Of a stretch of DNA of 64,000 nucleotides, positions 1 to 64,000 are shown in pieces. Below the pieces are notes generated by a model that made no database searches, was not told the origin of the DNA, and saw nothing but the letters and a program-made list of their open reading frames with translations. Position 1 is the first letter of the stretch, and every line of letters starts with the position of its first letter. The position numbers and the translations under genes are program-made. The DNA is from Methanococcoides vulcani (lineage in GTDB: Archaea; Halobacteriota; Methanosarcinia; Methanosarcinales; Methanosarcinaceae), in NCBI RefSeq assembly GCF_900111645.1, contig NZ_FOHQ01000002.1:1-64000 (forward strand). The letters run 5' to 3'.

Positions 1-12
1 CGCAATGTAAAG

Positions 13-22
13 GCTTATATGG
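13..22 (+). promoter_or_regulatory. TATA-like box ahead of tRNA-Cys
   Basis: A TTATAT core (15-20) lies about 35-40 nt upstream of the tRNA-Cys 5' end, so transcription would start around position 41-45. This suggests that tRNA-Cys and the following 5S rRNA have their own promoter. The window edge prevents seeing whether a 23S gene ends just upstream. Confidence 0.4.
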
Positions 23-54
23 TTGTGTTGCCTAGTAAAGTCCGCTTAAAAAGT

Positions 55-125
55 GCCAAGGTGGCGGAGCGGCTACGCAATCGCCTGCAGAGCGATTCCA
101 TTCCGGTTCGAATCCGGACCTTGGC
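55..125 (+). tRNA. tRNA-Cys (anticodon GCA)
   Basis: The 7-bp acceptor stem GCCAAGG (55-61) pairs with CCTTGGC (119-125). The anticodon stem ATCGC/GCGAT encloses the loop CTGCAGA, with anticodon GCA at 87-89. The T arm is TCCGG-TTCGAAT-CCGGA. The CCA end is not encoded. No intron is seen. It lies just upstream of 5S rRNA and shares its orientation, so the two are probably co-transcribed. Confidence 0.95.
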
Positions 126-148
126 TTTCATCCATTAATATGAGTTAG

Positions 149-273
149 AGTACGGCGGCCATAGCGGCAGGGCAACTCCTGTTCCCATTCCGAACACAGA
201 AGATAAGCCTGCCCACGTTGCTTACTGTACTGAGGTACGAGAGTCCTCGGGAAATCTGCGTCGCTGCTGTGCT
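149..273 (+). rRNA. rrf: 5S ribosomal RNA
   Basis: The sequence carries the archaeal 5S core, with GGGCAACTCCTGTTCCCATT followed by CCGAACACAGAAGATAAGCC. The ends form helix I: AGTACGGCGG (149-158) pairs with CCGCT-like bases near 262-273 with a few G-U pairs. The exact ends may differ by a few bases. A T-rich tract at 285-295 is a plausible archaeal termination site. No 23S or 16S gene is visible in the window. Confidence 0.93.
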
Positions 274-387
274 CACTCTATTACCCTTTTTCTTTAACTG
301 ATCTTAACTCACTAGCTTTGACTTTGCTGTTCTGATATGTTTTTATTCATGATCACTTTTACAGATTCGAATTGCTAAATGTACAAA

Positions 388-429
388 CTTATATCCCATT
401 GAGCCCTAAATTCTTAATAATAGGGATAT
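388..429 (+). promoter_or_regulatory. Promoter with flanking inverted repeat
   Basis: A TATA-like CTTATATC (388-395) lies upstream of the gene starting at 442. ATATCCC (391-397) and GGGATAT (423-429) are perfect 7-bp inverted repeats bracketing the expected transcription start near 418. They could be an operator or a 5' hairpin. A Shine-Dalgarno-like TGGGGAT (431-437) follows. Confidence 0.35.
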
Positions 430-441
430 CTGGGGATTTCT

Positions 442-816
442 ATGAGTAAAGTTTCAATAGTTTTTGTATACAATGCAGACAGTGGCCTGGTAAATGAAAT
501 GAAAGATTATGTTCATAAAATTGTGTCACCATCGAGCTATGAATGTAATCTGTGTGCCATCACCTATGGTAATACAGGTATGAAAAGTGAATGGAGATCC
601 TTTGTAGATGATCTGCCCGTACCTGTGATCTTTTTGCACAAGGATGAATTCGATAAAGAATATAATTATCCGGGAGCTTCATTCCCATGTACATATCTTG
701 AAAAGGACCACAGGCTTAACCTACTGATCACGTCTGATGAAATAAATGATTGCAGCGACCTTGAAGATCTGAAAGCTCTTGTCAATGACAAACTGAAGTT
801 CATTGCAGGAAATTGA
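442..816 (+). CDS. Conserved hypothetical protein with CxxC motif
   Basis: A 124-residue soluble protein with no signal peptide or membrane segment. It begins with a beta-strand-like stretch (SIVFVYNADSG) and has Cys35-x-x-Cys38 and a further Cys near residue 83. This gives a thioredoxin-like impression, but I cannot assign a family. ATG at 442 is preceded by GGGGAT. It ends 4 bp before the start of the frameshifted UbiA prenyltransferase gene, so the two look like an operon. I recall similar proteins beside UbiA genes in Methanosarcina, from memory only. The function is unknown. Confidence 0.75.
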   Translation: MSKVSIVFVYNADSGLVNEMKDYVHKIVSPSSYECNLCAITYGNTGMKSEWRSFVDDLPVPVIFLHKDEFDKEYNYPGASFPCTYLEKDHRLNLLITSDEINDCSDLEDLKALVNDKLKFIAGN

Positions 817-820
817 TCCC

Positions 821-1698
821 ATGGTCTCTTTTACTGAGAAGCTTCAGGCCTTCTTATCTTTGACAAGGTTCGAAAACTCCTTTTTTGGCATGTTCTCCGT
901 GATCCTTTCAGGCATTCTGTCAATGGAATTTTTTGGAAATGGTACTGAATACGTGACAGCAGCAGTGGTCTCCATCTTCCTGTTCATGGGTTCCTTTTCC
1001 ATAAACGATTACTTCGACCATCTTGTAGACATTGCAAACAACAGGAAGGACCGACCCATTGTTACAGGTGCAATATCACGCAACACTGCACTTCAGGTAG
1101 CTGTTGGCTGCATGCTTCTGGCATTTTTAATATCGTTGAAGCTGGGTGAATTTGTTTCTTTGTTCATAGGCTTCAATAAGTGCTCTGATCGATATTCTAT
1201 AGTAGCCACATGAAAAAAGTTCTTCTGCTGAAGAACATATCCATTGCTTATTATTTCATGGCGACCATTATTTTTGGTACCATCGTGGTGGATACTGTAG
1301 TAGAACCACTAGTGCAGTTCTACATCTTAATGGCATTTCTGGTAGGCATCGCCTTTGAGATAATGGCAGATATTTCTGATATGGAAGGAGATATGCAACA
1401 CCGTGTACAGACAATAGCATGGCGTGTTTCTCCACGTTCTGCAGCCATAATTTCTTCTCTGATCTTCTCAGTTGTCTTTATACTTGACCCTCTTCCCTAT
1501 TTCGTAAATCTGCATCCCAATCTTGTCCATAACACACCATTCCTTTTGTTGATCGTGCCGGTAGCAGTTGTTTATTTATTCATTTCCAGGTCTTTGATGC
1601 GTGACCAGCCAAAGAACAACGTATTGAAATTGAGATCAAGAACGATAGTACTGATGCAAATAGGTTCGCTGGTTTACCTGATAGGTTTCCTTGTCTGA
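821..1698 (+). pseudogene. UbiA-family prenyltransferase, frameshifted
   Basis: The UbiA superfamily contains polytopic enzymes that transfer a prenyl chain to an aromatic or glycerol-phosphate acceptor. Codons from 821 to about 1175 give the N-terminal half, with Asp-rich motif NDYFDHLVD. The frame of the ATG at 1210 gives the C-terminal half, with the second motif DISDMEGD. Between them (1173-1199) a third frame supplies ISALIDIL, then YSSHMKKV resumes, so two small indels best explain the break. Repaired, the protein would be about 290 residues with eight or nine helices, a normal family length. Both active-site motifs survive, so either the lesion is recent or the sequence has errors. The acceptor is unknown; digeranylgeranylglyceryl phosphate synthase is one candidate. 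Confidence 0.75.
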
Positions 1699-1703
1699 AA
1701 CAC

Positions 1704-1756
1704 ATCATATATAATAATGAAACAGGTATAATATCTCTTATACGTAATTTGGGGTG
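1704..1756 (+). promoter_or_regulatory. Promoter and RBS of the flavoprotein gene
   Basis: CATATATAA (1706-1714) is a good archaeal TATA box, predicting a start near 1737. The GGGGTG Shine-Dalgarno (1751-1756) precedes the ATG at 1762. The gene therefore appears to be transcribed separately from the frameshifted UbiA gene. Confidence 0.45.
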
Positions 1757-1761
1757 TACAA

Positions 1762-3189
1762 ATGAAAGAATATGATCTTATAGTGATAGGCAGCGGTTCA
1801 GGGATGAACTATGTTGGCTTGATGATGCAAGAGAATCCGGAGATGAAAGTAGCTATTATAGACAAGGATGATCCCGGAGGCATCTGTCTTACAAGAGGTT
1901 GTATCCCATCCAAGATGCTGCTCTATCCTGCAGAACTTGTAAGGGAGATCGGAAGGTCAAAAGAATTTGGTATTGATGCTGAGATCAAGAGCATCGATTT
2001 CAGTTTCATCATGGATAAAATGCGTTCTTCCATAGGTAAGGACATTGAGATGATCCACAACGGCCTTTCATCCAGTCCTAAAATGGACTACTACGAGGAC
2101 ACTGTAGAATTCATTGAACCCTATATTCTTAAAGTTGGGGATGAAACGATCACTTCAAAGATGATATACCTGAGCATAGGTTCAAAACCTATGATACCTC
2201 CGGTCAAAGGTCTGGATGATCTTGGTTATCTCACAAGTGACACAGTTCTGGACCTTACTTCATTACCGGAAAGTCTTGCTATCATAGGGGGTGGCTATAT
2301 CGCTGCCGAATACGGTCATTTCTTCTCTGCCATGGGATCCGATGTAACTATAATAGGTCGCAGTCCCAGAATTATCACTCAGGAAGAACCAGAGATAAGT
2401 GAGCTTGCAAGAAGAAAAATGGAAGACCATATTTCTATAATCACCGATCACGAGGTTGCTGAAGTTCAGGCATCAGGTAACCAGAAGAAGATCCTTGCAA
2501 AAAACAGGCAGACAGGTGAAGAGATAGAGGTACTGGCTGATGAGATCCTTGTGGCTACCGGCAGAAGTCCGAATACCGATATCCTTCATCCTGAAAAAGG
2601 AAATATTGAGACCGATGAGAGAGGTTGGATCAAGGTCAATGATCATCTGGAGACAAGCTGTCCCAATGTCTGGGCTTTTGGTGATGCCAATGGTAAATAT
2701 CTTTTCAAGCATGTCGGCAATTATGAGTCTACAGTGGTTTACCAGAACTCTGCGCTCAACGGTGATGTGAAAGTTGACTATCATGCAGTGCCTCATGCTA
2801 TCTTTTCCTATCCGGAGATCGCCGGGGTCGGAATGGGAGAAGCAGAGGCCGTGGAACATTATGGGAAAGGGAACATTTCCATTGGGTTCCAGAGGTTCGA
2901 AGATACCGGTAAAGGTATGGCAATGGCTCTTGAAGATTATTTTGTTAAGGTCATAATGGATAATTCCACTAACATTCTTCTTGGTGCACACATCATCGGA
3001 CCACAGGCATCCGTTCTTATCCATCAGATGATAACTCTCATGAACACTCCTGGGGCTGATGTAGGTCCTATCGTTCACGGAATGGACATCCACCCGTCCC
3101 TGAGCGAGGTTGTCAAACGTGCATTTTACTCAAGGATGCCTGTTGAGGAATATCACTCAATACTCAAGGAATTATCACTTGAAAGCTAA
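1762..3189 (+). CDS. Dihydrolipoamide dehydrogenase-like disulfide oxidoreductase
   Basis: A class I pyridine nucleotide-disulfide oxidoreductase of 475 residues, full family length. In order it shows the FAD-binding Rossmann motif (IGSGSG, residues 9-14), the redox-active CLTRGC (Cys42, Cys47), an NAD(P)-binding IIGGGYIAAEYG near residue 175, the second FAD motif WAFGDANG near 303, and the C-terminal His-Pro dyad (H444, P445, with Glu449). All catalytic elements are intact. No 2-oxoacid dehydrogenase or lipoyl protein gene is nearby, so the substrate could be lipoamide, CoA disulfide or another thiol. It stands alone between its own promoter and the convergent NAC gene. Confidence 0.85.
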   Translation: MKEYDLIVIGSGSGMNYVGLMMQENPEMKVAIIDKDDPGGICLTRGCIPSKMLLYPAELVREIGRSKEFGIDAEIKSIDFSFIMDKMRSSIGKDIEMIHNGLSSSPKMDYYEDTVEFIEPYILKVGDETITSKMIYLSIGSKPMIPPVKGLDDLGYLTSDTVLDLTSLPESLAIIGGGYIAAEYGHFFSAMGSDVTIIGRSPRIITQEEPEISELARRKMEDHISIITDHEVAEVQASGNQKKILAKNRQTGEEIEVLADEILVATGRSPNTDILHPEKGNIETDERGWIKVNDHLETSCPNVWAFGDANGKYLFKHVGNYESTVVYQNSALNGDVKVDYHAVPHAIFSYPEIAGVGMGEAEAVEHYGKGNISIGFQRFEDTGKGMAMALEDYFVKVIMDNSTNILLGAHIIGPQASVLIHQMITLMNTPGADVGPIVHGMDIHPSLSEVVKRAFYSRMPVEEYHSILKELSLES

Positions 3190-3242
3190 CGCTGTTTAGC
3201 TTTTATCATTTTATTTTTCAAAAAAAAGGTTTAAAAAAAGAA

Positions 3243-3593
3243 TTACGAAGACAGGGCAAGAATAGCTTCTGCCAGATCTCCGTTAGCATTTTTGAGAGCT
3301 TCAAGGGCAGCTTCTTCGCTTGCACCGGTCTGCTCTGCCACAAGCCTGACATCATCTTCAGGGATGACGACCTCACGTGGCACATCCACAGGAGTACCTG
3401 TTACCTGATAGGTGTCAACTCCCTGTGCATTCATTATGCTGACGCTTGCGTCATTAAATACTATATCCTTATCTGCGGTTCTTATGATGACCTGTTCCAC
3501 ATCTTCTATCTCATCGATGTTGATGCCCATCTGTTTCATCATCTGTTTGACCTTTTTCGGGTTCATGCCCCGTCCGCCCATGCCTGGAATCAT
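3243..3593 (-). CDS. nac: Nascent polypeptide-associated complex protein (archaeal NAC)
   Basis: Archaeal NAC is a homodimer that binds the ribosome near the exit tunnel and contacts nascent chains. This protein has 116 residues, the usual length. A basic Gly-rich N-terminus (MIPGMGGRGMNPKKVKQMMK) is followed by the NAC beta domain (about residues 25-75) and a C-terminal UBA domain (about 78-116). The start ATG at 3593 gives the conserved MIPGMGGRG opening. The gene is convergent with the flavoprotein gene and lies downstream of the HesB/IscA gene on the same strand. Confidence 0.93.
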   Translation of the reverse strand: MIPGMGGRGMNPKKVKQMMKQMGINIDEIEDVEQVIIRTADKDIVFNDASVSIMNAQGVDTYQVTGTPVDVPREVVIPEDDVRLVAEQTGASEEAALEALKNANGDLAEAILALSS

Positions 3594-3652
3594 TTGATCA
3601 CCTTTTAATTACTACCGCGTAGGATGGTATTACTCAATTAAATACCTTGTTC

Positions 3653-3976
3653 TTAATGGCAACTGCCACCGCAGCTGCTGCATCCGCCTGCAGCCATTGG
3701 GTTGTCGATGATGAAGCCTTTGCCACCATCTGTGTCAATGTAATCGATGGTTGCCTTGTCCAGCTGTTCGTTAATGTCCGTGCCCATAACGATCTTGATC
3801 TCCTTGCTTTCGATTGTGACATCTTCATCACTGATCTCGTTGTCGAGTGCCATTCCATACTGGATACCGCTGCATCCCATACCTGCAACAAATATTCTCA
3901 ATGCATGGTCCTGTTTGTCCTCAGCCTCGAGCAATGCTTTCAATTCTGTTGCAGCAACGTCTGTAATTTCGATCAT
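3653..3976 (-). CDS. HesB/IscA-family iron-sulfur cluster protein
   Basis: A-type carrier or scaffold fold of 107 residues, used in iron-sulfur cluster assembly. It opens with ITDVAATELKALL, as the family does. The conserved cysteine lies in GMGCSG (Cys35), and the C-terminus is unusually Cys-rich (CSSCGGSC) compared with the single CxC of bacterial IscA. GIQYGMALD matches the family core. It is 59 bp upstream of the NAC gene on the same strand. Carrier, scaffold or iron donor cannot be told apart from sequence. Confidence 0.88.
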   Translation of the reverse strand: MIEITDVAATELKALLEAEDKQDHALRIFVAGMGCSGIQYGMALDNEISDEDVTIESKEIKIVMGTDINEQLDKATIDYIDTDGGKGFIIDNPMAAGGCSSCGGSCH

Positions 3977-4079
3977 TCTTTGTCACTCCATTTTTTGGTA
4001 AATTTCTAAAGTCAGTAAATGCGTTGGTCTCTATATACAGTTTTCGTACATATATGTTCGGACAGTCACAAACAAAGAT

Positions 4080-5294
4080 TCACATGAACTCTACATCATC
4101 ATCTACAGGATTGGTCAGTATTTCCTGTGTATATGCGTTGATCTCCACGGAGTTCCTTGCACCTTTTACTTCCCATATAGGCACATAGACAAGGTCGATC
4201 TTGAACCTGATATCATCCATCGATGGCTTGAACATCTTGTGTTCGGATATCAGCGCCTCTCCAACGACATTGTTGAAACGCACATCTTTTGTATATTCTT
4301 CGATAATGTTTGATATTAGCGTGCTTTCCGCTTCCTTCTGGTCGATCATCTTGCTCTTGATCTCATAGTTGTCATCAGGAAGTGTCACATGGTCATTTAT
4401 CTGGTGTAGTTCAATCTCTTCCTTATTGCCGTTGAGGGCATTAAGACAACCCTGGCCCTGACCGGAAATATCAATGACCTTGTTCTTGAACCTGTGTTCT
4501 GCTTTGACAGCATAGGCATAATTCCAGAAAGGTACGAACTTGAGAACAACATCATCAGGGATCCCTATCTCGGACTTTGCCATCGCTGCAGCCCTTTCTT
4601 TTTCCAATTTTATAGGTGCAGTGTGAAGGTCAAGTGTTGATGGAACTGGTTGTGGCGCTTGCCATAAAGCCTGCTGGGGCTCTGGTGCAGTTGTCACAGG
4701 TGCTTCCATATATGATCGCTCCGGCTCCTGATAGTTTCCAACCGTGTCTGCCTGCTGCATCTCAGGGGAAGTTGCCCAGATGTTGAAACCGTCCTGTTCT
4801 TCCTGTGCGGGCATCTGCGGGGCAGACGGCGTGGAAGGCTCCGCTGAAGGAGCTGATGTCCCGGAGCTTACTTCAAAGCTTCCTGAGAAACCAGTAGATG
4901 TGGATGCAGGCTGATCTGCCGTCATAGCATTGTTGTCTATATCGTAAGCCACAAGCTGGAGGTCGGTAGCATTGCCTTCAAGGTCGGCGATGACAGCTTT
5001 TCCTATCTGGAGGGATAGCTCGTCACGGTCCCATGTGATAAGACCCACATGTGTTGCATAATCGTGGAGTTCCGGCTCCATCTTCTGCATGGTGACATAT
5101 AGTCCCACTCCGTCCCTGATCTGGTCTGCAAAGCTCCTGATCTGTGCAGGATCTGGCTGACCGGTAAGTAAAATATAGGTTCGGTGGTCGTTTTTCTCTA
5201 CGATCAGGTCCACAGTGTCGGATTCTGAAACACTGTGTCCGGAAGTTGTGAATATGTTTGTCAGGAGTTCAGCAAGTTTTTCTTTCATTCTCAT
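4080..5294 (-). CDS. Uncharacterised protein with VPxW repeats and Pro-rich linker
   Basis: A protein of about 404 residues that I do not recognise. The N-terminal 110 residues form an alpha/beta domain (LIVEKNDHRTYILLTG, GLYVTMQKM, GLITWDRDEL) that could be an endonuclease-like or Mrr-like fold, but no complete catalytic motif is evident. A low-complexity linker rich in Pro, Ala, Ser, Thr and Gln follows (about 125-225). The C-terminal domain contains two related units, LKFVPFWNYAYAV and LVYVPIWEVKG. No signal peptide or membrane segment is seen. ATG at 5294 is preferred over TTG at 5297; ATG 5288 is also possible. It follows the KaiC-like gene by 46 bp and is probably co-transcribed with it. 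Confidence 0.7.
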   Translation of the reverse strand: MRMKEKLAELLTNIFTTSGHSVSESDTVDLIVEKNDHRTYILLTGQPDPAQIRSFADQIRDGVGLYVTMQKMEPELHDYATHVGLITWDRDELSLQIGKAVIADLEGNATDLQLVAYDIDNNAMTADQPASTSTGFSGSFEVSSGTSAPSAEPSTPSAPQMPAQEEQDGFNIWATSPEMQQADTVGNYQEPERSYMEAPVTTAPEPQQALWQAPQPVPSTLDLHTAPIKLEKERAAAMAKSEIGIPDDVVLKFVPFWNYAYAVKAEHRFKNKVIDISGQGQGCLNALNGNKEEIELHQINDHVTLPDDNYEIKSKMIDQKEAESTLISNIIEEYTKDVRFNNVVGEALISEHKMFKPSMDDIRFKIDLVYVPIWEVKGARNSVEINAYTQEILTNPVDDDVEFM

Positions 5295-5340
5295 CAACCA
5301 TTTGTTATTGCATTATCTGAATATCTCCACTACAAGACGA

Positions 5341-6105
5341 TCAGAGAACTCTGGTCGTAGTTTCCAGTTCAATGCCTTTGTGAGTGATATTATATGAAAT
5401 GGTCTTGTCAGGAGGGATCATCCCTCTCATCTTACGTATCAATATAGTTCTCTCGATCTCGCTTCCACGCTCTTTCATGCGGAACTCGATAACCCCGTCA
5501 CAAATGCTCTTGAGTCCATTTTCCACTTGTGGGTCATGTGTGCCACCGGTCATAAGGATGAGCTGCACAGCATTGGTGAGCTTTCCGATAGAGGAGATAA
5601 CTTCAATAGCTTCTGTAACAGATTTCATATCGTAGGATCTCAGGAAATATGATATGGAATCGATGACCCCTCTGTACTGCCCCTGCCTCTCTTTAGAGGT
5701 AGCAGTCTTAAGCTGGTTCATCGTATCAGTGTTCTGTTTCAGGAAATCCTTGGCCGAGAGGTTGCATGTAATACTTTTAGGCAGAACATTGCAGAACCTT
5801 AAGGTATACGCATCAATGAAGTCCATTTTTCCGTTCTCGACATATTGGTTAACATCCCATCCGAAGTTCTTCATATCCTCTATTATTTCCTGAACCGGAT
5901 GTTCGGCAGAGAAATAGTAAACTTCCTCGTTGTTCGTCAGACCGCCATATATGAACTGTTGTGCAAATATCTCTGAGCTTGCACCGGGTTCTGCAAGTAT
6001 CAATATAGTTGTTCCCGGAGGAACTCCTCCTCCAAGCTGAACGTCAAGTCCTAGCAAACCAGTCGGTACCCTGTATCCCCCTCTTCCATCGAAACTATAA
6101 TCCAT
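5341..6105 (-). CDS. KaiC/RadA-like RecA-superfamily protein with degenerate Walker A
   Basis: A 254-residue protein with the KaiC-like opening (VPTGLLGLDVQLGGGVPPGTTILI). Where active relatives have GxxGxGKT, it has AEPGASSE (residues 38-45), so the P-loop Lys and Thr/Ser are missing. Other parts of the fold remain: VYYFSAEHP after the P-loop helix, the Walker B region GVIDSISYFL with Asp, and a C-terminal core ending RKMRGM. It probably does not hydrolyse ATP in the usual way and may be regulatory or structural. Archaellum ArlH and other KaiC homologues are relatives in fold only. It is followed by the VPxW protein. Divergent hisI lies 126 bp away. Confidence 0.8.
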   Translation of the reverse strand: MDYSFDGRGGYRVPTGLLGLDVQLGGGVPPGTTILILAEPGASSEIFAQQFIYGGLTNNEEVYYFSAEHPVQEIIEDMKNFGWDVNQYVENGKMDFIDAYTLRFCNVLPKSITCNLSAKDFLKQNTDTMNQLKTATSKERQGQYRGVIDSISYFLRSYDMKSVTEAIEVISSIGKLTNAVQLILMTGGTHDPQVENGLKSICDGVIEFRMKERGSEIERTILIRKMRGMIPPDKTISYNITHKGIELETTTRVL

Positions 6106-6231
6106 TCTTTCACCTTGATATCATATGTAAAAAAATATTCTAATGAAGTTTCTATACACTATATTTTATTATCATTACATATTGATTCCTCTTAGTTTTT
6201 ATAGTTATAGTATATCTATTAACTGATTACT

Positions 6232-6597
6232 ATGATAGATCTTGACAATCTCAAATATGATGACAATGGTCTTATCGCGGCCATTGCACAGGACAATAAA
6301 ACTGGCGAAGTTCTCATGGTTGCCTACATGAACGAGGAGGCTCTTAAACTTACCATTGAGACCGGCATCGCTCACTACTGGAGTCGTAGCAGGCAAAAAC
6401 TGTGGAAAAAGGGCGAAAGCTCCGGGCACATGCAGACAGTACACGAGATGCTGATAGATTGCGATATGGATGCCATCGTAATGAAGATCGAACAGGAAGG
6501 CGGCGCATGCCACACTGGTTATCGTTCATGCTTCTACCGCAACATCGAGGGTGATGTCGTTGGTGAGAAGGTCTTTAACCCCGATGAGGTCTACTGA
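6232..6597 (+). CDS. hisI: Phosphoribosyl-AMP cyclohydrolase
   Basis: Third step of histidine biosynthesis: opens the adenine ring of phosphoribosyl-AMP. The protein has 121 residues and is monofunctional, without a fused HisE. Metal ligands are visible: DCDMD (Asp76, Asp78, Asp80), Cys93 and Cys100 in [27 protein letters not shown] is the family signature. A TATA-like TTTTTATAG at 6197-6205 is only about 30 nt upstream of the ATG, so the mRNA may be nearly leaderless. The other his genes in the window, hisH and hisF, are unlinked. Confidence 0.96.
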
Positions 6598-6710
6598 TAT
6601 TTTAAGACTGATAGTCTAAGGAATTATTTTATCCTTTTTTTCTTTCCTTTTTCTGCTCACATTGCTTTTCTGTCATTTGTGTTAAATAGTTTTGAACGGT
6701 AGTTCTGTTT

Positions 6711-8564
6711 ATGGAAAATAAAGAGATAACAAGGATAGTTCCGGATACAAGTGTTATTATTGATGGTCTTGTGTCCGAAATGATCGTTGCAGGGGATTAT
6801 GAGGGGGCCGAGATATTCATTCCTGAGGCCATGGTGGCAGAACTGGAATCTCAGGCAAACCGTGGTCTCGAGATCGGCAATAAAGGTCTGGATGAGCTAA
6901 AGCAGCTTCAGGAACTGGCAAGAGACGGCCTGATCGATATATCTTTTACAGGTGAACGCCCGACCATCGAAGAGAGAAAGTATGCCAAAGAGGGTGCAGT
7001 GGATGCTATTATCCGTTCATGCGCTGAAGAGCTGGACGCTACTTTTGTGACCGGGGACAGGGTGCAGTACGACGTTGCGGTGGCAAAGGGAATGGACGTG
7101 GATTACCTTCCTCCGAAAAAAGCCGAGTTCATTACCCTGCATATTGAGGATTTCTTTACTGATGATACAATGTCTGTGCACCTGAAGAACAAGGTCGTTC
7201 CAATGGGCAAGCGCGGTTCCATCAGGAATGTGGAATTTGTGGAAATAAGGGATACTCCATGCACTTCAGGTGAGCTGAAAGAGATCACCCGTGAGCTTCT
7301 TGAGCGAGCACGAGCTGACCCGGAATCCTTCATCGAAATGTCGCTTAATGGTGCTACCGTATTGCAGATACGCGATATGCGAATAGCTATCTCGAACCCT
7401 CCATTTTCAGATGATGTAGAGATCACGGCAGTACGTCCTGTGGCATCGGTAAAGCTGGATGAGTACCGTCTGGGTGACAAGCTCAAGGAGAGGATACTGG
7501 GACAGAGGGGAATTCTGATATCAGGTCCGCCAGGAGCGGGCAAATCCACATTCGGGGCAGGAGTTGCCACTTTCCTGCATGAGCACAATTATGTGGTAAA
7601 GACAATGGAGTCCCCAAGGGACCTGCAGGTTCCCAGGGAGATCACACAATATGCTCCCCTTGAAGGAAGCATGGAAAAAACAGCAGATGTGCTGTTGCTT
7701 GTAAGACCTGACTATACTATCTACGATGAAGTGCGAAAGACCCGTGATTTCGAGATATTTGCGGACATGAGGCTTGCAGGTGTCGGCATGATCGGTGTTG
7801 TGCATGCCAACCGTGCGATCGATGCTGTACAGAGGCTTATCGGCAGGGTGGAGCTTGGTGTTATTCCCCAGGTCGTTGATACTGTCATCTTTATTGACAA
7901 AGGAGAGGTTGCCCAGGTCCAGACCCTTGAGTTCACCGTAAAAGTGCCATCCGGAATGATGGAAAATGATCTTGCAAGACCTGTTATCGTTGTTTCTGAC
8001 TTTGAGACCTCAACCCCTGAATTTGAGATATATACCTTCGGCGAGCAGGTCGTCGTCATGCCGACATCCAAATCAACAGGCAGGAAACCCGTATGGGGTC
8101 TTGCGGAAGGTGAGATAAGGGATGTTGTCCAGCGCTATACCAGCGGTCCTGTTGAGGTAGAGATGGTTTCCGACACAAGTGCTGTCGTAAAGGTTTTCGA
8201 GAAGGAGATCTCGAAGGTGATCGGCAAAAGTGGTGCGGTAATTAATGAGATCGAGAGGATCGTAGGTGTCCATATTGATGTACGTGAGCTTAAAGAGCAA
8301 GGCCGCAAGAACAAGGGTACGGATAAGAACAGATTCTCAGGAAGCTCCTATCGTCCTACTGTCGAGCACACAAAGAAGCATGTGATCCTGAACGTTCCTG
8401 AGATAGCTTCACAGGATGTCGAGATATATGCAGGCGAAAGTTACCTTTTCACTGCAACGGTTGGTCGTCATGGCGATGTCAAGGTCCGGAGCAATTCTGC
8501 GATTGCTCACAGTATAATGGATGCTGTGGATGACGGGGAACCGATCCTTGTGAAAGTTTTGTGA
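6711..8564 (+). CDS. PIN domain / VirB11-like ATPase / KH domain protein
   Basis: A 617-residue multidomain protein widespread in archaea. The N-terminal PIN domain (about 1-140) has acidic residues in VPDTSVIIDG, VAELES, GAVDAII and TGDRVQYD, as in RNases of the VapC/PINc type. A secretion-type ATPase core follows, with Walker A GPPGAGKST at about residue 272. A KH domain sits near residue 500 (VIGKSGAVINEIE). The layout suggests an RNA-binding, ATP-driven ribonuclease or RNP-remodelling enzyme; the substrate is unknown to me. The gene stands alone, with a strong hairpin-T terminator after it. Confidence 0.9.
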   Translation: MENKEITRIVPDTSVIIDGLVSEMIVAGDYEGAEIFIPEAMVAELESQANRGLEIGNKGLDELKQLQELARDGLIDISFTGERPTIEERKYAKEGAVDAIIRSCAEELDATFVTGDRVQYDVAVAKGMDVDYLPPKKAEFITLHIEDFFTDDTMSVHLKNKVVPMGKRGSIRNVEFVEIRDTPCTSGELKEITRELLERARADPESFIEMSLNGATVLQIRDMRIAISNPPFSDDVEITAVRPVASVKLDEYRLGDKLKERILGQRGILISGPPGAGKSTFGAGVATFLHEHNYVVKTMESPRDLQVPREITQYAPLEGSMEKTADVLLLVRPDYTIYDEVRKTRDFEIFADMRLAGVGMIGVVHANRAIDAVQRLIGRVELGVIPQVVDTVIFIDKGEVAQVQTLEFTVKVPSGMMENDLARPVIVVSDFETSTPEFEIYTFGEQVVVMPTSKSTGRKPVWGLAEGEIRDVVQRYTSGPVEVEMVSDTSAVVKVFEKEISKVIGKSGAVINEIERIVGVHIDVRELKEQGRKNKGTDKNRFSGSSYRPTVEHTKKHVILNVPEIASQDVEIYAGESYLFTATVGRHGDVKVRSNSAIAHSIMDAVDDGEPILVKVL

Positions 8565-8579
8565 CATTAAAAGAAAAGG

Positions 8580-8632
8580 GTTTGCAGAGGGCTGATTTCC
8601 TCCGCAAACATCAGTTATTTTTTATTTTGATT
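8580..8632 (+). terminator. Hairpin plus T-tract after the PIN-ATPase gene
   Basis: GTTTGCAGAGG (8580-8590) pairs with CCTCCGCAAAC (8599-8609), giving 11 bp with one mismatch and an 8-nt loop. It is followed by T-rich sequence to about 8632. Confidence 0.65.
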
Positions 8633-8769
8633 TTAGACTTTAGATCCCAGAGTCATCCATGTGCATACTTTTCTATGGTTAAAATGCTATACTGAAAAGG
8701 GTAGTCTGGTTGCAAAACCATTATTATAATATACATCCTTTACAACTTTATTAAACAGGAGTGATTTTT

Positions 8770-10065
8770 ATGAAGGTATCTATTATTGGATCAGGTTATG
8801 TTGGTTCAGTTACAGCTGCATGTTTTGCAGAACTTGGGCATGAGGTCATCTGCATCGATATTGACGAAAAGAAGGTGCAAATGATCAACGATGGTATCCC
8901 TCCTATCTGGGAGGAAGGTCTTGGGGAGTTGATGACTAAACATGCGGAGAAGAACCTCATAGCAACATCTGATTATGATTATGCTGTACAGAACTCGGAT
9001 GTGTCGTTTATCTGCGTGGGAACCCCTTCCAACGAGCATGGTAATATCGACCTGTCGATCGTAGGTGCTGCGTGCAAGAGCCTTGGCATGGCAATGGCAA
9101 AAAAAGACGGCTTCCACATTGTGGTCGTCAAAAGTACAGTGGTTCCACAAACTACCGAAGATATAGTTCTTCCTTTACTTGAGGAACATTCAGGCAAGGT
9201 CGCAGGCAAGGACTTCGGTGTTGCCATGAACCCTGAGTTCCTGAGAGAAGGCAAGGCTGTTTATGATTTCATGAATCCCGATAAGATCGTCATTGGTAGC
9301 ATTGATGAAAGAACAGGGGCTCTTGTTTCTGAGTTGTATCGGGATCTGGATTGCGAGGTCACAAGGACCAATCCTCGTACTGCTGAGATGATCAAGTACG
9401 TGAACAATTCTTTCCTTGCCACAAAGATATCGTTCTCCAATGAGATAGGCAATATCTGCAAGCGCCTGGGGATCGATACGTATGAGGTAATGAACGCTGT
9501 AGGTGCAGATTTCCGTATATCCGAGTATTTCCTGAACTCCGGTGCCGGTTTTGGTGGATCGTGCTTCCCAAAGGATGTGCGTGCACTTATCGGTAAAGCA
9601 AAGGAGATCGATTATTATCCTTCTCTCCTTGAATCAGTTATTGAAGTGAACGAACTGCAGCCGATGCAGATGGTGGAGCTTCTTGAAAAGCATGCAGGAG
9701 ATGTTAAAGACAAAAGAGTGGCTGTCCTGGGTCTGGCTTTCAAGAACGAAACGGATGACATCCGTGAGTCACGTTCCATTCCTGTTATAAGAAAACTTCT
9801 GGAGCTTGGGGCCGATGTGACTGCATATGACCCGATGGCAACAGACAACATGAAGGCATTGATTGGAAATATATGGTACTACGATAGCGCTGCTGAGGCA
9901 CTGGAAGGTGCGATCGCATGTCTGATAATGACCGAATGGGATGAGTTCAGGGAACTCGACTCTGAATTTGCCGGCATGAAGGACAAGGTAGTGATCGATG
10001 GCAGGAAGATGATCGATCCTGAAAAGCTTGAAGAGGATATTGTTTACGAAGGTCTTTGCTGGTGA
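8770..10065 (+). CDS. UDP-glucose/nucleotide-sugar 6-dehydrogenase
   Basis: Two-step NAD-dependent oxidation of a UDP- or GDP-sugar to the uronic acid, used for surface glycans. About 431 residues. The N-terminal Rossmann motif is GSGYVGSV, the catalytic Cys lies in GFGGSCFPKD (about Cys265), and the C-terminal domain has LGLAFKNETDDIRESRS. The ATG at 8770 follows a good Shine-Dalgarno, AGGAGTGA (8757-8764), so the in-frame GTG at 8761 inside it is rejected. A TATA-like stretch lies at 8722-8735. UDP-glucose is the likeliest substrate, but related enzymes use GDP-mannose or UDP-N-acetylmannosamine. Confidence 0.92.
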   Translation: MKVSIIGSGYVGSVTAACFAELGHEVICIDIDEKKVQMINDGIPPIWEEGLGELMTKHAEKNLIATSDYDYAVQNSDVSFICVGTPSNEHGNIDLSIVGAACKSLGMAMAKKDGFHIVVVKSTVVPQTTEDIVLPLLEEHSGKVAGKDFGVAMNPEFLREGKAVYDFMNPDKIVIGSIDERTGALVSELYRDLDCEVTRTNPRTAEMIKYVNNSFLATKISFSNEIGNICKRLGIDTYEVMNAVGADFRISEYFLNSGAGFGGSCFPKDVRALIGKAKEIDYYPSLLESVIEVNELQPMQMVELLEKHAGDVKDKRVAVLGLAFKNETDDIRESRSIPVIRKLLELGADVTAYDPMATDNMKALIGNIWYYDSAAEALEGAIACLIMTEWDEFRELDSEFAGMKDKVVIDGRKMIDPEKLEEDIVYEGLCW

Positions 10066-10070
10066 GTTCT

Positions 10071-10613
10071 ATGAGTGGGGGTACTGCAAAAGGGGATGTC
10101 CGGGGAAGAGTAGAGTCCTTTGACCAGAGTGTCAGGAGCCTTGAGAAGCGGCTTCGTGCGGTTGAAAGACGTTTGTCGGTCGAAGTGCCTGCTGAGGATG
10201 TTGCAGGTACTGTATTTGAGACACAGCAACCACAAGCGTCCGAAGACGTTCGTTCTGCAATTGAGGGCATTGATAAGTTAAAAGCAGAAATTGAAGAGCT
10301 AAGGTCACTGGTGGAAGGCTCACTTCGTGTGGATCTCGATAAGCTGTCCGACAAGCTTGAAACATCACTTGCATCGCAGGATGAGAAACTTATGCGGATC
10401 GAAGACCGCAACAGGATAACCATCGGCTCTATCAAGATGCCTGTGGAGCTTTCAGGCATTATGGGGGCAGCACTCCTGCTTCTGACAGGAGGACTGATCT
10501 TTGCAGGCCGATGGGATATTCTCCGTTCCCCTTACTTTTCGCTGGGGTTGGGATTAGCACTCGCTGTCGCTGTTCTCGCCAAGTTCTATGTGGTCAACAG
10601 AAAGGCGGATTGA
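10071..10613 (+). CDS. Coiled-coil protein with two C-terminal membrane segments
   Basis: About 180 residues, not recognised as a family. The N-terminal 120 residues are charged, with heptad-like coiled coil (VRSLEKRLRAVERRL; KLKAEIEELRSLVEG; LDKLSDKLETSL). Two hydrophobic segments follow (MGAALLLLTGGLIFA and YFSLGLGLALAVAVLAKFYVV) with a short basic tail. The N-terminus is probably cytoplasmic. ATG at 10071 lies 5 bp after the dehydrogenase stop, with GGTGAG as RBS, so it is translationally coupled to the nucleotide-sugar dehydrogenase. A role in envelope or glycan assembly is only an inference from position. Confidence 0.75.
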   Translation: MSGGTAKGDVRGRVESFDQSVRSLEKRLRAVERRLSVEVPAEDVAGTVFETQQPQASEDVRSAIEGIDKLKAEIEELRSLVEGSLRVDLDKLSDKLETSLASQDEKLMRIEDRNRITIGSIKMPVELSGIMGAALLLLTGGLIFAGRWDILRSPYFSLGLGLALAVAVLAKFYVVNRKAD

Positions 10614-10631
10614 TTAGCTAACTAATTGATT

Positions 10632-10651
10632 GATCGATTGGCCAATTGATC
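10632..10651. terminator. 20-bp palindrome in convergent gap
   Basis: GATCGATTGG and CCAATTGATC form a 10-bp inverted repeat with one G-U pair and no spacer, inside the 47-bp gap between convergent genes ending at 10613 and 10661. It is embedded in ATTGAT repeats. It may end transcription from both sides, but there is no T-tract. Confidence 0.35.
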
Positions 10652-10660
10652 GAGCACTGT

Positions 10661-11107
10661 TCATCCCCGGATAACTTTCACAAAGTGCTCGTCATTGTGT
10701 TCGAGATAGCCGTCAGCCATTGCTTTGATGGTAATGTAACCTTCGCGTTTTCCGGTAGGAAGCGAGATGTTCATAAGCTGCATCTGGACCTGGCCTGAGC
10801 TATCAGTGAGGCCGCCGGAAGCAACGGTTCCGGAAGGATCTCTCAATACAACATTGCATCCGCCTATGGGGTCTCCGTCAAAATTGGAGATGGTGATCTC
10901 AATTGGACCGGAGTTGCCAAATTCACCTGATAAAGTTATACTTGTCACATTAGAAGTTGCATACATGGGTCTTGGTGCGGTGGGTGCGTTGACTATGGCC
11001 GATACGATCACTGCAAAGCCGATCATTCCTATTATCGTCAGGACCACCATGCGTATTGGCAGGCCTATGGCTGCCTTTTCATCTTGAATAATGCTTTTGT
11101 GTACCAT
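10661..11107 (-). CDS. Pilin-like secreted protein, second of pair
   Basis: 148 residues. A short charged N-terminus (MVHKSIIQDEKAAIGLPIRM) precedes one long hydrophobic helix (about 20-41), like the H-domain of archaeal type IV pilin-like proteins; the rest would be extracytoplasmic. The ectodomain contains an Ig-like or carboxypeptidase-regulatory-like repeat (GGCNVVLRDPSGTVASGGLTD). The N-terminal motif DE(K/R)A..(G/E)LPI is shared with the upstream paralogue. No canonical Gly cleavage site of class III signal peptides is seen. It follows the paralogue by 22 bp, so they form an operon. Confidence 0.75.
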   Translation of the reverse strand: MVHKSIIQDEKAAIGLPIRMVVLTIIGMIGFAVIVSAIVNAPTAPRPMYATSNVTSITLSGEFGNSGPIEITISNFDGDPIGGCNVVLRDPSGTVASGGLTDSSGQVQMQLMNISLPTGKREGYITIKAMADGYLEHNDEHFVKVIRG

Positions 11108-11129
11108 ATTAAAAATAAGGAAAGTGAGA

Positions 11130-11612
11130 TCACTTTGTCTTGATGATCATCACCGCATTTTTCTTCTCATAATCGTAGAAACCATTCGCTGCGACCGTAA
11201 GGTCCATTGTGCCTTCATTCTGGTTAGCACCCATTTCCACCTGTGCAGCAGTTGTTACCAGTATTGTCTCACCGTTGATGTCGGTGGTATTTGTGGCTAC
11301 ACCACCAAGACCTCGCAAAACTACATTTGCATCACGGACCGGATTCCCGTCAGGGTCTGTGGCTGTGATCTTAACTATTACAGTCAGAGGGCTCTGAGCG
11401 GTGACCGCATCCACCACAATGGTGTTTCCTGCACTTGGGACATTTCCCTGAAGGCCTGCTTCATCGATGTTCACGGCCATGTTCTTTGTGGGTGGCGGGA
11501 TTATGGCGATGAGCGCTGCCAATGCTACCATCCCGACGACCAGCATCACCACGATATTGATCGGGAGCTCTATCGCTCTTTCATCATTAAAGATCTTTCT
11601 TGCGTTTTTCAT
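11130..11612 (-). CDS. Pilin-like secreted protein, first of pair
   Basis: 160 residues. FNDERAIELPINIVV leads into a hydrophobic helix to about residue 40, then an ectodomain with a beta-sandwich repeat (DPDGNPVRDANVVLRGLGG, followed by TDINGETIL). The latter resembles bacterial Ig-like or CarboxypepD_reg modules, which build up stalks or surface fibres. Because it shares the N-terminal motif and module with the next gene, duplication is likely. No prepilin peptidase, ATPase or platform gene lies nearby. Function as a pilin is an inference. Confidence 0.75.
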   Translation of the reverse strand: MKNARKIFNDERAIELPINIVVMLVVGMVALAALIAIIPPPTKNMAVNIDEAGLQGNVPSAGNTIVVDAVTAQSPLTVIVKITATDPDGNPVRDANVVLRGLGGVATNTTDINGETILVTTAAQVEMGANQNEGTMDLTVAANGFYDYEKKNAVMIIKTK

Positions 11613-11702
11613 TCAATCACCTATAGTAATCTGTACCTTTTCGGTTTTGTTCCAAAGGCAAAAATGGAATATAAACTATGTTATTTTTCATAATTAAGCC
11701 AA

Positions 11703-11714
11703 TAATTATATACT
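11703..11714 (+). promoter_or_regulatory. TATA box of hisH
   Basis: TAATTATATACT at 11703-11714 predicts transcription start near 11738. That places the TTG/ATG codons at 11736-11741 at the very start of the mRNA and favours the ATG at 11766. Confidence 0.4.
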
Positions 11715-11765
11715 GTACTTCACCATCTCGTTAGATTGATGTACCAAAACCGTACTGTACTTCCC

Positions 11766-12374
11766 ATGAAAAAGATCGTGATAATTGACTATGGGCTTGG
11801 CAACCTACGCAGTGTCCAAAAAGGGCTGGAACACGCAGGTGCAGAAGTGACCATATCAAAAGACCCGGCAGACCTTGAAAGTGCTGATGGTGTCATTCTT
11901 CCGGGTGTCGGGGCTTTTTCCGATGCAATGAAGAACATTGTTCCTTTCCTTGATGGCATACACAAATACGTGGGATCCGGAAAGCCGGTCCTTGGTATTT
12001 GCCTGGGCCAGCAGATGCTCATGAGCCATTCAGAAGAAGGCGGGCTTACAGATGGGCTTGATCTTGTTCCCGGCATGGTTCTCCGCTTCCCACACAGCGA
12101 ACTAAAGGTCCCGCACATGGGTTGGAACGCACTTTCCATCGAGCAGGACCATCCTTTCTACGAAGGGATTGAAGATGGTGCATTCGTTTATTTTGTACAT
12201 TCATATTATGTGGATACGGATGCTTCACACACTCTTGCTTCATGTGAGTATGGCGTGAATTTTGCTGCATCGGTTGTTAATTCCACAGGCAACGTTATAG
12301 GAACACAGTTCCATCCTGAAAAAAGTGGTGATATCGGCTTGAAGATGCTCGATAATTTTGTAGGTATGTGCTGA
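11766..12374 (+). CDS. hisH: Imidazole glycerol phosphate synthase, glutaminase subunit
   Basis: Supplies ammonia from glutamine to HisF for ring closure in histidine biosynthesis. About 202 residues, the family norm, when started at the ATG 11766 (KKIVIIDYGLGN); the longer in-frame start adds ten unconserved residues. The class I amidotransferase triad is visible: nucleophile Cys79 in GICLGQQ, and His and Glu in FHPEKSG. The partner hisF is present at 38.2 kb, unlinked. The next gene starts 18 bp downstream. Confidence 0.96.
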   Translation: MKKIVIIDYGLGNLRSVQKGLEHAGAEVTISKDPADLESADGVILPGVGAFSDAMKNIVPFLDGIHKYVGSGKPVLGICLGQQMLMSHSEEGGLTDGLDLVPGMVLRFPHSELKVPHMGWNALSIEQDHPFYEGIEDGAFVYFVHSYYVDTDASHTLASCEYGVNFAASVVNSTGNVIGTQFHPEKSGDIGLKMLDNFVGMC

Positions 12375-12391
12375 TACTCCGGAGTGATCGA

Positions 12392-13714
12392 ATGGATATA
12401 GAAGGCTATGCAAGAAAAGGACTTCGAAAGAATGATCCTGAACTTGAGGACAAACTGACAGAACGCATACTTGAGATAAAGGACACAACCCCCGAACATG
12501 CCCGGTCACTTGCAAAAGCAGCTATTGTAGAGGCAAAGGCCACACTGAATGTCGAAGGTGATGTACTGACATCCACTATCTCCGGTGTGAGCATGGGTGA
12601 ATTTGGTGTAGGTTCCCGCGGATTGGGTGATTTCTACGCACATGAGAAGCTCGCAGAGGTCATCGGAAAGACCACTGCAGCAGTTGACACATCCCATCTT
12701 GATGATTCAGGTGCTATACTGAATGAGACCGGGGATGGGTATATAATTATTACAATTGATGGGATCCATTCCCGTCTTAGTGATTTTCCTTTCCTTGCAG
12801 GTTTCCACGTAGCCCGTGCATCCCTGCGCGATGTGTACGTAATGGGTTCCCGTCCTGTGGCGCTCCTGTCTGATATCCATGTTGCTGATGATGGTGATGT
12901 TGCCAAGATCTTTGACCATATTGCAGGAATTACCACGGTGTCCGAACTTACAGGCATCCCTCTTGTAACAGGAAGCACTCTCCGTATCGGCGGCGATATG
13001 GATATCGGTGAGCGTATGACCGGTGGGGTTGGTGCAGTGGGTACAGCCACAGACCTTACAGCCCGCATTCAGACACAGGTAGGGGATGTTATTCTTATGA
13101 GCGAGGGTGCAGGCGGAGGGACTGTTTCCACTGCAGCTCTTTACTACGAGATGCACGATGTGGTGGATGAGACCATCAACATCAAGTTCCTTGAAGCATG
13201 CGAAGCCCTGATCGCATCCGGCCTGACAAAGCATGTGCATGCAATGACCGATGTGACCAATGGTGGTATCCGTGGTGATGCAAAAGAGATCTCAAGAACC
13301 GCCGGTGTCAAGCTTGTTTTTGATGAGTCGAAGATGCGTCCGCTTGTCAATCCGAAAGTTCTCAATATGCTGGAAAAGCTGGAGATCGACTACCTTGGCG
13401 TATCACTTGATGCATTGCTTGTTATCGCTCCAAGGGAATATGCAGACGATATTATGAAGACTGTCAGGGATGCAGGCGTTGAGATCGATATCATCGGAGA
13501 AGTTGTCGAAGGCAGTGGTGCAGAGATAACGATCGATGGCGAGGTCTGTGATTTCACTCCACGCTTCAGGGAATCGGCTTACACTCCTATCAAGAAGATG
13601 ATCGGGGATAAAGAGCCAAGGGACTTTGAAGAGATGAAGCGTGCAGTAGATAATGCTGCAAATGAAGCGATTGATAAAAAAAGAAAGGTCATAAAAATGA
13701 TAAAAGGGAAGTGA
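12392..13714 (+). CDS. AIR synthase-related (PurM/HypE/SelD-fold) protein
   Basis: 440 residues. An N-terminal helical extension of about 65 residues (GLRKNDPELEDKLTERILEIK) precedes the AIR synthase core: the N-domain with DDSGAI and GDGYIIITIDGIH, then the C-domain (GGGTVSTAALYYEM and MTDVTNGGIRGDAKEIS). The fold binds ATP and makes phosphate ester or amidine intermediates in PurM, HypE, SelD and ThiL. Methanogen paralogues exist without proven substrate, and I place this protein there. ATG at 12392 follows GGAGTGATC (12381-12389). It is co-oriented with hisH, 17 bp away. Confidence 0.82.
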   Translation: MDIEGYARKGLRKNDPELEDKLTERILEIKDTTPEHARSLAKAAIVEAKATLNVEGDVLTSTISGVSMGEFGVGSRGLGDFYAHEKLAEVIGKTTAAVDTSHLDDSGAILNETGDGYIIITIDGIHSRLSDFPFLAGFHVARASLRDVYVMGSRPVALLSDIHVADDGDVAKIFDHIAGITTVSELTGIPLVTGSTLRIGGDMDIGERMTGGVGAVGTATDLTARIQTQVGDVILMSEGAGGGTVSTAALYYEMHDVVDETINIKFLEACEALIASGLTKHVHAMTDVTNGGIRGDAKEISRTAGVKLVFDESKMRPLVNPKVLNMLEKLEIDYLGVSLDALLVIAPREYADDIMKTVRDAGVEIDIIGEVVEGSGAEITIDGEVCDFTPRFRESAYTPIKKMIGDKEPRDFEEMKRAVDNAANEAIDKKRKVIKMIKGK

Positions 13715-13726
13715 TGTTTCACTTCC
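13707..13726. terminator. Shared hairpin between convergent genes
   Basis: GGAAGTGA (13707-13714) and TCACTTCC (13719-13726) form a perfect 8-bp stem with a TGTT loop. The stop codon of the AIR-synthase-like gene lies in the stem. It is 10 bp from the end of the convergent nfeD-like gene and could serve both. Confidence 0.55.
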
Positions 13727-13735
13727 TCTGAATGC

Positions 13736-15031
13736 TCATTCTTTTTTCACAAGGAGGAGCGGTCCTTTTTTGTCGGTGATCATTACAGTATCACCTTCTT
13801 CCAGGTCGTCTTCTGATAGTGCTTTCCAGTATTCTCCTTTGTATCTCACAAATCCTTTTGAACCGGCATCGATCTTATCGATGGCTTCAGCAAGGTCACC
13901 GGCAAAGTCTTCGCCGATAACCGGCTTGCGATGCCTGACCTCCAGTACTTTGTAAAATACAAATACAAATAGCAATCCCATCACAATTGTAGGTGTGACG
14001 ATCGCAATTATCATCATTTGCTGTACGTCTGCAGGTGTATACCAGCGCGGGAAATCCATTGGTACCAGGAAAATGCTTCCTGCTATCAAACAGATAAGTC
14101 CCGATATTCCAAATATGCCAATTCCAGGCGCCTGCAATTCGAGAACGAACAGTATCACCCCCAGGATTATCAGGAATATAGCTGCGATATTCACATCAAA
14201 GCCCATTCCTACAAGTCCCAGTGAAATAGCTACTACTCCAAAGATCTCCGCTCCTGCACCGGGGTTTGAAATACCGATAACAATGCCGTATATTCCGAGC
14301 ATTATCAGTAGTGATGAGATTATCGGGTCTGAGATTATATCCATAAAGCTCAGCCTGAGGGATGGAACATAAATATCGATGGTAGCACCACTGGTGTTCA
14401 GTTCTTTACCCTTTATGGTTTCCCCGTCCACCTGTTCAAGGAGGTCTTCAACATCTGTAGCCACATATTCGATGACTCCTGCTTCCAGTGCATCCTCGGC
14501 ATTGAGGTTGAGGTTCTCGGTGATGAACTTTTCCGCTGCGGTCTCATTACGTCCATGCTGGTTTGCTTTTTCTTTTGCAAGTGCCACAAGGGCGTTCACG
14601 ATCTTGTCATCCTCAACGGGTTCTATCCCTCCTGTAGAAACAGTGACCGGCTGGGCAGACCCAATGACAGTATAGGGTGCCATTGCAGCAATGTCAGTTC
14701 CAAGAAGTATCAATGTGCCTGCAGACCATGCTTTTCCGCCGGGGTAGACATAGCCTATTACCGGAACTTCTGACTGGTCTATAGCTTCAATGATCCTGAG
14801 CGTTTCCTCAACCCCGCCTCCCGGGGTATTGAGGGTTATAACAAGTGCTTCATATCCTTCCTGTTGTGCTACCAAAAGTGCATCAGCTACAAGGTCATCA
14901 GAAACCGGTGTTATCGAATCGGATATCTCCAGTACCAGAACTTTCTCTTCTGCGGAAGCACAGGCAGGACTTAGCAACAATATCAATGCTAAAAATAGAA
15001 AAAGAATAAGAGGTGATGGCTTATTTGACAT
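13736..15031 (-). CDS. NfeD-like membrane serine protease (ClpP class)
   Basis: 431 residues. A signal peptide ends near ACASA (residue 27). The ClpP-fold protease domain follows (about 30-225), with the probable nucleophile Ser103 in KAWSAGT after the NTPGGGV loop. Four or five membrane segments lie at about 235-365, then an NfeD OB-fold domain (about 375-431). This is the long form typified by Pyrococcus PH1510, which cleaves the C-terminus of its partner stomatin. The slipin gene lies 20 bp upstream on the same strand, matching that known pair. Confidence 0.92.
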   Translation of the reverse strand: MSNKPSPLILFLFLALILLLSPACASAEEKVLVLEISDSITPVSDDLVADALLVAQQEGYEALVITLNTPGGGVEETLRIIEAIDQSEVPVIGYVYPGGKAWSAGTLILLGTDIAAMAPYTVIGSAQPVTVSTGGIEPVEDDKIVNALVALAKEKANQHGRNETAAEKFITENLNLNAEDALEAGVIEYVATDVEDLLEQVDGETIKGKELNTSGATIDIYVPSLRLSFMDIISDPIISSLLIMLGIYGIVIGISNPGAGAEIFGVVAISLGLVGMGFDVNIAAIFLIILGVILFVLELQAPGIGIFGISGLICLIAGSIFLVPMDFPRWYTPADVQQMMIIAIVTPTIVMGLLFVFVFYKVLEVRHRKPVIGEDFAGDLAEAIDKIDAGSKGFVRYKGEYWKALSEDDLEEGDTVMITDKKGPLLLVKKE

Positions 15032-15051
15032 CTTATCACCTTCTTAAGTGT

Positions 15052-15810
15052 TTATTTCTTACTGAATGCTCTGGAAAGTGCAGCGATCTCACCAATATCC
15101 GTTGAACTTGTTACTACGATGAGGTTCTTTTCACGTGCAACTTCAGCAATGGTCTGCAGTTCCCTCAGTTTGAGAGATGCAGGTACTTCCTGATAGAGTT
15201 GTGCAGCCTCTTTCATCTTTTGTGCAGCCATGAACTCACCTTCAGAAAGGATTATACGTGCACGCTTTTCCCTCTCAGCTTCTGCCTGCTTTGCAATTGC
15301 ACGAAGCATGGTTTCATCAATGCTTACATCCCTGAGAGTAACGCCTGTGACCTTAATACCCCATGGGTCTGTGGAAACGTCGAGCAACTCCTGGATATCC
15401 TTATTAATGGTCTCACGTTCAGAAAGGAGTTCATCAAGTTCGATCTGTCCGATAACGTCCCTGAGGCTCGTCTGGGAAAGCATTGCAGTTGCAAACTTGT
15501 AGTTTTCCACTTCTGTAACTGCTGCATCAGGTTCGAGGACCTTATAGTAAACAACTGCATCAACAGCAACAGTGACATTATCTTTTGTGATAACTGCCTG
15601 TTTTGGAACGTCAATAGTTACAACTCGCAGGTCAATCTTCACCACTGAATCGATGATAGGGATGATAAGGAAAAGTCCTGGTCCCTTTACTCCACTAAGT
15701 CGTCCCAGTCTGAAAATAACGACTCGTTCGTATTCTTTGACCATCTTGAGCGCTTGAGATAAGATGATAACTCCAATTACAAGTATAGGTATTATGTATT
15801 CTTCTATCAT
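15052..15810 (-). CDS. Slipin / stomatin-like SPFH-domain protein
   Basis: 252 residues. An N-terminal membrane hairpin (IIPILVIGVIILSQ) precedes the SPFH band-7 domain (YERVVIFRLGRLSGVKGPGLFLIIP, DVPKQAVITKDNVTV) and a helical C-terminus (AEREKRARIILSEGEF). It probably oligomerises on the inner face of the membrane in lipid-ordered patches. The ATG at 15810 follows GGGGGAGGT, so the TTG start 15 bp upstream is rejected. It is the first gene of an operon with the nfeD-like protease. Confidence 0.93.
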   Translation of the reverse strand: MIEEYIIPILVIGVIILSQALKMVKEYERVVIFRLGRLSGVKGPGLFLIIPIIDSVVKIDLRVVTIDVPKQAVITKDNVTVAVDAVVYYKVLEPDAAVTEVENYKFATAMLSQTSLRDVIGQIELDELLSERETINKDIQELLDVSTDPWGIKVTGVTLRDVSIDETMLRAIAKQAEAEREKRARIILSEGEFMAAQKMKEAAQLYQEVPASLKLRELQTIAEVAREKNLIVVTSSTDIGEIAALSRAFSKK

Positions 15811-15922
15811 GGTAACCTCCCCCAATTTATATGGAAGAAGTTCTAATAAAAAACTATTGCTTGTGGTAGTCTTCGTACAAGCAAAGACATAAATCTAACA
15901 TAAACAATTAAGACTTGATACA

Positions 15923-18046
15923 ATGAGAGAAGAGTGTACTGAATGTGGAGGAAAGGGATATGAAGTTCTCTCCACTGAGAAATGTTCTGAATGTAAAGGC
16001 ACGGGGAAATCAAAGTCTGTCAACCTCATGAGCCTTTCACAAAAGGACGTGAATAGTTTTTTGAAAGATGGTTCAGTTTGCCCGAAATGCGATGGAAGCG
16101 GGGAAGTTGAAGTAAGAAAAACATGCGCAGCATGCAACGGCAAAGGTGCCTTCTATAAATGTGATATATGCGGAAAACCCATCGATGGTCCGATCAATGG
16201 AAAGGAAGCTTGCAGTACCTGTGGTAAGGTAGATATCGTTCATGTACTGGACAATTCCTGTAATCAGGATGAGCTTGAAGTCGGGAAAATGTACCGTGCT
16301 ACTGTGAACAACCTTGCGAACTTCGGTGTTTTCGTAGATCTGAATTCCAATCTTCGTGGTCTGATACACTCAAGCAACCTTAGTACCCCCCTCGAGGCAG
16401 GAGCTTCTGTTGTCGTTGAGGTGAAAGAGGTTCGCCGTGATGGTAAGATGGACCTGATCCCAAGGCAGGTCAAGGATTTCAACATAGTGGAAGTTGAAAA
16501 GGAGATACCTATCAGGAAGTCCATAGAGCTCGATAAGTTCATTGGTAAACTTATCAAGATCGAGGGAGAGGTCATACAGGTCAAACAGACCGGTGGTCCT
16601 ACTATATTTACGATATCTGATGAGGAAGGTCTCATCTCTTGTGCAGCTTTTGAGCGTGCAGGAGAGCGTGCCTATCCGGAGATCGATTCCGACATGATAA
16701 TAACCGGCACAGGCGAAGTAACATCCCGTGCTGACAGGCTCCAGGTAGAGGTCAAGAGCATGAAACGTCTCTCCGGTGCAAAGGAGGAGGCTGTCAAAAA
16801 GCGGATCGATGAAGTGCTTGACAAAAGGGCTGAACCTGCAGAGATCGAATTCCTTGTAGAAAGCGAGATACTTGAAAAGCTCAGGCCTGCAATGCGCCAG
16901 GTGACCAAGCAGATCAAGAAAGCTATAATGAGGTCAAAACCGATCCTTCTGCGCCATCATGCTGATGCTGACGGAATGACTGCAGCAGTAGCAATCGAGA
17001 GGGCTATCCTTCCGATGATCAGGGAGATAAACGGACCTGATGCAGAATATCACTATTACAAGCGTGCACCATCCAAAGCACCTTTCTATGAAATGCCGGA
17101 TGTTACCAAGGACATATCCTATGCACTCGAAGATGCTTCCAGACATGGACAAAAACTCCCATTGGTCGTCATGGTGGACAATGGTTCCACAGAAGAGGAT
17201 GTACCAGCCATGAGACAGGCACAGGTCTATGGCATAGATATGGTCGTTGTGGATCACCATCATCCGGATGAGATCGTTGACCAGTACCTGCTAGGGCATG
17301 TGAACCCTGCACATGTTGGCGGGGATTTCGGAATGACCGCCGGAATGCTTGCGACAGAAGTTGCACGTATGATAAATCCTGATGTTACGGATGAGATCAA
17401 GCACCTGCCGGCAATTGCTGCAGTGGGTGACCGTTCCGAAGCAGAAGAAGCAGAGGCTTATAAACAGCTCGTTGCTGATAAATATTCCCTGAAAGACCTC
17501 AAGGACATTGCACTGGCGCTTGACTTTGAAGCATACTGGCTTAAATTCAGTAGTGGCAGAGGCATTGTGGATGATCTCATGGACCTTGGCGATAAGACCA
17601 GGCATAAGAAGATTGTGAATTTGCTCTGTGAACAGGCAAATGCCATGATCGATGAGCAGTTGACCGCATGCATGCCGAACGTCAAATCCCAGGACCTGCC
17701 AAACGGTGCAGTCCTGAATGTTCTGGACGTTGAGAACTATGCACATAAGTTCACTTTCCCTGCACCAGGTAAGACCTCAGGCGAAGTGCATGACCGCATG
17801 TGCCAGAAACTTGAAGGACGCCCGGTTATCACTATCGGATACGGTCCTGATTTTGCTGTGATCCGCTCAAAAGGTGTTCTTATGAACATCCCGCAGATGG
17901 TCCGCGAGCTTCATGAGGAGATCGTAGGTGCCGGCGTTAACGGTGGCGGACACCTTGTGGTTGGAAGTATCAAGTTCGTAGAAGGAATGCGTTCTGAGGT
18001 ACTCTCCAAACTGGTAGAAAAGATCGGTTCTGTGGGAGTGGAGTGA
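15923..18046 (+). CDS. DHH phosphoesterase with zinc-finger, S1 and OB domains
   Basis: 707 residues. The N-terminus has DnaJ-like zinc motifs (CTECGGKGYEV, CSECKGTG, CPKCDGSG, CAACNGKG) and further CxxC pairs. An S1 RNA-binding domain (GKMYRATVNNLANFGVFVDL) and an OB domain (IKIEGEVIQVKQTG) follow. The C-terminal half is a RecJ-like DHH/DHHA1 phosphoesterase with HHADADGMTAA, MVDNGSTEED, VVVDHHHPDE and the GGGH signature (NGGGHLVVGS). It probably acts as a metal-dependent exonuclease on single-stranded nucleic acid; whether DNA, RNA or both is undetermined. Archaeal RecJ/GAN proteins share the C-terminal part. Confidence 0.9.
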   Translation: MREECTECGGKGYEVLSTEKCSECKGTGKSKSVNLMSLSQKDVNSFLKDGSVCPKCDGSGEVEVRKTCAACNGKGAFYKCDICGKPIDGPINGKEACSTCGKVDIVHVLDNSCNQDELEVGKMYRATVNNLANFGVFVDLNSNLRGLIHSSNLSTPLEAGASVVVEVKEVRRDGKMDLIPRQVKDFNIVEVEKEIPIRKSIELDKFIGKLIKIEGEVIQVKQTGGPTIFTISDEEGLISCAAFERAGERAYPEIDSDMIITGTGEVTSRADRLQVEVKSMKRLSGAKEEAVKKRIDEVLDKRAEPAEIEFLVESEILEKLRPAMRQVTKQIKKAIMRSKPILLRHHADADGMTAAVAIERAILPMIREINGPDAEYHYYKRAPSKAPFYEMPDVTKDISYALEDASRHGQKLPLVVMVDNGSTEEDVPAMRQAQVYGIDMVVVDHHHPDEIVDQYLLGHVNPAHVGGDFGMTAGMLATEVARMINPDVTDEIKHLPAIAAVGDRSEAEEAEAYKQLVADKYSLKDLKDIALALDFEAYWLKFSSGRGIVDDLMDLGDKTRHKKIVNLLCEQANAMIDEQLTACMPNVKSQDLPNGAVLNVLDVENYAHKFTFPAPGKTSGEVHDRMCQKLEGRPVITIGYGPDFAVIRSKGVLMNIPQMVRELHEEIVGAGVNGGGHLVVGSIKFVEGMRSEVLSKLVEKIGSVGVE

Positions 18047-18111
18047 AACCTCTCCCTCATCAACTATTCTAAAAAAGTTTCTTTAAAGAATTAAAAGGGA
18101 ATCTTCCCCTT

Positions 18112-18723
18112 TCAGTCTACACGTGTGATACGTACCAGTGAGCTCATAGGGACATTGGCAATCAGATCTGAATTCATCTTGTCCAGAATTACAGCTATGG
18201 CAACAGGATTCGCACCGACATCGCGAAGTTGTTCAACCACGTCTGTGATAGTAGCGCCGGATGAGACAACATCATCCACGATAATGCAGTTCTTTCCCCT
18301 GACATCGGCGAAGTTCCTGCTAAAGATACCCCTCTGACGACTCTTTTCTTTCTGGTCATCATAGTCGTGGAAAATGGCGAACTCAAGTCCAAGTTCATCT
18401 GACATTATTGTAGCGATAGGTATTCCGCTAAGCCCAATTCCTATCACGAGGTCAGCTATCTGATCGGTCTTCTCCAGTGACTCTGCAACCATATCACAGA
18501 GTGCCTGTGATACACACTTGAGCCTGAAAGAACTCTGCCCGATATTGCTCCAGTTCACGGAGATGTCCTTTGGTGCAGGAGCAACGACGTCCTTCTTTGA
18601 ACGTGTCAAAAGCCATGTGACGGTTTCCCGGGATACGTTGAGCTCGTTTGCTATCTGACCTGTGACAAGGCCGTTAGCTTGCAATTCAACTGCTTTCTGG
18701 ATCATTTCTTCTATATTATTCAT
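18112..18723 (-). CDS. gfcR: GfcR-type PyrE-like transcriptional regulator
   Basis: 203 residues. An N-terminal helix-turn-helix ([22 protein letters not shown]) is fused to a phosphoribosyltransferase domain with the PRPP loop [13 protein letters not shown]. Databases name this family orotate phosphoribosyltransferase-like protein; in haloarchaea a member (GfcR) regulates sugar catabolism. In a methanogen the regulon is unknown, and PRPP or a nucleotide may be the effector. The start is ATG at 18723. It converges on the DHH phosphoesterase gene. Confidence 0.88.
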
Positions 18724-18797
18724 ATTATCCCAGCTTTAATCTCAATTAGAAATATTGTATTCTCTTTCTTTCACCTTGTTATAGGTCATATCTACGG

Positions 18798-19277
18798 TTA
18801 TAGTTTTCTTTTCCTGACCTTCTTCAATGGCGATCCACAAACAGGGCATACATCACCTTCATCGAACTTACGCCTGCAGGCAGTGCACTTCTTTCCCCAT
18901 ACAAGGACGTCACGTATTTTCTTCTGAGCAATGGGCTTGAATTCAATGCCAAGAACTGAAGCTACGTTCTGTACAGCATAATCGTCAGTTAGCAGAATTG
19001 ACTCCTCTTTATATTCAAATGCCTTTGCAAGGATGTCGATGTCTGTATCCGAAAGTTCCTCGACGTCACGTGTCTCCTTCGCAAGCGAAACCACCTTTTT
19101 CCTGATATCAGGGTCAGGTTGTTCTACCCGGGTACCTGTCTCGCATGCGATCTCAAATCGCATAAGGGCTTCCTGGCTCTTCATCTCATTCCTGACAGTA
19201 GGTACTGTTATGAATTGTGAAGGGTCGCCATCATAGCCATAAATAAAAACTGCAGAGTCCGTAATATAGAATTTCAT
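18798..19277 (-). CDS. nob1: rRNA maturation endonuclease Nob1
   Basis: 159 residues. The N-terminal PIN domain carries Asp7 in ITDSAVFIYG and the acidic LSDTDIDILAKA and LTDDYAVQN motifs. The C-terminal zinc ribbon is C-x2-C...C-x2-C (CTACRRKF and CPVCGSPL), with a basic tail. Nob1 cuts the 3' end of 16S rRNA during small-subunit maturation. It lies 74 bp upstream of gfcR on the same strand. Confidence 0.95.
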   Translation of the reverse strand: MKFYITDSAVFIYGYDGDPSQFITVPTVRNEMKSQEALMRFEIACETGTRVEQPDPDIRKKVVSLAKETRDVEELSDTDIDILAKAFEYKEESILLTDDYAVQNVASVLGIEFKPIAQKKIRDVLVWGKKCTACRRKFDEGDVCPVCGSPLKKVRKRKL

Positions 19278-19348
19278 ATTTGTTTAGTCCAGGCCTGTGT
19301 TCATATTTTGATATTTCTCATCAGGCTTATAACTATGCATCCTCCCCT

Positions 19349-20713
19349 TCACTGGGAGGATGGTAATATGATGTCAACTCCGGAACTTCTAACCTCGAAT
19401 TGCCTTATGCCGGTATCGTGTGCACTTCCACGCATTTTGAGTACGGAAATTGTCTTTCCGGTCTTTGCTTCCTCTTCTCTCAGGGAAAGCAGGACAGAGG
19501 AATCCATTCCATAGTCGTTTATATCCTGCATCGTTTCGTTCACATCCGTTCTTTGTGCAAACATTGCTGTGATACCGTTCGATCTGAAGATATCTGCAAG
19601 GAGCTTGATGTGGTCCTTTGCATCAAAAGGAGTCATAAGGTCGTTGAATACATGGATGTCATCCACAAAAATACGTTTGATGTCCATTTCCTTTATCATT
19701 GACCGGAGTTTGATAGCATGTTCTCCTGCTTCAAGATCGGAAGGGTTGGTGTAAAGGACCCTGACGAGTCCGGAAGCAATATGGCCGCTGATGTCATGTC
19801 CGATAGATCTTGCATTGTTGACCGTCTGTTTATCGGATTCGACAAAAGAAACGATCATGCCCTTTTCACCGGAGCTTCCTCCTTCTGCAATGAACTGGGT
19901 TCCGATAGTGGTCTTGCCGGCACCACAGCTACCGGATATGAGCATTGTGGAGCCTTCGAAAACTCCTCCCTCTGTCATAGTGTCAAGCCCGGCAACACCC
20001 GTTGAAACACGGTTCGTGGAATATGGCATGTCCGGTTCAGGCAGTTCCTGCTTGTGGAGGATTACGCCTTCATCTGTTATTGTAAATGGATGTTTTCCGG
20101 TCCTGTACCCCTGACCTCTCAGTTTAAGTATCTCAAGGTGGCGCACCCGGCGTTTATTAACCTCATCATCGGACAGGTAAATGACACCATCGGAAACATG
20201 GCTCAGGTCACTTGTCATAAGTTCTTCTTTTGTGAACTCTCCGGTCGCGATCACCAAGGCATCCCATTTTTTCATGCGCAGGAACAGGTCGTAATAGAAC
20301 CTGCGTTTTGCTTCCTTGTCAAGCGTGCTTCCGATTGCAGTTATTGGGTCAATGACAATCCGGTCCGGCTTTATCTTCTCGATGGATTCCTCGAGGTTCC
20401 ACATGAACGAATAGATACCTTTGTCAAGAGTTTCGGTGCCGATAGGTATGTAGTTCATGTTGCCGGTGGACAGCAGGGAAATATTGTAAAAACTGAGCTT
20501 TGACATGAAGTTGTTGACCATTGCAATAGGCTCGTTCAATGATGTGACATACATACACACCTCCTTTTTCTCGGAGGCAGTAAAGACCGACTGCATTGCA
20601 ATTGTGGTCTTTCCAGAACCCGCCGGACCTGCTATTAGTATGGCAGAAGGTCTTGGGAATCCACCCTTCAATATCTTATCAAGTCCCAGTATCTCAGATC
20701 GCATCAGATTCAT
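19349..20713 (-). CDS. Double-domain KaiC-like ATPase
   Basis: 454 residues forming two RecA-like domains. Both Walker A motifs are intact: GPAGSGKTT (about residue 29) and GSCGAGKTT (about residue 260). The first Walker B region is RIVIDPITAI, the second RIFVDDIHVF. It resembles circadian KaiC and the archaeal KaiC-like signalling ATPases, which may autophosphorylate. ATG at 20713 is supported by GGTG eight bases upstream. No kaiA, kaiB or histidine kinase is nearby, so no clock role should be assumed. Confidence 0.88.
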   Translation of the reverse strand: MNLMRSEILGLDKILKGGFPRPSAILIAGPAGSGKTTIAMQSVFTASEKKEVCMYVTSLNEPIAMVNNFMSKLSFYNISLLSTGNMNYIPIGTETLDKGIYSFMWNLEESIEKIKPDRIVIDPITAIGSTLDKEAKRRFYYDLFLRMKKWDALVIATGEFTKEELMTSDLSHVSDGVIYLSDDEVNKRRVRHLEILKLRGQGYRTGKHPFTITDEGVILHKQELPEPDMPYSTNRVSTGVAGLDTMTEGGVFEGSTMLISGSCGAGKTTIGTQFIAEGGSSGEKGMIVSFVESDKQTVNNARSIGHDISGHIASGLVRVLYTNPSDLEAGEHAIKLRSMIKEMDIKRIFVDDIHVFNDLMTPFDAKDHIKLLADIFRSNGITAMFAQRTDVNETMQDINDYGMDSSVLLSLREEEAKTGKTISVLKMRGSAHDTGIRQFEVRSSGVDIILPSSQ

Positions 20714-20858
20714 TATAGCACCTACAATATATTTAGAATAATTTCTGTGACCACTGTATTAAAGGTTATGTCATATGCAGTGTATTTGAACATGAAATCT
20801 AAATATGGAGCTGGCCATAATGGAGCTCCTATTATATCATCAAATGGAACTTGATAGC

Positions 20859-21641
20859 ATGGACATGGAAAAAGCGAAGGATATTATTGTGGATTTTATC
20901 GGGACAAAGCTGGGTGAAGCAGGGATACCCGGAGCTGTTGTAGGCATCAGCGGTGGCATTGATTCAGCACTTGTGGCATATCTTGCTGTTGAAGCGCTGG
21001 GTGCTGAGAATGTACTGGGTATCCATATGCCGGAGAACGCTACTCCCGAATCCGAAGTAAATGATGCAAAAGAGGTTGCAGAGATACTGGGCATCGATCT
21101 CAAGGTGATACATATCTCTGATGTCCTTGGTTCTTACAAGAGTATAATGCCTGACATCTCTGAAGCCACAGCTCCTGTTGACGGGAACCTGAAAGCAAGG
21201 ATAAGGATGTCTGTACTTTACTACTATGCTAATATGCTTGGCAGGGTCGTGATGGGTACCGGTAACAAGACGGAGATCCTTCTGGGCTACTTCACAAAAT
21301 ACGGCGATGGCGGTGTTGACCTTGAACCTATTGGTGACCTGTACAAGACCGAGGTCAGGGAAATGTCAAGGATGCTTGGCCTGCCTGAAAGCATCCTCAA
21401 CAAGGCACCTTCTGCAGGACTGTGGGAAGGGCAGACCGACGAGGAAGACCTGGGTGTTCCCTATGAGACCATTGACAGGGTTTTGGAACCTATACTTGCA
21501 GGTGAAGGCCATGAACGTGTAAGTGCAAGGCTTGGAGTTCCCATGGAGGACATCGATTCGCTTCTGAGGCGTTTAAGGGCCAACATGCATAAAAGGACAA
21601 CTCCTCCGATAGCTAATCTCGATGAGCTTCGGGAAGACTGA
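20859..21641 (+). CDS. nadE: NAD synthetase, ammonia-dependent
   Basis: Amidates nicotinate adenine dinucleotide to NAD. The ATP-pyrophosphatase loop SGGIDSALVA is near the N-terminus, followed by the family regions GIHMPENATPES, RIRMSVLYYYAN and GTGNKTEILLGYFTKYGDGG; SAGLWEGQTDEEDLG is near the C-terminus. No glutaminase domain is present. Starting at ATG 20859 gives 260 residues, normal for archaea; in-frame ATGs at 20805, 20820 and 20844 cannot be excluded, but a TATA-like sequence near 20798-20806 argues against the first two. It ends 4 bp from the convergent tiaS. Confidence 0.94.
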   Translation: MDMEKAKDIIVDFIGTKLGEAGIPGAVVGISGGIDSALVAYLAVEALGAENVLGIHMPENATPESEVNDAKEVAEILGIDLKVIHISDVLGSYKSIMPDISEATAPVDGNLKARIRMSVLYYYANMLGRVVMGTGNKTEILLGYFTKYGDGGVDLEPIGDLYKTEVREMSRMLGLPESILNKAPSAGLWEGQTDEEDLGVPYETIDRVLEPILAGEGHERVSARLGVPMEDIDSLLRRLRANMHKRTTPPIANLDELRED

Positions 21642-21645
21642 AAGA

Positions 21646-22929
21646 TCATCTTGATGGGAATATCTTCCCATTTTCTTTCATACAGCGTACAAGAGGCATT
21701 GCAAGATGTCGGCGTGCGCATGGAGGGACCTCATATGTTCCCGTCTCAATATCTCTTTCTACTTCTACACGTTCAGCAGAATCGGCAGACGTTCCGCACT
21801 TCTTGCAGCGATAACCCTGTCCCTTGCCTGCGGATTTCATATTCTTGCCACATTCCGGGCACGAAGGGTTAACAGATTCATATTTTTCTGCAAGGGATAT
21901 TATCTTTATTTTTTCGATATTCAGCGTACTGTTCTTAACACTACCTGAGAATACGATCCTGTCTCCCGGGATGAACTTGCGGGCAAGTTCCCTGAAGTTC
22001 TTGGTAGGCTCATAAGCAGCACAGTCCATCTCATCTCCTGAATCATCCCGGATGGAGAATATGGTATGTCCTCCCCTGATGGTCTGTGGATCGGTTGCCA
22101 CTGTCACTTCGATAGTGTAGGAATGCAGGTCCCTGATATCCGCGATCTTTTCTACAGGTATAAGATGAAGGTCTGTTCCCTGGTCTGTCCGGTAGACCAT
22201 GTAGCGTTCTACAGGTTCGGAGCTTATCATCCGGGAGGTTCTTGTGACCACATCAATGCTGTTGCCACGGATGCCGAAAAGCACAGGGTCTCCTGCATGC
22301 GGGACACAGACCACAAGGTCGTTCGCACAGTCCACAGTATCCCACGTGTCCGGATATGTTTCCAGGTCTGCTTTTCTTACACTTTCCTCATCGACCTCTC
22401 TTGGCGTTCCCCACGCGTCCTTTTCCCTGTATGCAAGATATTCGTAAGTGTGATCCCATCCGGGATTGAGCATAGCACCACAGGCAGCAAGTGCACCGAT
22501 AAGACCTCTTCCATTCTTCAATCCCTTTGATGGCAGGCCAAGTTCTGAAATAAGGTTCTTTGCGTCCTCTATTTCCAGCACTTCGCGTACAGCCTGCCTG
22601 AAGAAGTTCCCGAGTGCTTCCTTTACCCTTTCCTGTTCACCTTCGGGGATGAACACGATCCCCGGGTTTGTCATGTCGCTTTGCAGTTCTGCCAGCTCTT
22701 CAACTCTTGAGATCACATGTTCCATGACCTTTTCCGGTTCATTGGTATCAATTTCAAAGGCTGTAGATGCATTTCCACGAGTCTTGTAGGGTATTGTCGG
22801 ATTGAGGCGTATGAGTATCGGGCTGTCTATGATATCACCGTACTCTTTCAGCTCATCCATCAGCATTGCACACAGGTATGTGGTGCACATTCCCTCTCTG
22901 GAATCGGTATCATCTATAGCTATGATCAT
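21646..22929 (-). CDS. tiaS: tRNA(Ile2) 2-agmatinylcytidine synthetase
   Basis: Joins agmatine to C34 of tRNA-Ile2 using ATP so that the anticodon reads AUA; essential in archaea. 427 residues, the usual size. The opening MIIAIDDTDSREGMCTTYL is the family signature. An OB domain (RGGHTIFSIRDDSGDEMDCAAYE) and a C-terminal zinc ribbon (CPECGKNMKS, CKKCG) follow. Its substrate agmatine would come from PdaD at 47.1 kb. It shares a divergent 73-bp promoter region with the HTH gene at 23003. Confidence 0.95.
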   Translation of the reverse strand: MIIAIDDTDSREGMCTTYLCAMLMDELKEYGDIIDSPILIRLNPTIPYKTRGNASTAFEIDTNEPEKVMEHVISRVEELAELQSDMTNPGIVFIPEGEQERVKEALGNFFRQAVREVLEIEDAKNLISELGLPSKGLKNGRGLIGALAACGAMLNPGWDHTYEYLAYREKDAWGTPREVDEESVRKADLETYPDTWDTVDCANDLVVCVPHAGDPVLFGIRGNSIDVVTRTSRMISSEPVERYMVYRTDQGTDLHLIPVEKIADIRDLHSYTIEVTVATDPQTIRGGHTIFSIRDDSGDEMDCAAYEPTKNFRELARKFIPGDRIVFSGSVKNSTLNIEKIKIISLAEKYESVNPSCPECGKNMKSAGKGQGYRCKKCGTSADSAERVEVERDIETGTYEVPPCARRHLAMPLVRCMKENGKIFPSR

Positions 22930-23002
22930 GTTCTCTTGTTCCGTGTTCGTTTATATACTAACAAATACCTTTATATAGATGTGCAAACAATGATTTATCG
23001 TC
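22930..23002. promoter_or_regulatory. Divergent promoter between tiaS and HTH gene
   Basis: The 73-bp gap contains two TATA-like elements, TTTATATAC near 22949-22957 and CTTTATATAG near 22970-22979. One probably serves each direction. The HTH protein could regulate itself here, but no clear palindrome is visible. Confidence 0.4.
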
Positions 23003-23971
23003 ATGACCAAGGATATTCTGATACATCAGATCATTGAGGTATTGGAACGCGCTGATTTCACGGTTTCAAATCGATGCAATATCAGGCCTCGGAGCTTCGA
23101 TCTTGCTGCACGTCAGGATAATACGCTCCTATTCTGTAAGGTCTTATACAACATTGACGGTCTGAACGAAGAGACTGCCCGGGAAATGATAGCTCTGGCA
23201 GAGTATCTTGGTGGTTATCCGATACTTGTGGGTGCAAAGACCCGTGACCAGATGCTTGAGGATAGCGTAGTGTATATGAGATATGATATACCTGCGTTGA
23301 ATGTCCAGACGCTGTATGATTATTTTGTAGAGAGTGTTCCTCCGCTTGTATCCGCAGCACCCGGTGGGCTGTATGTGTCCATAGACGGGGATGTGCTGAA
23401 GAACGCAAGAATGGATATCTCGATGTCACTGGGAGCGCTTGCTTCCGAGCTTGGAGTGTCCCGTCGTACCATCAGTAAATATGAAGAAGGACAGATGGAT
23501 GCTTCAATTGACATTGTTTTGCATCTTGAGGAGATCCTTGATGTTGCGCTTGCAAGATCCATTGACATCCTGCGCAGCTTTGAGAAAGAAATGGAGTCCC
23601 CAGGCGCCAAAGAAGAATCAGAGAGGGCTACTCCTCCAAATGATAATATCCTGAACCTTATCTATACACTGGGCTATGATGTCCTTTCGACGAACCAGGC
23701 ACCATTTAAGGCAGTTTCCAAGGATTTTTCCAGCACTTTCCTTACAGGAGTGAGCGAGTACAGCAATGCAATGCTAAAGCGAGCCCACCTCATGAGCAGT
23801 ATCTCGGATGTTATCCAGACGCAATCTGTTTTCATTGTGGAAGGCAAGAGCAGGTATGATTCGGTGGAGAACACTGTGCTTATAGAAAGGGATGAACTTA
23901 ATTCATTATCCGATGCTGACGATCTTGAAACCCTTATCAATGAGAGGGCAAGGCACAGAAAGGAAAACTGA
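23003..23971 (+). CDS. Putative HTH-type transcriptional regulator (archaeal)
   Basis: 322 residues. The N-terminal domain (about 1-120) resembles a small nuclease-like or sensor fold (FDLAARQDNTLLFCKVL, YPILVGAKT). A Cro/CI-type helix-turn-helix lies at about 130-185 (MSLGALASELGVSRRTISKYEEG). The C-terminal part is helical, with unknown function. This matches a family annotated across Euryarchaeota as putative HTH-type regulatory protein; its regulon is unknown to me. Confidence 0.85.
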   Translation: MTKDILIHQIIEVLERADFTVSNRCNIRPRSFDLAARQDNTLLFCKVLYNIDGLNEETAREMIALAEYLGGYPILVGAKTRDQMLEDSVVYMRYDIPALNVQTLYDYFVESVPPLVSAAPGGLYVSIDGDVLKNARMDISMSLGALASELGVSRRTISKYEEGQMDASIDIVLHLEEILDVALARSIDILRSFEKEMESPGAKEESERATPPNDNILNLIYTLGYDVLSTNQAPFKAVSKDFSSTFLTGVSEYSNAMLKRAHLMSSISDVIQTQSVFIVEGKSRYDSVENTVLIERDELNSLSDADDLETLINERARHRKEN

Positions 23972-24092
23972 TCGGATGCACTTTTTATTCCTCAAATTGT
24001 TTTTTAGTTCTTTCTGAAAAAAACGTGATCCTGGTATTTCTGCTCATATAACCCCAAAACTCTAATATATAGCAATCTCGTATGGGTGAGCA

Positions 24093-24701
24093 ATGACTCT
24101 CAATATTGCAGTTCTTGTCTCTGGACGCGGTTCGAACCTGCAGTCCATCATTGATAATATTGAAAATGGCTATATTCCGGATGCTGCTATCAAAGTGGTT
24201 GTCAGTGATAAAGGGGATGCCTATGCACTTGAGAGAGCTAACGATCAAGGTATTGATGCGGTATTCATAGATCCTTCAGCCTTTGGTGGAAAGAAGGGCT
24301 ATGAGGAAGAGGTTCTTAGGACGCTTGAGAAATATGATACACAGCTGGTTCTCCTTGCAGGATATATGCGTATCATTGGCAAGGATGTAATAGAAGCTTA
24401 TAAGAACCGGATGATGAACATCCATCCCGCACTTTTACCATCCTTCATGGGATTGCATGCGCAGAAACAGGCATTTGATTATGGTGTCAAGGTCGCCGGC
24501 TGCACAGTGCATTTCGTTGATGAAGGAATGGATACCGGACCAATAATCCTCCAGAGATGTGTTCCCGTGCTTGAGGGGGACACCGAAGACACGCTTGCAG
24601 ACCGCATCCTGGAACAGGAACATAAGATCTACCCTGAGGCCGTAAAACTGTTCGCTGAAGACAGATTGAAGGTGGATGGCAGGATCGTATCTATCTTATA
24701 A
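24093..24701 (+). CDS. purN: Phosphoribosylglycinamide formyltransferase
   Basis: Third step of purine synthesis, using 10-formyltetrahydrofolate. 202 residues. The phosphate-binding motif SGRGSNLQSI is at the N-terminus. The catalytic Asn-His-Asp set appears in MMNIHPALLPS and GCTVHFVDEGMDTGPII. Archaea without folate often use formate-dependent PurT instead, so PurN implies a folate-linked formyl donor. TATA-like CTAATATATAGC is about 30 nt upstream, with a GGTGAG RBS. It heads the C1 gene run. Confidence 0.95.
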   Translation: MTLNIAVLVSGRGSNLQSIIDNIENGYIPDAAIKVVVSDKGDAYALERANDQGIDAVFIDPSAFGGKKGYEEEVLRTLEKYDTQLVLLAGYMRIIGKDVIEAYKNRMMNIHPALLPSFMGLHAQKQAFDYGVKVAGCTVHFVDEGMDTGPIILQRCVPVLEGDTEDTLADRILEQEHKIYPEAVKLFAEDRLKVDGRIVSIL

Positions 24702-24746
24702 TCAATTGCTCAATTAAAACGATAGCTATCAAAGGAACGATAAACT

Positions 24747-25991
24747 ATGTCTTATATCTCAGATATCGACCCAGAAATTGCCAATGCATTGGAATTGGAG
24801 GCAGAGCGCCAGGATTACAAGCTGAACCTTATTGCTTCAGAGAACTACACAAGCCGTGCGGTCATGGAAGCACAGGGTTGCATTATGACCAACAAGTACG
24901 CAGAAGGTTATTCCGGAAAGCGCTATTATGGTGGTTGTGAATTTGTTGATATTGCAGAGACCCTTGCTATCGAGAGAGCAAAGGAGATCTTTAATGCAGA
25001 ACATGTGAACGTCCAGCCGCATTCCGGCTCAGGCGCAAATATGGCCGTTTACTTCTCCGTGCTTAAGCCAGGCGACAAGATCATGTCAATGGACCTTTCC
25101 CACGGTGGTCACCTCTCCCACGGAAGTCCTGTGAGCTTCTCCGGCCAGCTCTACAACATCGTGCCATATGGTGTTTCCAAAGAGAATGAGATGCTTGACT
25201 ATGATGCACTTATGGAGATAGCAAAGGAAGAGAAGCCACAGATGATCGTTGTAGGAGCATCCGCATACTCCAGAACCATTGATTTCAAGCGTTTCAGGGA
25301 AATTGCAGATGCGGTCGGAGCATACCTGCTCGCGGATGTTGCACACATCGCAGGTCTGATCGCTGCCGGTGTTCACCCAAACCCATTCCCACATGCTGAC
25401 TTTGTGACCACTACCACGCACAAGACCCTTCGCGGTCCAAGGGGTGGAATGGTAATGTGCAAGGAAGAATATGCAAAAGGCATTGATAAGGCAGTTTTCC
25501 CGGGAATCCAGGGCGGTCCTCTTATGCACATCATTGCTGCAAAGGCAGTTGCATTCAAGGAAGCACAGAGCGAGGCTTTCAAGAAGGACCAGGAACAGAC
25601 CATAAAGAATGCAAAAGCACTTTGTGCAGCACTCCAGGAAAGAGGCTTTGATATTGTCTCCGAAGGTACCGACAATCACCTCATGCTTTTGAACCTTAAC
25701 AAGTACGACATCACCGGAAAGGACGCAGAGGTCGTCATGAGCAAGGCAGGTATCGTCATCAACAAGAACACTATCCCATTCGAGACCAGAGGTCCTTTCA
25801 TTACCAGCGGACTGAGGGCAGGAACTCCTGCTTCAACAACCCGTGGAATGAAGGAAGCCGAGATGGTGGAGATCGCTGACTTCTTCGAGACCATCCTCAA
25901 CAACAAGGACAACGATACAGTTCTTGAAGCAGTCAATGCGGATGTGCAGGAACTGTCCAGCCGTTTCCCGATATACGAGCACTTGAAATAA
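24747..25991 (+). CDS. glyA: Serine hydroxymethyltransferase
   Basis: PLP enzyme interconverting serine and glycine with a tetrahydropterin C1 carrier. 414 residues, bacterial-like length. The PLP lysine is in [14 protein letters not shown]; other family marks are [10 protein letters not shown] near the start, [10 protein letters not shown] and [14 protein letters not shown]. The gene lies 45 bp after purN, and the spacer includes the palindrome GATAGCTATC (24721-24730). The neighbours argue for tetrahydrofolate rather than tetrahydromethanopterin as carrier. Confidence 0.96.
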
Positions 25992-26014
25992 ATTAACACA
26001 AAGGTGGATCTGTA

Positions 26015-26875
26015 ATGCCTAACGATGACCAGACCAAGATCATTGATGGAAGAGCTGTCGCAAAGAAAGTGGAAGCAGAGGTTAAGGCCGGAGTTGAAAA
26101 GCTCAAAAGCGAAAAAGGAATAACTCCCGGACTGGCCACCATTCTTGTTGGCGATGACCCCGCATCAAAGATGTATGTGAGGTTAAAACACAAAGCATGT
26201 GACCGCGTAGGCGTTTATGCAGAGGATCACCCGCTTCCAGAGTCCACGACCCAGGAAGAACTTCTTGACATCATCAGTACCTTGAACGCAAGGGAGGATA
26301 TCCATGGTATTCTCCTGCAGCTTCCGCTTCCCGCACATCTCAATGAGCAGGAAGCAATGAACGCCATAGATCCTGCAAAGGATGCGGATGGTTTCCATCC
26401 CTTCAACATGGGACAGCTTCTCATTGGTATCGAGGAACTTGTGCCATGCACTCCAAAGGGTGTCATTCGTGCACTTGAGGAATACAACATTGATATACAG
26501 GGCAAGCACGCAGTGATCGTAGGTCACAGCAACGTTGTGGGGAAACCCATGGCAGCAATGCTTGTGAACAGGAATGCCACTGTTTCCGTGTGCCATGTGT
26601 TCACCGAGGATACCTCTAAGTTCACGAAAGAAGCAGACATCCTTGTGGTTGCCACAGGTGTGAAGCATCTCATCAAGGAAGACATGGTAAAGGAAGGTGC
26701 TGTGATCTTTGATGTTGGTATCACGGAAGAGAACGGTAAGGTCTACGGGGACGTTGACTTTGAGAACGTCATTAAGAAAGCTGCTCTGGTCACTCCGGTG
26801 CCGGGCGGGGTTGGTCCTGTGACCATTTCCATACTCATGCAGCATGTCCTGATGGCAGCACAGAAGACTGCTTAA
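26015..26875 (+). CDS. folD: Methylenetetrahydrofolate dehydrogenase / methenyl-H4F cyclohydrolase
   Basis: Bifunctional NADP-dependent enzyme linking methylene- and formyl-tetrahydrofolate. 286 residues. The active-site Lys is in [12 protein letters not shown], and [12 protein letters not shown] and [11 protein letters not shown]-like [11 protein letters not shown] are the two family signatures; [11 protein letters not shown] closes the Rossmann domain. It is separated from glyA by 23 bp that contain the RBS AAAGGTGGATC. FolD supplies PurN's formyl donor from GlyA's methylene product. Confidence 0.96.
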
Positions 26876-26893
26876 AGGCAGTCTGCATTTTTT
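26865..26893 (+). terminator. Terminator after folD
   Basis: AGACTGC (26865-26871) and GCAGTCT (26878-26884) form a perfect 7-bp stem containing the folD stop codon in its loop region. A T-tract follows at 26888-26893. The next gene has its own TATA box (ATTATATATAA near 26906-26916). Confidence 0.6.
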
Positions 26894-26947
26894 CTTTTCA
26901 ATCGTATTATATATAATTGATAAAAACTCATAATCACTGGTTATACA

Positions 26948-28174
26948 ATGGTTGTTGACGTTGACATATGTGGCTTGAGAGTAGGCGATGAGCACCCGGT
27001 GCGTTTAATGGGTGTTATAAACCTGAGCCGTGAATCTTTTTACAAGGGGTCTGTGGTCGACGCGGATTCAGTTCTTGATGTTGCTTATAAGATGGTTGAT
27101 GATGGGGCCGCCATCATTGACCTGGGTGCCCGATCTACCTGGCCGCTGGCAAACCCAATCACAAAACAGGAGGAATGCAACCGCCTTTTACCTGCTCTTA
27201 AGATTCTGAATGACAACGTGGATGCTGTGATCTCCGTGGATACGATGTTTGCGGATATTGCGGAGAGGTCGCTGGAAAAAGGCGCTGACGTTGTCAACGA
27301 TGTGGCAGGTTTTGCAACAGATGGCGGTATGCTGGATGTGGTTGCAGACCATGGCTGCCCGGCCGTTGTCATGGCAGCGGGAAAGCTTCCCGGTGACCCC
27401 ATAGGTATGGATGCCATAATGCGTTCCCTTAACGACATCCTTGTGCGTTCCGAAAAACGCGGGATCGACACCGACCAGCTAATTCTTGACCCTGCCATCG
27501 GTAAATGGGTCCCTGAAAAACTTCCTATCTACGACCTTGAGACCATAGACCAGTTCGACCGTCTGAAAGTGTTCGAAAAGCCGCTTCTTGCAGCCATCTC
27601 CCGCAAGTCGTTCATTGGGGACCTGCTTAACAAACCTGCAACCGAACGCCTGTATGGCAGTCTGGCAGCAGCAGCGATCGTTGTCCAGAAGGGTGCACAT
27701 ATCATACGTACCCATGACGTTGCAGAGACATCTGATGTTGTAAGGATCGCAGGCGCCATACGCAGCAGGCAGCCGGTCGTGGAAGAGAGCGGCTTTGAGG
27801 TCAGTATACTGGACATCTCAAATACCGATGATGCAGCTCTTGCAATGCGAAATATAGGCGTTACCGGGACGGGTTCTACAATTATGAAAGATAAGACTGT
27901 AAGCCGTGTGCTACGCATCAGTAACATTACCACAACCGAGGCCCTGATCATAAAACAGGAGATCCTGGCACGGGGAGGAGATGCAGCACTTGAACGTGAT
28001 GCTGTCTCCCATGAGACCGAGAAGACCGATGTCATTGTAATGGGCACATTGCTCCAGGTCAGGAAGCTTGCCGATAAGCTCGAATGTCAGGCAAGGAACC
28101 TTCCGCTGATATCAAAGATGATCAAAGAAGCATTAAAACAGGAATCTGATATTGAATTCAGCTATCTGAGGTAA
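26948..28174 (+). CDS. Dihydropteroate synthase-like protein with C-terminal module
   Basis: 408 residues, longer than the usual 260-280. Residues 1-270 form a dihydropteroate synthase TIM barrel (VRLMGVINLSRESFYKG, AAIIDLGARST, DVVNDVAGF, LILDPAIGKW, SRKSFIGDLL). The last 130 residues are a separate module (LIIKQEILARGGDAALERDA; KTDVIVMGTLLQVRKL) that I remember from clostridial dihydropteroate synthases. It would condense a pterin pyrophosphate with p-aminobenzoate or, for methanopterin, its ribosyl derivative. Placement among folate genes favours folate. It overlaps nothing, but metV starts 2 bp after its stop. Confidence 0.85.
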   Translation: MVVDVDICGLRVGDEHPVRLMGVINLSRESFYKGSVVDADSVLDVAYKMVDDGAAIIDLGARSTWPLANPITKQEECNRLLPALKILNDNVDAVISVDTMFADIAERSLEKGADVVNDVAGFATDGGMLDVVADHGCPAVVMAAGKLPGDPIGMDAIMRSLNDILVRSEKRGIDTDQLILDPAIGKWVPEKLPIYDLETIDQFDRLKVFEKPLLAAISRKSFIGDLLNKPATERLYGSLAAAAIVVQKGAHIIRTHDVAETSDVVRIAGAIRSRQPVVEESGFEVSILDISNTDDAALAMRNIGVTGTGSTIMKDKTVSRVLRISNITTTEALIIKQEILARGGDAALERDAVSHETEKTDVIVMGTLLQVRKLADKLECQARNLPLISKMIKEALKQESDIEFSYLR

Positions 28175-28176
28175 CC

Positions 28177-28791
28177 ATGATAATCTCATCTTCCAAACCC
28201 TTTAGCGAGATCCTTGACATGCTGATGGACAAAGAGTCCGTTTTTATTATAGGCTGCAGTGTATGCGCTGCCAAACAGCATGTCGGGGGAGAGCCGGAGG
28301 TCGAGGAAATGTCCTCTAACATTAAAGACGCCGGAGTGAACGTTATCGGTGGAGTTGTTGCAAAGGCTGCATGCAGTGTTCGCTCACGTGAATATCTTGA
28401 GGAACTTGCACCTAAAATAAAGGATGCTGATGCAGTGCTGGTAATGGCATGTGGAAGCGGAACATCGAACATCGCACGCTTTGTGGATGTGGATGTCTAT
28501 CCTGCCAACAACACCGAATCCCTGGGTGCCATGGCAGGGGACAAGATCATACATCATCTCTGTGCCATGTGCGGGCAATGCACGATCGCCGAGTTCGGGG
28601 GTGTCTGTCCCACAGCCCAGTGTCCCAAGGAATTGCTTAATGGTCCCTGCGGTGGTTCCATGGATGGCAAGTGCGAGGTTGATCCTGAGAAGGATTGTGC
28701 CTGGGAGCTGATCTACGAGCGTCTTGAGAGGATCGGACGGCTGGATCTGCTGGATGAGGTTCGGGATGCCAAGGATAGGCTGGTGAAGTAA
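28177..28791 (+). CDS. metV: MetV-like methylene-H4F reductase zinc subunit
   Basis: 204 residues. It matches the C-terminal zinc-domain family that partners MetF in acetogens. Cysteines occur in GCSVCAAKQH, KAACSVRS and MACGSG, then a dense group (CAMCGQCTIAEFGGVCPTAQCP, GPCGGSMDGKCEVDPEKDC). The start follows GAGGTAAC, which overlaps the folP-like stop codon, so translation is coupled. Together with metF downstream it forms the two-subunit methylenetetrahydrofolate reductase. Confidence 0.85.
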   Translation: MIISSSKPFSEILDMLMDKESVFIIGCSVCAAKQHVGGEPEVEEMSSNIKDAGVNVIGGVVAKAACSVRSREYLEELAPKIKDADAVLVMACGSGTSNIARFVDVDVYPANNTESLGAMAGDKIIHHLCAMCGQCTIAEFGGVCPTAQCPKELLNGPCGGSMDGKCEVDPEKDCAWELIYERLERIGRLDLLDEVRDAKDRLVK

Positions 28792-28951
28792 GTTTTTCCT
28801 CAATCTTTCCACCACAGCACTGGTTGCAGCATTATATCTCGCTTACCTTTGGTGGGGAAAGGGTGAGTATGGCCCGCTCCTGCTGTGGATCACTGTGATC
28901 TGCGGTGTTCTCTCCATCGTGGTCATGCAACTCATCGAGAGGGAGAACTGA
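28787..28951 (+). other. Open frame for a small two-helix membrane peptide, no standard start
   Basis: The frame beginning just after the metV stop encodes about 53 residues with two hydrophobic helices (TTALVAALYLAYLWWG and PLLLWITVICGVLSIVVM), ending IEREN before TGA at 28949-28951. It looks like a real small membrane protein. There is no ATG, GTG or TTG near the N-terminal side; GTG at 28783 is in the metV frame and would need a shift. Either a rare start such as CTG is used, or a base is lost. It lies between metV and metF. Confidence 0.4.
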
Positions 28952-29012
28952 ACCGAGATATTTCTAACTGTCGCGATGCATTTAAAAACCAAACCTACAT
29001 ATTTACTCCACG

Positions 29013-29894
29013 ATGCTATCAACTTTCAACGATGCGCTCAATTCAGACCGCTTCATTGTGACCGCAGAGGTGGCACCCCCAAAGGGTACTGATATCTCGG
29101 CAACACTTGAGGATGCAGACCTTATCAGGGGATGGGTGGATGCTATCAATATCACGGACAACCAGCATGCGGTCATGCGCATGAGTCCGGTAGTGGTAGG
29201 CAAATTACTGATGGATGCCGGTCATGAAGTGATAGTGCAGTTCACATGCCGTGATCGAAATCGTCTGGCATTGCAGTCCGACATCCTGGCGGCATCTGTC
29301 CTTGGCATCAGGAATCTCTGTGTGATGACCGGGGATTATCCCACTAAAGGTGACCATGTTGGTGCAAAGCCGGTGTATGATTTGGATTCTGTGCAGCTTC
29401 TCTCACTTATTACTAAGATGATGGATGGGCATGACATGGCAGGCAATGAGCTTGCAGGTGCTCCGTCATTTACTATAGGTGCAGTTTCCAATACGGAGGC
29501 AGCACGCAGGATGCAGATGATAAAACTGAAGAAAAAGATCGATGCAGGCGCACAGTTCATACAGACACAGGCGGTCTATGACGTGGAAGGCTTTGGCGAG
29601 TTCATGGATTCGTTCACACATCCGGATGTCCCGGTGATAGCAGGGATCATCCCACTGCGTTCGGCAGGAATGGCACGTTTTATGAATGGTAACGTTCCTG
29701 GAATAAGGGTTGGGGATGAACTGATATCCCGCATGGAAGATGCTGAAGACCCTGTTCAGGAAGGGCTCGAGATAGCTGCTGAAAGCATCCGGGAACTTCG
29801 GAAGATGTGCAGGGGAGTCCACATGATGCCTATAGGGGGCAATTCCAATACACCTAAACTTCTTGAAATGGCGGGAATTTCCGCTTTACAATAA
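29013..29894 (+). CDS. metF: Methylenetetrahydrofolate reductase
   Basis: Flavin TIM-barrel enzyme reducing methylene- to methyl-tetrahydrofolate for methionine synthesis or C1 interconversion. 293 residues. Motifs include VTAEVAPPKGTD, NITDNQHAVMR, VQFTCRDRNR, CVMTGDYP, and QFIQTQAVYD. MetV is encoded upstream, as in acetogenic bacteria. A short promoter-like stretch with CATATTTACTCC lies about 12 nt before the ATG, so the transcript may also initiate here. thiC follows after 32 bp. Confidence 0.93.
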   Translation: MLSTFNDALNSDRFIVTAEVAPPKGTDISATLEDADLIRGWVDAINITDNQHAVMRMSPVVVGKLLMDAGHEVIVQFTCRDRNRLALQSDILAASVLGIRNLCVMTGDYPTKGDHVGAKPVYDLDSVQLLSLITKMMDGHDMAGNELAGAPSFTIGAVSNTEAARRMQMIKLKKKIDAGAQFIQTQAVYDVEGFGEFMDSFTHPDVPVIAGIIPLRSAGMARFMNGNVPGIRVGDELISRMEDAEDPVQEGLEIAAESIRELRKMCRGVHMMPIGGNSNTPKLLEMAGISALQ

Positions 29895-29926
29895 TTTATA
29901 AAAACGACATTTAAGAGTAGAATAAT

Positions 29927-31174
29927 ATGAGATCCACACAGGTAGAATACGCAAAGAACGGCACGCTGACTCCGGAAATGGAACATGTGGCTAAAGTTGA
30001 GTCCCTCGATGAGGAAACTGTGCTGGCACGGGTTGCTGATGGAAGTCTTGTTGTGATGGTTCGTGAAGGCTGTCCGCCTGTTGCGATCGGTAAAGGCGCA
30101 ACCACGAAGATCAACGTTAACCTCGGGACATCTTCGGCAAGCATTGATCCCGATGCGGAGCTGGAAAAGGTCAGGATCGCAGAGAAATATGGTGCTGATA
30201 CCATCACAGATCTTTCAATGGGTGGCGATATCTCTGCCATCAGGAAGATGGTCTTTGAGAACACTACCCTGCCGATCACCACTGTACCTGTCTACCAGGC
30301 AGTGGTGGAATGCGGGATGAAGGATGTTACAGGCGATGATGTGCTCTCCTATCTCCGAAAACAGGTGGACGAAGGGGTAAGCTCTGTTGTGGTTCATTGT
30401 GTGGAAAAGCAGATGCTTGACAAATTAAAAGGCACAGGTCGTATCATGGGAATGGTCTCAAAGGGCGGTTCCTTTACCAGTGTGCTGATGCTCAAGGACG
30501 GTTGTGAGAACCCTTATCTTGAGAATTTCGATGAGGTCCTTTCAATACTGAAAAAGAACGATGTCGTCCTTTCACTTGGAAACACCATGCGAAGCGGCTG
30601 TGTCCATGACCTTTGCGACAGTCCCCAGATGATGGAGATCAAGACAAACGCAAAGCTTGCAGAACAGGCAAATGAAGCAGGTGTGCAGGTAATAATCGAA
30701 GGCATGGGCGGTCATGTGCAGGCAAATGATATTCCTGAGCACATCAAAGCGCACCGTTCCCTTTCGAACTTCCCGCTCTTTGTGGCCGGTCCGCTCCCAA
30801 CTGATGTCGGTATGGGATATGACCATATCTCTGGTGCGGTCGGTGCAAGTATTGCCAGCGGCAACGGTGCTGATTATCTTTGCTACATCACTCCTGCCGA
30901 ACACCTTTCCCTCCCGACACCTGAGCAGGTCCGGGAAGGACTGATCGCTTTCAGGATCGCAGCACATATTGGCGATTCTATGAAATACGGTCTGGATGAA
31001 AGAGATAAGCTCCTTGCTGACAGACGCGCGAATTTTGACTGGGGAGGGCAGATGGAACTTGCTCTTGACCCTGATAAGCCAAAGGGAATGTGCCCGCAGA
31101 CAGGTCCCTGTTCCATGTGCGGTGAATACTGTGCTATCAAGATAATGTCCGATTATTTATCCGGTGGTGTATGA
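29927..31174 (+). CDS. thiC: Phosphomethylpyrimidine synthase
   Basis: Radical-SAM enzyme converting aminoimidazole ribotide to the thiamine pyrimidine. 415 residues, the shorter archaeal form. The C-terminal iron-sulfur motif is CSMCGEYC. Other marks are RVADGSLVVMVREGCPP, ATTKINVNLGTS and ADTITDLSMGGD. The gap to metF is 32 bp and leaves no room for a TPP riboswitch, so regulation is likely at the protein or promoter level. Its stop overlaps the cofE start region. Confidence 0.95.
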   Translation: MRSTQVEYAKNGTLTPEMEHVAKVESLDEETVLARVADGSLVVMVREGCPPVAIGKGATTKINVNLGTSSASIDPDAELEKVRIAEKYGADTITDLSMGGDISAIRKMVFENTTLPITTVPVYQAVVECGMKDVTGDDVLSYLRKQVDEGVSSVVVHCVEKQMLDKLKGTGRIMGMVSKGGSFTSVLMLKDGCENPYLENFDEVLSILKKNDVVLSLGNTMRSGCVHDLCDSPQMMEIKTNAKLAEQANEAGVQVIIEGMGGHVQANDIPEHIKAHRSLSNFPLFVAGPLPTDVGMGYDHISGAVGASIASGNGADYLCYITPAEHLSLPTPEQVREGLIAFRIAAHIGDSMKYGLDERDKLLADRRANFDWGGQMELALDPDKPKGMCPQTGPCSMCGEYCAIKIMSDYLSGGV

Positions 31175-31175
31175 A

Positions 31176-31952
31176 TTGAGCTCTGAACTTCCTTCAATGC
31201 AGATCATTGGTGTACGTACTCCTCTGATCAAGCCCGGCGATGACATGGTGAATCTGCTATGTTCATCCTTCAACGAGCATGAGATCTTCCTGCAGGACGG
31301 GGATGTCCTGGTATTGGCAGAGTCTGCGGTAGCCACAGCAGAAGGAAGGATGGTGGACCTTTCCACTGTCATACCCGGAAAAGAAGCAGAGGAGCTTGCA
31401 GGTAAGTACTGTGTTGATTCCCGGGAAATGGAACTTGTCCTGTGTGAATGTGATGATATTATCGGCGGTGTGCCGGGAGCAGCCCTTACTATTACAAAGG
31501 GAACCCTTTCCCCGAATGCCGGTATCGATAGCTCCAACGCTCCCGAGGGACATGTTGTCCTTTTGCCTGAGAACGCACAGAAGAGTGCAGCTACTATCCG
31601 TGCCGGTTTAGAGGAGTTTTGCTGCTGTCATCTCGGAGTGATAATCGGGGACAGCCGTACGCAGCCCTTGCGCCTTGGGTGCATGGGTGTAGCACTGGGC
31701 ACATCAGGCATCGTCCCTGTGGAGGATGCAAGAGGCTCACGTGACCTGTTCGGAAAAACCCTTAATATTACACGCAAGGCGGTCGCAGATAATCTGGTGT
31801 CTGCTGCCCAGTTGTTAATGGGTGAAGCAGATGAATGCATTCCGTGCGTTCTGATACGTGGTGCACCTGTAAAGATGGTCAGGGGTTCGGAAGAAATACC
31901 GATTTTCACTCCTGATGAGTGTATGTATTACAGTAATATCAAACGGAAGTAA
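31176..31952 (+). CDS. cofE: Coenzyme F420-0 : L-glutamate ligase
   Basis: Adds gamma-linked glutamates to F420-0 using GTP; F420 is the hydride carrier of methanogenesis. About 258 residues. Family features are IIGVRTPLIKPGDD, DGDVLVLAESAVATAEGR, and GVIIGDSRTQPLRLGCMGVA. The start is uncertain: TTG at 31176 has a GGTGGTG Shine-Dalgarno 6 nt upstream; GTG at 31164 or 31167, overlapping thiC, is the alternative. Confidence 0.9.
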   Translation: MSSELPSMQIIGVRTPLIKPGDDMVNLLCSSFNEHEIFLQDGDVLVLAESAVATAEGRMVDLSTVIPGKEAEELAGKYCVDSREMELVLCECDDIIGGVPGAALTITKGTLSPNAGIDSSNAPEGHVVLLPENAQKSAATIRAGLEEFCCCHLGVIIGDSRTQPLRLGCMGVALGTSGIVPVEDARGSRDLFGKTLNITRKAVADNLVSAAQLLMGEADECIPCVLIRGAPVKMVRGSEEIPIFTPDECMYYSNIKRK

Positions 31953-32104
31953 GTGGCTTATGCTGTTTATTTTGTAATTGGGCCCTTGATGTACGATCTT
32001 TGGACTCAGTAATAAAGGCAAAAATTATTTATAGAATAACAACATGGTTTTGTGTGAAGCATACACTACCCTTTTTACTTTTACAAAACCAAAGGTGATT
32101 ATCA

Positions 32105-32374
32105 ATGAGCAATGTAGTAGTAATGGACTTTACCGCAACATGGTGCGGACCCTGCCAGATGCAGAAACCGATCCTTGAGGAGCTTGAAGGTGAGATGGGC
32201 GACAAGGTAGAATTCAAGATGGTGGATGTTGACCAGAACAATGCCCTTGCAGGCAAATACGGTATCAGTGCAGTCCCTACTCTCATCATTGAGAAGGACG
32301 GAGCTGAGGTCAAGCGTTTCACCGGTGTGACAAGTGCCGATGTACTTCGCTCAGAGCTTAGCAAGCTCGTATGA
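32105..32374 (+). CDS. trxA: Thioredoxin
   Basis: 89 residues, a compact archaeal thioredoxin. The active site WCGPC is at residues 13-17 and the cis-Pro loop is GISAVPTLII. It probably reduces protein disulfides. TATA-like ATTATTTATAG lies near 32020-32030, about 75 nt upstream. No thioredoxin reductase is adjacent. The flavoprotein at 1.8 kb is too far to call a partner. Confidence 0.95.
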   Translation: MSNVVVMDFTATWCGPCQMQKPILEELEGEMGDKVEFKMVDVDQNNALAGKYGISAVPTLIIEKDGAEVKRFTGVTSADVLRSELSKLV

Positions 32375-32509
32375 GCTTTTCCTTTTCTTCATTAATTCCT
32401 CCCTCATTTTCCTTCATTTTTATTCTTTCTAAGTTCTTCATTCTGACAACATGTAAATACCTTGATACATATCCCTGAACTGAGGTATCATTTGGATCGG
32501 TTGATAGAC

Positions 32510-33505
32510 ATGGGTGTTCTGGCATGCCGCCAGAAGAATTCGCGAGGAACTTTCAAGCCCCATCTTGCCGTAAGGTTCAGGTCAGAAGATGGAAAGGTTT
32601 GCACATTTTCCGTTGATTCCACACGTGTCCCGAAAAAACAACCTCAACCAGATGCCTATCTTATAACACATGCTCATTCTGATCACCACGGGAAGTCTGC
32701 CATGCTCTCTGAGCTTTCGGTCTGTACTGATAAGACCGCAGTAGCGCTTGAGATACGACATGATCGCAAGTTCAAAGGCAAGACCGTTGACATGTGCGGA
32801 TCCATAGAGGTCAATGGCACAACTGTCCGGACATATCCCACAGGGCATACTGCAGGAGCGGTTGCATTTTACTGGGAAAATGATGTCGGAACGCGGATAC
32901 TTGTCACAGGAGATGTGAAGGACCCTTCCGCATTGCCCAAATGTGATCTGCTGATAACCGAGGCAAATTACGGTGACCATGCCGATCCTTCTTGTCACTT
33001 TGAGGATGACATCGAGGGCTTCAGGAGTGCCCTGGAATCCAGCTCACAGGTTGCTTTTGGAGCATATGCTTTTGGAAAGGCACAGCGTGCAGTGGAGCTT
33101 TTGCGTGAGATCGGACATGATGGTCCTATTGCCATGGAAGAAAAATCACTAATGCTTTCAAACAGGCTTCTGGACGAACCCGGGGAGCTTGTGGGATTGG
33201 GCGAGTTTGATGGGGATGCTATTTGCATCGTGCCTCCGTGGGATCTAGGGAAGCTGCCCCGTAACATGGCCAAATATGTGATGACGGGCAGGCAGGACTA
33301 TTATTATCCCTCCCTTCAGATAAGTGACCATCTGGATGCGAACGGGCTTGTGGATATGGTCGAGAAGGTCGATCCCGAAATGACTTTGGTATATCATCCG
33401 GGTGGAGATCGTCCCGGAAAATTCGCTTCTCACCTGAACAGCATTGGAAGGGGAGCTGTTTGCCTTGAGGATGTTGACAACATTCTTGGCAATGAATTCC
33501 TCTGA
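32510..33505 (+). CDS. Metallo-beta-lactamase-fold nuclease-like protein
   Basis: About 331 residues. The zinc motif THAHSDHHG is followed by PTGHTAGAV, TGDVKD and a C-terminal VYHPGGDR. The layout resembles archaeal exonucleases related to mRNA 3'-end processing factors, though a full beta-CASP set is not certain. The start is unclear: ATG 32510 is favoured because a TATA-like TGTAAATACC near 32449-32458 predicts a transcript start around 32480. The TTG at 32462 would add 16 residues. Confidence 0.8.
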   Translation: MGVLACRQKNSRGTFKPHLAVRFRSEDGKVCTFSVDSTRVPKKQPQPDAYLITHAHSDHHGKSAMLSELSVCTDKTAVALEIRHDRKFKGKTVDMCGSIEVNGTTVRTYPTGHTAGAVAFYWENDVGTRILVTGDVKDPSALPKCDLLITEANYGDHADPSCHFEDDIEGFRSALESSSQVAFGAYAFGKAQRAVELLREIGHDGPIAMEEKSLMLSNRLLDEPGELVGLGEFDGDAICIVPPWDLGKLPRNMAKYVMTGRQDYYYPSLQISDHLDANGLVDMVEKVDPEMTLVYHPGGDRPGKFASHLNSIGRGAVCLEDVDNILGNEFL

Positions 33506-33534
33506 TTTTGTAATTTTTATGCTTCAGGAATAAA

Positions 33535-33589
33535 CGTTTATATATGTTCTGATGTTTATAACACCCAATCATATTTATCTCAGGAGAAG
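33535..33589 (+). promoter_or_regulatory. TATA box and RBS that decide the EMC6-like start
   Basis: TTTATATAT (33537-33545) predicts transcription start around 33566. This lies downstream of the in-frame ATG at 33552, which therefore cannot be the start. A strong CAGGAGAAG (33581-33589) sits 7 nt before the TTG at 33597. Confidence 0.6.
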
Positions 33590-33596
33590 AAGCCAA

Positions 33597-33986
33597 TTGA
33601 AAAAAGAAAGCAAAAAGAAGTCAGGTGGCACAAAGGATAATGCAGATCAGTCTGACGCTCCTGTTGTCTCAAAGCCTAAGATCATCAAGGAAAAGACACC
33701 CGAGGAACGTAAGGCAGCTCATGTAGAAGGTATAGTCAAGACCGCTATCGCTGCATTCATTGGTATGATCGCAGGATTTGGTGCCTTCTACAGGTTCGGC
33801 GCAGGTACTGAAACTCCCTGGTATGCAGCATTGATCATCGTTGCTGTGCTGGCATATTATGCGCAGCGTGTTATCTATCCCGCCATCAAGATAGATACGA
33901 AGGAGTTCGGTGTCAAGGATTGGTTCTACGTCGAATTCATCGTAATTGACTTCTGTCTTGTGACATGGACGCTGTTGTTGAACTGA
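33597..33986 (+). CDS. EMC6-like archaeal membrane protein
   Basis: About 129 residues with a TTG start, chosen from the TATA box and Shine-Dalgarno positions. A charged, Lys-rich N-terminus of about 55 residues precedes three membrane helices (IVKTAIAAFIGMIAGFGAFY; WYAALIIVAVLAYYAQRVI; FYVEFIVIDFCLVTWTLLL). Size, helix number and the loop between helices 2 and 3 fit the archaeal EMC6-like family, the proposed partner of Get1/EMC3/Oxa1-type insertases. No insertase gene is adjacent. The assignment comes from pattern memory. Confidence 0.7.
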   Translation: MKKESKKKSGGTKDNADQSDAPVVSKPKIIKEKTPEERKAAHVEGIVKTAIAAFIGMIAGFGAFYRFGAGTETPWYAALIIVAVLAYYAQRVIYPAIKIDTKEFGVKDWFYVEFIVIDFCLVTWTLLLN

Positions 33987-34088
33987 CACAGCCCATGATC
34001 CTGCTTTTTTTGAATTTCCACAGCCAGTTCAGTTTAGTTTAATTCAATTTAATTTATACATTCCATTAAATAACTTCAGTGATGCCCT

Positions 34089-35855
34089 ATGCGAATTGCA
34101 ATATTGAACAAGGATAGATGCCAGCCAAGGCGATGCAGCCACGAATGTGAAAAATACTGTCCGAGGGTCAGGACCGGCGATGAGACCATTGTCTTTGGAG
34201 AGGACGGCAAGGCCATTATCTCCGAAGAACTTTGTGTAGGATGCGGAATCTGTGTCAACAAATGTCCTTTTGATGCTATTATGATAATCGGTCTTCCTGA
34301 AGCATTGACCGAACCAACCCACAGGTATGGTCCCAATGGATTTGCCCTGTATGGACTCCCCACTCCTCAGGTGGGCAGGGTCACTGGTATCCTTGGACCT
34401 AACGGTATTGGTAAAAGTACCTCCGTCCAGATACTGTCAGGAGCGATCGTCCCTAACTTCGGTGGCGATAACAACGACTGGGATAAGGTTCTGGAGCACT
34501 ATTCAGGAACTGCCATGTACGATTATTTCAAGGACGTGATCGATGGCAAGGTCAAGGTGTCCCAAAAGCCACAGTATGTGGATATGATCCCGAAAGCTTT
34601 CAAAGGGAAGACCCGTGATCTCCTGGAGGGTACCGATGAGCGCGGTGTACTGGATGAGCTTGTTGAAAGACTCGATCTGGCTCCTATAATCGACCGCAAT
34701 ATTGGAGACCTCAGTGGTGGTGAACTGCAGAGGGTTGCCATTGCAGCCTGCGCCGCAAGGGATGCAGATTTCTACTTCTTTGATGAGATTAGTCCATATC
34801 TGGATATCTACCAGCGTATAAACTCTTCAAAGCTCATACAGGAGCTTTCAGCCGAAAAGGCAGTTCTTGTTGTGGAACACGATCTCGCTATACTGGATAT
34901 GCTGTCGGATGTGGTCCAGGTGGCCTATGGTGTGCCTGGTGGTTACGGTGTAGTAACCCATCCGAAAGGTGTACGTGTAGCTATCAACCAGTACCTTAAG
35001 GGTTTTCTTCCTGAAGAGAACGTCCGTATCCGTCCGGATGCCATTACTTTCGAGGTCCACCCTCCACGCGTGGGAACGGATATTGCATCGCTTGTGGATT
35101 ATGGTGCATTCTCCAAGAAATACGGTGATACTTTCTCACTGGAGACAGATGCTGGCTCGCTTAAAGAGGGAGAAGTTATCGGTATCGTAGGTCCGAATGG
35201 TATTGGTAAATCCACTTTTGTCCAGATACTTGCAGGGGAGGTCGAGCCCGATGAGGGTGAGATGGACCTTGATATTTCCATCTCCTACAAGCCACAGTAT
35301 ATCAAAGGTGAAGATTCGATGCAGGTACAGATGTTCCTGAGGAGCATTACCCGCAGGTTCGATACAAGTTACTATCAGGCAGAAGTTGTCAAGCCACTCC
35401 AGCTTGAACCTCTCTTTGAGAAAATGCTCAATGATCTCAGTGGTGGTGAGCTGCAGAGGGTGGCAATTGCTGCATGTCTCTCAAGGGATGCTGACCTGTA
35501 CATTCTTGATGAGCCAAGTGCACACCTTGATGTGGAACAGCGTTCCCTTGCCACAAAGGCCATCAAGAGATTTGCTGAGAACAACGGTAAGACCGCTCTG
35601 GTGGTAGACCATGACATCTACATGATCGACATGCTCAGCGAAAGGCTGATCGTATTCGAAGGTAAGCCTGCTGTTTATGGTAAGGCACACCGTCCATCGA
35701 GTATGCAGGATGGTATGAACAAGTTCCTTTCAGACCTTAATATCACTTTCAGAAGGGATGAGGACACAGCACGTCCAAGGGTGAACAAACAGGGTTCCCG
35801 CTTGGACAGGGAACAGAAAGCACAGGGTGAATATTACTACAGGCTGGATGAGTGA
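34089..35855 (+). CDS. abce1: Ribosome recycling ATPase ABCE1/RLI
   Basis: Splits ribosomes after termination, working with aRF1/aPelota. 588 residues. An N-terminal two-cluster ferredoxin domain (CQPRRCSHECEKYCP and CVGCGICVNKCPFDA) is followed by two ABC domains with Walker A GPNGIGKST (twice) and signature LSGGELQRVAIAA (twice). The TATA-like TTTATACATT lies about 30 nt upstream. A hairpin-T terminator follows the stop. No partner is adjacent, as is usual. Confidence 0.97.
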   Translation: MRIAILNKDRCQPRRCSHECEKYCPRVRTGDETIVFGEDGKAIISEELCVGCGICVNKCPFDAIMIIGLPEALTEPTHRYGPNGFALYGLPTPQVGRVTGILGPNGIGKSTSVQILSGAIVPNFGGDNNDWDKVLEHYSGTAMYDYFKDVIDGKVKVSQKPQYVDMIPKAFKGKTRDLLEGTDERGVLDELVERLDLAPIIDRNIGDLSGGELQRVAIAACAARDADFYFFDEISPYLDIYQRINSSKLIQELSAEKAVLVVEHDLAILDMLSDVVQVAYGVPGGYGVVTHPKGVRVAINQYLKGFLPEENVRIRPDAITFEVHPPRVGTDIASLVDYGAFSKKYGDTFSLETDAGSLKEGEVIGIVGPNGIGKSTFVQILAGEVEPDEGEMDLDISISYKPQYIKGEDSMQVQMFLRSITRRFDTSYYQAEVVKPLQLEPLFEKMLNDLSGGELQRVAIAACLSRDADLYILDEPSAHLDVEQRSLATKAIKRFAENNGKTALVVDHDIYMIDMLSERLIVFEGKPAVYGKAHRPSSMQDGMNKFLSDLNITFRRDEDTARPRVNKQGSRLDREQKAQGEYYYRLDE

Positions 35856-35877
35856 AAGCTCATCCCTCTCATTTTTT
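35846..35877 (+). terminator. Terminator of the ABCE1 gene
   Basis: GGATGAG (35846-35852) pairs perfectly with CTCATCC (35859-35865) around a 6-nt loop that includes the stop codon. ATTTTTT follows at 35871-35877. Confidence 0.65.
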
Positions 35878-35903
35878 GATCTTTTATTTCACAAATCTGT
35901 TTT

Positions 35904-36209
35904 TTATTTTACTGATCTTTTGTTCTTTGAAAGGTACCACGTAAGGAACTCAGTGTAAAGTATGATCCCTATGATGGTGGACCAGACGAACAGCAACAGG
36001 TGATAGTTGTTGATGGGCACAAGTCCTCCTGCAAGTCTTGCATGTTCATGTGCCAGAAATGTATTTGCGGTCTCAGGTATAGCAACAATGACAACTAACG
36101 GGACTACAAGCAGTACGATGGCTGCCAGTAAAGAAGAGTAGTTGACAAGCAGATACAACACAATAACAGCGAACAGTGCGAATATCAATACTGCTGTGCC
36201 TATTCCCAC
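35904..36209 (-). CDS. Small membrane protein, unknown function
   Basis: 101 residues with three hydrophobic segments: GTAVLIFALFAVIVLYLLV, LLAAIVLLVVPLVVIVAI and LLLFVWSTIIGIILYTEFL, and a basic C-terminal tail. No family recognised. The start is GTG at 36209; a full Shine-Dalgarno GGAGGATC (36223-36230) is 13 nt upstream, slightly far, so an unusual start codon nearer to it is possible. Confidence 0.65.
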   Translation of the reverse strand: MGIGTAVLIFALFAVIVLYLLVNYSSLLAAIVLLVVPLVVIVAIPETANTFLAHEHARLAGGLVPINNYHLLLFVWSTIIGIILYTEFLTWYLSKNKRSVK

Positions 36210-36284
36210 AATGTCCGTTCTAGATCCTCCTTTAGTTTCAGATAAATTTGATGTTATGCGTTTACTGCAGCCTTTTCCAGTTAT

Positions 36285-38057
36285 TTAATGTGACCTGCGT
36301 ATATAAAAATATGCAATAAGCGGGATTATGGAAAGTACGCCTGCTATCGTGGCAAATGCGGATAACAGGAAACTGGCATGTTCTCCTCTTGAGAGGGGTT
36401 CATTATCAATTTTTGTGTTCTCACTTTCGATATTCATGTCAGCTGGTTCAAGTGAGTAAACGTAAAGTCTGACCATGTTCGATTCGAATGTTCCCTGGAT
36501 GTCATCTTCATCGGTGTAGGGAACCATTGCAGGCGGCAGGTCAAAGATGCCTTCTTCCTGTGCAAGCATCGTATATGTGAGCCGTTTTTTGTCTCCGGCC
36601 TCAAGTAAGCCTTCCCAGTTATCTTCTCCACTGACGAACCTGAATCCAGCAGGTATATCCTCTGTTAAAGAGACCTCTACATCACTTTTTCCGATGTTCG
36701 TGATAGTGACCGTTACGTCGACCTCCTCTCCTGTGAAAACATCACTGAGACTGACATCCTTCTCGACCTCCAGTGATGTTCCTTCAACATCGATGGTCAC
36801 TGCAGCACCATCAGATACAACGCTGTAAGTTTCCCCCTGTGAGTACCAGCTTGCAATTGCCGGTCCCAGTTCATACACTCCTGCGACTGTGGGCAATGCC
36901 TTATATCGTATATTCTCTGATCTTCCGGCACCAATGAATACTGTCCAGTCCGCTGATTCCACTCCCACAGGCATAAAAGTTGAAGGTATTGGGTCATGTA
37001 TGTTAACTTCATGTCCAATACTTGCATTGTTGTAGACCACCATCTCGACGATGATCTTTCTTTTAGTTTTGTCCTCTTCTTTCAGAAGATGGGTGTCAAT
37101 TGCCTTTTCAATAGATATGTACGGTTCCACAATGGTCTGTGCTGTAGTGGAATCCCGGTAGTTGTTTCCCATGTAGTCATAACCGTCAACGTTCACATCG
37201 ATCATTATGTTCTCTTTGACCGGTGTTTCGGGTAATGTAAGGTTGACAGGTATTTTGTGGATCTTCAATGTATCAAGCATTGCAAGCTCGTAGCTTACCG
37301 GATCAAGTTGTCCGTTACTGGCAGATGCAGTGATGGTGATACCTCTTGCAGGTATCGTTCCTGTGTTCTTCAGGTATATCTCAAAAGAAGCAGGCATGTT
37401 GGGGGAATATTCCTCTCCAAGGTCGTTGATCTCTATTTTGAAGTCGGGTTCACCTGGCTGGTACAGCTGTAAATTTATCTCTTTGTTGTTCCTGTCAATG
37501 TATGTTACCCTTAACAGTATGTCATCTGAATACTTCTTGTAGCCGTTTGTTTCGTATTCGTCAACATAGGTTTTTTCATTGATTGTAACTTCCAGGGTTG
37601 CAACGTTGTCACTCACATTGAGCAACCTGATGGCGGTGTTGTCCACCTGTGCCATGTCTTCGACAGCGAACTTTCTGCTTTCTGATGGTATCCATACAAG
37701 TTCGTATTCGTGAAGATACAGTTCGAGAGTTAGTTTCGTTCCGTCAATTGAAAGCGTTCTTACCGTGAGGTCCCCTTCATGGATGAACTCATTGTTCAAC
37801 GAATCATCGACAAAGAAGCTCTTCCGGAACTCGCCTTCAACGTATAGAAGCAATGTGGCGGAAAAACGGTTCTCATCTTTATTGATCTCATGGAGCTTGA
37901 CAGTGTATTTTTCTGCGGATGCCCGATCTCCGGTTGCAAGATCAAAGACCCCCTGATGCACCCAGATCTCCTCATACTGGAAATCATCTGCAGCGGAGGA
38001 TGTGCCTGTTAAAAAAAGGACCATCAGGATTGCAAGGGCAATACGCTTTAAATACAT
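36285..38057 (-). CDS. Secreted surface protein with DUF11/CARDB-like repeats
   Basis: About 590 residues. The signal peptide ILMVLFLTGTSSA (cleaved near residue 23) precedes a beta-rich domain, then repeated Ig-like modules with GTIPARGITITA and NIGKSDVEVSLTEDIPAGF, as in archaeal cell-surface proteins and BatD-like proteins. One C-terminal membrane anchor (LLSAFATIAGVLSIIPLIAYFYI) is followed by RRSH. ATG at 38057 is chosen because it gives the signal peptide and lies about 30 nt from the TATA box TATATTTAAA (38085-38094, minus strand). The function is unknown; an adhesive or envelope role is plausible. Confidence 0.8.
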   Translation of the reverse strand: MYLKRIALAILMVLFLTGTSSAADDFQYEEIWVHQGVFDLATGDRASAEKYTVKLHEINKDENRFSATLLLYVEGEFRKSFFVDDSLNNEFIHEGDLTVRTLSIDGTKLTLELYLHEYELVWIPSESRKFAVEDMAQVDNTAIRLLNVSDNVATLEVTINEKTYVDEYETNGYKKYSDDILLRVTYIDRNNKEINLQLYQPGEPDFKIEINDLGEEYSPNMPASFEIYLKNTGTIPARGITITASASNGQLDPVSYELAMLDTLKIHKIPVNLTLPETPVKENIMIDVNVDGYDYMGNNYRDSTTAQTIVEPYISIEKAIDTHLLKEEDKTKRKIIVEMVVYNNASIGHEVNIHDPIPSTFMPVGVESADWTVFIGAGRSENIRYKALPTVAGVYELGPAIASWYSQGETYSVVSDGAAVTIDVEGTSLEVEKDVSLSDVFTGEEVDVTVTITNIGKSDVEVSLTEDIPAGFRFVSGEDNWEGLLEAGDKKRLTYTMLAQEEGIFDLPPAMVPYTDEDDIQGTFESNMVRLYVYSLEPADMNIESENTKIDNEPLSRGEHASFLLSAFATIAGVLSIIPLIAYFYIRRSH

Positions 38058-38184
38058 TAGCCGTTTTTTATGTGGCTCATAGCGTTTAAATATACCGTTC
38101 AGAGTGACGATGGAGCATGTCCTTTTGAGCACATACTCTCATCCTTCAACAACATTTAATTAGAGGACATTCATTACCTAAACT

Positions 38185-39006
38185 ATGCTTACAAAGAGGA
38201 TTATCCCCTGTCTTGATGTCACCCTTGATTCAGAAGGTGGCACCGTTGTCAAAGGTGTTGAATTCGTAGATCTCAAAAAGGCAGGCGACCCTGTGGACCT
38301 TGCTAAACGCTACAATGAACAGGGAGCTGATGAACTTGTTTTCCTGGACATTACAGCATCCCACGAAGGGCGCTCAACAATGATCGATGTGATAGAGCGT
38401 ACTGCTGACGAGGTCTTTATCCCCCTGACCGTCGGTGGAGGGATAAATTCTGTCGAGGATGTCAGGCAGATACTGCGTGCAGGTGCAGATAAGGTATCCA
38501 TCAACACTTCTGCGGTGAAGAACCCTCAGCTGATCAAAGAGGCTTCCGATATATTTGGTTCCCAGTGTATTGTGACAGCTATCGACTGCAGACGCAATCT
38601 GGATATTGAGAACAATCAGGACAAGACAATTCTCGAGCTTGAGGACGGAACTCCTGCATGGTATGAAGTTGTGATCTATGGTGGTCGCAAACCCACAGGC
38701 TTGGATGCTGTCCAGTGGGCGAAGAAGGTCGAAGAGCTTGGTTCCGGCGAGATCTTGCTGACAAGTATGGACCGTGACGGCACCTATGATGGTTTTGATA
38801 TCCCTATCACAAGGAAACTTTCAGAAGAGCTTGAGATCCCTATCATCGCTTCCGGTGGCGTCGGGAAACCTGAGCACATGTATGGAGGTTTCATTGATGG
38901 TAAGGCCGATGCCGGACTTGCTGCCAGTATCTTCCACTTTGGGGAGTACACTGTGCGTGACGTGAAAGAAGCACTGAGGAAAAAGGATATCCCTGTCAGG
39001 CTCTGA
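38185..39006 (+). CDS. hisF: Imidazole glycerol phosphate synthase, cyclase subunit
   Basis: TIM-barrel synthase that takes ammonia from HisH and makes imidazole glycerol phosphate plus AICAR. 273 residues. The family opening [12 protein letters not shown] carries the catalytic Asp, and the second Asp appears in [22 protein letters not shown] and [13 protein letters not shown] are phosphate-binding loops. The partner hisH lies 26 kb away. MazG follows 41 bp later. Confidence 0.97.
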
Positions 39007-39047
39007 TCACAATCAATTATCCTGATAACATTTAAGGAGCTGACAAT

Positions 39048-39335
39048 ATGGAGATCTCAGAATTCCAGAAACTGATGTACGACCTGTACGCACACAATGA
39101 TAAACGCAGAGGAGCTGCTGCAACTACTCTCTGGCTGGTCGAGGAGATCGGGGAACTGGCAGAGGCAGTTCGCAGGGAGGACATGGAAAACCTGAGGGAA
39201 GAGCTTGCAGATTGTTTTGCCTGGATAGGCGCTCTGGCAAATCTCTTCGAGATCGACCTTGAGGAAGCATTCCTGGAAAAGTATCCGCTTGTATGTCCTA
39301 CATGCGGGAAGAACCCATGCATTTGTACTGATTGA
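39048..39335 (+). CDS. MazG-type nucleotide pyrophosphohydrolase
   Basis: 95 residues. All-alpha NTP-PPase core: WLVEEIGELAEAVRRED then LREELADCFAWIGALANLF, giving the ExxE...ExxD magnesium site. The C-terminal tail has CPTCGKNPCIC, a probable zinc knuckle. It probably hydrolyses a non-canonical NTP. The stop is 2 bp from the start of the U32 peptidase gene, so expression is coupled. Confidence 0.9.
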   Translation: MEISEFQKLMYDLYAHNDKRRGAAATTLWLVEEIGELAEAVRREDMENLREELADCFAWIGALANLFEIDLEEAFLEKYPLVCPTCGKNPCICTD

Positions 39336-39337
39336 TC

Positions 39338-41773
39338 ATGAGAAAAAGACCTGAACTTCTGGCCCCGGCAGGCAACTGGGAATCCTTCATAGCTGCTGTG
39401 GAAAACGGCGCAGATGCTGTCTATCTTGGTGCGAAGACCCTGGGTGCAAGGGCTTATGCCGGCAATTTCACCCTTGAAGAGATACGTGAAGCTATCGATC
39501 ATGCACATCTTCGCGGTGTCAGGGTCTTTGTCACAGTGAATACTCTGGTCAAGGATTCTGAGATCGAAAAAGCTGCAGAAATACTGTGTTCCCTGAGCGA
39601 ATACGGTGCAGATGCGGTCATTGTCCAGGATATCGGCTTGCTTTCCCTTGCAAGGAAAATCGTCCCTGAACTTCCGATACATGCAAGCACCCAGATGACC
39701 ATTCATAATAGCGAAGGTGTACGTTTTCTTGAAGATCTTGGTGTCAAAAGGGTTGTGCTTGCAAGGGAAATGTCCCTTGATGAGATACGTTCTGTAAAGC
39801 AGGCTACCAGCATTGAGATCGAAACTTTCGTTCATGGTGCACTTTGTATCTCTTACTCCGGTCAATGTCTCCTGAGCAGTATGATCGGCGGCAGGAGTGG
39901 TAATCGCGGTCATTGTGCCCAGCCCTGCAGGAAGATGTACGAACTGGAAATGGATGGTGAAGTGGTTGACACTGATGGTCCTTATCTATTAAGCCCGAAA
40001 GATCTTAACACAACAGAAATGCTGCCACAGCTGATCGAAGCAGGTGTGGATTCCTTCAAGATAGAAGGCAGGATGAAAAGGCCGGAATATGTGGCAGGTG
40101 TTGTGAGCACATACAAACGTTTGATCGATCGCTACATGGATGATCCGGATTCGTATTTCGTATCCCCTGAGGAGTCCCTTGTACTTGAACAGCTTTTCAA
40201 CAGGGAGTTTACGGATGTTTATCTTGAGGGTACATCAACAACAGGCATGATGAGCCGTGAGCAACCATACAACCGAGGTGTGGTCGCAGGTACTGTTGTA
40301 GGCTACAACAGCGATGAAAGGCGGATCATAGTAGAGCTTTCCACCGAACTGGCGTTAGGTGACGGTATCGGTGCTGAAGGGCTGGGAAATGCAGGTGAGA
40401 ACATCACACGCATGGTCCTGGATGGTGAAGAAGTTGATTCCGGTACAAAAGGCGATGTTGTTGAGATCCCATTCTTTGAAAAGGTTCGTTCCGGGAGTTT
40501 TATCTACAGAACTATGGACCGGTCCTTAATGGACTCCCTGAAAAAGACATTCACATCTCCAAAGCCTATCCGGAAAGTGCCTGTGAGGATCAGGACAGAC
40601 ATCGCTGCAGGTTCGGTATTGCAGCTGGAAATGGTGGATGCTGATGACAATGCGGTGTCTGTGTATTCTGATTATGTTGTTGAGGTCGCCCAGAAGAAAC
40701 CGACAACTGAAGAGCAGATCATCCAGCAGCTCTCAAAATTAGGCAATTCTGTTTTTGAGCCGGTTGATATGGATGTGACTGTTACGGGAGATGTATTCAT
40801 CCCCATCAGGGCACTTAACGATATCAGGAACCTGGCAGTTTCCCGACTGGAAGCTGCAAGGATCGAAAAGTGGAGACGTTCTACAGATAGCAGCTGTAAC
40901 TTGTCGGATGTTGCCTGTGAAGAAGTACATCCGGGTAAGCCCATGCTGGTCGTAAGTGTGGATGATTCCCGGAGACTTGAGGCTGCTATTGATGGCGGGG
41001 CTGATGTCATCTATATCGGAGGGGAAGTTTTCAGGGGCAGAGCACCTCTGGACATGAAGGAAGCTTTCGAGAGATGCAGAAAAGAGGGTCGGAAGATCTA
41101 CGTGAACACTCCGAAGATCGTATCGGATGAATCTATGGGTCTAGTGCAGGAAACACTCAGGCTTGCAAAGGAGCTTGGGTTTGATGGTGCTGTGGTCTCG
41201 AACTACGGTACATTCAGGCTTGCATTGGAAACAGGTCTGGCGGTTGTCGCGGACAGTCCGATGAATGTTTTCAATCTTCATTCCTATGCATCCATGAAGC
41301 AGCTTGGTGCAGGTTCGCTGGTATTATCCCCGGAAATGTCATTGTCCCAGGTAGAGGATGTCGCACAATGTGGTCCTGTGGAGTGTATTGTCCACGGCAG
41401 GCTTGAGGTCATGGAATCACGTTACTGTATGGTCGGTGATATCTTCAATGAAGGAACTGGCTGTTCCCGGCCGTGCGAGGACGGAGAGTTCGAGCTGTTC
41501 GATGAGAAAGAGTATTGCTTCCCGTTGCTAATGGATAACGATTGCAGGATGCATGTGCTGAACTCAAAAGAGCTTTGCATGATCGAGAATATTGGCAAGC
41601 TTATCAAGGCAGGTGTGGCAGCGGTGAGGATCGAGGCAAGGACAATGGATGCTTCGAAGGTGAAAAAGGTCACACAACGCTATCGTGGTGCTCTGGATGG
41701 AAAAAAACCCGGCAAATGCAAAGATATTACTGACGGTTACACTTCAGGGCATTACATGAGGGGAGTTCTATGA
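39338..41773 (+). CDS. U32 family peptidase-like protein (large form)
   Basis: 811 residues. The first half is the U32 core (PELLAPAGNWESFIAAVENGADAVYLG, HASTQMTIHNSEGVRFL, GALCISYSGQCLLSSMIGGRSGNRGHCAQPCR). A second, diverged U32 barrel starts near residue 530 (MLVVSVDDSRRLEAAIDGGADVIYIGG). The Cys cluster GQC...CAQPC is typical. Bacterial relatives TrhP and RlhA hydroxylate RNA bases, so RNA modification is more likely than proteolysis; the substrate here is untested. ATG 39338 is chosen over TTG 39332. It overlaps the next gene by ATGA. Confidence 0.88.
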   Translation: MRKRPELLAPAGNWESFIAAVENGADAVYLGAKTLGARAYAGNFTLEEIREAIDHAHLRGVRVFVTVNTLVKDSEIEKAAEILCSLSEYGADAVIVQDIGLLSLARKIVPELPIHASTQMTIHNSEGVRFLEDLGVKRVVLAREMSLDEIRSVKQATSIEIETFVHGALCISYSGQCLLSSMIGGRSGNRGHCAQPCRKMYELEMDGEVVDTDGPYLLSPKDLNTTEMLPQLIEAGVDSFKIEGRMKRPEYVAGVVSTYKRLIDRYMDDPDSYFVSPEESLVLEQLFNREFTDVYLEGTSTTGMMSREQPYNRGVVAGTVVGYNSDERRIIVELSTELALGDGIGAEGLGNAGENITRMVLDGEEVDSGTKGDVVEIPFFEKVRSGSFIYRTMDRSLMDSLKKTFTSPKPIRKVPVRIRTDIAAGSVLQLEMVDADDNAVSVYSDYVVEVAQKKPTTEEQIIQQLSKLGNSVFEPVDMDVTVTGDVFIPIRALNDIRNLAVSRLEAARIEKWRRSTDSSCNLSDVACEEVHPGKPMLVVSVDDSRRLEAAIDGGADVIYIGGEVFRGRAPLDMKEAFERCRKEGRKIYVNTPKIVSDESMGLVQETLRLAKELGFDGAVVSNYGTFRLALETGLAVVADSPMNVFNLHSYASMKQLGAGSLVLSPEMSLSQVEDVAQCGPVECIVHGRLEVMESRYCMVGDIFNEGTGCSRPCEDGEFELFDEKEYCFPLLMDNDCRMHVLNSKELCMIENIGKLIKAGVAAVRIEARTMDASKVKKVTQRYRGALDGKKPGKCKDITDGYTSGHYMRGVL

Positions 41774-42186
41774 AGGTATTCCTTTCCGGCTCTATTCGTG
41801 GGGGGAGACAGTTGCTTCCCGTGTATCAGTTCATTTGCGGATATCTTCGCAGGAACGGGCATGAGGTGTTGAGCTGGCATGTGGCTCACGATGGTGTTGA
41901 AATGACGGAGTCCCTTATGAGCGAGAGCCAGATATACGAACGTGACATGGGTTTTCTAAAGACAAGCGAATGCATGATCGCAGAGGTCAGTATGGCTTCT
42001 ACAGGTGTGGGTTATGAGGTTTGTTCAGCGATAAACAAGGGTATTCCAATACTTTGTGTCCATAGGCCGGATACGAATGTCTCTGCCATGATACTGGGAA
42101 ATACCAATGGTAATGTCACTGTGAAAGAGTATTCTGATAATGAAGACCTTGAAGGGATCCTTCGGGAATTCCTTGCATCTTTTTGA
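41770..42186 (+). CDS. Nucleoside 2-deoxyribosyltransferase / DNPH1-like
   Basis: 138 residues. The fold begins KVFLSGSIRGGRQLLPVYQFI, with the central catalytic-type Glu in IAEVSMASTGVGYEV. This is like 2'-deoxynucleoside 5'-phosphate N-hydrolase. It may clean up unusual deoxynucleotides, consistent with a MazG pyrophosphohydrolase two genes upstream. Its ATG overlaps the U32 stop (ATGA). Confidence 0.8.
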   Translation: MKVFLSGSIRGGRQLLPVYQFICGYLRRNGHEVLSWHVAHDGVEMTESLMSESQIYERDMGFLKTSECMIAEVSMASTGVGYEVCSAINKGIPILCVHRPDTNVSAMILGNTNGNVTVKEYSDNEDLEGILREFLASF

Positions 42187-42209
42187 AGTAAGTGTTAAAT
42201 ATCGTTGAC

Positions 42210-42226
42210 ATCTATTTTCAATAGAT
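42210..42226 (+). promoter_or_regulatory. Perfect inverted repeat at the BofA-like gene start
   Basis: ATCTATT (42210-42216) and AATAGAT (42220-42226) flank TTC, ending 4 bp before the ATG. A TATA-like GTTAAATATC (42194-42203) puts the transcript start close to the repeat, so it could be an operator or a 5' hairpin masking the start. Confidence 0.35.
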
Positions 42227-42230
42227 AAAC

Positions 42231-42476
42231 ATGGTAATGGAATTTGTAGTAGTACTGGTAGCTATCATCATAGCTCTTCTTCTATACAAGGTGCTGAAGA
42301 CTGTCAAGAACATGGTGGTGAACACCGTATTGGGTGTGGTCCTCCTTCTGATCGCCAACTTTGCACTGGGTCTGAATATTGCTTTCTCATGGGTTGTGAT
42401 ACTGGTCTGTGCATTCGCAGGAGTTGTTGGGGCACTGTTGATAGTGCTTTTAGCTTATCTTGGTATCTTCTTCTGA
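42231..42476 (+). CDS. BofA-family small membrane protein
   Basis: 81 residues, almost entirely hydrophobic, with three membrane helices: FVVVLVAIIIALLLYKVL, VVNTVLGVVLLLIANFALGL and WVVILVCAFAGVVGALLIVLLAYLG. The TVLGVVLLLIAN motif fits the BofA family, known in Bacillus as an inhibitor of pro-sigma-K processing. No sporulation proteins are expected here; the archaeal role is unknown. The last 27 bp overlap the convergent methyltransferase gene. Confidence 0.75.
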   Translation: MVMEFVVVLVAIIIALLLYKVLKTVKNMVVNTVLGVVLLLIANFALGLNIAFSWVVILVCAFAGVVGALLIVLLAYLGIFF

Positions 42477-43115
42477 TGCCAGTTGGATAGTTCCGTTGAC
42501 CATATGGCGGGTGTGTGACTCGCCCTTGAACTTTTTTTCCGTAATTACATCATTGATGTCCAGCATCCCGAAGTCCCGGAAAAGATGCTGCAATTCTTCT
42601 TTTGTAAAATAGTGGTAGATTATCCCGCTCTGGCGGATGAATGTATGGGGTTCAACGGCATCTCCTCCATATCGCATATCCTTTATCCCGAAGACCTCCA
42701 GGAAGATCGTACCGCCGGGTTTCAATATTCGTTTAAACTCACTGGCCGCCTTTTCACGTTCGTTTTCTAAGAGATGCTGCAATACTCCGAAACAAACGAT
42801 CGCTTCAAAACTGTTGTCTGCAAAAGGAAGATCTGTTATTGAAGATACGACATGGTGTGCTTCACGTTCACGTTTTGCAAGATATTCCCTTGAAGCCTTC
42901 AGTGCTGTGGGGGACACATCGATGCCTGTACAATCGTAAAAATTAGATAAGGGGAGAAGGTGACGACCTTTCCCCGAGCCTGCATCAAGAATGCGGCATC
43001 CGTCCGGGATGCGGGAGCGGATCGGTTCGATCGGTGCTGCCCCACCCCATCTGACATGGGAATATTCCCTGTCCCATGCTGAAAAATGAGGGCAGGATGC
43101 CGGTCCTTGTGTCAT
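42450..43115 (-). CDS. Class I SAM-dependent methyltransferase
   Basis: 221 residues. SAM-binding motif I is ILDAGSGKGRHLLPL, followed by DVSPTALKASREYL and a post-I acidic residue. Motif IV region is AIVCFGVLQHLLENE, then GGTIFLEVFG. The substrate is unknown. It ends inside the convergent BofA-like gene and starts 5 bp after lysS on the same strand, so lysS and this gene may share a transcript. Confidence 0.85.
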   Translation of the reverse strand: MTQGPASCPHFSAWDREYSHVRWGGAAPIEPIRSRIPDGCRILDAGSGKGRHLLPLSNFYDCTGIDVSPTALKASREYLAKREREAHHVVSSITDLPFADNSFEAIVCFGVLQHLLENEREKAASEFKRILKPGGTIFLEVFGIKDMRYGGDAVEPHTFIRQSGIIYHYFTKEELQHLFRDFGMLDINDVITEKKFKGESHTRHMVNGTIQLASEEDTKIS

Positions 43116-43119
43116 TTTC

Positions 43120-44712
43120 TTATGGTCTGTATGTTGATGCTTCGCTGAAGCGCTTTGCGAGGAAGTCCTGGTCTATGGATGACAGGAACCATCCTGCTTT
43201 AGGTCCTGACTGCTGGCCAAGTACTGAAGTGTAGATCGCCTTGAACATCTCTTTAGGATTGATCTCCAGCTCATCATCAGCTACGCCAAGTTTTTCCACG
43301 ATCTTAAGATGGAGGTCAGAGCCTGCTTCCTTTGAGGAATAGACAAGGTTATGGTAATCCTCGCCTGTCAGTTCTCCGCTGGCTTCAATGATCTCGGATA
43401 ATGCTCCAAGGAATGCTTTCTGCACATCAGAGAGTGTTGCGGTCTGCTCAGGGAGTTCATCCTTTACGCTGAACTTTGCAAACGGTGGTGCATACATCTC
43501 AAGCCAGTTGGATACATTGGCTGACAGTTCCCTGATACATTTCTCGTTGGTGGTGTCGTAGCCTGCACGTTCCACGATCTTCATGATCTTCTCGAAGTCA
43601 CCATGTGCCACCTGGAAGATGGTTGTCATGTGCTTGAAAGGAATATCGGTGTGGCAGATGCCCTTTGCATGTGAGAGTTCCAGCACACGCTTGTTGAGAC
43701 CTTCGACCTCAGGATTGGCGTTGAGGCGTTCATACTCGTCCACAAGTGTCAGCAGTGGCTGTCCAGGGTCGAACTTGATGTGTTTTTCAGGTTTTGTACG
43801 CATGATAAGATAGCGCAATACCTCAGGCGGCACGACCTTGAGCATGTCGGAGATTGATACTACGACACCGGTGGATGATGACATTGCACCTTTCTTTCCA
43901 AGCATGATCCACTCATAGACGATAGGCTGTGGTGGCTCGTGGTCGAATATCTCACGAACGATCCTCTTTCCTGTATCATAGGAACCACCTCTTGAAGCAT
44001 GGTCCTTTCCGAATGGTTCAACTGTCACGTCCAGCATCTTCCATTTTGCAGGCCAGTCCACACGCCAGGTGAGCTTTCCGCCTCCGGCCATTGGAACGGT
44101 ACCGGAATGACCACAGGGACATTCATAATCGACCGTCTCAGCATCTGCATCGAATCCGGTGACAACTGCTGTATTTATCTTTTTACATTCCTGGCAGATA
44201 GGGTTGAATGGGCTCCATTCAGGCAAAACATCCTTTCCTGATACTTCCTTGAGGATCTTTGCGATATCATCCCTTTTGATAAGTGCTGTCTTGATGGCTT
44301 CAACGAAGCTGCCGCTCTTGTAAAGCTGGTCTGCACGGTAGACCTTTGGGTGGATTCCAAGTCTCTCGAGCCCTTCAAGGAAAGGTTTGAGGAAGTGCTC
44401 TGCGTAGCTTTCACATTCTCCGCATGGGCAGGGTATCTCGGAAATTGGTTTTCCGACATGTTCTGCATAGCTTTCCGGAAGGAAAGGGTAGACTTTTCGA
44501 AGCGGGTCGAAGTTGTCGGCCATGTATATGAATTCTGTCTCAGCACCCCTTTCTACGATCATCCTGTATGCTGCATCTGCGGTTACGACCTCTCTCATAT
44601 TTCCAATATGAATGTGGCCGGAAGGTGTGATTCCTGTGGATATCCTGTGTTTGGTCCCATTTTCCAGAGCTTCGTCAGCAATGACTTCTGCCCAGTGTTT
44701 GATCTCTGCCAT
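43120..44712 (-). CDS. lysS: Lysyl-tRNA synthetase, class I
   Basis: Archaeal class I LysRS of 530 residues. The HIGH-type motif is [10 protein letters not shown] (about residues 32-41), and the KMSKS counterpart is GAMSSSTG. Cys pairs in CPCGECE and CQECKK plus CPCG suggest zinc binding. Some Methanosarcina species carry both class I and class II LysRS; only this one is in the window. The TATA-like sequence at 44801-44812 reads well in either direction and may be its promoter. Confidence 0.96.
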
Positions 44713-44800
44713 TAATTATCACCATGTGTGTTATCTGATCAGTATAAGTGTTGATATGTTTAAAGCTATTTTTGGATCTGAGGAATATCTGCATGTTTTA

Positions 44801-44854
44801 TTTTATATATAACATGTTCCTTTTGCTGAAGGTCTTGCTGCTACGATGCAGCAA
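44801..44854 (+). other. Strong TATA-like element followed by a perfect hairpin
   Basis: TTTTATATATAA (44801-44812) is followed, at the expected transcript start, by TTGCTGC (44835-44841) and GCAGCAA (44848-44854), a perfect 7-bp stem with loop TACGAT. A 21-codon frame begins at the ATG in the hairpin (44846) and ends GGCNGICG. The element may instead be the minus-strand lysS promoter. Both the small RNA and the peptide are unproven. The 234-bp gap 44713-44946 holds nothing else I can name. Confidence 0.3.
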
Positions 44855-44946
44855 CCGAGGATAAAAAAGATAGTGGACAACCGTGGTGGCTGCAATGGTA
44901 TTTGTGGATGATCAGTCTGCCTGCTTATGGGTCTGACAACTGAGTA

Positions 44947-45999
44947 TCATTCTATTATTTCTGTAGGGATCTCTTCCAGATCACAGAAGTTCGAAGTGAA
45001 ATTGTAGGCTCCTGCATTGATGAACACGATCTCATCACCGATCTTCGGCTTGTCCTTTAGGTACACACGGTACCTGAAAAGATCCATTGAGCACGGTGTG
45101 CAGCCCTTGATAACATAAGGTTTGCCGGCATTGTTGCCAACCTCGCCGTCAACTCTCAGTTTTACAGGTACCAGGATCGCATCCATGTCACTGTTGTAGA
45201 CGGAAGCGTTCACAATGATGTTGTTGTCATAGACACCTGTGATATAGGTGATGAGCTTTCCGGCAGGTGCTGAAATGAACCTTCCCGGCTCTATCATAAG
45301 CTGTATGTCCTTCTCATGCAACCATTCCCGAAGTTCGGTGATGCGCCTGAAGATCCCTCCGATCACATCAACGTTGGTATTGGCATATTCTGAGGGTAGA
45401 CCTCCTCCGATGTTGAGAATGTCGATGGCTTCAAGCGTTTCTTCTGACAGGACGTCCTCGATGTCCTGCTGGATCTTCCACTCGTTGACGTTCTGGGTCT
45501 TCCTGTGGAAGTGCACTCCAAGTTTTTCGATGTGGGGAGTGTCCTTAAGTTGTGCTACCCTTTCGTTGATAATATCGGAGCTCATGCCGAAAACGAAATA
45601 CCTCTCTGTCCTCAGGGAATGCTCTTTGAGCTTTAAGCGGAGCAAAAGTGTGATCTTCCAGTCGGTGGGTTCAATTGTTGAGAGCAGGATCTCAAGGTCG
45701 AACTCATTGTCAACGGCAAAGGAGCGAATGCCTCTTTCATAGAGGTCTTCTACGATCCCGGAGGTCCAGCCCTGTGCCAGGAAAAGCACCCTTGACATAT
45801 CCTTTACGTGCTTGAGCTCGTTGATCATGTGCACGCTGAGGAATCCGTCGGTGTTCTCTTCGATCATCGGGCTGACCCTTGGGTTCGTCTTGGAGCTGAA
45901 ACCCAGGATATCCACGACTTCCCTGACCTTGTTGTATTGCTCAAGGACAACCTTTTTTGATAATGTGAATTTTGGCGACGGGATGGTTGAACTGTTCAT
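44947..45999 (-). CDS. PLP-dependent ornithine/DAP-type decarboxylase
   Basis: Fold-type III decarboxylase of 350 residues. The PLP Lys37 is in SSKTNP. GVHFHRKTQN, the glycine loop NIGGGLPSEY, EPGRFIS and the C-terminal active-site Cys in GCTPCSMD match the ornithine / diaminopimelate / carboxynorspermidine decarboxylase group. The exact substrate cannot be read. Its start overlaps the deoxyhypusine synthase stop (ATGA, 45996-45999), so the two are coupled, pointing to a polyamine role rather than lysine synthesis. Confidence 0.87.
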   Translation of the reverse strand: MNSSTIPSPKFTLSKKVVLEQYNKVREVVDILGFSSKTNPRVSPMIEENTDGFLSVHMINELKHVKDMSRVLFLAQGWTSGIVEDLYERGIRSFAVDNEFDLEILLSTIEPTDWKITLLLRLKLKEHSLRTERYFVFGMSSDIINERVAQLKDTPHIEKLGVHFHRKTQNVNEWKIQQDIEDVLSEETLEAIDILNIGGGLPSEYANTNVDVIGGIFRRITELREWLHEKDIQLMIEPGRFISAPAGKLITYITGVYDNNIIVNASVYNSDMDAILVPVKLRVDGEVGNNAGKPYVIKGCTPCSMDLFRYRVYLKDKPKIGDEIVFINAGAYNFTSNFCDLEEIPTEIIE

Positions 46000-46973
46000 T
46001 TGACCACTCCGCTGTCCTCATTGTTCTTTTTCAGGCTTTCCAGCAGACCGTCCTCTGCAAGCTCATCAAGTGCATGTATCATGGCAAGAGGGAATGTGAT
46101 GCTCACGTCTCCAATAACAGTGGCAACATCGCTTTCGTCCTTGACCTTTCCCCATGACTTTGCTTCGTTGGTGTTTGCTCCGGACATGCTTCCCGAGGTG
46201 CGGTGGGCAGTTGTCATATATACTGCGTATTCGGCACCTCCGTTCAGGAGTGTGCTCAGGATAGCATGGTGTTTTGATATCGATCCGCCCAGTGCGATGA
46301 CGCCCTTGCGATCATCGAAGCTACTTGCGAACAATATGTTGCCGAAGTCCTTTACAACATCGACCATGAAATCAGGATGGTCCTGCTGGAACAGGTATAA
46401 GTGGAAACCGAATGCACCGTCGGTGATGGCCGGGCAGAATATAGGGACATTGTTCTTTGCTGCCTGGTAGAGGATCGAGTTCTCGTCATCGAGCATCAGC
46501 CCGATCTCACGCAGCATCTCGGAAACAGCCCAGCGCTTTTGTTTTTCATAAAGCTTCTTGAGTATCCTTTCGATAAGGCTCTCGAAGTTCATGTAGCTCT
46601 CGTTCTTGATAAGCAGGTTTCCCACACGGTTGATGCCCTTTTCGTGCAGTTCCACATCATCTGTCTGGAACGAGCCTATCTGGAAATCTTCACCTGTGGC
46701 CTTCATTATGTCCTCTTCAAGACCGCCTACGGTGGTGACGATGACATCAGCAATTCCCAGCTCGATAAGCTGGGCAAAGAACCCTCTCAGACCGGAGGTG
46801 ACCATGTTCGAGGTAAATGTCAGGAATACCTTTGCAGAATCCTTTTTCATCTTCACTATAACTTCGGATGCCCGCTGGAGCTCAACGCTCTGGAATCCGA
46901 TGAATTCGTAGGAATCGACAAGCTCTGACACTCGCATATCCTGTTTCCATTTTAGGTCCTTCACTTTTACCAT
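45996..46973 (-). CDS. dys: Deoxyhypusine synthase
   Basis: Transfers an aminobutyl (or, in some archaea, an agmatine-derived) group to a lysine of translation factor aIF5A. 325 residues. The catalytic lysine is Lys276 in NEAKSWGK, with NAD-binding motifs TSNMVTSGLRG and GGSISKHHAIL. RBS GGTGATC lies a few bases before the ATG. First gene of a two-gene operon with the PLP decarboxylase. Divergent from pdaD. Confidence 0.95.
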   Translation of the reverse strand: MVKVKDLKWKQDMRVSELVDSYEFIGFQSVELQRASEVIVKMKKDSAKVFLTFTSNMVTSGLRGFFAQLIELGIADVIVTTVGGLEEDIMKATGEDFQIGSFQTDDVELHEKGINRVGNLLIKNESYMNFESLIERILKKLYEKQKRWAVSEMLREIGLMLDDENSILYQAAKNNVPIFCPAITDGAFGFHLYLFQQDHPDFMVDVVKDFGNILFASSFDDRKGVIALGGSISKHHAILSTLLNGGAEYAVYMTTAHRTSGSMSGANTNEAKSWGKVKDESDVATVIGDVSITFPLAMIHALDELAEDGLLESLKKNNEDSGVVK

Positions 46974-47092
46974 TAAAGATCACCGTTAAGTATGGGGGTG
47001 ATGGAATCTCGAAATCATATATAAATGTTGGTCTGCTTTCTGGCAGAAAGTCTATCGAAACATATTTATCTTTCTCTTTAATAGGCTTCTCT
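46974..47092. promoter_or_regulatory. Divergent dys/pdaD promoter region with palindrome
   Basis: A TATA box for dys lies on the minus strand near 47016-47027 (TTTATATATG). For pdaD, a textbook BRE-TATA CGAAA-CATATTTATC lies at 47056-47070. Midway between them, CTTTCTG-G-CAGAAAG (47036-47050) is a perfect 7-bp inverted repeat, well placed to be an operator for both genes. The pdaD TATA is only about 25-30 nt from its ATG, so pdaD is probably leaderless. Confidence 0.6.
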
Positions 47093-47635
47093 ATGATCCC
47101 GAAAAAAGCATTTGTGGTAAAAGGTACCGGTGTCCATAAGGACAAGCTGGCTTCATTTGAGCTTGCATTAAGGGACGGTGGGATCGAGAAGTTCAATCTT
47201 GTGACGGTTTCTAGCATACTGCCTCCAAATTGTGATGTGGTTTCAAAGGAAGAGGGTCTTGGTGATCTTAAGCCCGGTCAGATCGTTTACTGTGTCATGG
47301 CAAAGAACCAGACGGATGAACCACGACGTTTGATAGCAGCAGCCATCGGGAATGCTGTTCCTGTCAACAGCAAGGATTACGGCTACATTTCCGAGCATCA
47401 TTCTTTCGGGGAGGATGAGAGGACCGCAGGGATCTATGCTGAGGACCTGGCAGCAACCATGCTCGCTACAACATTGGGGGTCGAGTTCGATGCTGACTCT
47501 GCCTGGGAAGAGCGTGAGCAGGTCTATAAGGCAAGTGGTCACATATTTGATACGACACACTATTGCCAGTGTGTCCAGGGGGATGAAAATGGCTTCTGGA
47601 CCACTGTTGTTGTTGCAATGGTCTTTGTTATCTGA
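47093..47635 (+). CDS. pdaD: Pyruvoyl-dependent arginine decarboxylase
   Basis: Makes agmatine from arginine. 180 residues. The self-cleaving site is the serine pair in TVSSILPPNC (about Ser47), which creates the pyruvoyl group. EHHSFGEDERTAGIYAEDLAA is the active-site region. Length and motifs match Methanocaldococcus PvlArgDC. The product feeds polyamines, TiaS in this window, and possibly the divergent deoxyhypusine synthase. Confidence 0.95.
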   Translation: MIPKKAFVVKGTGVHKDKLASFELALRDGGIEKFNLVTVSSILPPNCDVVSKEEGLGDLKPGQIVYCVMAKNQTDEPRRLIAAAIGNAVPVNSKDYGYISEHHSFGEDERTAGIYAEDLAATMLATTLGVEFDADSAWEEREQVYKASGHIFDTTHYCQCVQGDENGFWTTVVVAMVFVI

Positions 47636-47734
47636 GATGGTTATGGAATCGAATAATTTTCGGTATGCAGAACCAAAATTTATATATCTAAATCATGGGT
47701 TATAGCCACTCATTACATTATAGTGTGAACGAAA

Positions 47735-48415
47735 ATGACTGCAGATCGCATTGAAGAATATCTTGAAACGATACTCTCACTTAGTAATAACGGCGAACTT
47801 TCTGTTAAGAATAAAGATATAGCTGATGAGCTTGGCGTATCGCAGGCTGCAGTTTCCGAAATGGTGCAAAAACTCACAGAGGAAGGAGTTGTTGATCACC
47901 AGCCATATCATGGTGTCCGGCTGACCAATACCGGTCTGTTGCAGGCAAAAAAGCTAAAGCGCAAGCATCATGTGATCGAAAAGTTCCTCTCGGATGTTCT
48001 GGAGATAGACCCCGAGGTCTCACACAACGAAGCATGTGGTCTTGAACATGCGGTATCGGACATTGTTGTGGAAAGCATGTGCAAGTTTCTGGGAAGTAAT
48101 AACATTGACTGCAATCCTGTTGATGAGGACGAATGCTGTCTTTTCAAAGAGAACTATGTTGCATTGTCCGATCTCAAGGAAGGGGATAGTGGAACAGTGG
48201 TCATGATGACATTGCCTGATTCTTCCAAAGAGAGACTGGTATCTCTTGGCCTGATAGCCGGAGAAAGTGTGGATGTCAAGCGTAAGCAGAAGCAAGGTTC
48301 AACTTCTATCCTGACACGCGGAACAGAGATAGCTCTTGGAAACGAGATCGCCAGGAAGATCTTTGTACGTCTGGGTGCAAGAAAGAGATATCCGCGTGGA
48401 AGTGGTAGAAATTAA
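47735..48415 (+). CDS. DtxR/MntR-family metal-dependent regulator with FeoA domain
   Basis: 226 residues. An N-terminal winged helix (LSVKNKDIADELGVSQAAVSEMVQKLTEEG) precedes the dimerisation and metal-site region (HHVIEKFLSDVL, HNEACGLEHAVSD) and a C-terminal SH3-like FeoA domain (LSDLKEGDSGTVVMM; LVSLGLIAGESVDVKRK). It likely senses Fe(II) or Mn(II) and controls the adjacent feoB. TATA TTTATATATC lies at 47683-47692. The 3' end overlaps the feoB N-terminal coding region. Confidence 0.92.
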   Translation: MTADRIEEYLETILSLSNNGELSVKNKDIADELGVSQAAVSEMVQKLTEEGVVDHQPYHGVRLTNTGLLQAKKLKRKHHVIEKFLSDVLEIDPEVSHNEACGLEHAVSDIVVESMCKFLGSNNIDCNPVDEDECCLFKENYVALSDLKEGDSGTVVMMTLPDSSKERLVSLGLIAGESVDVKRKQKQGSTSILTRGTEIALGNEIARKIFVRLGARKRYPRGSGRN

Positions 48416-50372
48416 TTCTGGTTCCGACGTTGTTACTGAAAGGGCGATCTCTTCCAAATATGATATGACGATGGCCTTTGTGGGCAATCCGAGTGTGGGC
48501 AAAAGTGCATTTTTTTCACGCCTTACAGGTATTGGCGTGGTCATTGCAAACTACCCGGGAACCACAGTGGAACTGACGCATGGCAGTATCAATGCAGGTT
48601 CTAAGAAAGTGGATGTCGTGGACTTGCCGGGAATATACTCCCTGGGAGCTTCCACGGAAGATGAGAAGGTCTCAAAAAGGTATCTTTTGAGGGAATATCC
48701 GGACGTTATCATCAATGTTGTGGATGCCACCCGACTTGAAAGGAATCTCTACCTTACATTGCAGCTTCTGGAACTGGACATCCCTATGGTGGTAGCCTTA
48801 AACCAGATGGATTCTGCAAAAGAGATGGGTATCGAGATTGATGTTGAGAAGCTTTCAGATTATCTGGGTGTGCCTGTAATTCCAACAGTTGCTACCAAAG
48901 GCCTTGGACTTGATGATGTTGTTCTTTCAGCGCTTGACGAGGAAATTTCAACTGAGAAAAGACGCAGGGTACATTATGACAATCATATTCTTCGTGCCAT
49001 CGAAAGGCTGGATGCAGATTTCCCGGAGATCGGTTATGGCATCAAGGTCAGGGCTCTTGAAAGGGATGAAGAATTCGTTAAATTGAGCTGCCGTCCTCAT
49101 GATGCCGATCTTTTGCTTGCGACTTCCGGATCCATCACCGAAGATATCGAAAAGGCTCATGAGATGCAGATATCGGATACCATTGCACGCGATCTGTATG
49201 GGGAAGCAGGATACATCGTTGATCGGGTCAGGACCCAGTTCGAGCACAAGATCACGTTCAAGGAAAAGATCGATTCTCTGCTGACCTCTGAGTATGTGGG
49301 AATAACCGGTCTTATCATTGCTCTTTTACTTACATTCTTTGTTGTATTTACACTAGGTGGTTTCCTTGAAGAGGGAATAGTCTCTCTGTTTGAAACTTAC
49401 CTTATCTTCCCTGTGGAGGAGATGCTTGCAGATTCATCTCCGATCTTCAGGAATGTCTTTATATATTCTCTTCTGGGAATTGAAGCCGGGTTTGCTATAG
49501 CGATCCCATATATTGCGGTGTTCTACATTATCCTCTCATTGTTCGAGGATTCGGGGTACCTGACGAGAGCGTCCTTCCTTCTGGATAACTGGACCCACAA
49601 AGTGGGTCTTCACGGCAGGGCGATCATTCCATTGGTCCTTGGCCTGGGATGCAATGTGCCTGCGATCATGTCCACCCGGGCTCTCAATACCATGCGTGAA
49701 AGAAGGATCGCATCGGTGCTGATAGCGCTGACACCATGCTCTGCAAGAACTGTGATCATTCTGGGACTTGTGGGAACTTTTGTGGGTTACTGGGCAGCAA
49801 TTTCAATATATGTACTTGAACTTGTGATCATATTCGGCACTGGCTGGGTCCTTGGTAAAGGGCTTTCAGGTGAAAAGACCGGTCTGATAATGGAGATGGC
49901 ACCATTGCGCAGGCCTGACCCGAGGGCTACTTTGCAGAAGACCTGGTTGCGTGTGCGTGAGTTCGTTTACGTAGCATTCCCTTTGCTGGTGGCAGGAAGT
50001 GCCTTGCTTGGGTTGCTTGATTCACTAGGTGTCCTGGATATGTTCCAGAATGCGGTCGAGCCAGTATCTGTAGGCTTATTTGGATTGCCTGCATTTGCAG
50101 CAACTGCTCTTATCTTTGGTATACTCCGAAAGGAAATGGCTTTGCAAATACTGGCGGTGCTTGCCGGTACTGCAAACTTTGTCCAGGTGTTGACTCCGCT
50201 ACAGATGTACTCATTTGCGGTCATAACAACGATCTATATTCCATGTGTTGCAACCATTGCAATACTAAAACATGAACTTGGCTGGAAAGATACTGCTGTT
50301 ATCTCCATGTTCACTATTTGTCTGGCACTGCTGGCAGGTTTCCTGATAAATATAGCAGGTATGATGCTTTGA
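48402..50372 (+). CDS. feoB: Ferrous iron transporter B
   Basis: GTPase-coupled Fe(II) uptake channel. About 656 residues. G-domain motifs: GNPSVGKS (G1), VDLPGIYSLG (G3) and NQMD (G4). About ten membrane helices follow, with Gate motifs LGLGCNVPAIMSTRAL and the second RILGCNVPA-like half at PCSARTVIILGLVG. The start is uncertain: GTG 48396 or 48402 overlap the regulator gene; ATG 48465 is the first ATG and gives the shortest reading. FeoA function is supplied by the domain in the upstream regulator. Confidence 0.93.
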   Translation: MVEINSGSDVVTERAISSKYDMTMAFVGNPSVGKSAFFSRLTGIGVVIANYPGTTVELTHGSINAGSKKVDVVDLPGIYSLGASTEDEKVSKRYLLREYPDVIINVVDATRLERNLYLTLQLLELDIPMVVALNQMDSAKEMGIEIDVEKLSDYLGVPVIPTVATKGLGLDDVVLSALDEEISTEKRRRVHYDNHILRAIERLDADFPEIGYGIKVRALERDEEFVKLSCRPHDADLLLATSGSITEDIEKAHEMQISDTIARDLYGEAGYIVDRVRTQFEHKITFKEKIDSLLTSEYVGITGLIIALLLTFFVVFTLGGFLEEGIVSLFETYLIFPVEEMLADSSPIFRNVFIYSLLGIEAGFAIAIPYIAVFYIILSLFEDSGYLTRASFLLDNWTHKVGLHGRAIIPLVLGLGCNVPAIMSTRALNTMRERRIASVLIALTPCSARTVIILGLVGTFVGYWAAISIYVLELVIIFGTGWVLGKGLSGEKTGLIMEMAPLRRPDPRATLQKTWLRVREFVYVAFPLLVAGSALLGLLDSLGVLDMFQNAVEPVSVGLFGLPAFAATALIFGILRKEMALQILAVLAGTANFVQVLTPLQMYSFAVITTIYIPCVATIAILKHELGWKDTAVISMFTICLALLAGFLINIAGMML

Positions 50373-50448
50373 AAAGGATGTTTTTGTTAAGAGAGCCTAA
50401 ATTTCCTATTTCGGCAGATTTTAATAGTACCTAACGAAGTTTACTATA

Positions 50449-50670
50449 ATGACTCGTATTACAGCTACACCACAAAAGAATTCAATAAGCGCTCTGATCG
50501 ATATCTTTGAAATGAGCAATTTGCGCGAACCTTTCCTTGATGAGGTAGGTAGCATGCTTGAGGTGATGGGTACCCATGGTTCAATTACAGAAGGAGCTGT
50601 GGCTTATGAAGATGAAGAGATCTACCATGTTCACACAATGAGCATCATGGCCCCTCTAAAGAAAAAGTGA
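50449..50670 (+). CDS. Small conserved-looking hypothetical protein
   Basis: 73 residues with a Lys-rich tail, no membrane segment. It contains NLREPFLDEVGSMLEVMGTHGSITEG and ends in HTMSIMAPLKKK. I do not recognise a family. It has its own upstream AT-rich sequence and follows feoB by 76 bp. Gly-His and Glu-rich loops could bind metal, but this is only a guess. Confidence 0.6.
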   Translation: MTRITATPQKNSISALIDIFEMSNLREPFLDEVGSMLEVMGTHGSITEGAVAYEDEEIYHVHTMSIMAPLKKK

Positions 50671-50692
50671 ATTTTTTGGAAATAATATGAGC

Positions 50693-51478
50693 TTAAATGC
50701 TCGAATTTAATAGTTCTTCAATATCCATATTGATCTCAGGGGTGGAACCCCTGTAAAAACTGTGGTCACGTATGATATTCCCATCCATTGTGATACTATC
50801 AAGGTGGCCATACCAGTATATCACCATTCCTGTGCCATAATCCCTTTCGTAGTACTGGAACTGTTTTTTGAGATAATGTGCATGCTCCCTTTCATCCCCG
50901 AACATTGCCTTGCTCTCTATCCAGAGGATCTCCACATCATTAACGTAGATCGGCTCATCCAGCAGGAAATCCGGGGTCTTTTGCATTCCCATTTCCCTCA
51001 GGTCTTCTTCGGTGCTGTAAGCAAGTTCCTTGTAGTTAAGCCATTTTTCAATAATGTCTTCTCCCATTTTACCCCGAATGGACTGGGCCTTATGTGCTTC
51101 AGGGGAAAAGAAATGATCTTCATTGATAGCTTCGCTTATCTCTCTTGCCAGGCGCTTATCTTCCAGTGAATCGAGGTGTTTCAGGATATATTTTTTAGAG
51201 TAGCCAAGCTCCTTGATGATCACTGAAGCCATGAGAGTAGCCGGAACTTCGTTGTCCTTTGCCAGTACAATTATGCTTATGCCTTTGTTCCACAAGTAGA
51301 GATAGTTCTTGCTCTTGCTCTGGAGGCTATGCATCTTCCTCTTGACCTTCGAGACTATTTTTTGGTTAAGTATTGCAGCAATAACTCCTGCAGGCTCATT
51401 GAACTGCATCGCCAGATCATCGATGTTTTCCGGATCATTTACATTTTCATATATCCGGAGATAGGTTCTTTTATCCAT
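50693..51478 (-). CDS. CDIN1/C15orf41-like TPD nuclease
   Basis: 261 residues. Two N-terminal helix-turn-helix-like regions (DLAMQFNEPAGVIAAIL, VPATLMASVIIKEL) precede a PD-(D/E)xK-type core with the diagnostic TPD in MQKTPDFLLDEP, and IESKAMFGDE containing the E-x-K. SIRGKMGEDIIEKWL is upstream. The family includes human CDIN1, linked to congenital dyserythropoietic anaemia type I. Its 5' end overlaps the endonuclease III-like gene by 8 bp, suggesting DNA repair. The substrate is unknown. Confidence 0.85.
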   Translation of the reverse strand: MDKRTYLRIYENVNDPENIDDLAMQFNEPAGVIAAILNQKIVSKVKRKMHSLQSKSKNYLYLWNKGISIIVLAKDNEVPATLMASVIIKELGYSKKYILKHLDSLEDKRLAREISEAINEDHFFSPEAHKAQSIRGKMGEDIIEKWLNYKELAYSTEEDLREMGMQKTPDFLLDEPIYVNDVEILWIESKAMFGDEREHAHYLKKQFQYYERDYGTGMVIYWYGHLDSITMDGNIIRDHSFYRGSTPEINMDIEELLNSSI

Positions 51479-52115
51479 TCTTTACCTCTTTGTCTTTGAA
51501 GCTATGCAAGAGAACACAATCATCACATTGTTTCTTTCCACAGTAGTTCTTGGCATATTCTACTATCAAAGCATGGTATTCTTTGTATAGTGGTACATCT
51601 GATGGAAGTTCTGTCTCGAACAGCTTTTGAAGTTGCATATAATTGCCTTCAATTCCGATGCATTTCATGATACGGGTGGTGTAGGCATCGATCACGAACT
51701 TCGGTTTATCTGCAGCATAGAGAACAATACTGTCCGCAGTCTCGTTCCCTACGCCGTTCAGGGAAAGCATAAGTTCTCTCAGTTCCTCTGTAGGTAACTG
51801 GAATATGTTATCCATTCCTTCTGTGGTGAAGAACTGTGCAATGTCTTTCAGGCGTTTTGCTTTCTGGCGGTAGAAACCGCAGCATCTGACAAGCTCTTCA
51901 ATATGCTCTACATCTGCATTTGCCAGTTGTTCAGGCTCTATCAGATCGGACCTTTTGAGAGCACCTATGGCCTTCTCAACATTTGTCCATTTTGTCTGTT
52001 GTGTCAGTATTGTACCGATCACTACCTCAAAAGGCGTATCAGCGGGCCACCATTGCAGATGACCGATCATCCCGAGAAGTGCCTCGTAGATATCGCTGAC
52101 CAATTCGTTTTGCAT
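51471..52115 (-). CDS. Endonuclease III-family DNA glycosylase
   Basis: 214 residues. The helix-hairpin-helix LNGVGNETADSIVLYA is followed by the catalytic Asp in FVIDAYTTRI. TILTQQTKWTNV is the N-terminal family motif. The C-terminal cysteines (CGKKQCDDC) are three, not the usual four of a [4Fe-4S] loop, as in some MagIII-type members. It probably removes a damaged base; specificity is unclear. TATA TTATATAATA lies about 25-35 nt upstream, so the mRNA is nearly leaderless. Confidence 0.9.
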   Translation of the reverse strand: MQNELVSDIYEALLGMIGHLQWWPADTPFEVVIGTILTQQTKWTNVEKAIGALKRSDLIEPEQLANADVEHIEELVRCCGFYRQKAKRLKDIAQFFTTEGMDNIFQLPTEELRELMLSLNGVGNETADSIVLYAADKPKFVIDAYTTRIMKCIGIEGNYMQLQKLFETELPSDVPLYKEYHALIVEYAKNYCGKKQCDDCVLLHSFKDKEVKNG

Positions 52116-52160
52116 CTGCCTTAAAAGATGTTTTCTTATTATATAATATGGGCGTGTGTC

Positions 52161-52218
52161 TTAAAAAAAGTAATAAAGTAAAAAAAGCCGAAGAACTTCT
52201 AAAATACTTACTTCTTCG
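52161..52218 (-). terminator. Hairpin with T-tracts after the Cys-rich gene
   Basis: On the minus strand CGAAGAA and TTCTTCG (52189-52195 with 52212-52218) form a 7-bp stem, followed by T-runs at 52180-52186 and 52163-52169. It ends the gene at 52251-52736. A second small repeat, GGAACT-TT-AGTTCC (52245-52258), covers that gene's stop codon. Confidence 0.45.
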
Positions 52219-52250
52219 ATATGTTGGATGAGCTGAAGTCATCCGGAACT

Positions 52251-52736
52251 TTAGTTCCAGAACTCCTTCTCATAATCTTCAGGAAGGTCATCAAACTTCA
52301 TCATTTTGTCAAGCTTGCTTTTTGCTGCATTATCTTCCTTTTCAGAAGTCTCAGTTATATCTTCATTTGTCTGTTCTGCCACAACAGCTTCATGTGAGTG
52401 GATCACCGTTGTATGTTCGGTCTCCATCACAACTTCTTCCTCTATCACAGGCTTGATAGGGGCCGTTTCTTCCCTTTCAACTCTGGCAACTGGCTGTACA
52501 GGTTCCCTTTCATATGCCCTTTCCGGAGCTGGTTCCGGTTTATATCCAAGGCGCATGCGGGTTTCTTCGGCATAGTTGTCGGACACGACGTCTGACCGGT
52601 TGCCTTGTTTGTGAGTTGAACGGTACCCGATGGTACAGTTCTCCTCGCCTGTCCTCCAATCCACATGGAATAGGTAGCAGCTCTTTCCCTTGCATTGCAA
52701 TTCGTTGTCCAATGGGCATATTTCGGGTAACACCAT
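52251..52736 (-). CDS. Cys-motif protein with disordered acidic tail
   Basis: 161 residues. The first 45 carry four Cys (7, 15, 20, 34) in CPLDNELQCKGKSCYLFHVDWRTGEENC, a likely zinc or iron-sulfur site, with IGYRSTH after them. The rest is rich in Glu, Pro and Val and probably disordered, ending in a short helix KLDKMMKFDDLPEDYEKEFW. No known family. It lies 28 bp downstream of prs on the same strand, so it may share its transcript. Confidence 0.65.
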   Translation of the reverse strand: MVLPEICPLDNELQCKGKSCYLFHVDWRTGEENCTIGYRSTHKQGNRSDVVSDNYAEETRMRLGYKPEPAPERAYEREPVQPVARVEREETAPIKPVIEEEVVMETEHTTVIHSHEAVVAEQTNEDITETSEKEDNAAKSKLDKMMKFDDLPEDYEKEFWN

Positions 52737-52764
52737 GTAAAACCACTCCGGGTCTGTTGTCTTT

Positions 52765-53613
52765 TTATAATTTCTTCAGGAAATCTGCAATAAGAGGTGC
52801 AACACTGATGTGACTTTGTGCTTTTTCCAGCGTGTCGGTCGCAATGACCTCATGTACGCCTGCATTGTAAAGTCTCAGGACACCGTTCTTGGTGAGCACC
52901 GGGTGTACGCATGCGATGTACACGTCCTTTGCACCCTGGCTGCGTAACAATTTGATTGATTCTGCCATGGTCCCGCCGGTTGCGATCATATCATCTATCA
53001 GTATAACATCTCTGCCGGTGACATCGATGTTCTTTGTCTTGATGGTGACCGTATCTCCGGAAAGCCTTGTCTTCTCAAGATAGTCGTATTCGATGCCCAC
53101 ATCTTCGGAGGCACTTTCTGCAAGTGCGATGGCACCGGCATCAGGGGAAATGATCAAGGGGTTTTCCAGATTAAGTGATCTGATGTAGTTGCCCAGAAGG
53201 TGGGATGCATCAAGATCGAAAGAGTCAGCACTGAAATGTTCAAGTACGCTCTTCTCGTGAATATTGACGGTGATGACCCTGTCCGCTTTGATGGTGCGGG
53301 CAATGGCACGTGCACTGATGGCCTCTCCGGATTTGAAGATCCTGTCCTGTCTGGCATAGCCCATGTAGGGTATGACCACGGTGATAGTGGGTGCATCCTC
53401 ACATGCATCTATCAACTGCAACAGTGAAATAAGGTCAGAATCAGTGGGTGTGCTCTGGATGATCGTGACATCATCGACTATGTCTTCAAGTACTCTTGTG
53501 TAAACCTCTCCATCGGGGAAACGGTTGAACTCGCAAAGCGACGGTTCCATATTTAGTTCTCTTGCAACCCGTGATGCGAGCAACTGTGATGCAGGTCCTG
53601 CTATGATTTTCAA
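52765..53613 (-). CDS. prs: Ribose-phosphate diphosphokinase
   Basis: Makes PRPP from ribose 5-phosphate and ATP. 282 residues, the archaeal class III length. The PRPP loop is DVILIDDMIATGGTMAES; the ATP region DGEVYTRVLEDIVDDV and the flexible-loop region IPYMGYARQDRIF are typical. The start is a TTG at 53613, supported by GGAGAGGT about 9 nt upstream. PRPP feeds purN, his and gfcR-linked functions elsewhere in the window. Confidence 0.95.
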   Translation of the reverse strand: MKIIAGPASQLLASRVARELNMEPSLCEFNRFPDGEVYTRVLEDIVDDVTIIQSTPTDSDLISLLQLIDACEDAPTITVVIPYMGYARQDRIFKSGEAISARAIARTIKADRVITVNIHEKSVLEHFSADSFDLDASHLLGNYIRSLNLENPLIISPDAGAIALAESASEDVGIEYDYLEKTRLSGDTVTIKTKNIDVTGRDVILIDDMIATGGTMAESIKLLRSQGAKDVYIACVHPVLTKNGVLRLYNAGVHEVIATDTLEKAQSHISVAPLIADFLKKL

Positions 53614-53700
53614 AGAATGTACCTCTCCAGTATAATTTTATTAATAGTGATCAAGTGTTATTAACAATAATTCCCCTTTATTACATTGAACCATTAAAAG

Positions 53701-54180
53701 TCATTGGTTTGTCAGTTGTTCCTTGACTTTCTTTACAACATGTATGTCTTTGATAGCAGTAGATGGATAATTGCCTGTATCGTCCTTTTCAGCGGATTTG
53801 ACCATATCCCATATAGTAAGAAGGGCCACGGAAACTCCTGTAAGGGCTTCCATTTCAACTCCTGTCTTTCCCACAGACCTGACCTCAACATTGGCTGTCA
53901 AATCTGTATCCCCAACCTCAAATTCCACATCTACTGAGGTGATGGGTATCTGGTGGCACATGGGTATCATTTCGGGCACTCTCTTGACCGCGAATATGGC
54001 AGCGGTCCTTGCAGTTGCAAGGACATTTCCCTTTTTAACGGTTCCACTTCTGATACTCTCGATGGTCGCCCCCGTAAGAACAAACATTCCGGAAGCCGTT
54101 GCATACCTGCTCACAATGTCCTTGTTGCTGATGTCGACCATGTATGCACGGTCGTCCTTTATATGGCTAAATTCCTGCAT
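53701..54180 (-). CDS. moaC: Cyclic pyranopterin monophosphate synthase
   Basis: Second enzyme of molybdopterin (tungstopterin) synthesis. 159 residues. Catalytic residues lie in MIPMCHQIPITSVDVEFEV and VEMEALTGVSVALLTIWDMVK. It would serve the formylmethanofuran dehydrogenase of methanogenesis. The small ORF and nnr upstream lie within 17 and 13 bp respectively, suggesting one operon. Confidence 0.95.
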   Translation of the reverse strand: MQEFSHIKDDRAYMVDISNKDIVSRYATASGMFVLTGATIESIRSGTVKKGNVLATARTAAIFAVKRVPEMIPMCHQIPITSVDVEFEVGDTDLTANVEVRSVGKTGVEMEALTGVSVALLTIWDMVKSAEKDDTGNYPSTAIKDIHVVKKVKEQLTNQ

Positions 54181-54197
54181 CTGATACTTCTCTCCAC

Positions 54198-54377
54198 TTA
54201 GTCGATACGCACCTGTTTTCTCTGTTCATAGTCCTCGATAGCATCTCCCACCTTTGTGAGTAGCTCCTGTGCCTCGGCGATTGAAAGCTTCACGATCTCT
54301 TCATCTTCACCATGGCTGACAACTATGCGTACCCTGTTCCTTTCAATATCTACTGTTATATTTCTACTTTTATCCAT
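54198..54377 (-). CDS. 59-residue small protein between nnr and moaC
   Basis: A short gene below many length cutoffs. It starts at ATG 54377 with MDKSRNITVDIERNRVRIVV and ends at TAA 54198. Two antiparallel beta-strands are followed by a helix (LSIAEAQELLTKVGDAIEDYEQR) and a basic C-terminus. It begins 13 bp after nnr and ends 17 bp before moaC, with no room for another promoter. The tidy spacing and amphipathic pattern argue it is real. The function is unknown. Confidence 0.65.
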   Translation of the reverse strand: MDKSRNITVDIERNRVRIVVSHGEDEEIVKLSIAEAQELLTKVGDAIEDYEQRKQVRID

Positions 54378-54390
54378 TTTACCACTCCCT

Positions 54391-55836
54391 TTATTTCATG
54401 ACGTCTGTGATCCTGTCTATAACATCAGTAGCAAGCAATCCATATCCTTTATCTTCAAATGCAAGGTCTCCTGCTGCACCATTGATAAAAGCCGCACAAC
54501 ATGCTGCTTCCATTGGAGAACTGGTCGCAAAGAGCGCTCCTGAGATCCCTGCGAGCACATCACCAGTGCCACCCACCGTCATTCCCGCATTACCGGTACT
54601 GTTGATGGCAACCCTTTCTCCGTTGCTGATGGTGTCTTCCTTACCCTTAAGAAGTACGGTCGGACCGTTCTCTCTGGAAAATGCCTGTACATCATCTGCC
54701 CCGTGACCTCCAAGTGATCTGAATTCCCCTGCATGCGGGGTGATGATCATTGTTGTATCTTCGGGGACAGGCAGTTCTATACCATAAAGACCATCGGCAT
54801 CTACAACCACTTTCTTACAGAAAGGTATTATCTTTGAGATCGCTGTTTTTGTTCGTTCTGCTCTTCCAAGCCCCATTCCAATGACCACCACATCATGTGA
54901 TGTTATCAGTTCAGCGATCGTTCCCACATCCTCTTCACAAAGGACATCTGATGAAAGTGGTCTTACTATTATATTAGGGGAATATGATGCAATAGTCCCT
55001 GCAACACTTGCAGGAGCAGCGACGGTAACAATGTCAGCACCTGTTCGTAACGCTGCCATGGCTGCAAGTGCCGGTGCACCGGAATAAGGCCCGCCGCCAA
55101 TGATAAGTATCCTGCCTGAGTTGCCTTTGTGGCTATCTGCATGGCGTTTTTGAAGGACTTTCAGGTCACCTGAGCCTACATATCTTTCTGCATCGGTACA
55201 CACCCCGATATTGACAACTTTAACCTCGGAAGTATATTCTCTGGCAAGGGACGTTGTAAGTCCTGTCTTCATTTCGTGAAAAGTGAGAGTAATATCTGCT
55301 ATCACTGCTTTGTCAATATCTCCGCCGTCGGGGTCAAAACCTGATGGTACATCAACAGCTATTACCTGCTTATCTGAATCGTTGATCATATCGATCACGG
55401 TGGATTCAGGTTCTCTCAGTTTTCCACTGATCCCGGTTCCAAGTAGTGCATCTACGATAATATCTGCATCGTCGATCCATCCTTTTTTCTTAAGCTGTGA
55501 TGCATCAGTGATCTCAGTTATTCCTTCTATATTGCAGTGTTTGAGTATATTGAAGTTATGTCTTGCATCATCTGTCCTTATGCGGGTTGCATTACCCACA
55601 AGTGCGATATATACTGTTACATCCGGATCGGATGCCAGATGTCTCGCAGCAACGAACGCATCGCCTCCGTTGTTCCCCCTGCCTGCAATGAATATGACCT
55701 TTCCGCTACCGATACGTTCCTTTACCTCACGTGCAATGGCAGCTCCTGCATTTTCCATCAGTTGCAGTCCTTTGAGCCCAAGATATTCACAGTTAGCATC
55801 GATTGCCCGCATTCGCGAAGATGTTATCGACCTCAT
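54391..55836 (-). CDS. nnr: Bifunctional NAD(P)H-hydrate epimerase / dehydratase
   Basis: Repairs hydrated NADH/NADPH. 481 residues. The N-terminal YjeF_N domain (about 1-210) has GRGNNGGDAFVAARHL and DVPSGFDPDGG; the C-terminal dehydratase (about 230-481) has GRILIIGGGPYSGAPALAAMAALR, TPHAGEF, KGKEDTI and GMTVGGTGDVLAGISGAL. Both halves look intact. It heads the operon with the 59-residue protein and moaC. The TnpB element inserted about 100 bp upstream. Confidence 0.95.
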   Translation of the reverse strand: MRSITSSRMRAIDANCEYLGLKGLQLMENAGAAIAREVKERIGSGKVIFIAGRGNNGGDAFVAARHLASDPDVTVYIALVGNATRIRTDDARHNFNILKHCNIEGITEITDASQLKKKGWIDDADIIVDALLGTGISGKLREPESTVIDMINDSDKQVIAVDVPSGFDPDGGDIDKAVIADITLTFHEMKTGLTTSLAREYTSEVKVVNIGVCTDAERYVGSGDLKVLQKRHADSHKGNSGRILIIGGGPYSGAPALAAMAALRTGADIVTVAAPASVAGTIASYSPNIIVRPLSSDVLCEEDVGTIAELITSHDVVVIGMGLGRAERTKTAISKIIPFCKKVVVDADGLYGIELPVPEDTTMIITPHAGEFRSLGGHGADDVQAFSRENGPTVLLKGKEDTISNGERVAINSTGNAGMTVGGTGDVLAGISGALFATSSPMEAACCAAFINGAAGDLAFEDKGYGLLATDVIDRITDVMK

Positions 55837-56053
55837 GTTCCTCTATTATTCTTTAGTTTGCATTGTATTTAGATGTATCAATAATGTTACTGTTGCCGGA
55901 TGGAATTCGGGGCGGGTTCGACCTTTGCCTCGGATGAGCTTTAACTTTCAGCCGAGAAGTCCCTTCTGTAAGGTGGGGGATGAAAGGCGTACTATCCGCA
56001 TACACCATTATTTTACAAAACATTGATATATTGTTAAAACATATAGTATATTG

Positions 56054-57172
56054 ATGCTTAAAGCCTACAAATATCGACTGTACCCCTCTGAATCCCAAAT
56101 CGAGATTCTTGTAAAACATATTGGTGCATGTAGGTTTACGTATAATTGGGCTTTAGAACAGAAAAACAAAGCGTATGAAGTTGATAAAAAATACTTGTCG
56201 AGATTTGAATTACAGCATCGACTTGTTCATGACCTGAAACCAAACAATGAATGGTTAAAAGAAGTCAATTCCCAATCATTACTAAATACACTTATCAATC
56301 TCGAATCTGCTTTCACTCGCTTTTTCAGAGAGAAAAAAGGATTTCCTAATTTCAAATCAAGGAAAAATCCCGTACAATCATTTCAGATACCACAACATTA
56401 TTCAGTGGATTTTGAAACTGATACAATCAAACTTCCTAAGTTGAAACAACCGATAAAGGCAAAGTTGCATCGGAAGTTTGAAGGTAAACTAAAAACCGCT
56501 ACGGTATCAATAACCCCTACTGGAAAATACTACATCAGTATTCTAGTAGATGATGGAAAAGAATTGCCTGAAAAAGAAATGTTCGATGAAAAATCAACAT
56601 TGGGAATCGATGTTGGACTTACTCACTTCGCCATACTTTCCAATGGTGAAAAAATCGACAATCCCAAACACCTTAGAAATAGTATGGATAGGATGAAAAT
56701 CTTACAAAAGCGGACGAGTAAGAAACAAAAGGGTTCAAAGAACCGAAATAAAGCTAGACTTGCAGTATCTACACTTCATGAAAAAATCCGAAACCAGAGA
56801 ACTGATTTTCTGCACAAAACTTCTTATAAATTAATAAGCGAGAACCAAGCAATTGCAGTAGAAACACTGAATATTTCGGGCATGTTAAAAAACCATTGTC
56901 TTGCACAAGCAATCGGTGATGTTTCATGGAGTGTGTTTTTTCGACAACTCGAATATAAAGCAGAGCAGTACGGAAAGACACTATTAAAGATAGGTCAATT
57001 TGAGCCATCTTCGAAATTATGTAATGTTTGTGGTTTCCACAATGGTAAAATGACTTTGAAAGATAGATATTGGAGTTGTCCTGAGTGTAATACAGAACAT
57101 GACCGAGATATCAATGCCGCTATCAATATCAAGAAGTTTGCACTTCAAAATCAAAATCTACTAAATATTTGA
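56054..57172 (+). CDS. tnpB: TnpB, RNA-guided endonuclease of IS605-family element
   Basis: About 372 residues, intact. The N-terminal helix-turn-helix-like domain starts LKAYKYRLYPSESQ. The RuvC catalytic residues, numbered from the ATG at 56051, are Asp187 (LGIDVGLTHFA), Glu271 (AVETLNISGM) and Asp353 (HDRDINAAINI). The zinc motif is CNVCG...CPEC. TnpB uses an omega RNA from the element's right end to cut DNA next to a target-adjacent motif. No stop or frameshift interrupts it, so it may be active. Confidence 0.92.
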   Translation: MLKAYKYRLYPSESQIEILVKHIGACRFTYNWALEQKNKAYEVDKKYLSRFELQHRLVHDLKPNNEWLKEVNSQSLLNTLINLESAFTRFFREKKGFPNFKSRKNPVQSFQIPQHYSVDFETDTIKLPKLKQPIKAKLHRKFEGKLKTATVSITPTGKYYISILVDDGKELPEKEMFDEKSTLGIDVGLTHFAILSNGEKIDNPKHLRNSMDRMKILQKRTSKKQKGSKNRNKARLAVSTLHEKIRNQRTDFLHKTSYKLISENQAIAVETLNISGMLKNHCLAQAIGDVSWSVFFRQLEYKAEQYGKTLLKIGQFEPSSKLCNVCGFHNGKMTLKDRYWSCPECNTEHDRDINAAINIKKFALQNQNLLNI

Positions 57173-57266
57173 CACCTTCGGAACGAGGGGAAGAGCCTGT
57201 GGACTTGTGAACATAAGTTCAAAGAATGAAGCAGGAAGCTCCATGCGTAAGCGTGGAGTAGTTCAC
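57130..57266 (+). ncRNA. Probable omega RNA (reRNA) of the TnpB element
   Basis: Known TnpB omega RNAs span the end of tnpB through the right end of the element, continuing into flanking DNA as guide. Here this segment contains CCTTCGGAACGAGGGGAAG and the right-end hairpin at 57239-57258. The guide would start at 57267 with TATGGTCTATCTTTGTGGGC. The 5' end is not defined by sequence alone. Confidence 0.5.
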
Positions 57267-57509
57267 TATGGTCTATCTTTGTGGGCCTTACAATCTCCTC
57301 TATCTTTTTTGTTAGAGCAACTAAAATACAAGGATAGGCTATTTCTATGTGTATGATATATAGCAAAAAAACACTGATAAGTGGAATTGCAGATCAATTT
57401 GGGAAACATTGAGATTCCAAAAGCAAAGTTCACACAATTTCACATAAATGATGCTAATAAAGAAACTCAGGGTTTTCATGGACTCTCAGCAACTAACGGA
57501 TGAAGAAAA
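57267..57509 (+). promoter_or_regulatory. asd upstream region
   Basis: 243 bp between the TnpB right end and asd. A TATA-like GATATATAGC (57354-57363) predicts a transcript start near 57385 and a leader of about 125 nt. The leader contains a short upstream frame MDSQQLTDEEK (57478-57513), whose TGA overlaps the asd ATG. No other gene or repeat is seen. Confidence 0.4.
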
Positions 57510-58502
57510 ATGAGTTACAAGATAGGAATTATGGGCGCTACTGGTGCAGTGGGCAGGGAAATCATCGAAGTTCTTCATGACAGGAACTTTCCTGTGGAAA
57601 GTCTAAGACTTTATGCATCAGAGAGAAGTGCAGGTAAGACGATCGAGACACCTTTTGGTGAGATCACTATTGAAAACGCCGGCTCGGCAGATTATTCGCA
57701 GCTTGACATCGCATTTTTTGCGATCAGCGGAGGCTGGAGCAAGGAGAATGCCCAAAAGGCAACAGATGCAGGCTGCTATGTGATCGACAACAGCAGTGCT
57801 TTCAGATATGATGATGAAGTGCCACTGGTGGTTCCTGAGATCAATGCCAATGCTATCGGGGACTCAAAGCTGATCGCCAATCCGAATTGTACAACTGCTA
57901 TTGCAGCCATTCCTCTGTATAACCTCCACAAGGAATATGTTCTGAAGAAGGTCATAATCAGTACCTACCAGGCTACCAGCGGTGCCGGAGCTGCCGGAAT
58001 GAGCGAACTGATAGAGGAAACCAGGAATTACCTGGAAGGCAAGGAGGCCCGGAACAAGGTATTTGTTCATCCTATCGTTTTCAACACTATTCCACACATT
58101 GACAGTTTTCAGGAAAACGATTACACCCGTGAAGAGATGAAGGTTGTCTGGGAAACCAGAAAGATATTCAGTGAACCTGACATGGCTATCAGCTGCACCT
58201 GTGTAAGGATCCCAACGATGAGGGTTCATGGGGAAAGCATAGTGATCGAGACCGAAAAACCGATCTCTCCGGAAGATGCAAAGAAGCTATTAGGCGAAAC
58301 AGAGGGAATCGAACTAAAAGATGATATTGAGAACAACGTTTACCCGATGCCACTGACTGCCACCAAAAAATATGACGTGGAAGTTGGCAGGATAAGACAG
58401 AACCTTGTTTTCGGTGACCACGGTCTTGAGTTCTTTGTATGTGGTGACCAGATACTCAAGGGCGCTGCTTTGAATGCTGTTCAGATCGCTGAAAAACTTT
58501 AA
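57510..58502 (+). CDS. asd: Aspartate-semialdehyde dehydrogenase
   Basis: Makes aspartate semialdehyde for Lys, Met and Thr synthesis. 330 residues. NADP-binding GATGAVGREI is at the N-terminus; the catalytic Cys is in IANPNCTTAIAAIPL; the substrate-binding Arg is in CTCVRIPTMRVHGES. The C-terminal LEFFVCGDQILKGAALNAVQIAE is the family close. It lies downstream of the TnpB insertion and has its own promoter. No aspartokinase is adjacent. Confidence 0.96.
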   Translation: MSYKIGIMGATGAVGREIIEVLHDRNFPVESLRLYASERSAGKTIETPFGEITIENAGSADYSQLDIAFFAISGGWSKENAQKATDAGCYVIDNSSAFRYDDEVPLVVPEINANAIGDSKLIANPNCTTAIAAIPLYNLHKEYVLKKVIISTYQATSGAGAAGMSELIEETRNYLEGKEARNKVFVHPIVFNTIPHIDSFQENDYTREEMKVVWETRKIFSEPDMAISCTCVRIPTMRVHGESIVIETEKPISPEDAKKLLGETEGIELKDDIENNVYPMPLTATKKYDVEVGRIRQNLVFGDHGLEFFVCGDQILKGAALNAVQIAEKL

Positions 58503-58524
58503 TAAAGCACCTTGTATTTGCTAA

Positions 58525-58605
58525 GGAAAGGAGACTCATGCATAGTTCTCTTTCCTCTTCTTCTTCGTTCTTCGTTTTCATTTTGTTCTTCTTAATACTC
58601 ATTCT
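58525..58605 (+). terminator. Hairpin and T-rich tract after asd
   Basis: GGAAAGGAGAC (58525-58535) pairs imperfectly with GTTCTCTTTCC (58545-58555), one mismatch and two G-U pairs. T- and C-rich sequence runs to about 58605. Confidence 0.45.
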
Positions 58606-58704
58606 TCTAAGGTTCCTCATCTTCTGAATATTTACATTTTCTGAGATACGCCCCTAATTTTTTGTAGCAAAAACTTTTTTTGATGACTTCCCATATTCCT
58701 GTCC

Positions 58705-59559
58705 ATGGATATCAGCGAAATTGACTGGAACGAAGTTTGGAAAGAACAGATGAGGCTCTATAATGAAGTTGCTGGCTCATCGGAAAAGGTGGATATCTGG
58801 GAAACCAAAGAAAGTGCCAGAAGGTACTGGGAAATGTCCCGGGACAAAGGCGCTGCCCGGGTTGACCATACCCTGAAAGAGATCGACCTTAAACCTGATT
58901 CACGTGTTCTTGATATCGGTGCAGGTCCGGGAGCACTTGCAATCCCTATCTCAAAGCGCGTCAGGGAAGTGGTCGCTGTCGAACCTTCTGATGGTATGAT
59001 GTCCGTTCTGGAGGAAAATATTGCTGAGATGAACATCGACAACATCCAGTGCATACACAAAGGCTGGGAAGACATCGATGTCGAAGAGATAGGTGATGAC
59101 TATGATGTTGTCATTGCTTCTTATTCATTGAGCGTTCCCGATATCAGGCATGCCTTTGAAAAGATACAGGCAGTTTCCAGTGGTTGCGTCTACATCTACT
59201 GGTTTGCAGGAGAAACATCCTGGGATGAACAGTATCGTGCCATATGGGCTCCCCTTCACAACGAGGAATATCACAGTTCTCCCAAGTGCAACATAATGTA
59301 CAACGTTCTTTACGATATGGGCATCTATCCTAACATGAATGTGTTCCCTATCGAGCGAAGTATGTATTTTTCTTCACTGGAGGAAGCTGTAAAACACTAC
59401 ATCCCGCACTACCGGGCATATACTCCTGAAAAACTGGAGATCCTGAGGGAATATCTGGGTACGGTCCTGCCTCAGAACGAGGATGGTTCCATCCTGCACC
59501 TTGGTGATACTATGCGGGTCAGGATGTGGTGGGACAACAACAACAACGAATACAAATAA
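58705..59559 (+). CDS. Class I SAM-dependent methyltransferase
   Basis: 284 residues. SAM motif I is VLDIGAGPGALAIPIS, then VAVEPSDGMMSVLEEN, and DDYDVVIASYSLSVPDI. A long C-terminal part contains YFSSLEEAVKHYIPHYR. The tail is acidic, then Asn-rich (NNNN). The N-terminal WKEQMRLYNE may bind the acceptor. Substrate unknown; I recall such proteins in methanogens with no tested activity. It has about 200 bp of its own upstream sequence. Confidence 0.82.
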   Translation: MDISEIDWNEVWKEQMRLYNEVAGSSEKVDIWETKESARRYWEMSRDKGAARVDHTLKEIDLKPDSRVLDIGAGPGALAIPISKRVREVVAVEPSDGMMSVLEENIAEMNIDNIQCIHKGWEDIDVEEIGDDYDVVIASYSLSVPDIRHAFEKIQAVSSGCVYIYWFAGETSWDEQYRAIWAPLHNEEYHSSPKCNIMYNVLYDMGIYPNMNVFPIERSMYFSSLEEAVKHYIPHYRAYTPEKLEILREYLGTVLPQNEDGSILHLGDTMRVRMWWDNNNNEYK

Positions 59560-59583
59560 TTTTCAGGACGTCTCCTCGTTATA

Positions 59584-60939
59584 TTATGCGCGGATACCTT
59601 TGAAAACGCTGTATTCCTTTGCCAGCATTACAAAGGTCACAAGGAATGAAAGTCCATCTGATATCGGGAACGCTATCCATATTCCCTCCAGCTGGAAAAA
59701 TCTTGGCAGTATCAACACAAGGGGTATCAGGAACAGGACCTGACGGCTGATGGATAGTATGAATGCTGGCCAGGCTCTTCCAAGGGTCTGGTAGATGGAT
59801 GCCCCTACTATCTGGAATCCGATGAATGGAACTGCAAGCACCATGATGCGTGTGGCGGATCTGCCCGCATCTATCAATTGCTGGTCTGTGGTGAAGATGC
59901 TGAACAGCTGGGACGGGAAGAGGAACAGCAACAGGAATCCTGCTATTGATATCACGGTGGTGACCTTTATGGCAAGCAACGTTGAGCTGATGACCCTCTC
60001 AAAGTTCTTTGCACCGTAATTAAATCCTACAATAGGCTGGAGTCCCTGCACTATGCCTATCATTGGCATGAAGGTGAACATGAAAAGGCGGTTGACAACA
60101 CCAAAGACTGCTATGGGTATGTCTCCTCCATAGATCGCCAGTGTGTTGTTTATTACAATGATCATCAGGCTTCCTGATGCACTTCTTGCAAAAGAGGATG
60201 CTCCGATGGTAATGGTCTCCCTGAAAACGTCCGGATGAGGAATGAGGTTACTTGCATGGAAATTCAGGCTGCTCATTCCACTGCTGAAATAATGTACCAG
60301 ATAGATGGCGCTGACAGCCTGTGATATTACGGTTGCGATGGCAGCACCCTCGATTCCCATATCAAGTCCGAAAATGAATATCGGGTCAAGTATTATGTTC
60401 AGTCCGGCAGATATGAGCATTGTCAGCATGGCAACCTTTGCATTGCCTTCTGCACGAACTATATTATTGACTGTCATTGAGAATGCAAAAACGATTGTTC
60501 CGTACAATATTATTCTCGTATAGTCAAATGCGAACGGCAGGATGGTATCGGTAGCACCGAACAGTTTCAGAAGGGGTACGATGTAAATACTTCCAAGTAC
60601 TGTGATAAGTATACTGAGTGCCAGTATTGCAGATATGGCATTCCCAAGTGCAATATCAGCACGTTTGTAGTCCTTTGAGCCAAGGCTTCTTGATATTATG
60701 GATGCACTTCCAAGTCCAATTGTAAGTGCCACTCCCATTATTATCATCTGGATAGGGAATGCTATTGTAATGCCTGCTATTCCCTGTACACTCTCAGCCC
60801 CGAGTGCCCTTCCGACAAATATTGTGTCCACAAGGTTGTAAAGTGCCTGAACTACCATTCCTATGGTTGCTGGCACTGAAAGTTTAAAAAGGACCTTTGA
60901 GATGCTTTCTTCTGCAAGCATCCGGGCTCTGGCGTTCAT
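59584..60939 (-). CDS. MATE-family efflux transporter
   Basis: 451 residues with about twelve membrane helices in two halves. The N-half begins LFKLSVPATIGMVVQALYNLVDTIFVGRALG and the C-half FRETITIGASSFARSASGSLMIIVINN. It would export drugs or metabolites by H+ or Na+ antiport. The motif N-terminal VDTIF is typical. It faces the methyltransferase gene convergently with 24 bp between. Confidence 0.92.
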   Translation of the reverse strand: MNARARMLAEESISKVLFKLSVPATIGMVVQALYNLVDTIFVGRALGAESVQGIAGITIAFPIQMIIMGVALTIGLGSASIISRSLGSKDYKRADIALGNAISAILALSILITVLGSIYIVPLLKLFGATDTILPFAFDYTRIILYGTIVFAFSMTVNNIVRAEGNAKVAMLTMLISAGLNIILDPIFIFGLDMGIEGAAIATVISQAVSAIYLVHYFSSGMSSLNFHASNLIPHPDVFRETITIGASSFARSASGSLMIIVINNTLAIYGGDIPIAVFGVVNRLFMFTFMPMIGIVQGLQPIVGFNYGAKNFERVISSTLLAIKVTTVISIAGFLLLFLFPSQLFSIFTTDQQLIDAGRSATRIMVLAVPFIGFQIVGASIYQTLGRAWPAFILSISRQVLFLIPLVLILPRFFQLEGIWIAFPISDGLSFLVTFVMLAKEYSVFKGIRA

Positions 60940-61001
60940 TGGTGTTTTCCTCGGAAAGGTTTGGTGGTGAGAAAGAAAACACCTTATAAAACAGTTCCGT
61001 A

Positions 61002-61535
61002 TTATCTCTTTTTACGGATATTGTGGCATCGATCGTCTATCAATAGGGGTATGGTATCATTAGGCTGTGTTTCATTGTAGAAAAAAACAAGTGCCATGGA
61101 TGACCATTCGATCCTGATCATTCTGGCGTTGTCCTTCCCGGGATCCATATGGTCTAACATGTTGATCTCATCTGCAAGATCATTACCAAAAGTTCTGGCA
61201 TTTGCAGGTTCCATATCTGGAAATTCCTGTAAAAAGATGGTGGAAATAAATTTGCTGATCACTTTTCTTGAATATCCGATCATATTTGTGTCGCAGGAGC
61301 CGATTTGTATGTTCAGGCCATTCGTGTCCGTCCAGTAATGTGAATTAGATCCGAATGGCACGTCCATGGGTGGTTCAAAGGGACTGTTTGATCGAGATCG
61401 TATATCCATCATCTTTAGTTTCCACATGTTCGTCAGGCTGGAGGATTCTTTGCAGCAGTTTATGGTATATCTCTGCTGATCTCCATCTGTATATCTTTCA
61501 ATCTCTGCGGATATTGCAGGACAATAGTTTTTCAT
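61002..61535 (-). CDS. Hypothetical protein
   Basis: About 177 residues, not recognised. It has a Cys pair (INCCKESSS), a central region rich in Ser and Asn (RSRSNSPFEPPMD, FGSNSHYW), and a C-terminal strand AMVFFYN-like ALVFFYNETQPN. No signal or membrane helix. ATG 61535 is chosen because GAGGGTGA precedes it closely; the GTG at 61541 lies inside that site. It lies 62 bp upstream of the MATE gene on the same strand. Confidence 0.6.
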   Translation of the reverse strand: MKNYCPAISAEIERYTDGDQQRYTINCCKESSSLTNMWKLKMMDIRSRSNSPFEPPMDVPFGSNSHYWTDTNGLNIQIGSCDTNMIGYSRKVISKFISTIFLQEFPDMEPANARTFGNDLADEINMLDHMDPGKDNARMIRIEWSSMALVFFYNETQPNDTIPLLIDDRCHNIRKKR

Positions 61536-61625
61536 TTTCACCCTCTTGAGTTATCAGGATGTGGTCGTTCAATCACTCATTCGAACATCCCGAACTCTTC
61601 GTTTTTCTGCTTTTTTTAATCCTTC

Positions 61626-61644
61626 CCAAATGATGTTCATTTGG
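61626..61644. promoter_or_regulatory. Perfect 8-bp inverted repeat in divergent gap
   Basis: CCAAATGA (61626-61633) and TCATTTGG (61637-61644) flank TGT. It lies in the 252-bp gap between divergent genes. A TATA box GGGTATATATTAG (61678-61690) lies downstream on the plus strand, predicting a start near 61710 and a leader of about 78 nt for the UbiA gene. Confidence 0.4.
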
Positions 61645-61787
61645 TTAGTATGATGTAATTAGTAGTTATTTTTTCACGGGTATATATTAGTGATTTAGTT
61701 ATCTTTTAGTGGAGTTGTCTAAGTTAGTTCAATGGTATAATCCTATTTTACCTTAATAATATCTGGAAGTCCACTACTGTTATACTC

Positions 61788-62720
61788 ATGGCTGAAAAAA
61801 CAGTTATTTCCACAAATCAGTTGAGCTATCCAAAAAACAACAACAGTAACAACAATAATCTTGTTTTGCCTGACATTTCGGGGCTGTGGCCAACCCTTCA
61901 TCTCTTGAACAGTTCCACACTGGTCTCGATGTCCGGGGCTTTAAGGATATATCTTGCTTTCCTTCTGCTCCAGATGCAATGTAACATTCTCTCCTGTATA
62001 GCAGGTGGCCTGGTCGTGTATGCTGTATACACACTGGATCGTGCGCTTGATTCAGAAGAGGATGCTGTCAACAGGTCCGAGCTTACAGGTGCAAGAAGGG
62101 ATGTAGCACTTTTCGTTTCGTTGCTTGCATTTTTAGCAGGTGCTTATTTCCTGTTCCTCGATGGAATACTGCTTCTCGCATTCCTTCCTCTTGTTACCGG
62201 TTATCTTTACAGTAAAGGACTAAAGGTCGGCAAACATCATTTGAAACTAAAAGGCGGTCTTGGAGTGAAAAATCTTGTTGTGGGTACAACATGGGGTGCC
62301 TTCATTGCCGGTATTGCAGGCTGGTATGCTGAAAGTCTTTTCCCTGTGATCGCAGTTTTCCTTTTCTTTGGGATCAAACTTTTCGTTAATTCATCTGTCT
62401 ATGATTTCAAGGACATCAAGGGTGATGCTCTTGCAGGTATCAAGACCCTGCCTGTGAGTCTTGGACCACAAAGGACCCGTGGTCTCCTGTTGGGCATGCA
62501 TCTATTCTCCCATTCTCTTCTGGGGATTTTGATACTTTCAGAGACCATTGCCTATGAACCTATTATTCTGGTTTACAGCTTCATTGCAGGAATGATCTGC
62601 ATAAGTCGGTTCACAGTACCTACGGAAAATGAGTCAAAGGGCAGAATGCACAAGCGCCTGTTCGTTGTAGATGGTGAATCAAGTATGATGGTAGGATTAA
62701 AGGCATTTACAGGGATGTAA
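61788..62720 (+). CDS. UbiA-family prenyltransferase
   Basis: 310 residues. The N-terminal 45 residues are polar, with an Asn-rich stretch (NNNSNNNN) encoded by AAC repeats, unusual for the family. The first motif region is VYTLDRALDSEED, and the second DFKDIKGD. About eight helices. The first motif lacks the classical Asn-Asp of NDxxDxxxD, so activity or specificity may differ. It is intact, unlike the UbiA gene at 0.8 kb. Candidate pathways are ether lipids or methanophenazine. Its end overlaps the convergent regulator by 14 bp. Confidence 0.85.
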   Translation: MAEKTVISTNQLSYPKNNNSNNNNLVLPDISGLWPTLHLLNSSTLVSMSGALRIYLAFLLLQMQCNILSCIAGGLVVYAVYTLDRALDSEEDAVNRSELTGARRDVALFVSLLAFLAGAYFLFLDGILLLAFLPLVTGYLYSKGLKVGKHHLKLKGGLGVKNLVVGTTWGAFIAGIAGWYAESLFPVIAVFLFFGIKLFVNSSVYDFKDIKGDALAGIKTLPVSLGPQRTRGLLLGMHLFSHSLLGILILSETIAYEPIILVYSFIAGMICISRFTVPTENESKGRMHKRLFVVDGESSMMVGLKAFTGM

Positions 62721-63498
62721 TTTCCCTGGCCTCTTTTTTGTAATGCTCAAAGAGTTCTTTTCCCCAGCCTGCAATGGTCTGCCCGGTTCCCATCAGGTCT
62801 CTCTGTGGGTCATAGCTCCCGTTCTTGAAAAAGAGTGACAGGGAAAAGAAGTTGTCAGTCGCAACGAACGCAACTTTAGCATTATCGATCAGGTAAAGTG
62901 TTGTGTTATCCGAATCCAGGTACATCTGCATCGTTTCTGTGTACTCATTTTTAACTTTTTCAAAGACGTTCTTGGTTAGTATGAGGGATGTGGGAACATT
63001 GTTCTTTGCAAGGTTTGCGAAGAATTCGGGATACATGGGTATAAATATTGAAGATACGCCGCAGACCTCATTTGATTCGGCAATGTTGTCCAGGAAGTTC
63101 TTATGAGAATCATATATGTTCTCAATACCTTCTTCATGGATCGTACATTCATCAAGCTCACTTATCCTGTTAAGAAGATATTGTGGGATACCTTCAAGAA
63201 TGTGTTCTTTCCAGAATTCCTCATTTTTCTCTATTGAACAAAGTGTGTCAACCAGTGGTCTCAGGTATTTGGCTGCAACTCTGCCAATGGGGGTTATGAA
63301 ATACTCTTTTTCATCCCTGCAGATAAGGTTTGCAGCTATCATTTCTTTTAATCGGGGGGATATCTCCGGTGAGCTGACGTTAAAATGTTCCCTTATCTGG
63401 GATAATGATCGAGGTCCTTCTTCTAACAGGAACAGAAGGTCCTTTCGTTTTTCAGAAAATGTTAAAATGCTCAGTAACCCTGTTGATTTCAGTTGCAT
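62707..63498 (-). CDS. Winged-helix regulator with FilR1-type domain
   Basis: About 263 residues. The N-terminal winged helix (LLFLLEEGPRSLSQIREHFNVSSPEISPRLKEMI) is followed by a helical linker and a ligand-like domain with ISSIFIPMYPEFFANLAK, SLILTKNVFEKV and NAKVAFVATDNFFSLSLFF. This matches the FilR1 domain family found mainly in methanogens. ATG 63498 is supported by GGAG six bases upstream, so TTG 63507 is rejected. Upstream repeats suggest autoregulation. Confidence 0.87.
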   Translation of the reverse strand: MQLKSTGLLSILTFSEKRKDLLFLLEEGPRSLSQIREHFNVSSPEISPRLKEMIAANLICRDEKEYFITPIGRVAAKYLRPLVDTLCSIEKNEEFWKEHILEGIPQYLLNRISELDECTIHEEGIENIYDSHKNFLDNIAESNEVCGVSSIFIPMYPEFFANLAKNNVPTSLILTKNVFEKVKNEYTETMQMYLDSDNTTLYLIDNAKVAFVATDNFFSLSLFFKNGSYDPQRDLMGTGQTIAGWGKELFEHYKKEAREITSL

Positions 63499-63519
63499 CA
63501 ACTCCAAGGTTGATTGTGT

Positions 63520-63680
63520 ATCAATTGTATATATAGTTTAGGAATTTTTATTTAAACATTTCTGAAACATTGGTGGGATCTTCGAAATACAATTGATCAA
63601 TATTCTCATTATGAGGTCATATGGTGTCGAAATATTTGGTTTATAACCAATTGTTCTAATATTTTAACTGAAATACAATT
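63520..63680. promoter_or_regulatory. ATACAATT repeats upstream of the FilR1-type regulator
   Basis: ATCAATTGTAT (63520-63530) and ATACAATTGAT (63587-63597) are perfect 11-bp inverted repeats 56 bp apart. A partial third copy, ATACAATT, is at 63673-63680. The first overlaps the regulator's TATA box (TATATATA, 63527-63536 region). They look like binding sites of the regulator itself or of another repressor. Confidence 0.5.
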
Positions 63681-63729
63681 AGACGTAATTGAAACAACTT
63701 TGGAAAAGGTGGCTCCAGAAAAAGGTCAA

Positions 63730-63778
63730 AAGAAAAATAAAAAAATGGTTGGAAGAATGCATACCTGTGTACGCATTC
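63730..63778 (-). terminator. Terminator after the purH-type gene
   Basis: GAATGCATAC (63755-63764) pairs with GTACGCATTC (63769-63778), ten pairs with one mismatch. On the minus strand it is followed by T-runs at about 63745-63730. A T-tract on the other side makes it potentially bidirectional. Confidence 0.6.
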
Positions 63779-63789
63779 TTTTTGGTCTT

Positions 63790-64000
63790 TCAGTGCAGGA
63801 AGTGTCTCATTCCTGTGAAGACCATAGATATGTCCAGGCGATTTGCAGTTGTAATTACCTCATCATCCCTGATCGATCCGCCTGGGGATATGATGTATTT
63901 GATCTTGCTTTCGTCAGCATGGATTATGCTGTCGTCGAATGGGAAGAAAGCATCTGATGCCATGACACATTCGGAAAGTATGGACTCCCAGTACTCTTCA
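63790..64000 (-). CDS. purH: PurH-type AICAR transformylase, 3' end only
   Basis: The last 70 codons are in the window, and the gene runs off the right edge. The reading contains MASDAFFPF, then [13 protein letters not shown] and VFTGMRHF, ending LH before TGA (63790-63792). These match the C-terminus of AICAR formyltransferase. That reaction also needs formyl-folate, in line with the C1 genes at 24-30 kb. The plus-strand frame here is only its shadow. Confidence 0.9.

What the first reader, a model, noticed from the sequence alone, without database searches (positions are those of the whole stretch)
55885..57286. Solitary, apparently intact TnpB with its guide RNA end
Catalytic Asp, Glu and Asp and the zinc motif are all intact and the right-end hairpin is preserved, while tnpA is absent. 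The guide predicted from flanking bases 57267-57286 is specific to this locus, so the protein could cut the empty site and preserve the element. It may also have been adopted for another role.
Basis: partly seen in the sequence, partly recalled or inferred. Interest (0 to 1): 0.5.

Follow-up and report, generated by a model that had tools for sequence, protein, structure and literature searches.

The report
Ordinary archaeal TnpB, probably merged copies
This is an ordinary, probably working RNA-guided DNA-cutting gene of a small mobile element in a methane-making archaeon; what looks like one solitary copy is very likely two copies, about 36,000 bases apart in the real chromosome, merged when the genome was assembled.

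Summary
The gene is real: a 372-residue TnpB (56054-57172) with intact RuvC residues and zinc site, followed by an omega-RNA scaffold (57173-57266) whose four helices covary across 43 relatives. Copies and empty sites in relatives set the left edge: TTTAA at 55940-55944, element 55945-57266 (not from 55885). The assembly has no Y1 TnpA. It is a tnpB-only (IS1341-type) IS200/IS605 element of Methanococcoides, common in the family.

"Solitary" is wrong. The assembly holds two more intact copies, a truncated one and, at both ends of contig C15 (36.3 kb), further halves of the element. C15 is the segment lying between the flanking genes yjeF and asd in 5 of 5 relatives compared; it carries single-copy Mmp3, and each end stops 95 bases inside sequence identical to the window. 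The window copy is best read as two direct copies collapsed by assembly (less likely, truly recombined).

Cutting of the empty site to retain the element fits the anatomy but is untested; nothing points to another role. Low interest, with a useful assembly caution.

The parts
55940..55944 (+). TTTAA, the target-adjacent motif / insertion site on the left
   Evidence: copies diverge upstream of it; empty sites of a sister copy end in TTTAA before the guide; 13 of 14 copies at 75% identity or more have it, 11 by script and 2 by eye
55945..57266 (+). the whole tnpB-only element as assembled (left half probably from the yjeF-side copy, right half from the asd-side copy)
   Evidence: edges from copies and empty sites; chimeric origin from C15
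55945..56053 (+). left end and leader of tnpB; conserved between copies; a left hairpin is suggested by eye, but its computed DNA fold is not better than shuffles
   Evidence: z -1.0
56054..57172 (+). tnpB, 372 aa; catalytic codons at 56609 (D186), 56861 (E270), 57107 (D352)
57173..57266 (+). omega-RNA scaffold / right end: helices 57175-57180 with 57184-57189, 57196-57200 with 57231-57235, 57204-57212 with 57217-57224, 57239-57246 with 57251-57258; possible pseudoknot 57181-57183 with 57262-57264
   Evidence: positions follow from row 1 of the alignment
57267..57286 (+). guide-specifying right flank, of the asd-side copy
56010..57075 (+). stretch taken to be shared by the two merged copies: 95 bases at each of its ends are identical on contig C15, the 876 bases between are absent from C15
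54391..55836 (-). yjeF / nnr-type gene (left neighbour); followed by the C15 segment in relatives
57510..58502 (+). asd, semialdehyde dehydrogenase gene (right neighbour); preceded by the C15 segment in five relatives

Best explanation
An ordinary tnpB-only (IS1341-type) IS200/IS605 element of Methanococcoides. TnpB probably binds an omega RNA made from the element's right end, whose last 16-20 bases are host flank, and cuts DNA that carries TTTAA next to that flank, that is, the site left empty when the element is excised; repair from an intact sister then restores the element. Excision and insertion need a Y1 TnpA, which this assembly lacks, so the copies are probably parked and mobile only if one is supplied in trans. 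Two such elements lie in direct orientation, one beside yjeF and one upstream of asd, around a 36-kb segment with methanogenesis genes; the assembly merged them, so the window shows one chimeric copy and joins two genes that are not neighbours. Shown: gene, residues, covarying RNA scaffold, motif, empty sites, synteny, contig ends. Inferred: RNA production, cutting, retention, mobilisation in trans, and collapse rather than real recombination.
For: Family and residues; 27-pair scaffold, 98.9% of 1153 cells paired, 219 cells changed on both sides against 62 shuffled; TTTAA and clean empty sites; other copies with other guides; low dN/dS 0.11-0.15 against six 88-92% copies; no Y1 TnpA. Merge: C15 covers the yjeF-asd interval of 5 of 5 relatives compared; flank joining restores their uninterrupted sequence at the yjeF side; both C15 ends stop 95 bases inside sequence identical to the window; Mmp3 only on C15, single-copy in 11 of 11 genomes.
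Against: No reads, so collapse is not proven and real recombination would leave the same contig graph. The asd-side insertion has no clean empty site in relatives: 60-70 bases there are absent from them. Other contig ends of this assembly overlap by other lengths than 95. The left-end hairpin is not better than shuffles. dN/dS describes the lineage's history, not this copy since it inserted. No expression or cutting data.
Confidence: 0.8

Rival explanations
1. The window junction is real: homologous recombination between the two direct element copies released the 36-kb segment as a circle, and the sequenced culture held this form, wholly or in part.
For: Direct orientation and near identity of the two copies; the contig runs straight through from yjeF to asd without N.
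Against: The segment carries Mmp3, component A2, FEN-1 and others, with Mmp3 nowhere else in the genome, and no replication initiator was recognised among the 26 C15 proteins scanned; a free circle would be lost.
Confidence: 0.13
2. A decaying remnant: tnpB is no longer expressed or used, and its intactness merely reflects recent arrival.
For: No Y1 TnpA in the assembly; 5 of 56 relatives examined have internal stops and one copy in this genome is 5'-truncated.
Against: This frame is uninterrupted with all seven key residues and a complete scaffold; two paralogues in the same genome are intact too.
Confidence: 0.12
3. A domesticated TnpB with a host role (regulation or defence).
For: Intact nuclease without its transposase, next to housekeeping genes.
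Against: The insertion lies at different sites in different species and is absent from the corresponding places of relatives; multicopy with different guides; the active site is intact, unlike nuclease-dead regulators; its guide has no second match in the genome at up to 3 mismatches.
Confidence: 0.03

Closest known systems
ISDra2 TnpB of Deinococcus radiodurans (8bf8, 8exa, 8h1j)
   Same: Full-length sequence match (residues 3-365, E 5e-67), same RuvC and zinc residues, right-end guide RNA with corresponding stems and possible pseudoknot
   Different: Motif TTTAA instead of TTGAT; shorter scaffold; no tnpA in the element
SisTnpB1 and solo TnpB elements of Sulfolobus islandicus (PMC10640517, part 1 of 2 read)
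   Same: Archaeal; TTTAA (TTTAT in solo elements) before the left end; two hairpins at the right end; solo tnpB elements occur
Copy upstream of asd in Methanococcoides alaskense (L027/L097)
   Same: 91% identical TnpB, same ends
   Different: Another TTTAA site close to asd and another guide: an independent insertion
RAGATH-18 RNA / IS607 TnpB (RF03064; PMC11061315, passages read)
   Same: Part of the scaffold resembles the family (24.1 bits)
   Different: Below the gathering score of 44.9; reported IS607 motifs are AGGAG or GAGGG; no serine recombinase beside it

Membership tests
TnpB RNA-guided nuclease | RuvC Asp-Glu-Asp and four-cysteine zinc site | tested here: met
   (45 of 45 uninterrupted relatives, this one included)
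TnpB RNA-guided nuclease | Structured right-end guide-RNA scaffold ending at the element's edge | tested here: met
   structure only, no transcript
TnpB RNA-guided nuclease | Motif adjacent to the guide-matching target in the empty site | tested here: met
   for a sister copy (4 relatives); for the yjeF-side copy, where relatives read CTTTTA and not CTTTAA
TnpB RNA-guided nuclease | RNA-guided cutting of double-stranded DNA | not testable with these tools
   needs biochemistry
IS200/IS605, IS1341-type (tnpB only; group name recalled) | Insertion 3' of a fixed short motif without target duplication | tested here: met
IS200/IS605, IS1341-type (tnpB only; group name recalled) | Hairpins near both ends | tested here: inconclusive
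   right end z -3.7, left end z -1.0
IS200/IS605, IS1341-type (tnpB only; group name recalled) | tnpB present, tnpA absent from the element | tested here: met
IS607 / RAGATH-18 TnpB | RAGATH-18 RNA over the gathering score, serine-recombinase TnpA alongside | tested here: not met
   24.1 against 44.9 bits; the only PF00239 matches are on contig C10, which has no TnpB match
TldR (nuclease-dead TnpB regulator) | Lost RuvC catalytic residues (recalled) | tested here: not met
   all three intact

The most novel reading that the evidence does not exclude
The two direct TnpB elements really recombine in living cells, so that a 36-kb methanogenesis segment is reversibly excised as a circle, with the TnpB nuclease and its two guides promoting the exchange by cutting at the elements' empty sites.
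Probability: 0.05. Interest if true: 0.6.

Novelty: new member of a known kind. Interest (0 to 1): 0.22.

Why it matters
As biology it adds one well-delimited tnpB-only family in Methanococcoides, with motif, ends and a covarying guide-RNA scaffold read from sequence, which could serve as a non-thermophilic archaeal TnpB to test. As practice it shows that a 'solitary' TnpB in a draft genome can be two merged copies, so that the predicted guide and the left motif belong to different insertions; guides should be read only after checking synteny.

Tried and rejected
Considered and dropped: a single ancestral insertion shared with M. alaskense upstream of asd (right flanks and distance to asd differ). 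IS607 membership. A pairing of the 3'-terminal GTTCAC with GTGAAC, suggested by this sequence alone: in relatives that segment forms the third helix with compensatory changes. Carriage by viruses: the viral-contig scan found no relative. The assembler-constant idea for the 95-base overlaps: other contig ends overlap by other lengths. A first regular-expression pass for left ends failed on several rows; the second mislabels L029 and L030, which read TTTAAC by eye; L042 has lost its left end. No fold prediction was run, as a solved relative matches by sequence over almost the full length.

Rows dropped: of 56 loci given to, 13 had no recognisable or a too short right end, leaving 43; for residue counts 45 of the 56 were used (5 had internal stops; the other 6 did not start at residue 1, were out of frame or short). 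These loci are a choice from those returned, not all matches listed there. One search kept only aligned pieces over 150 bases. Empty-site alignments were made for 5 of 10 genus relatives at the yjeF side.

Full report
What is there. At 56054-57172 (+) is a 372-residue TnpB with the Pfam domains PF12323, PF01385 and PF07282 over their cut-offs and a match over residues 3-365 to ISDra2 TnpB (8bf8, E 5e-67). RuvC residues D186, E270, D352 and zinc cysteines 323, 326, 342, 345 are intact, as in all 45 uninterrupted sequences aligned.

Edges and motif. Copies diverge just before TTTAAC on the left and just after GTTCAC on the right. In M. alaskense a 91%-identical copy sits upstream of asd; in four relatives (G002, G007, G008, G009) the same place reads GGTTTTTTAA-GAATTGGGATTC without the element, and the filled site has TTTAA on the left and GAATTGGGATTC on the right. 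So the element inserts 3' of TTTAA without target duplication, and TTTAA plus the right flank is exactly the target its guide would find. Here this puts the motif at 55940-55944, the element at 55945-57266 and the guide from 57267. Of the 14 copies at 75% identity or more (the C15 left end included), 13 have TTTAA (11 by script; L029 and L030 by eye) and L042 has lost its left end. The script's own count over all 52 rows is 20 TTTAA, 18 TTTAT, 2 TTTAG, 1 TTTAC and 11 not found. The same two motifs are reported for Sulfolobus islandicus, where TTTAA supports cutting (PMC10640517, part 1 of 2 read).

Guide RNA. Forty-three distinct right ends (of 56 loci examined) were aligned. A four-helix structure of 27 pairs holds in 98.9% of 1153 cells, with 20 pairs changed on both sides at least once and 219 such cells (shuffled mean 62; slid controls at most 49). 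The alignment was not fitted to the structure, but I drew the structure from it by eye. In order, the helices resemble the stems of the ISDra2 omega RNA, and GAA (57181-57183) can pair with UUC (57262-57264), where the published pseudoknot lies (PMC10097598, passages read); these bases hardly vary, so one search gives no covariation either way. Rfam's RAGATH-18 resembles part of the scaffold but stays far below its gathering score.

Not solitary. The assembly has two other full-length uninterrupted copies (C5:577677, 81%; C8:160674, 79%), a 5'-truncated copy with a complete scaffold (C8:153226-153768), and fragments at both ends of contig C15 (97-98% of DNA). No Y1 TnpA is found; 3 of 11 genus genomes have one. 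In the family, 59 of 100 genomes searched hold relatives at E up to 1e-60.

The window copy is probably two copies. In G004, G010, G006, G003 and G005, yjeF and asd lie 31-36 kb apart in the same orientation. C15 (36,297 bases) aligns collinearly with that interval in 5 of 5, over about 30.5 kb at 83-92%, apart from a 5.2-kb stretch only C15 has. In four of the other five relatives (G001, G002, G007, G008) yjeF and the segment's Mmp3 lie about 20 kb apart on one contig, but asd is elsewhere; in G009 they are on different contigs. Read in the element's direction, C15 begins with a right half and ends with a left half of the element. Joining the window's left flank to the C15 sequence behind its right half gives one continuous match to the uninterrupted sequence of the five relatives. 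So one insertion lies between yjeF and the segment, with guide TTCCTGTACATTATCTCACC on C15 (unique at up to 3 mismatches), and a second between the segment and asd, with the window's guide (unique). Each C15 end runs exactly 95 bases into sequence identical to the window, and the 876 bases between are missing from C15: what an assembler leaves at a repeat. The second site has no clean empty counterpart; 60-70 bases there are absent from relatives.

Collapse or real excision. C15 carries Mmp3, Mmp7, Mmp15, component A2, FEN-1 and phosphoglycerate mutase. Mmp3 is single-copy in 11 of 11 genomes and here only on C15. No replication initiator was recognised among the 26 C15 proteins scanned. That these genes are needed for growth is my inference from their families. 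A free circle would be lost, so two integrated copies merged in assembly is the better reading; without reads it is not proven, and 95 is not shown to be a constant of this assembly.

Function. Inferred from the ISDra2 model (PMC8612924, passages read): the RNA-guided nuclease cuts the donor joint and so restores the element by repair. Pairwise dN/dS of 0.11-0.15 against six 88-92% copies shows that the lineage has been kept functional. No transcript, cutting or retention was tested. Without a TnpA the copies are probably immobile at present.

Novelty. Solo TnpB elements and their guide RNAs in archaea are known (PMC10640517; PMC12558985, abstract read). One search asked for at least three of Methanococcoides, transposase, IS605 and TnpB; of 101 papers found, none of the 12 listed holds the genus name; I make no wider claim. 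New member of a known kind.

Noticed in passing
L033 (G005:C1:10366-11475) and L038 (G010:C1:506799-507884): Two species carry TnpB elements at the same site (same left TTTTAT and right AAGTAAAGACTCCCAA flanks), yet the proteins are only 61.5% identical and the RNA scaffolds differ strongly: repeated insertion at one site, or replacement of one element by another.
   Followed up: partly
L010 (G000:C8:153228-153866): A 5'-truncated tnpB keeps a complete guide-RNA scaffold and its own guide, so it might supply an orphan guide to the intact TnpBs of the same genome.
   Followed up: no
G000:C15:26361-31621 (L073:6361-11621): A 5.2-kb stretch absent from five relatives holds a MarR-type regulator, an ORF without Pfam match, and Peripla_BP_2, FecCD and ABC-ATPase genes of a metal or haem uptake type.
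   Followed up: partly
L027/L064 (G001:C6) and window 55940-57509: Elements of the same family inserted independently upstream of asd in two species, at different TTTAA sites.
   Followed up: yes
window 1-356: The window's contig begins with a repeat shared exactly with the start of contig C13 over 356 bases, and from base 54 with the starts of C7 and C10.
   Followed up: no
G000:C2 (1368 bases) and G000:C4 (10,120 bases): C2 reads the same inward from both ends over the 400 bases compared (palindromic contig, perhaps an artefact); the ends of C4 overlap by 44 bases, so it may be circular.
   Followed up: no
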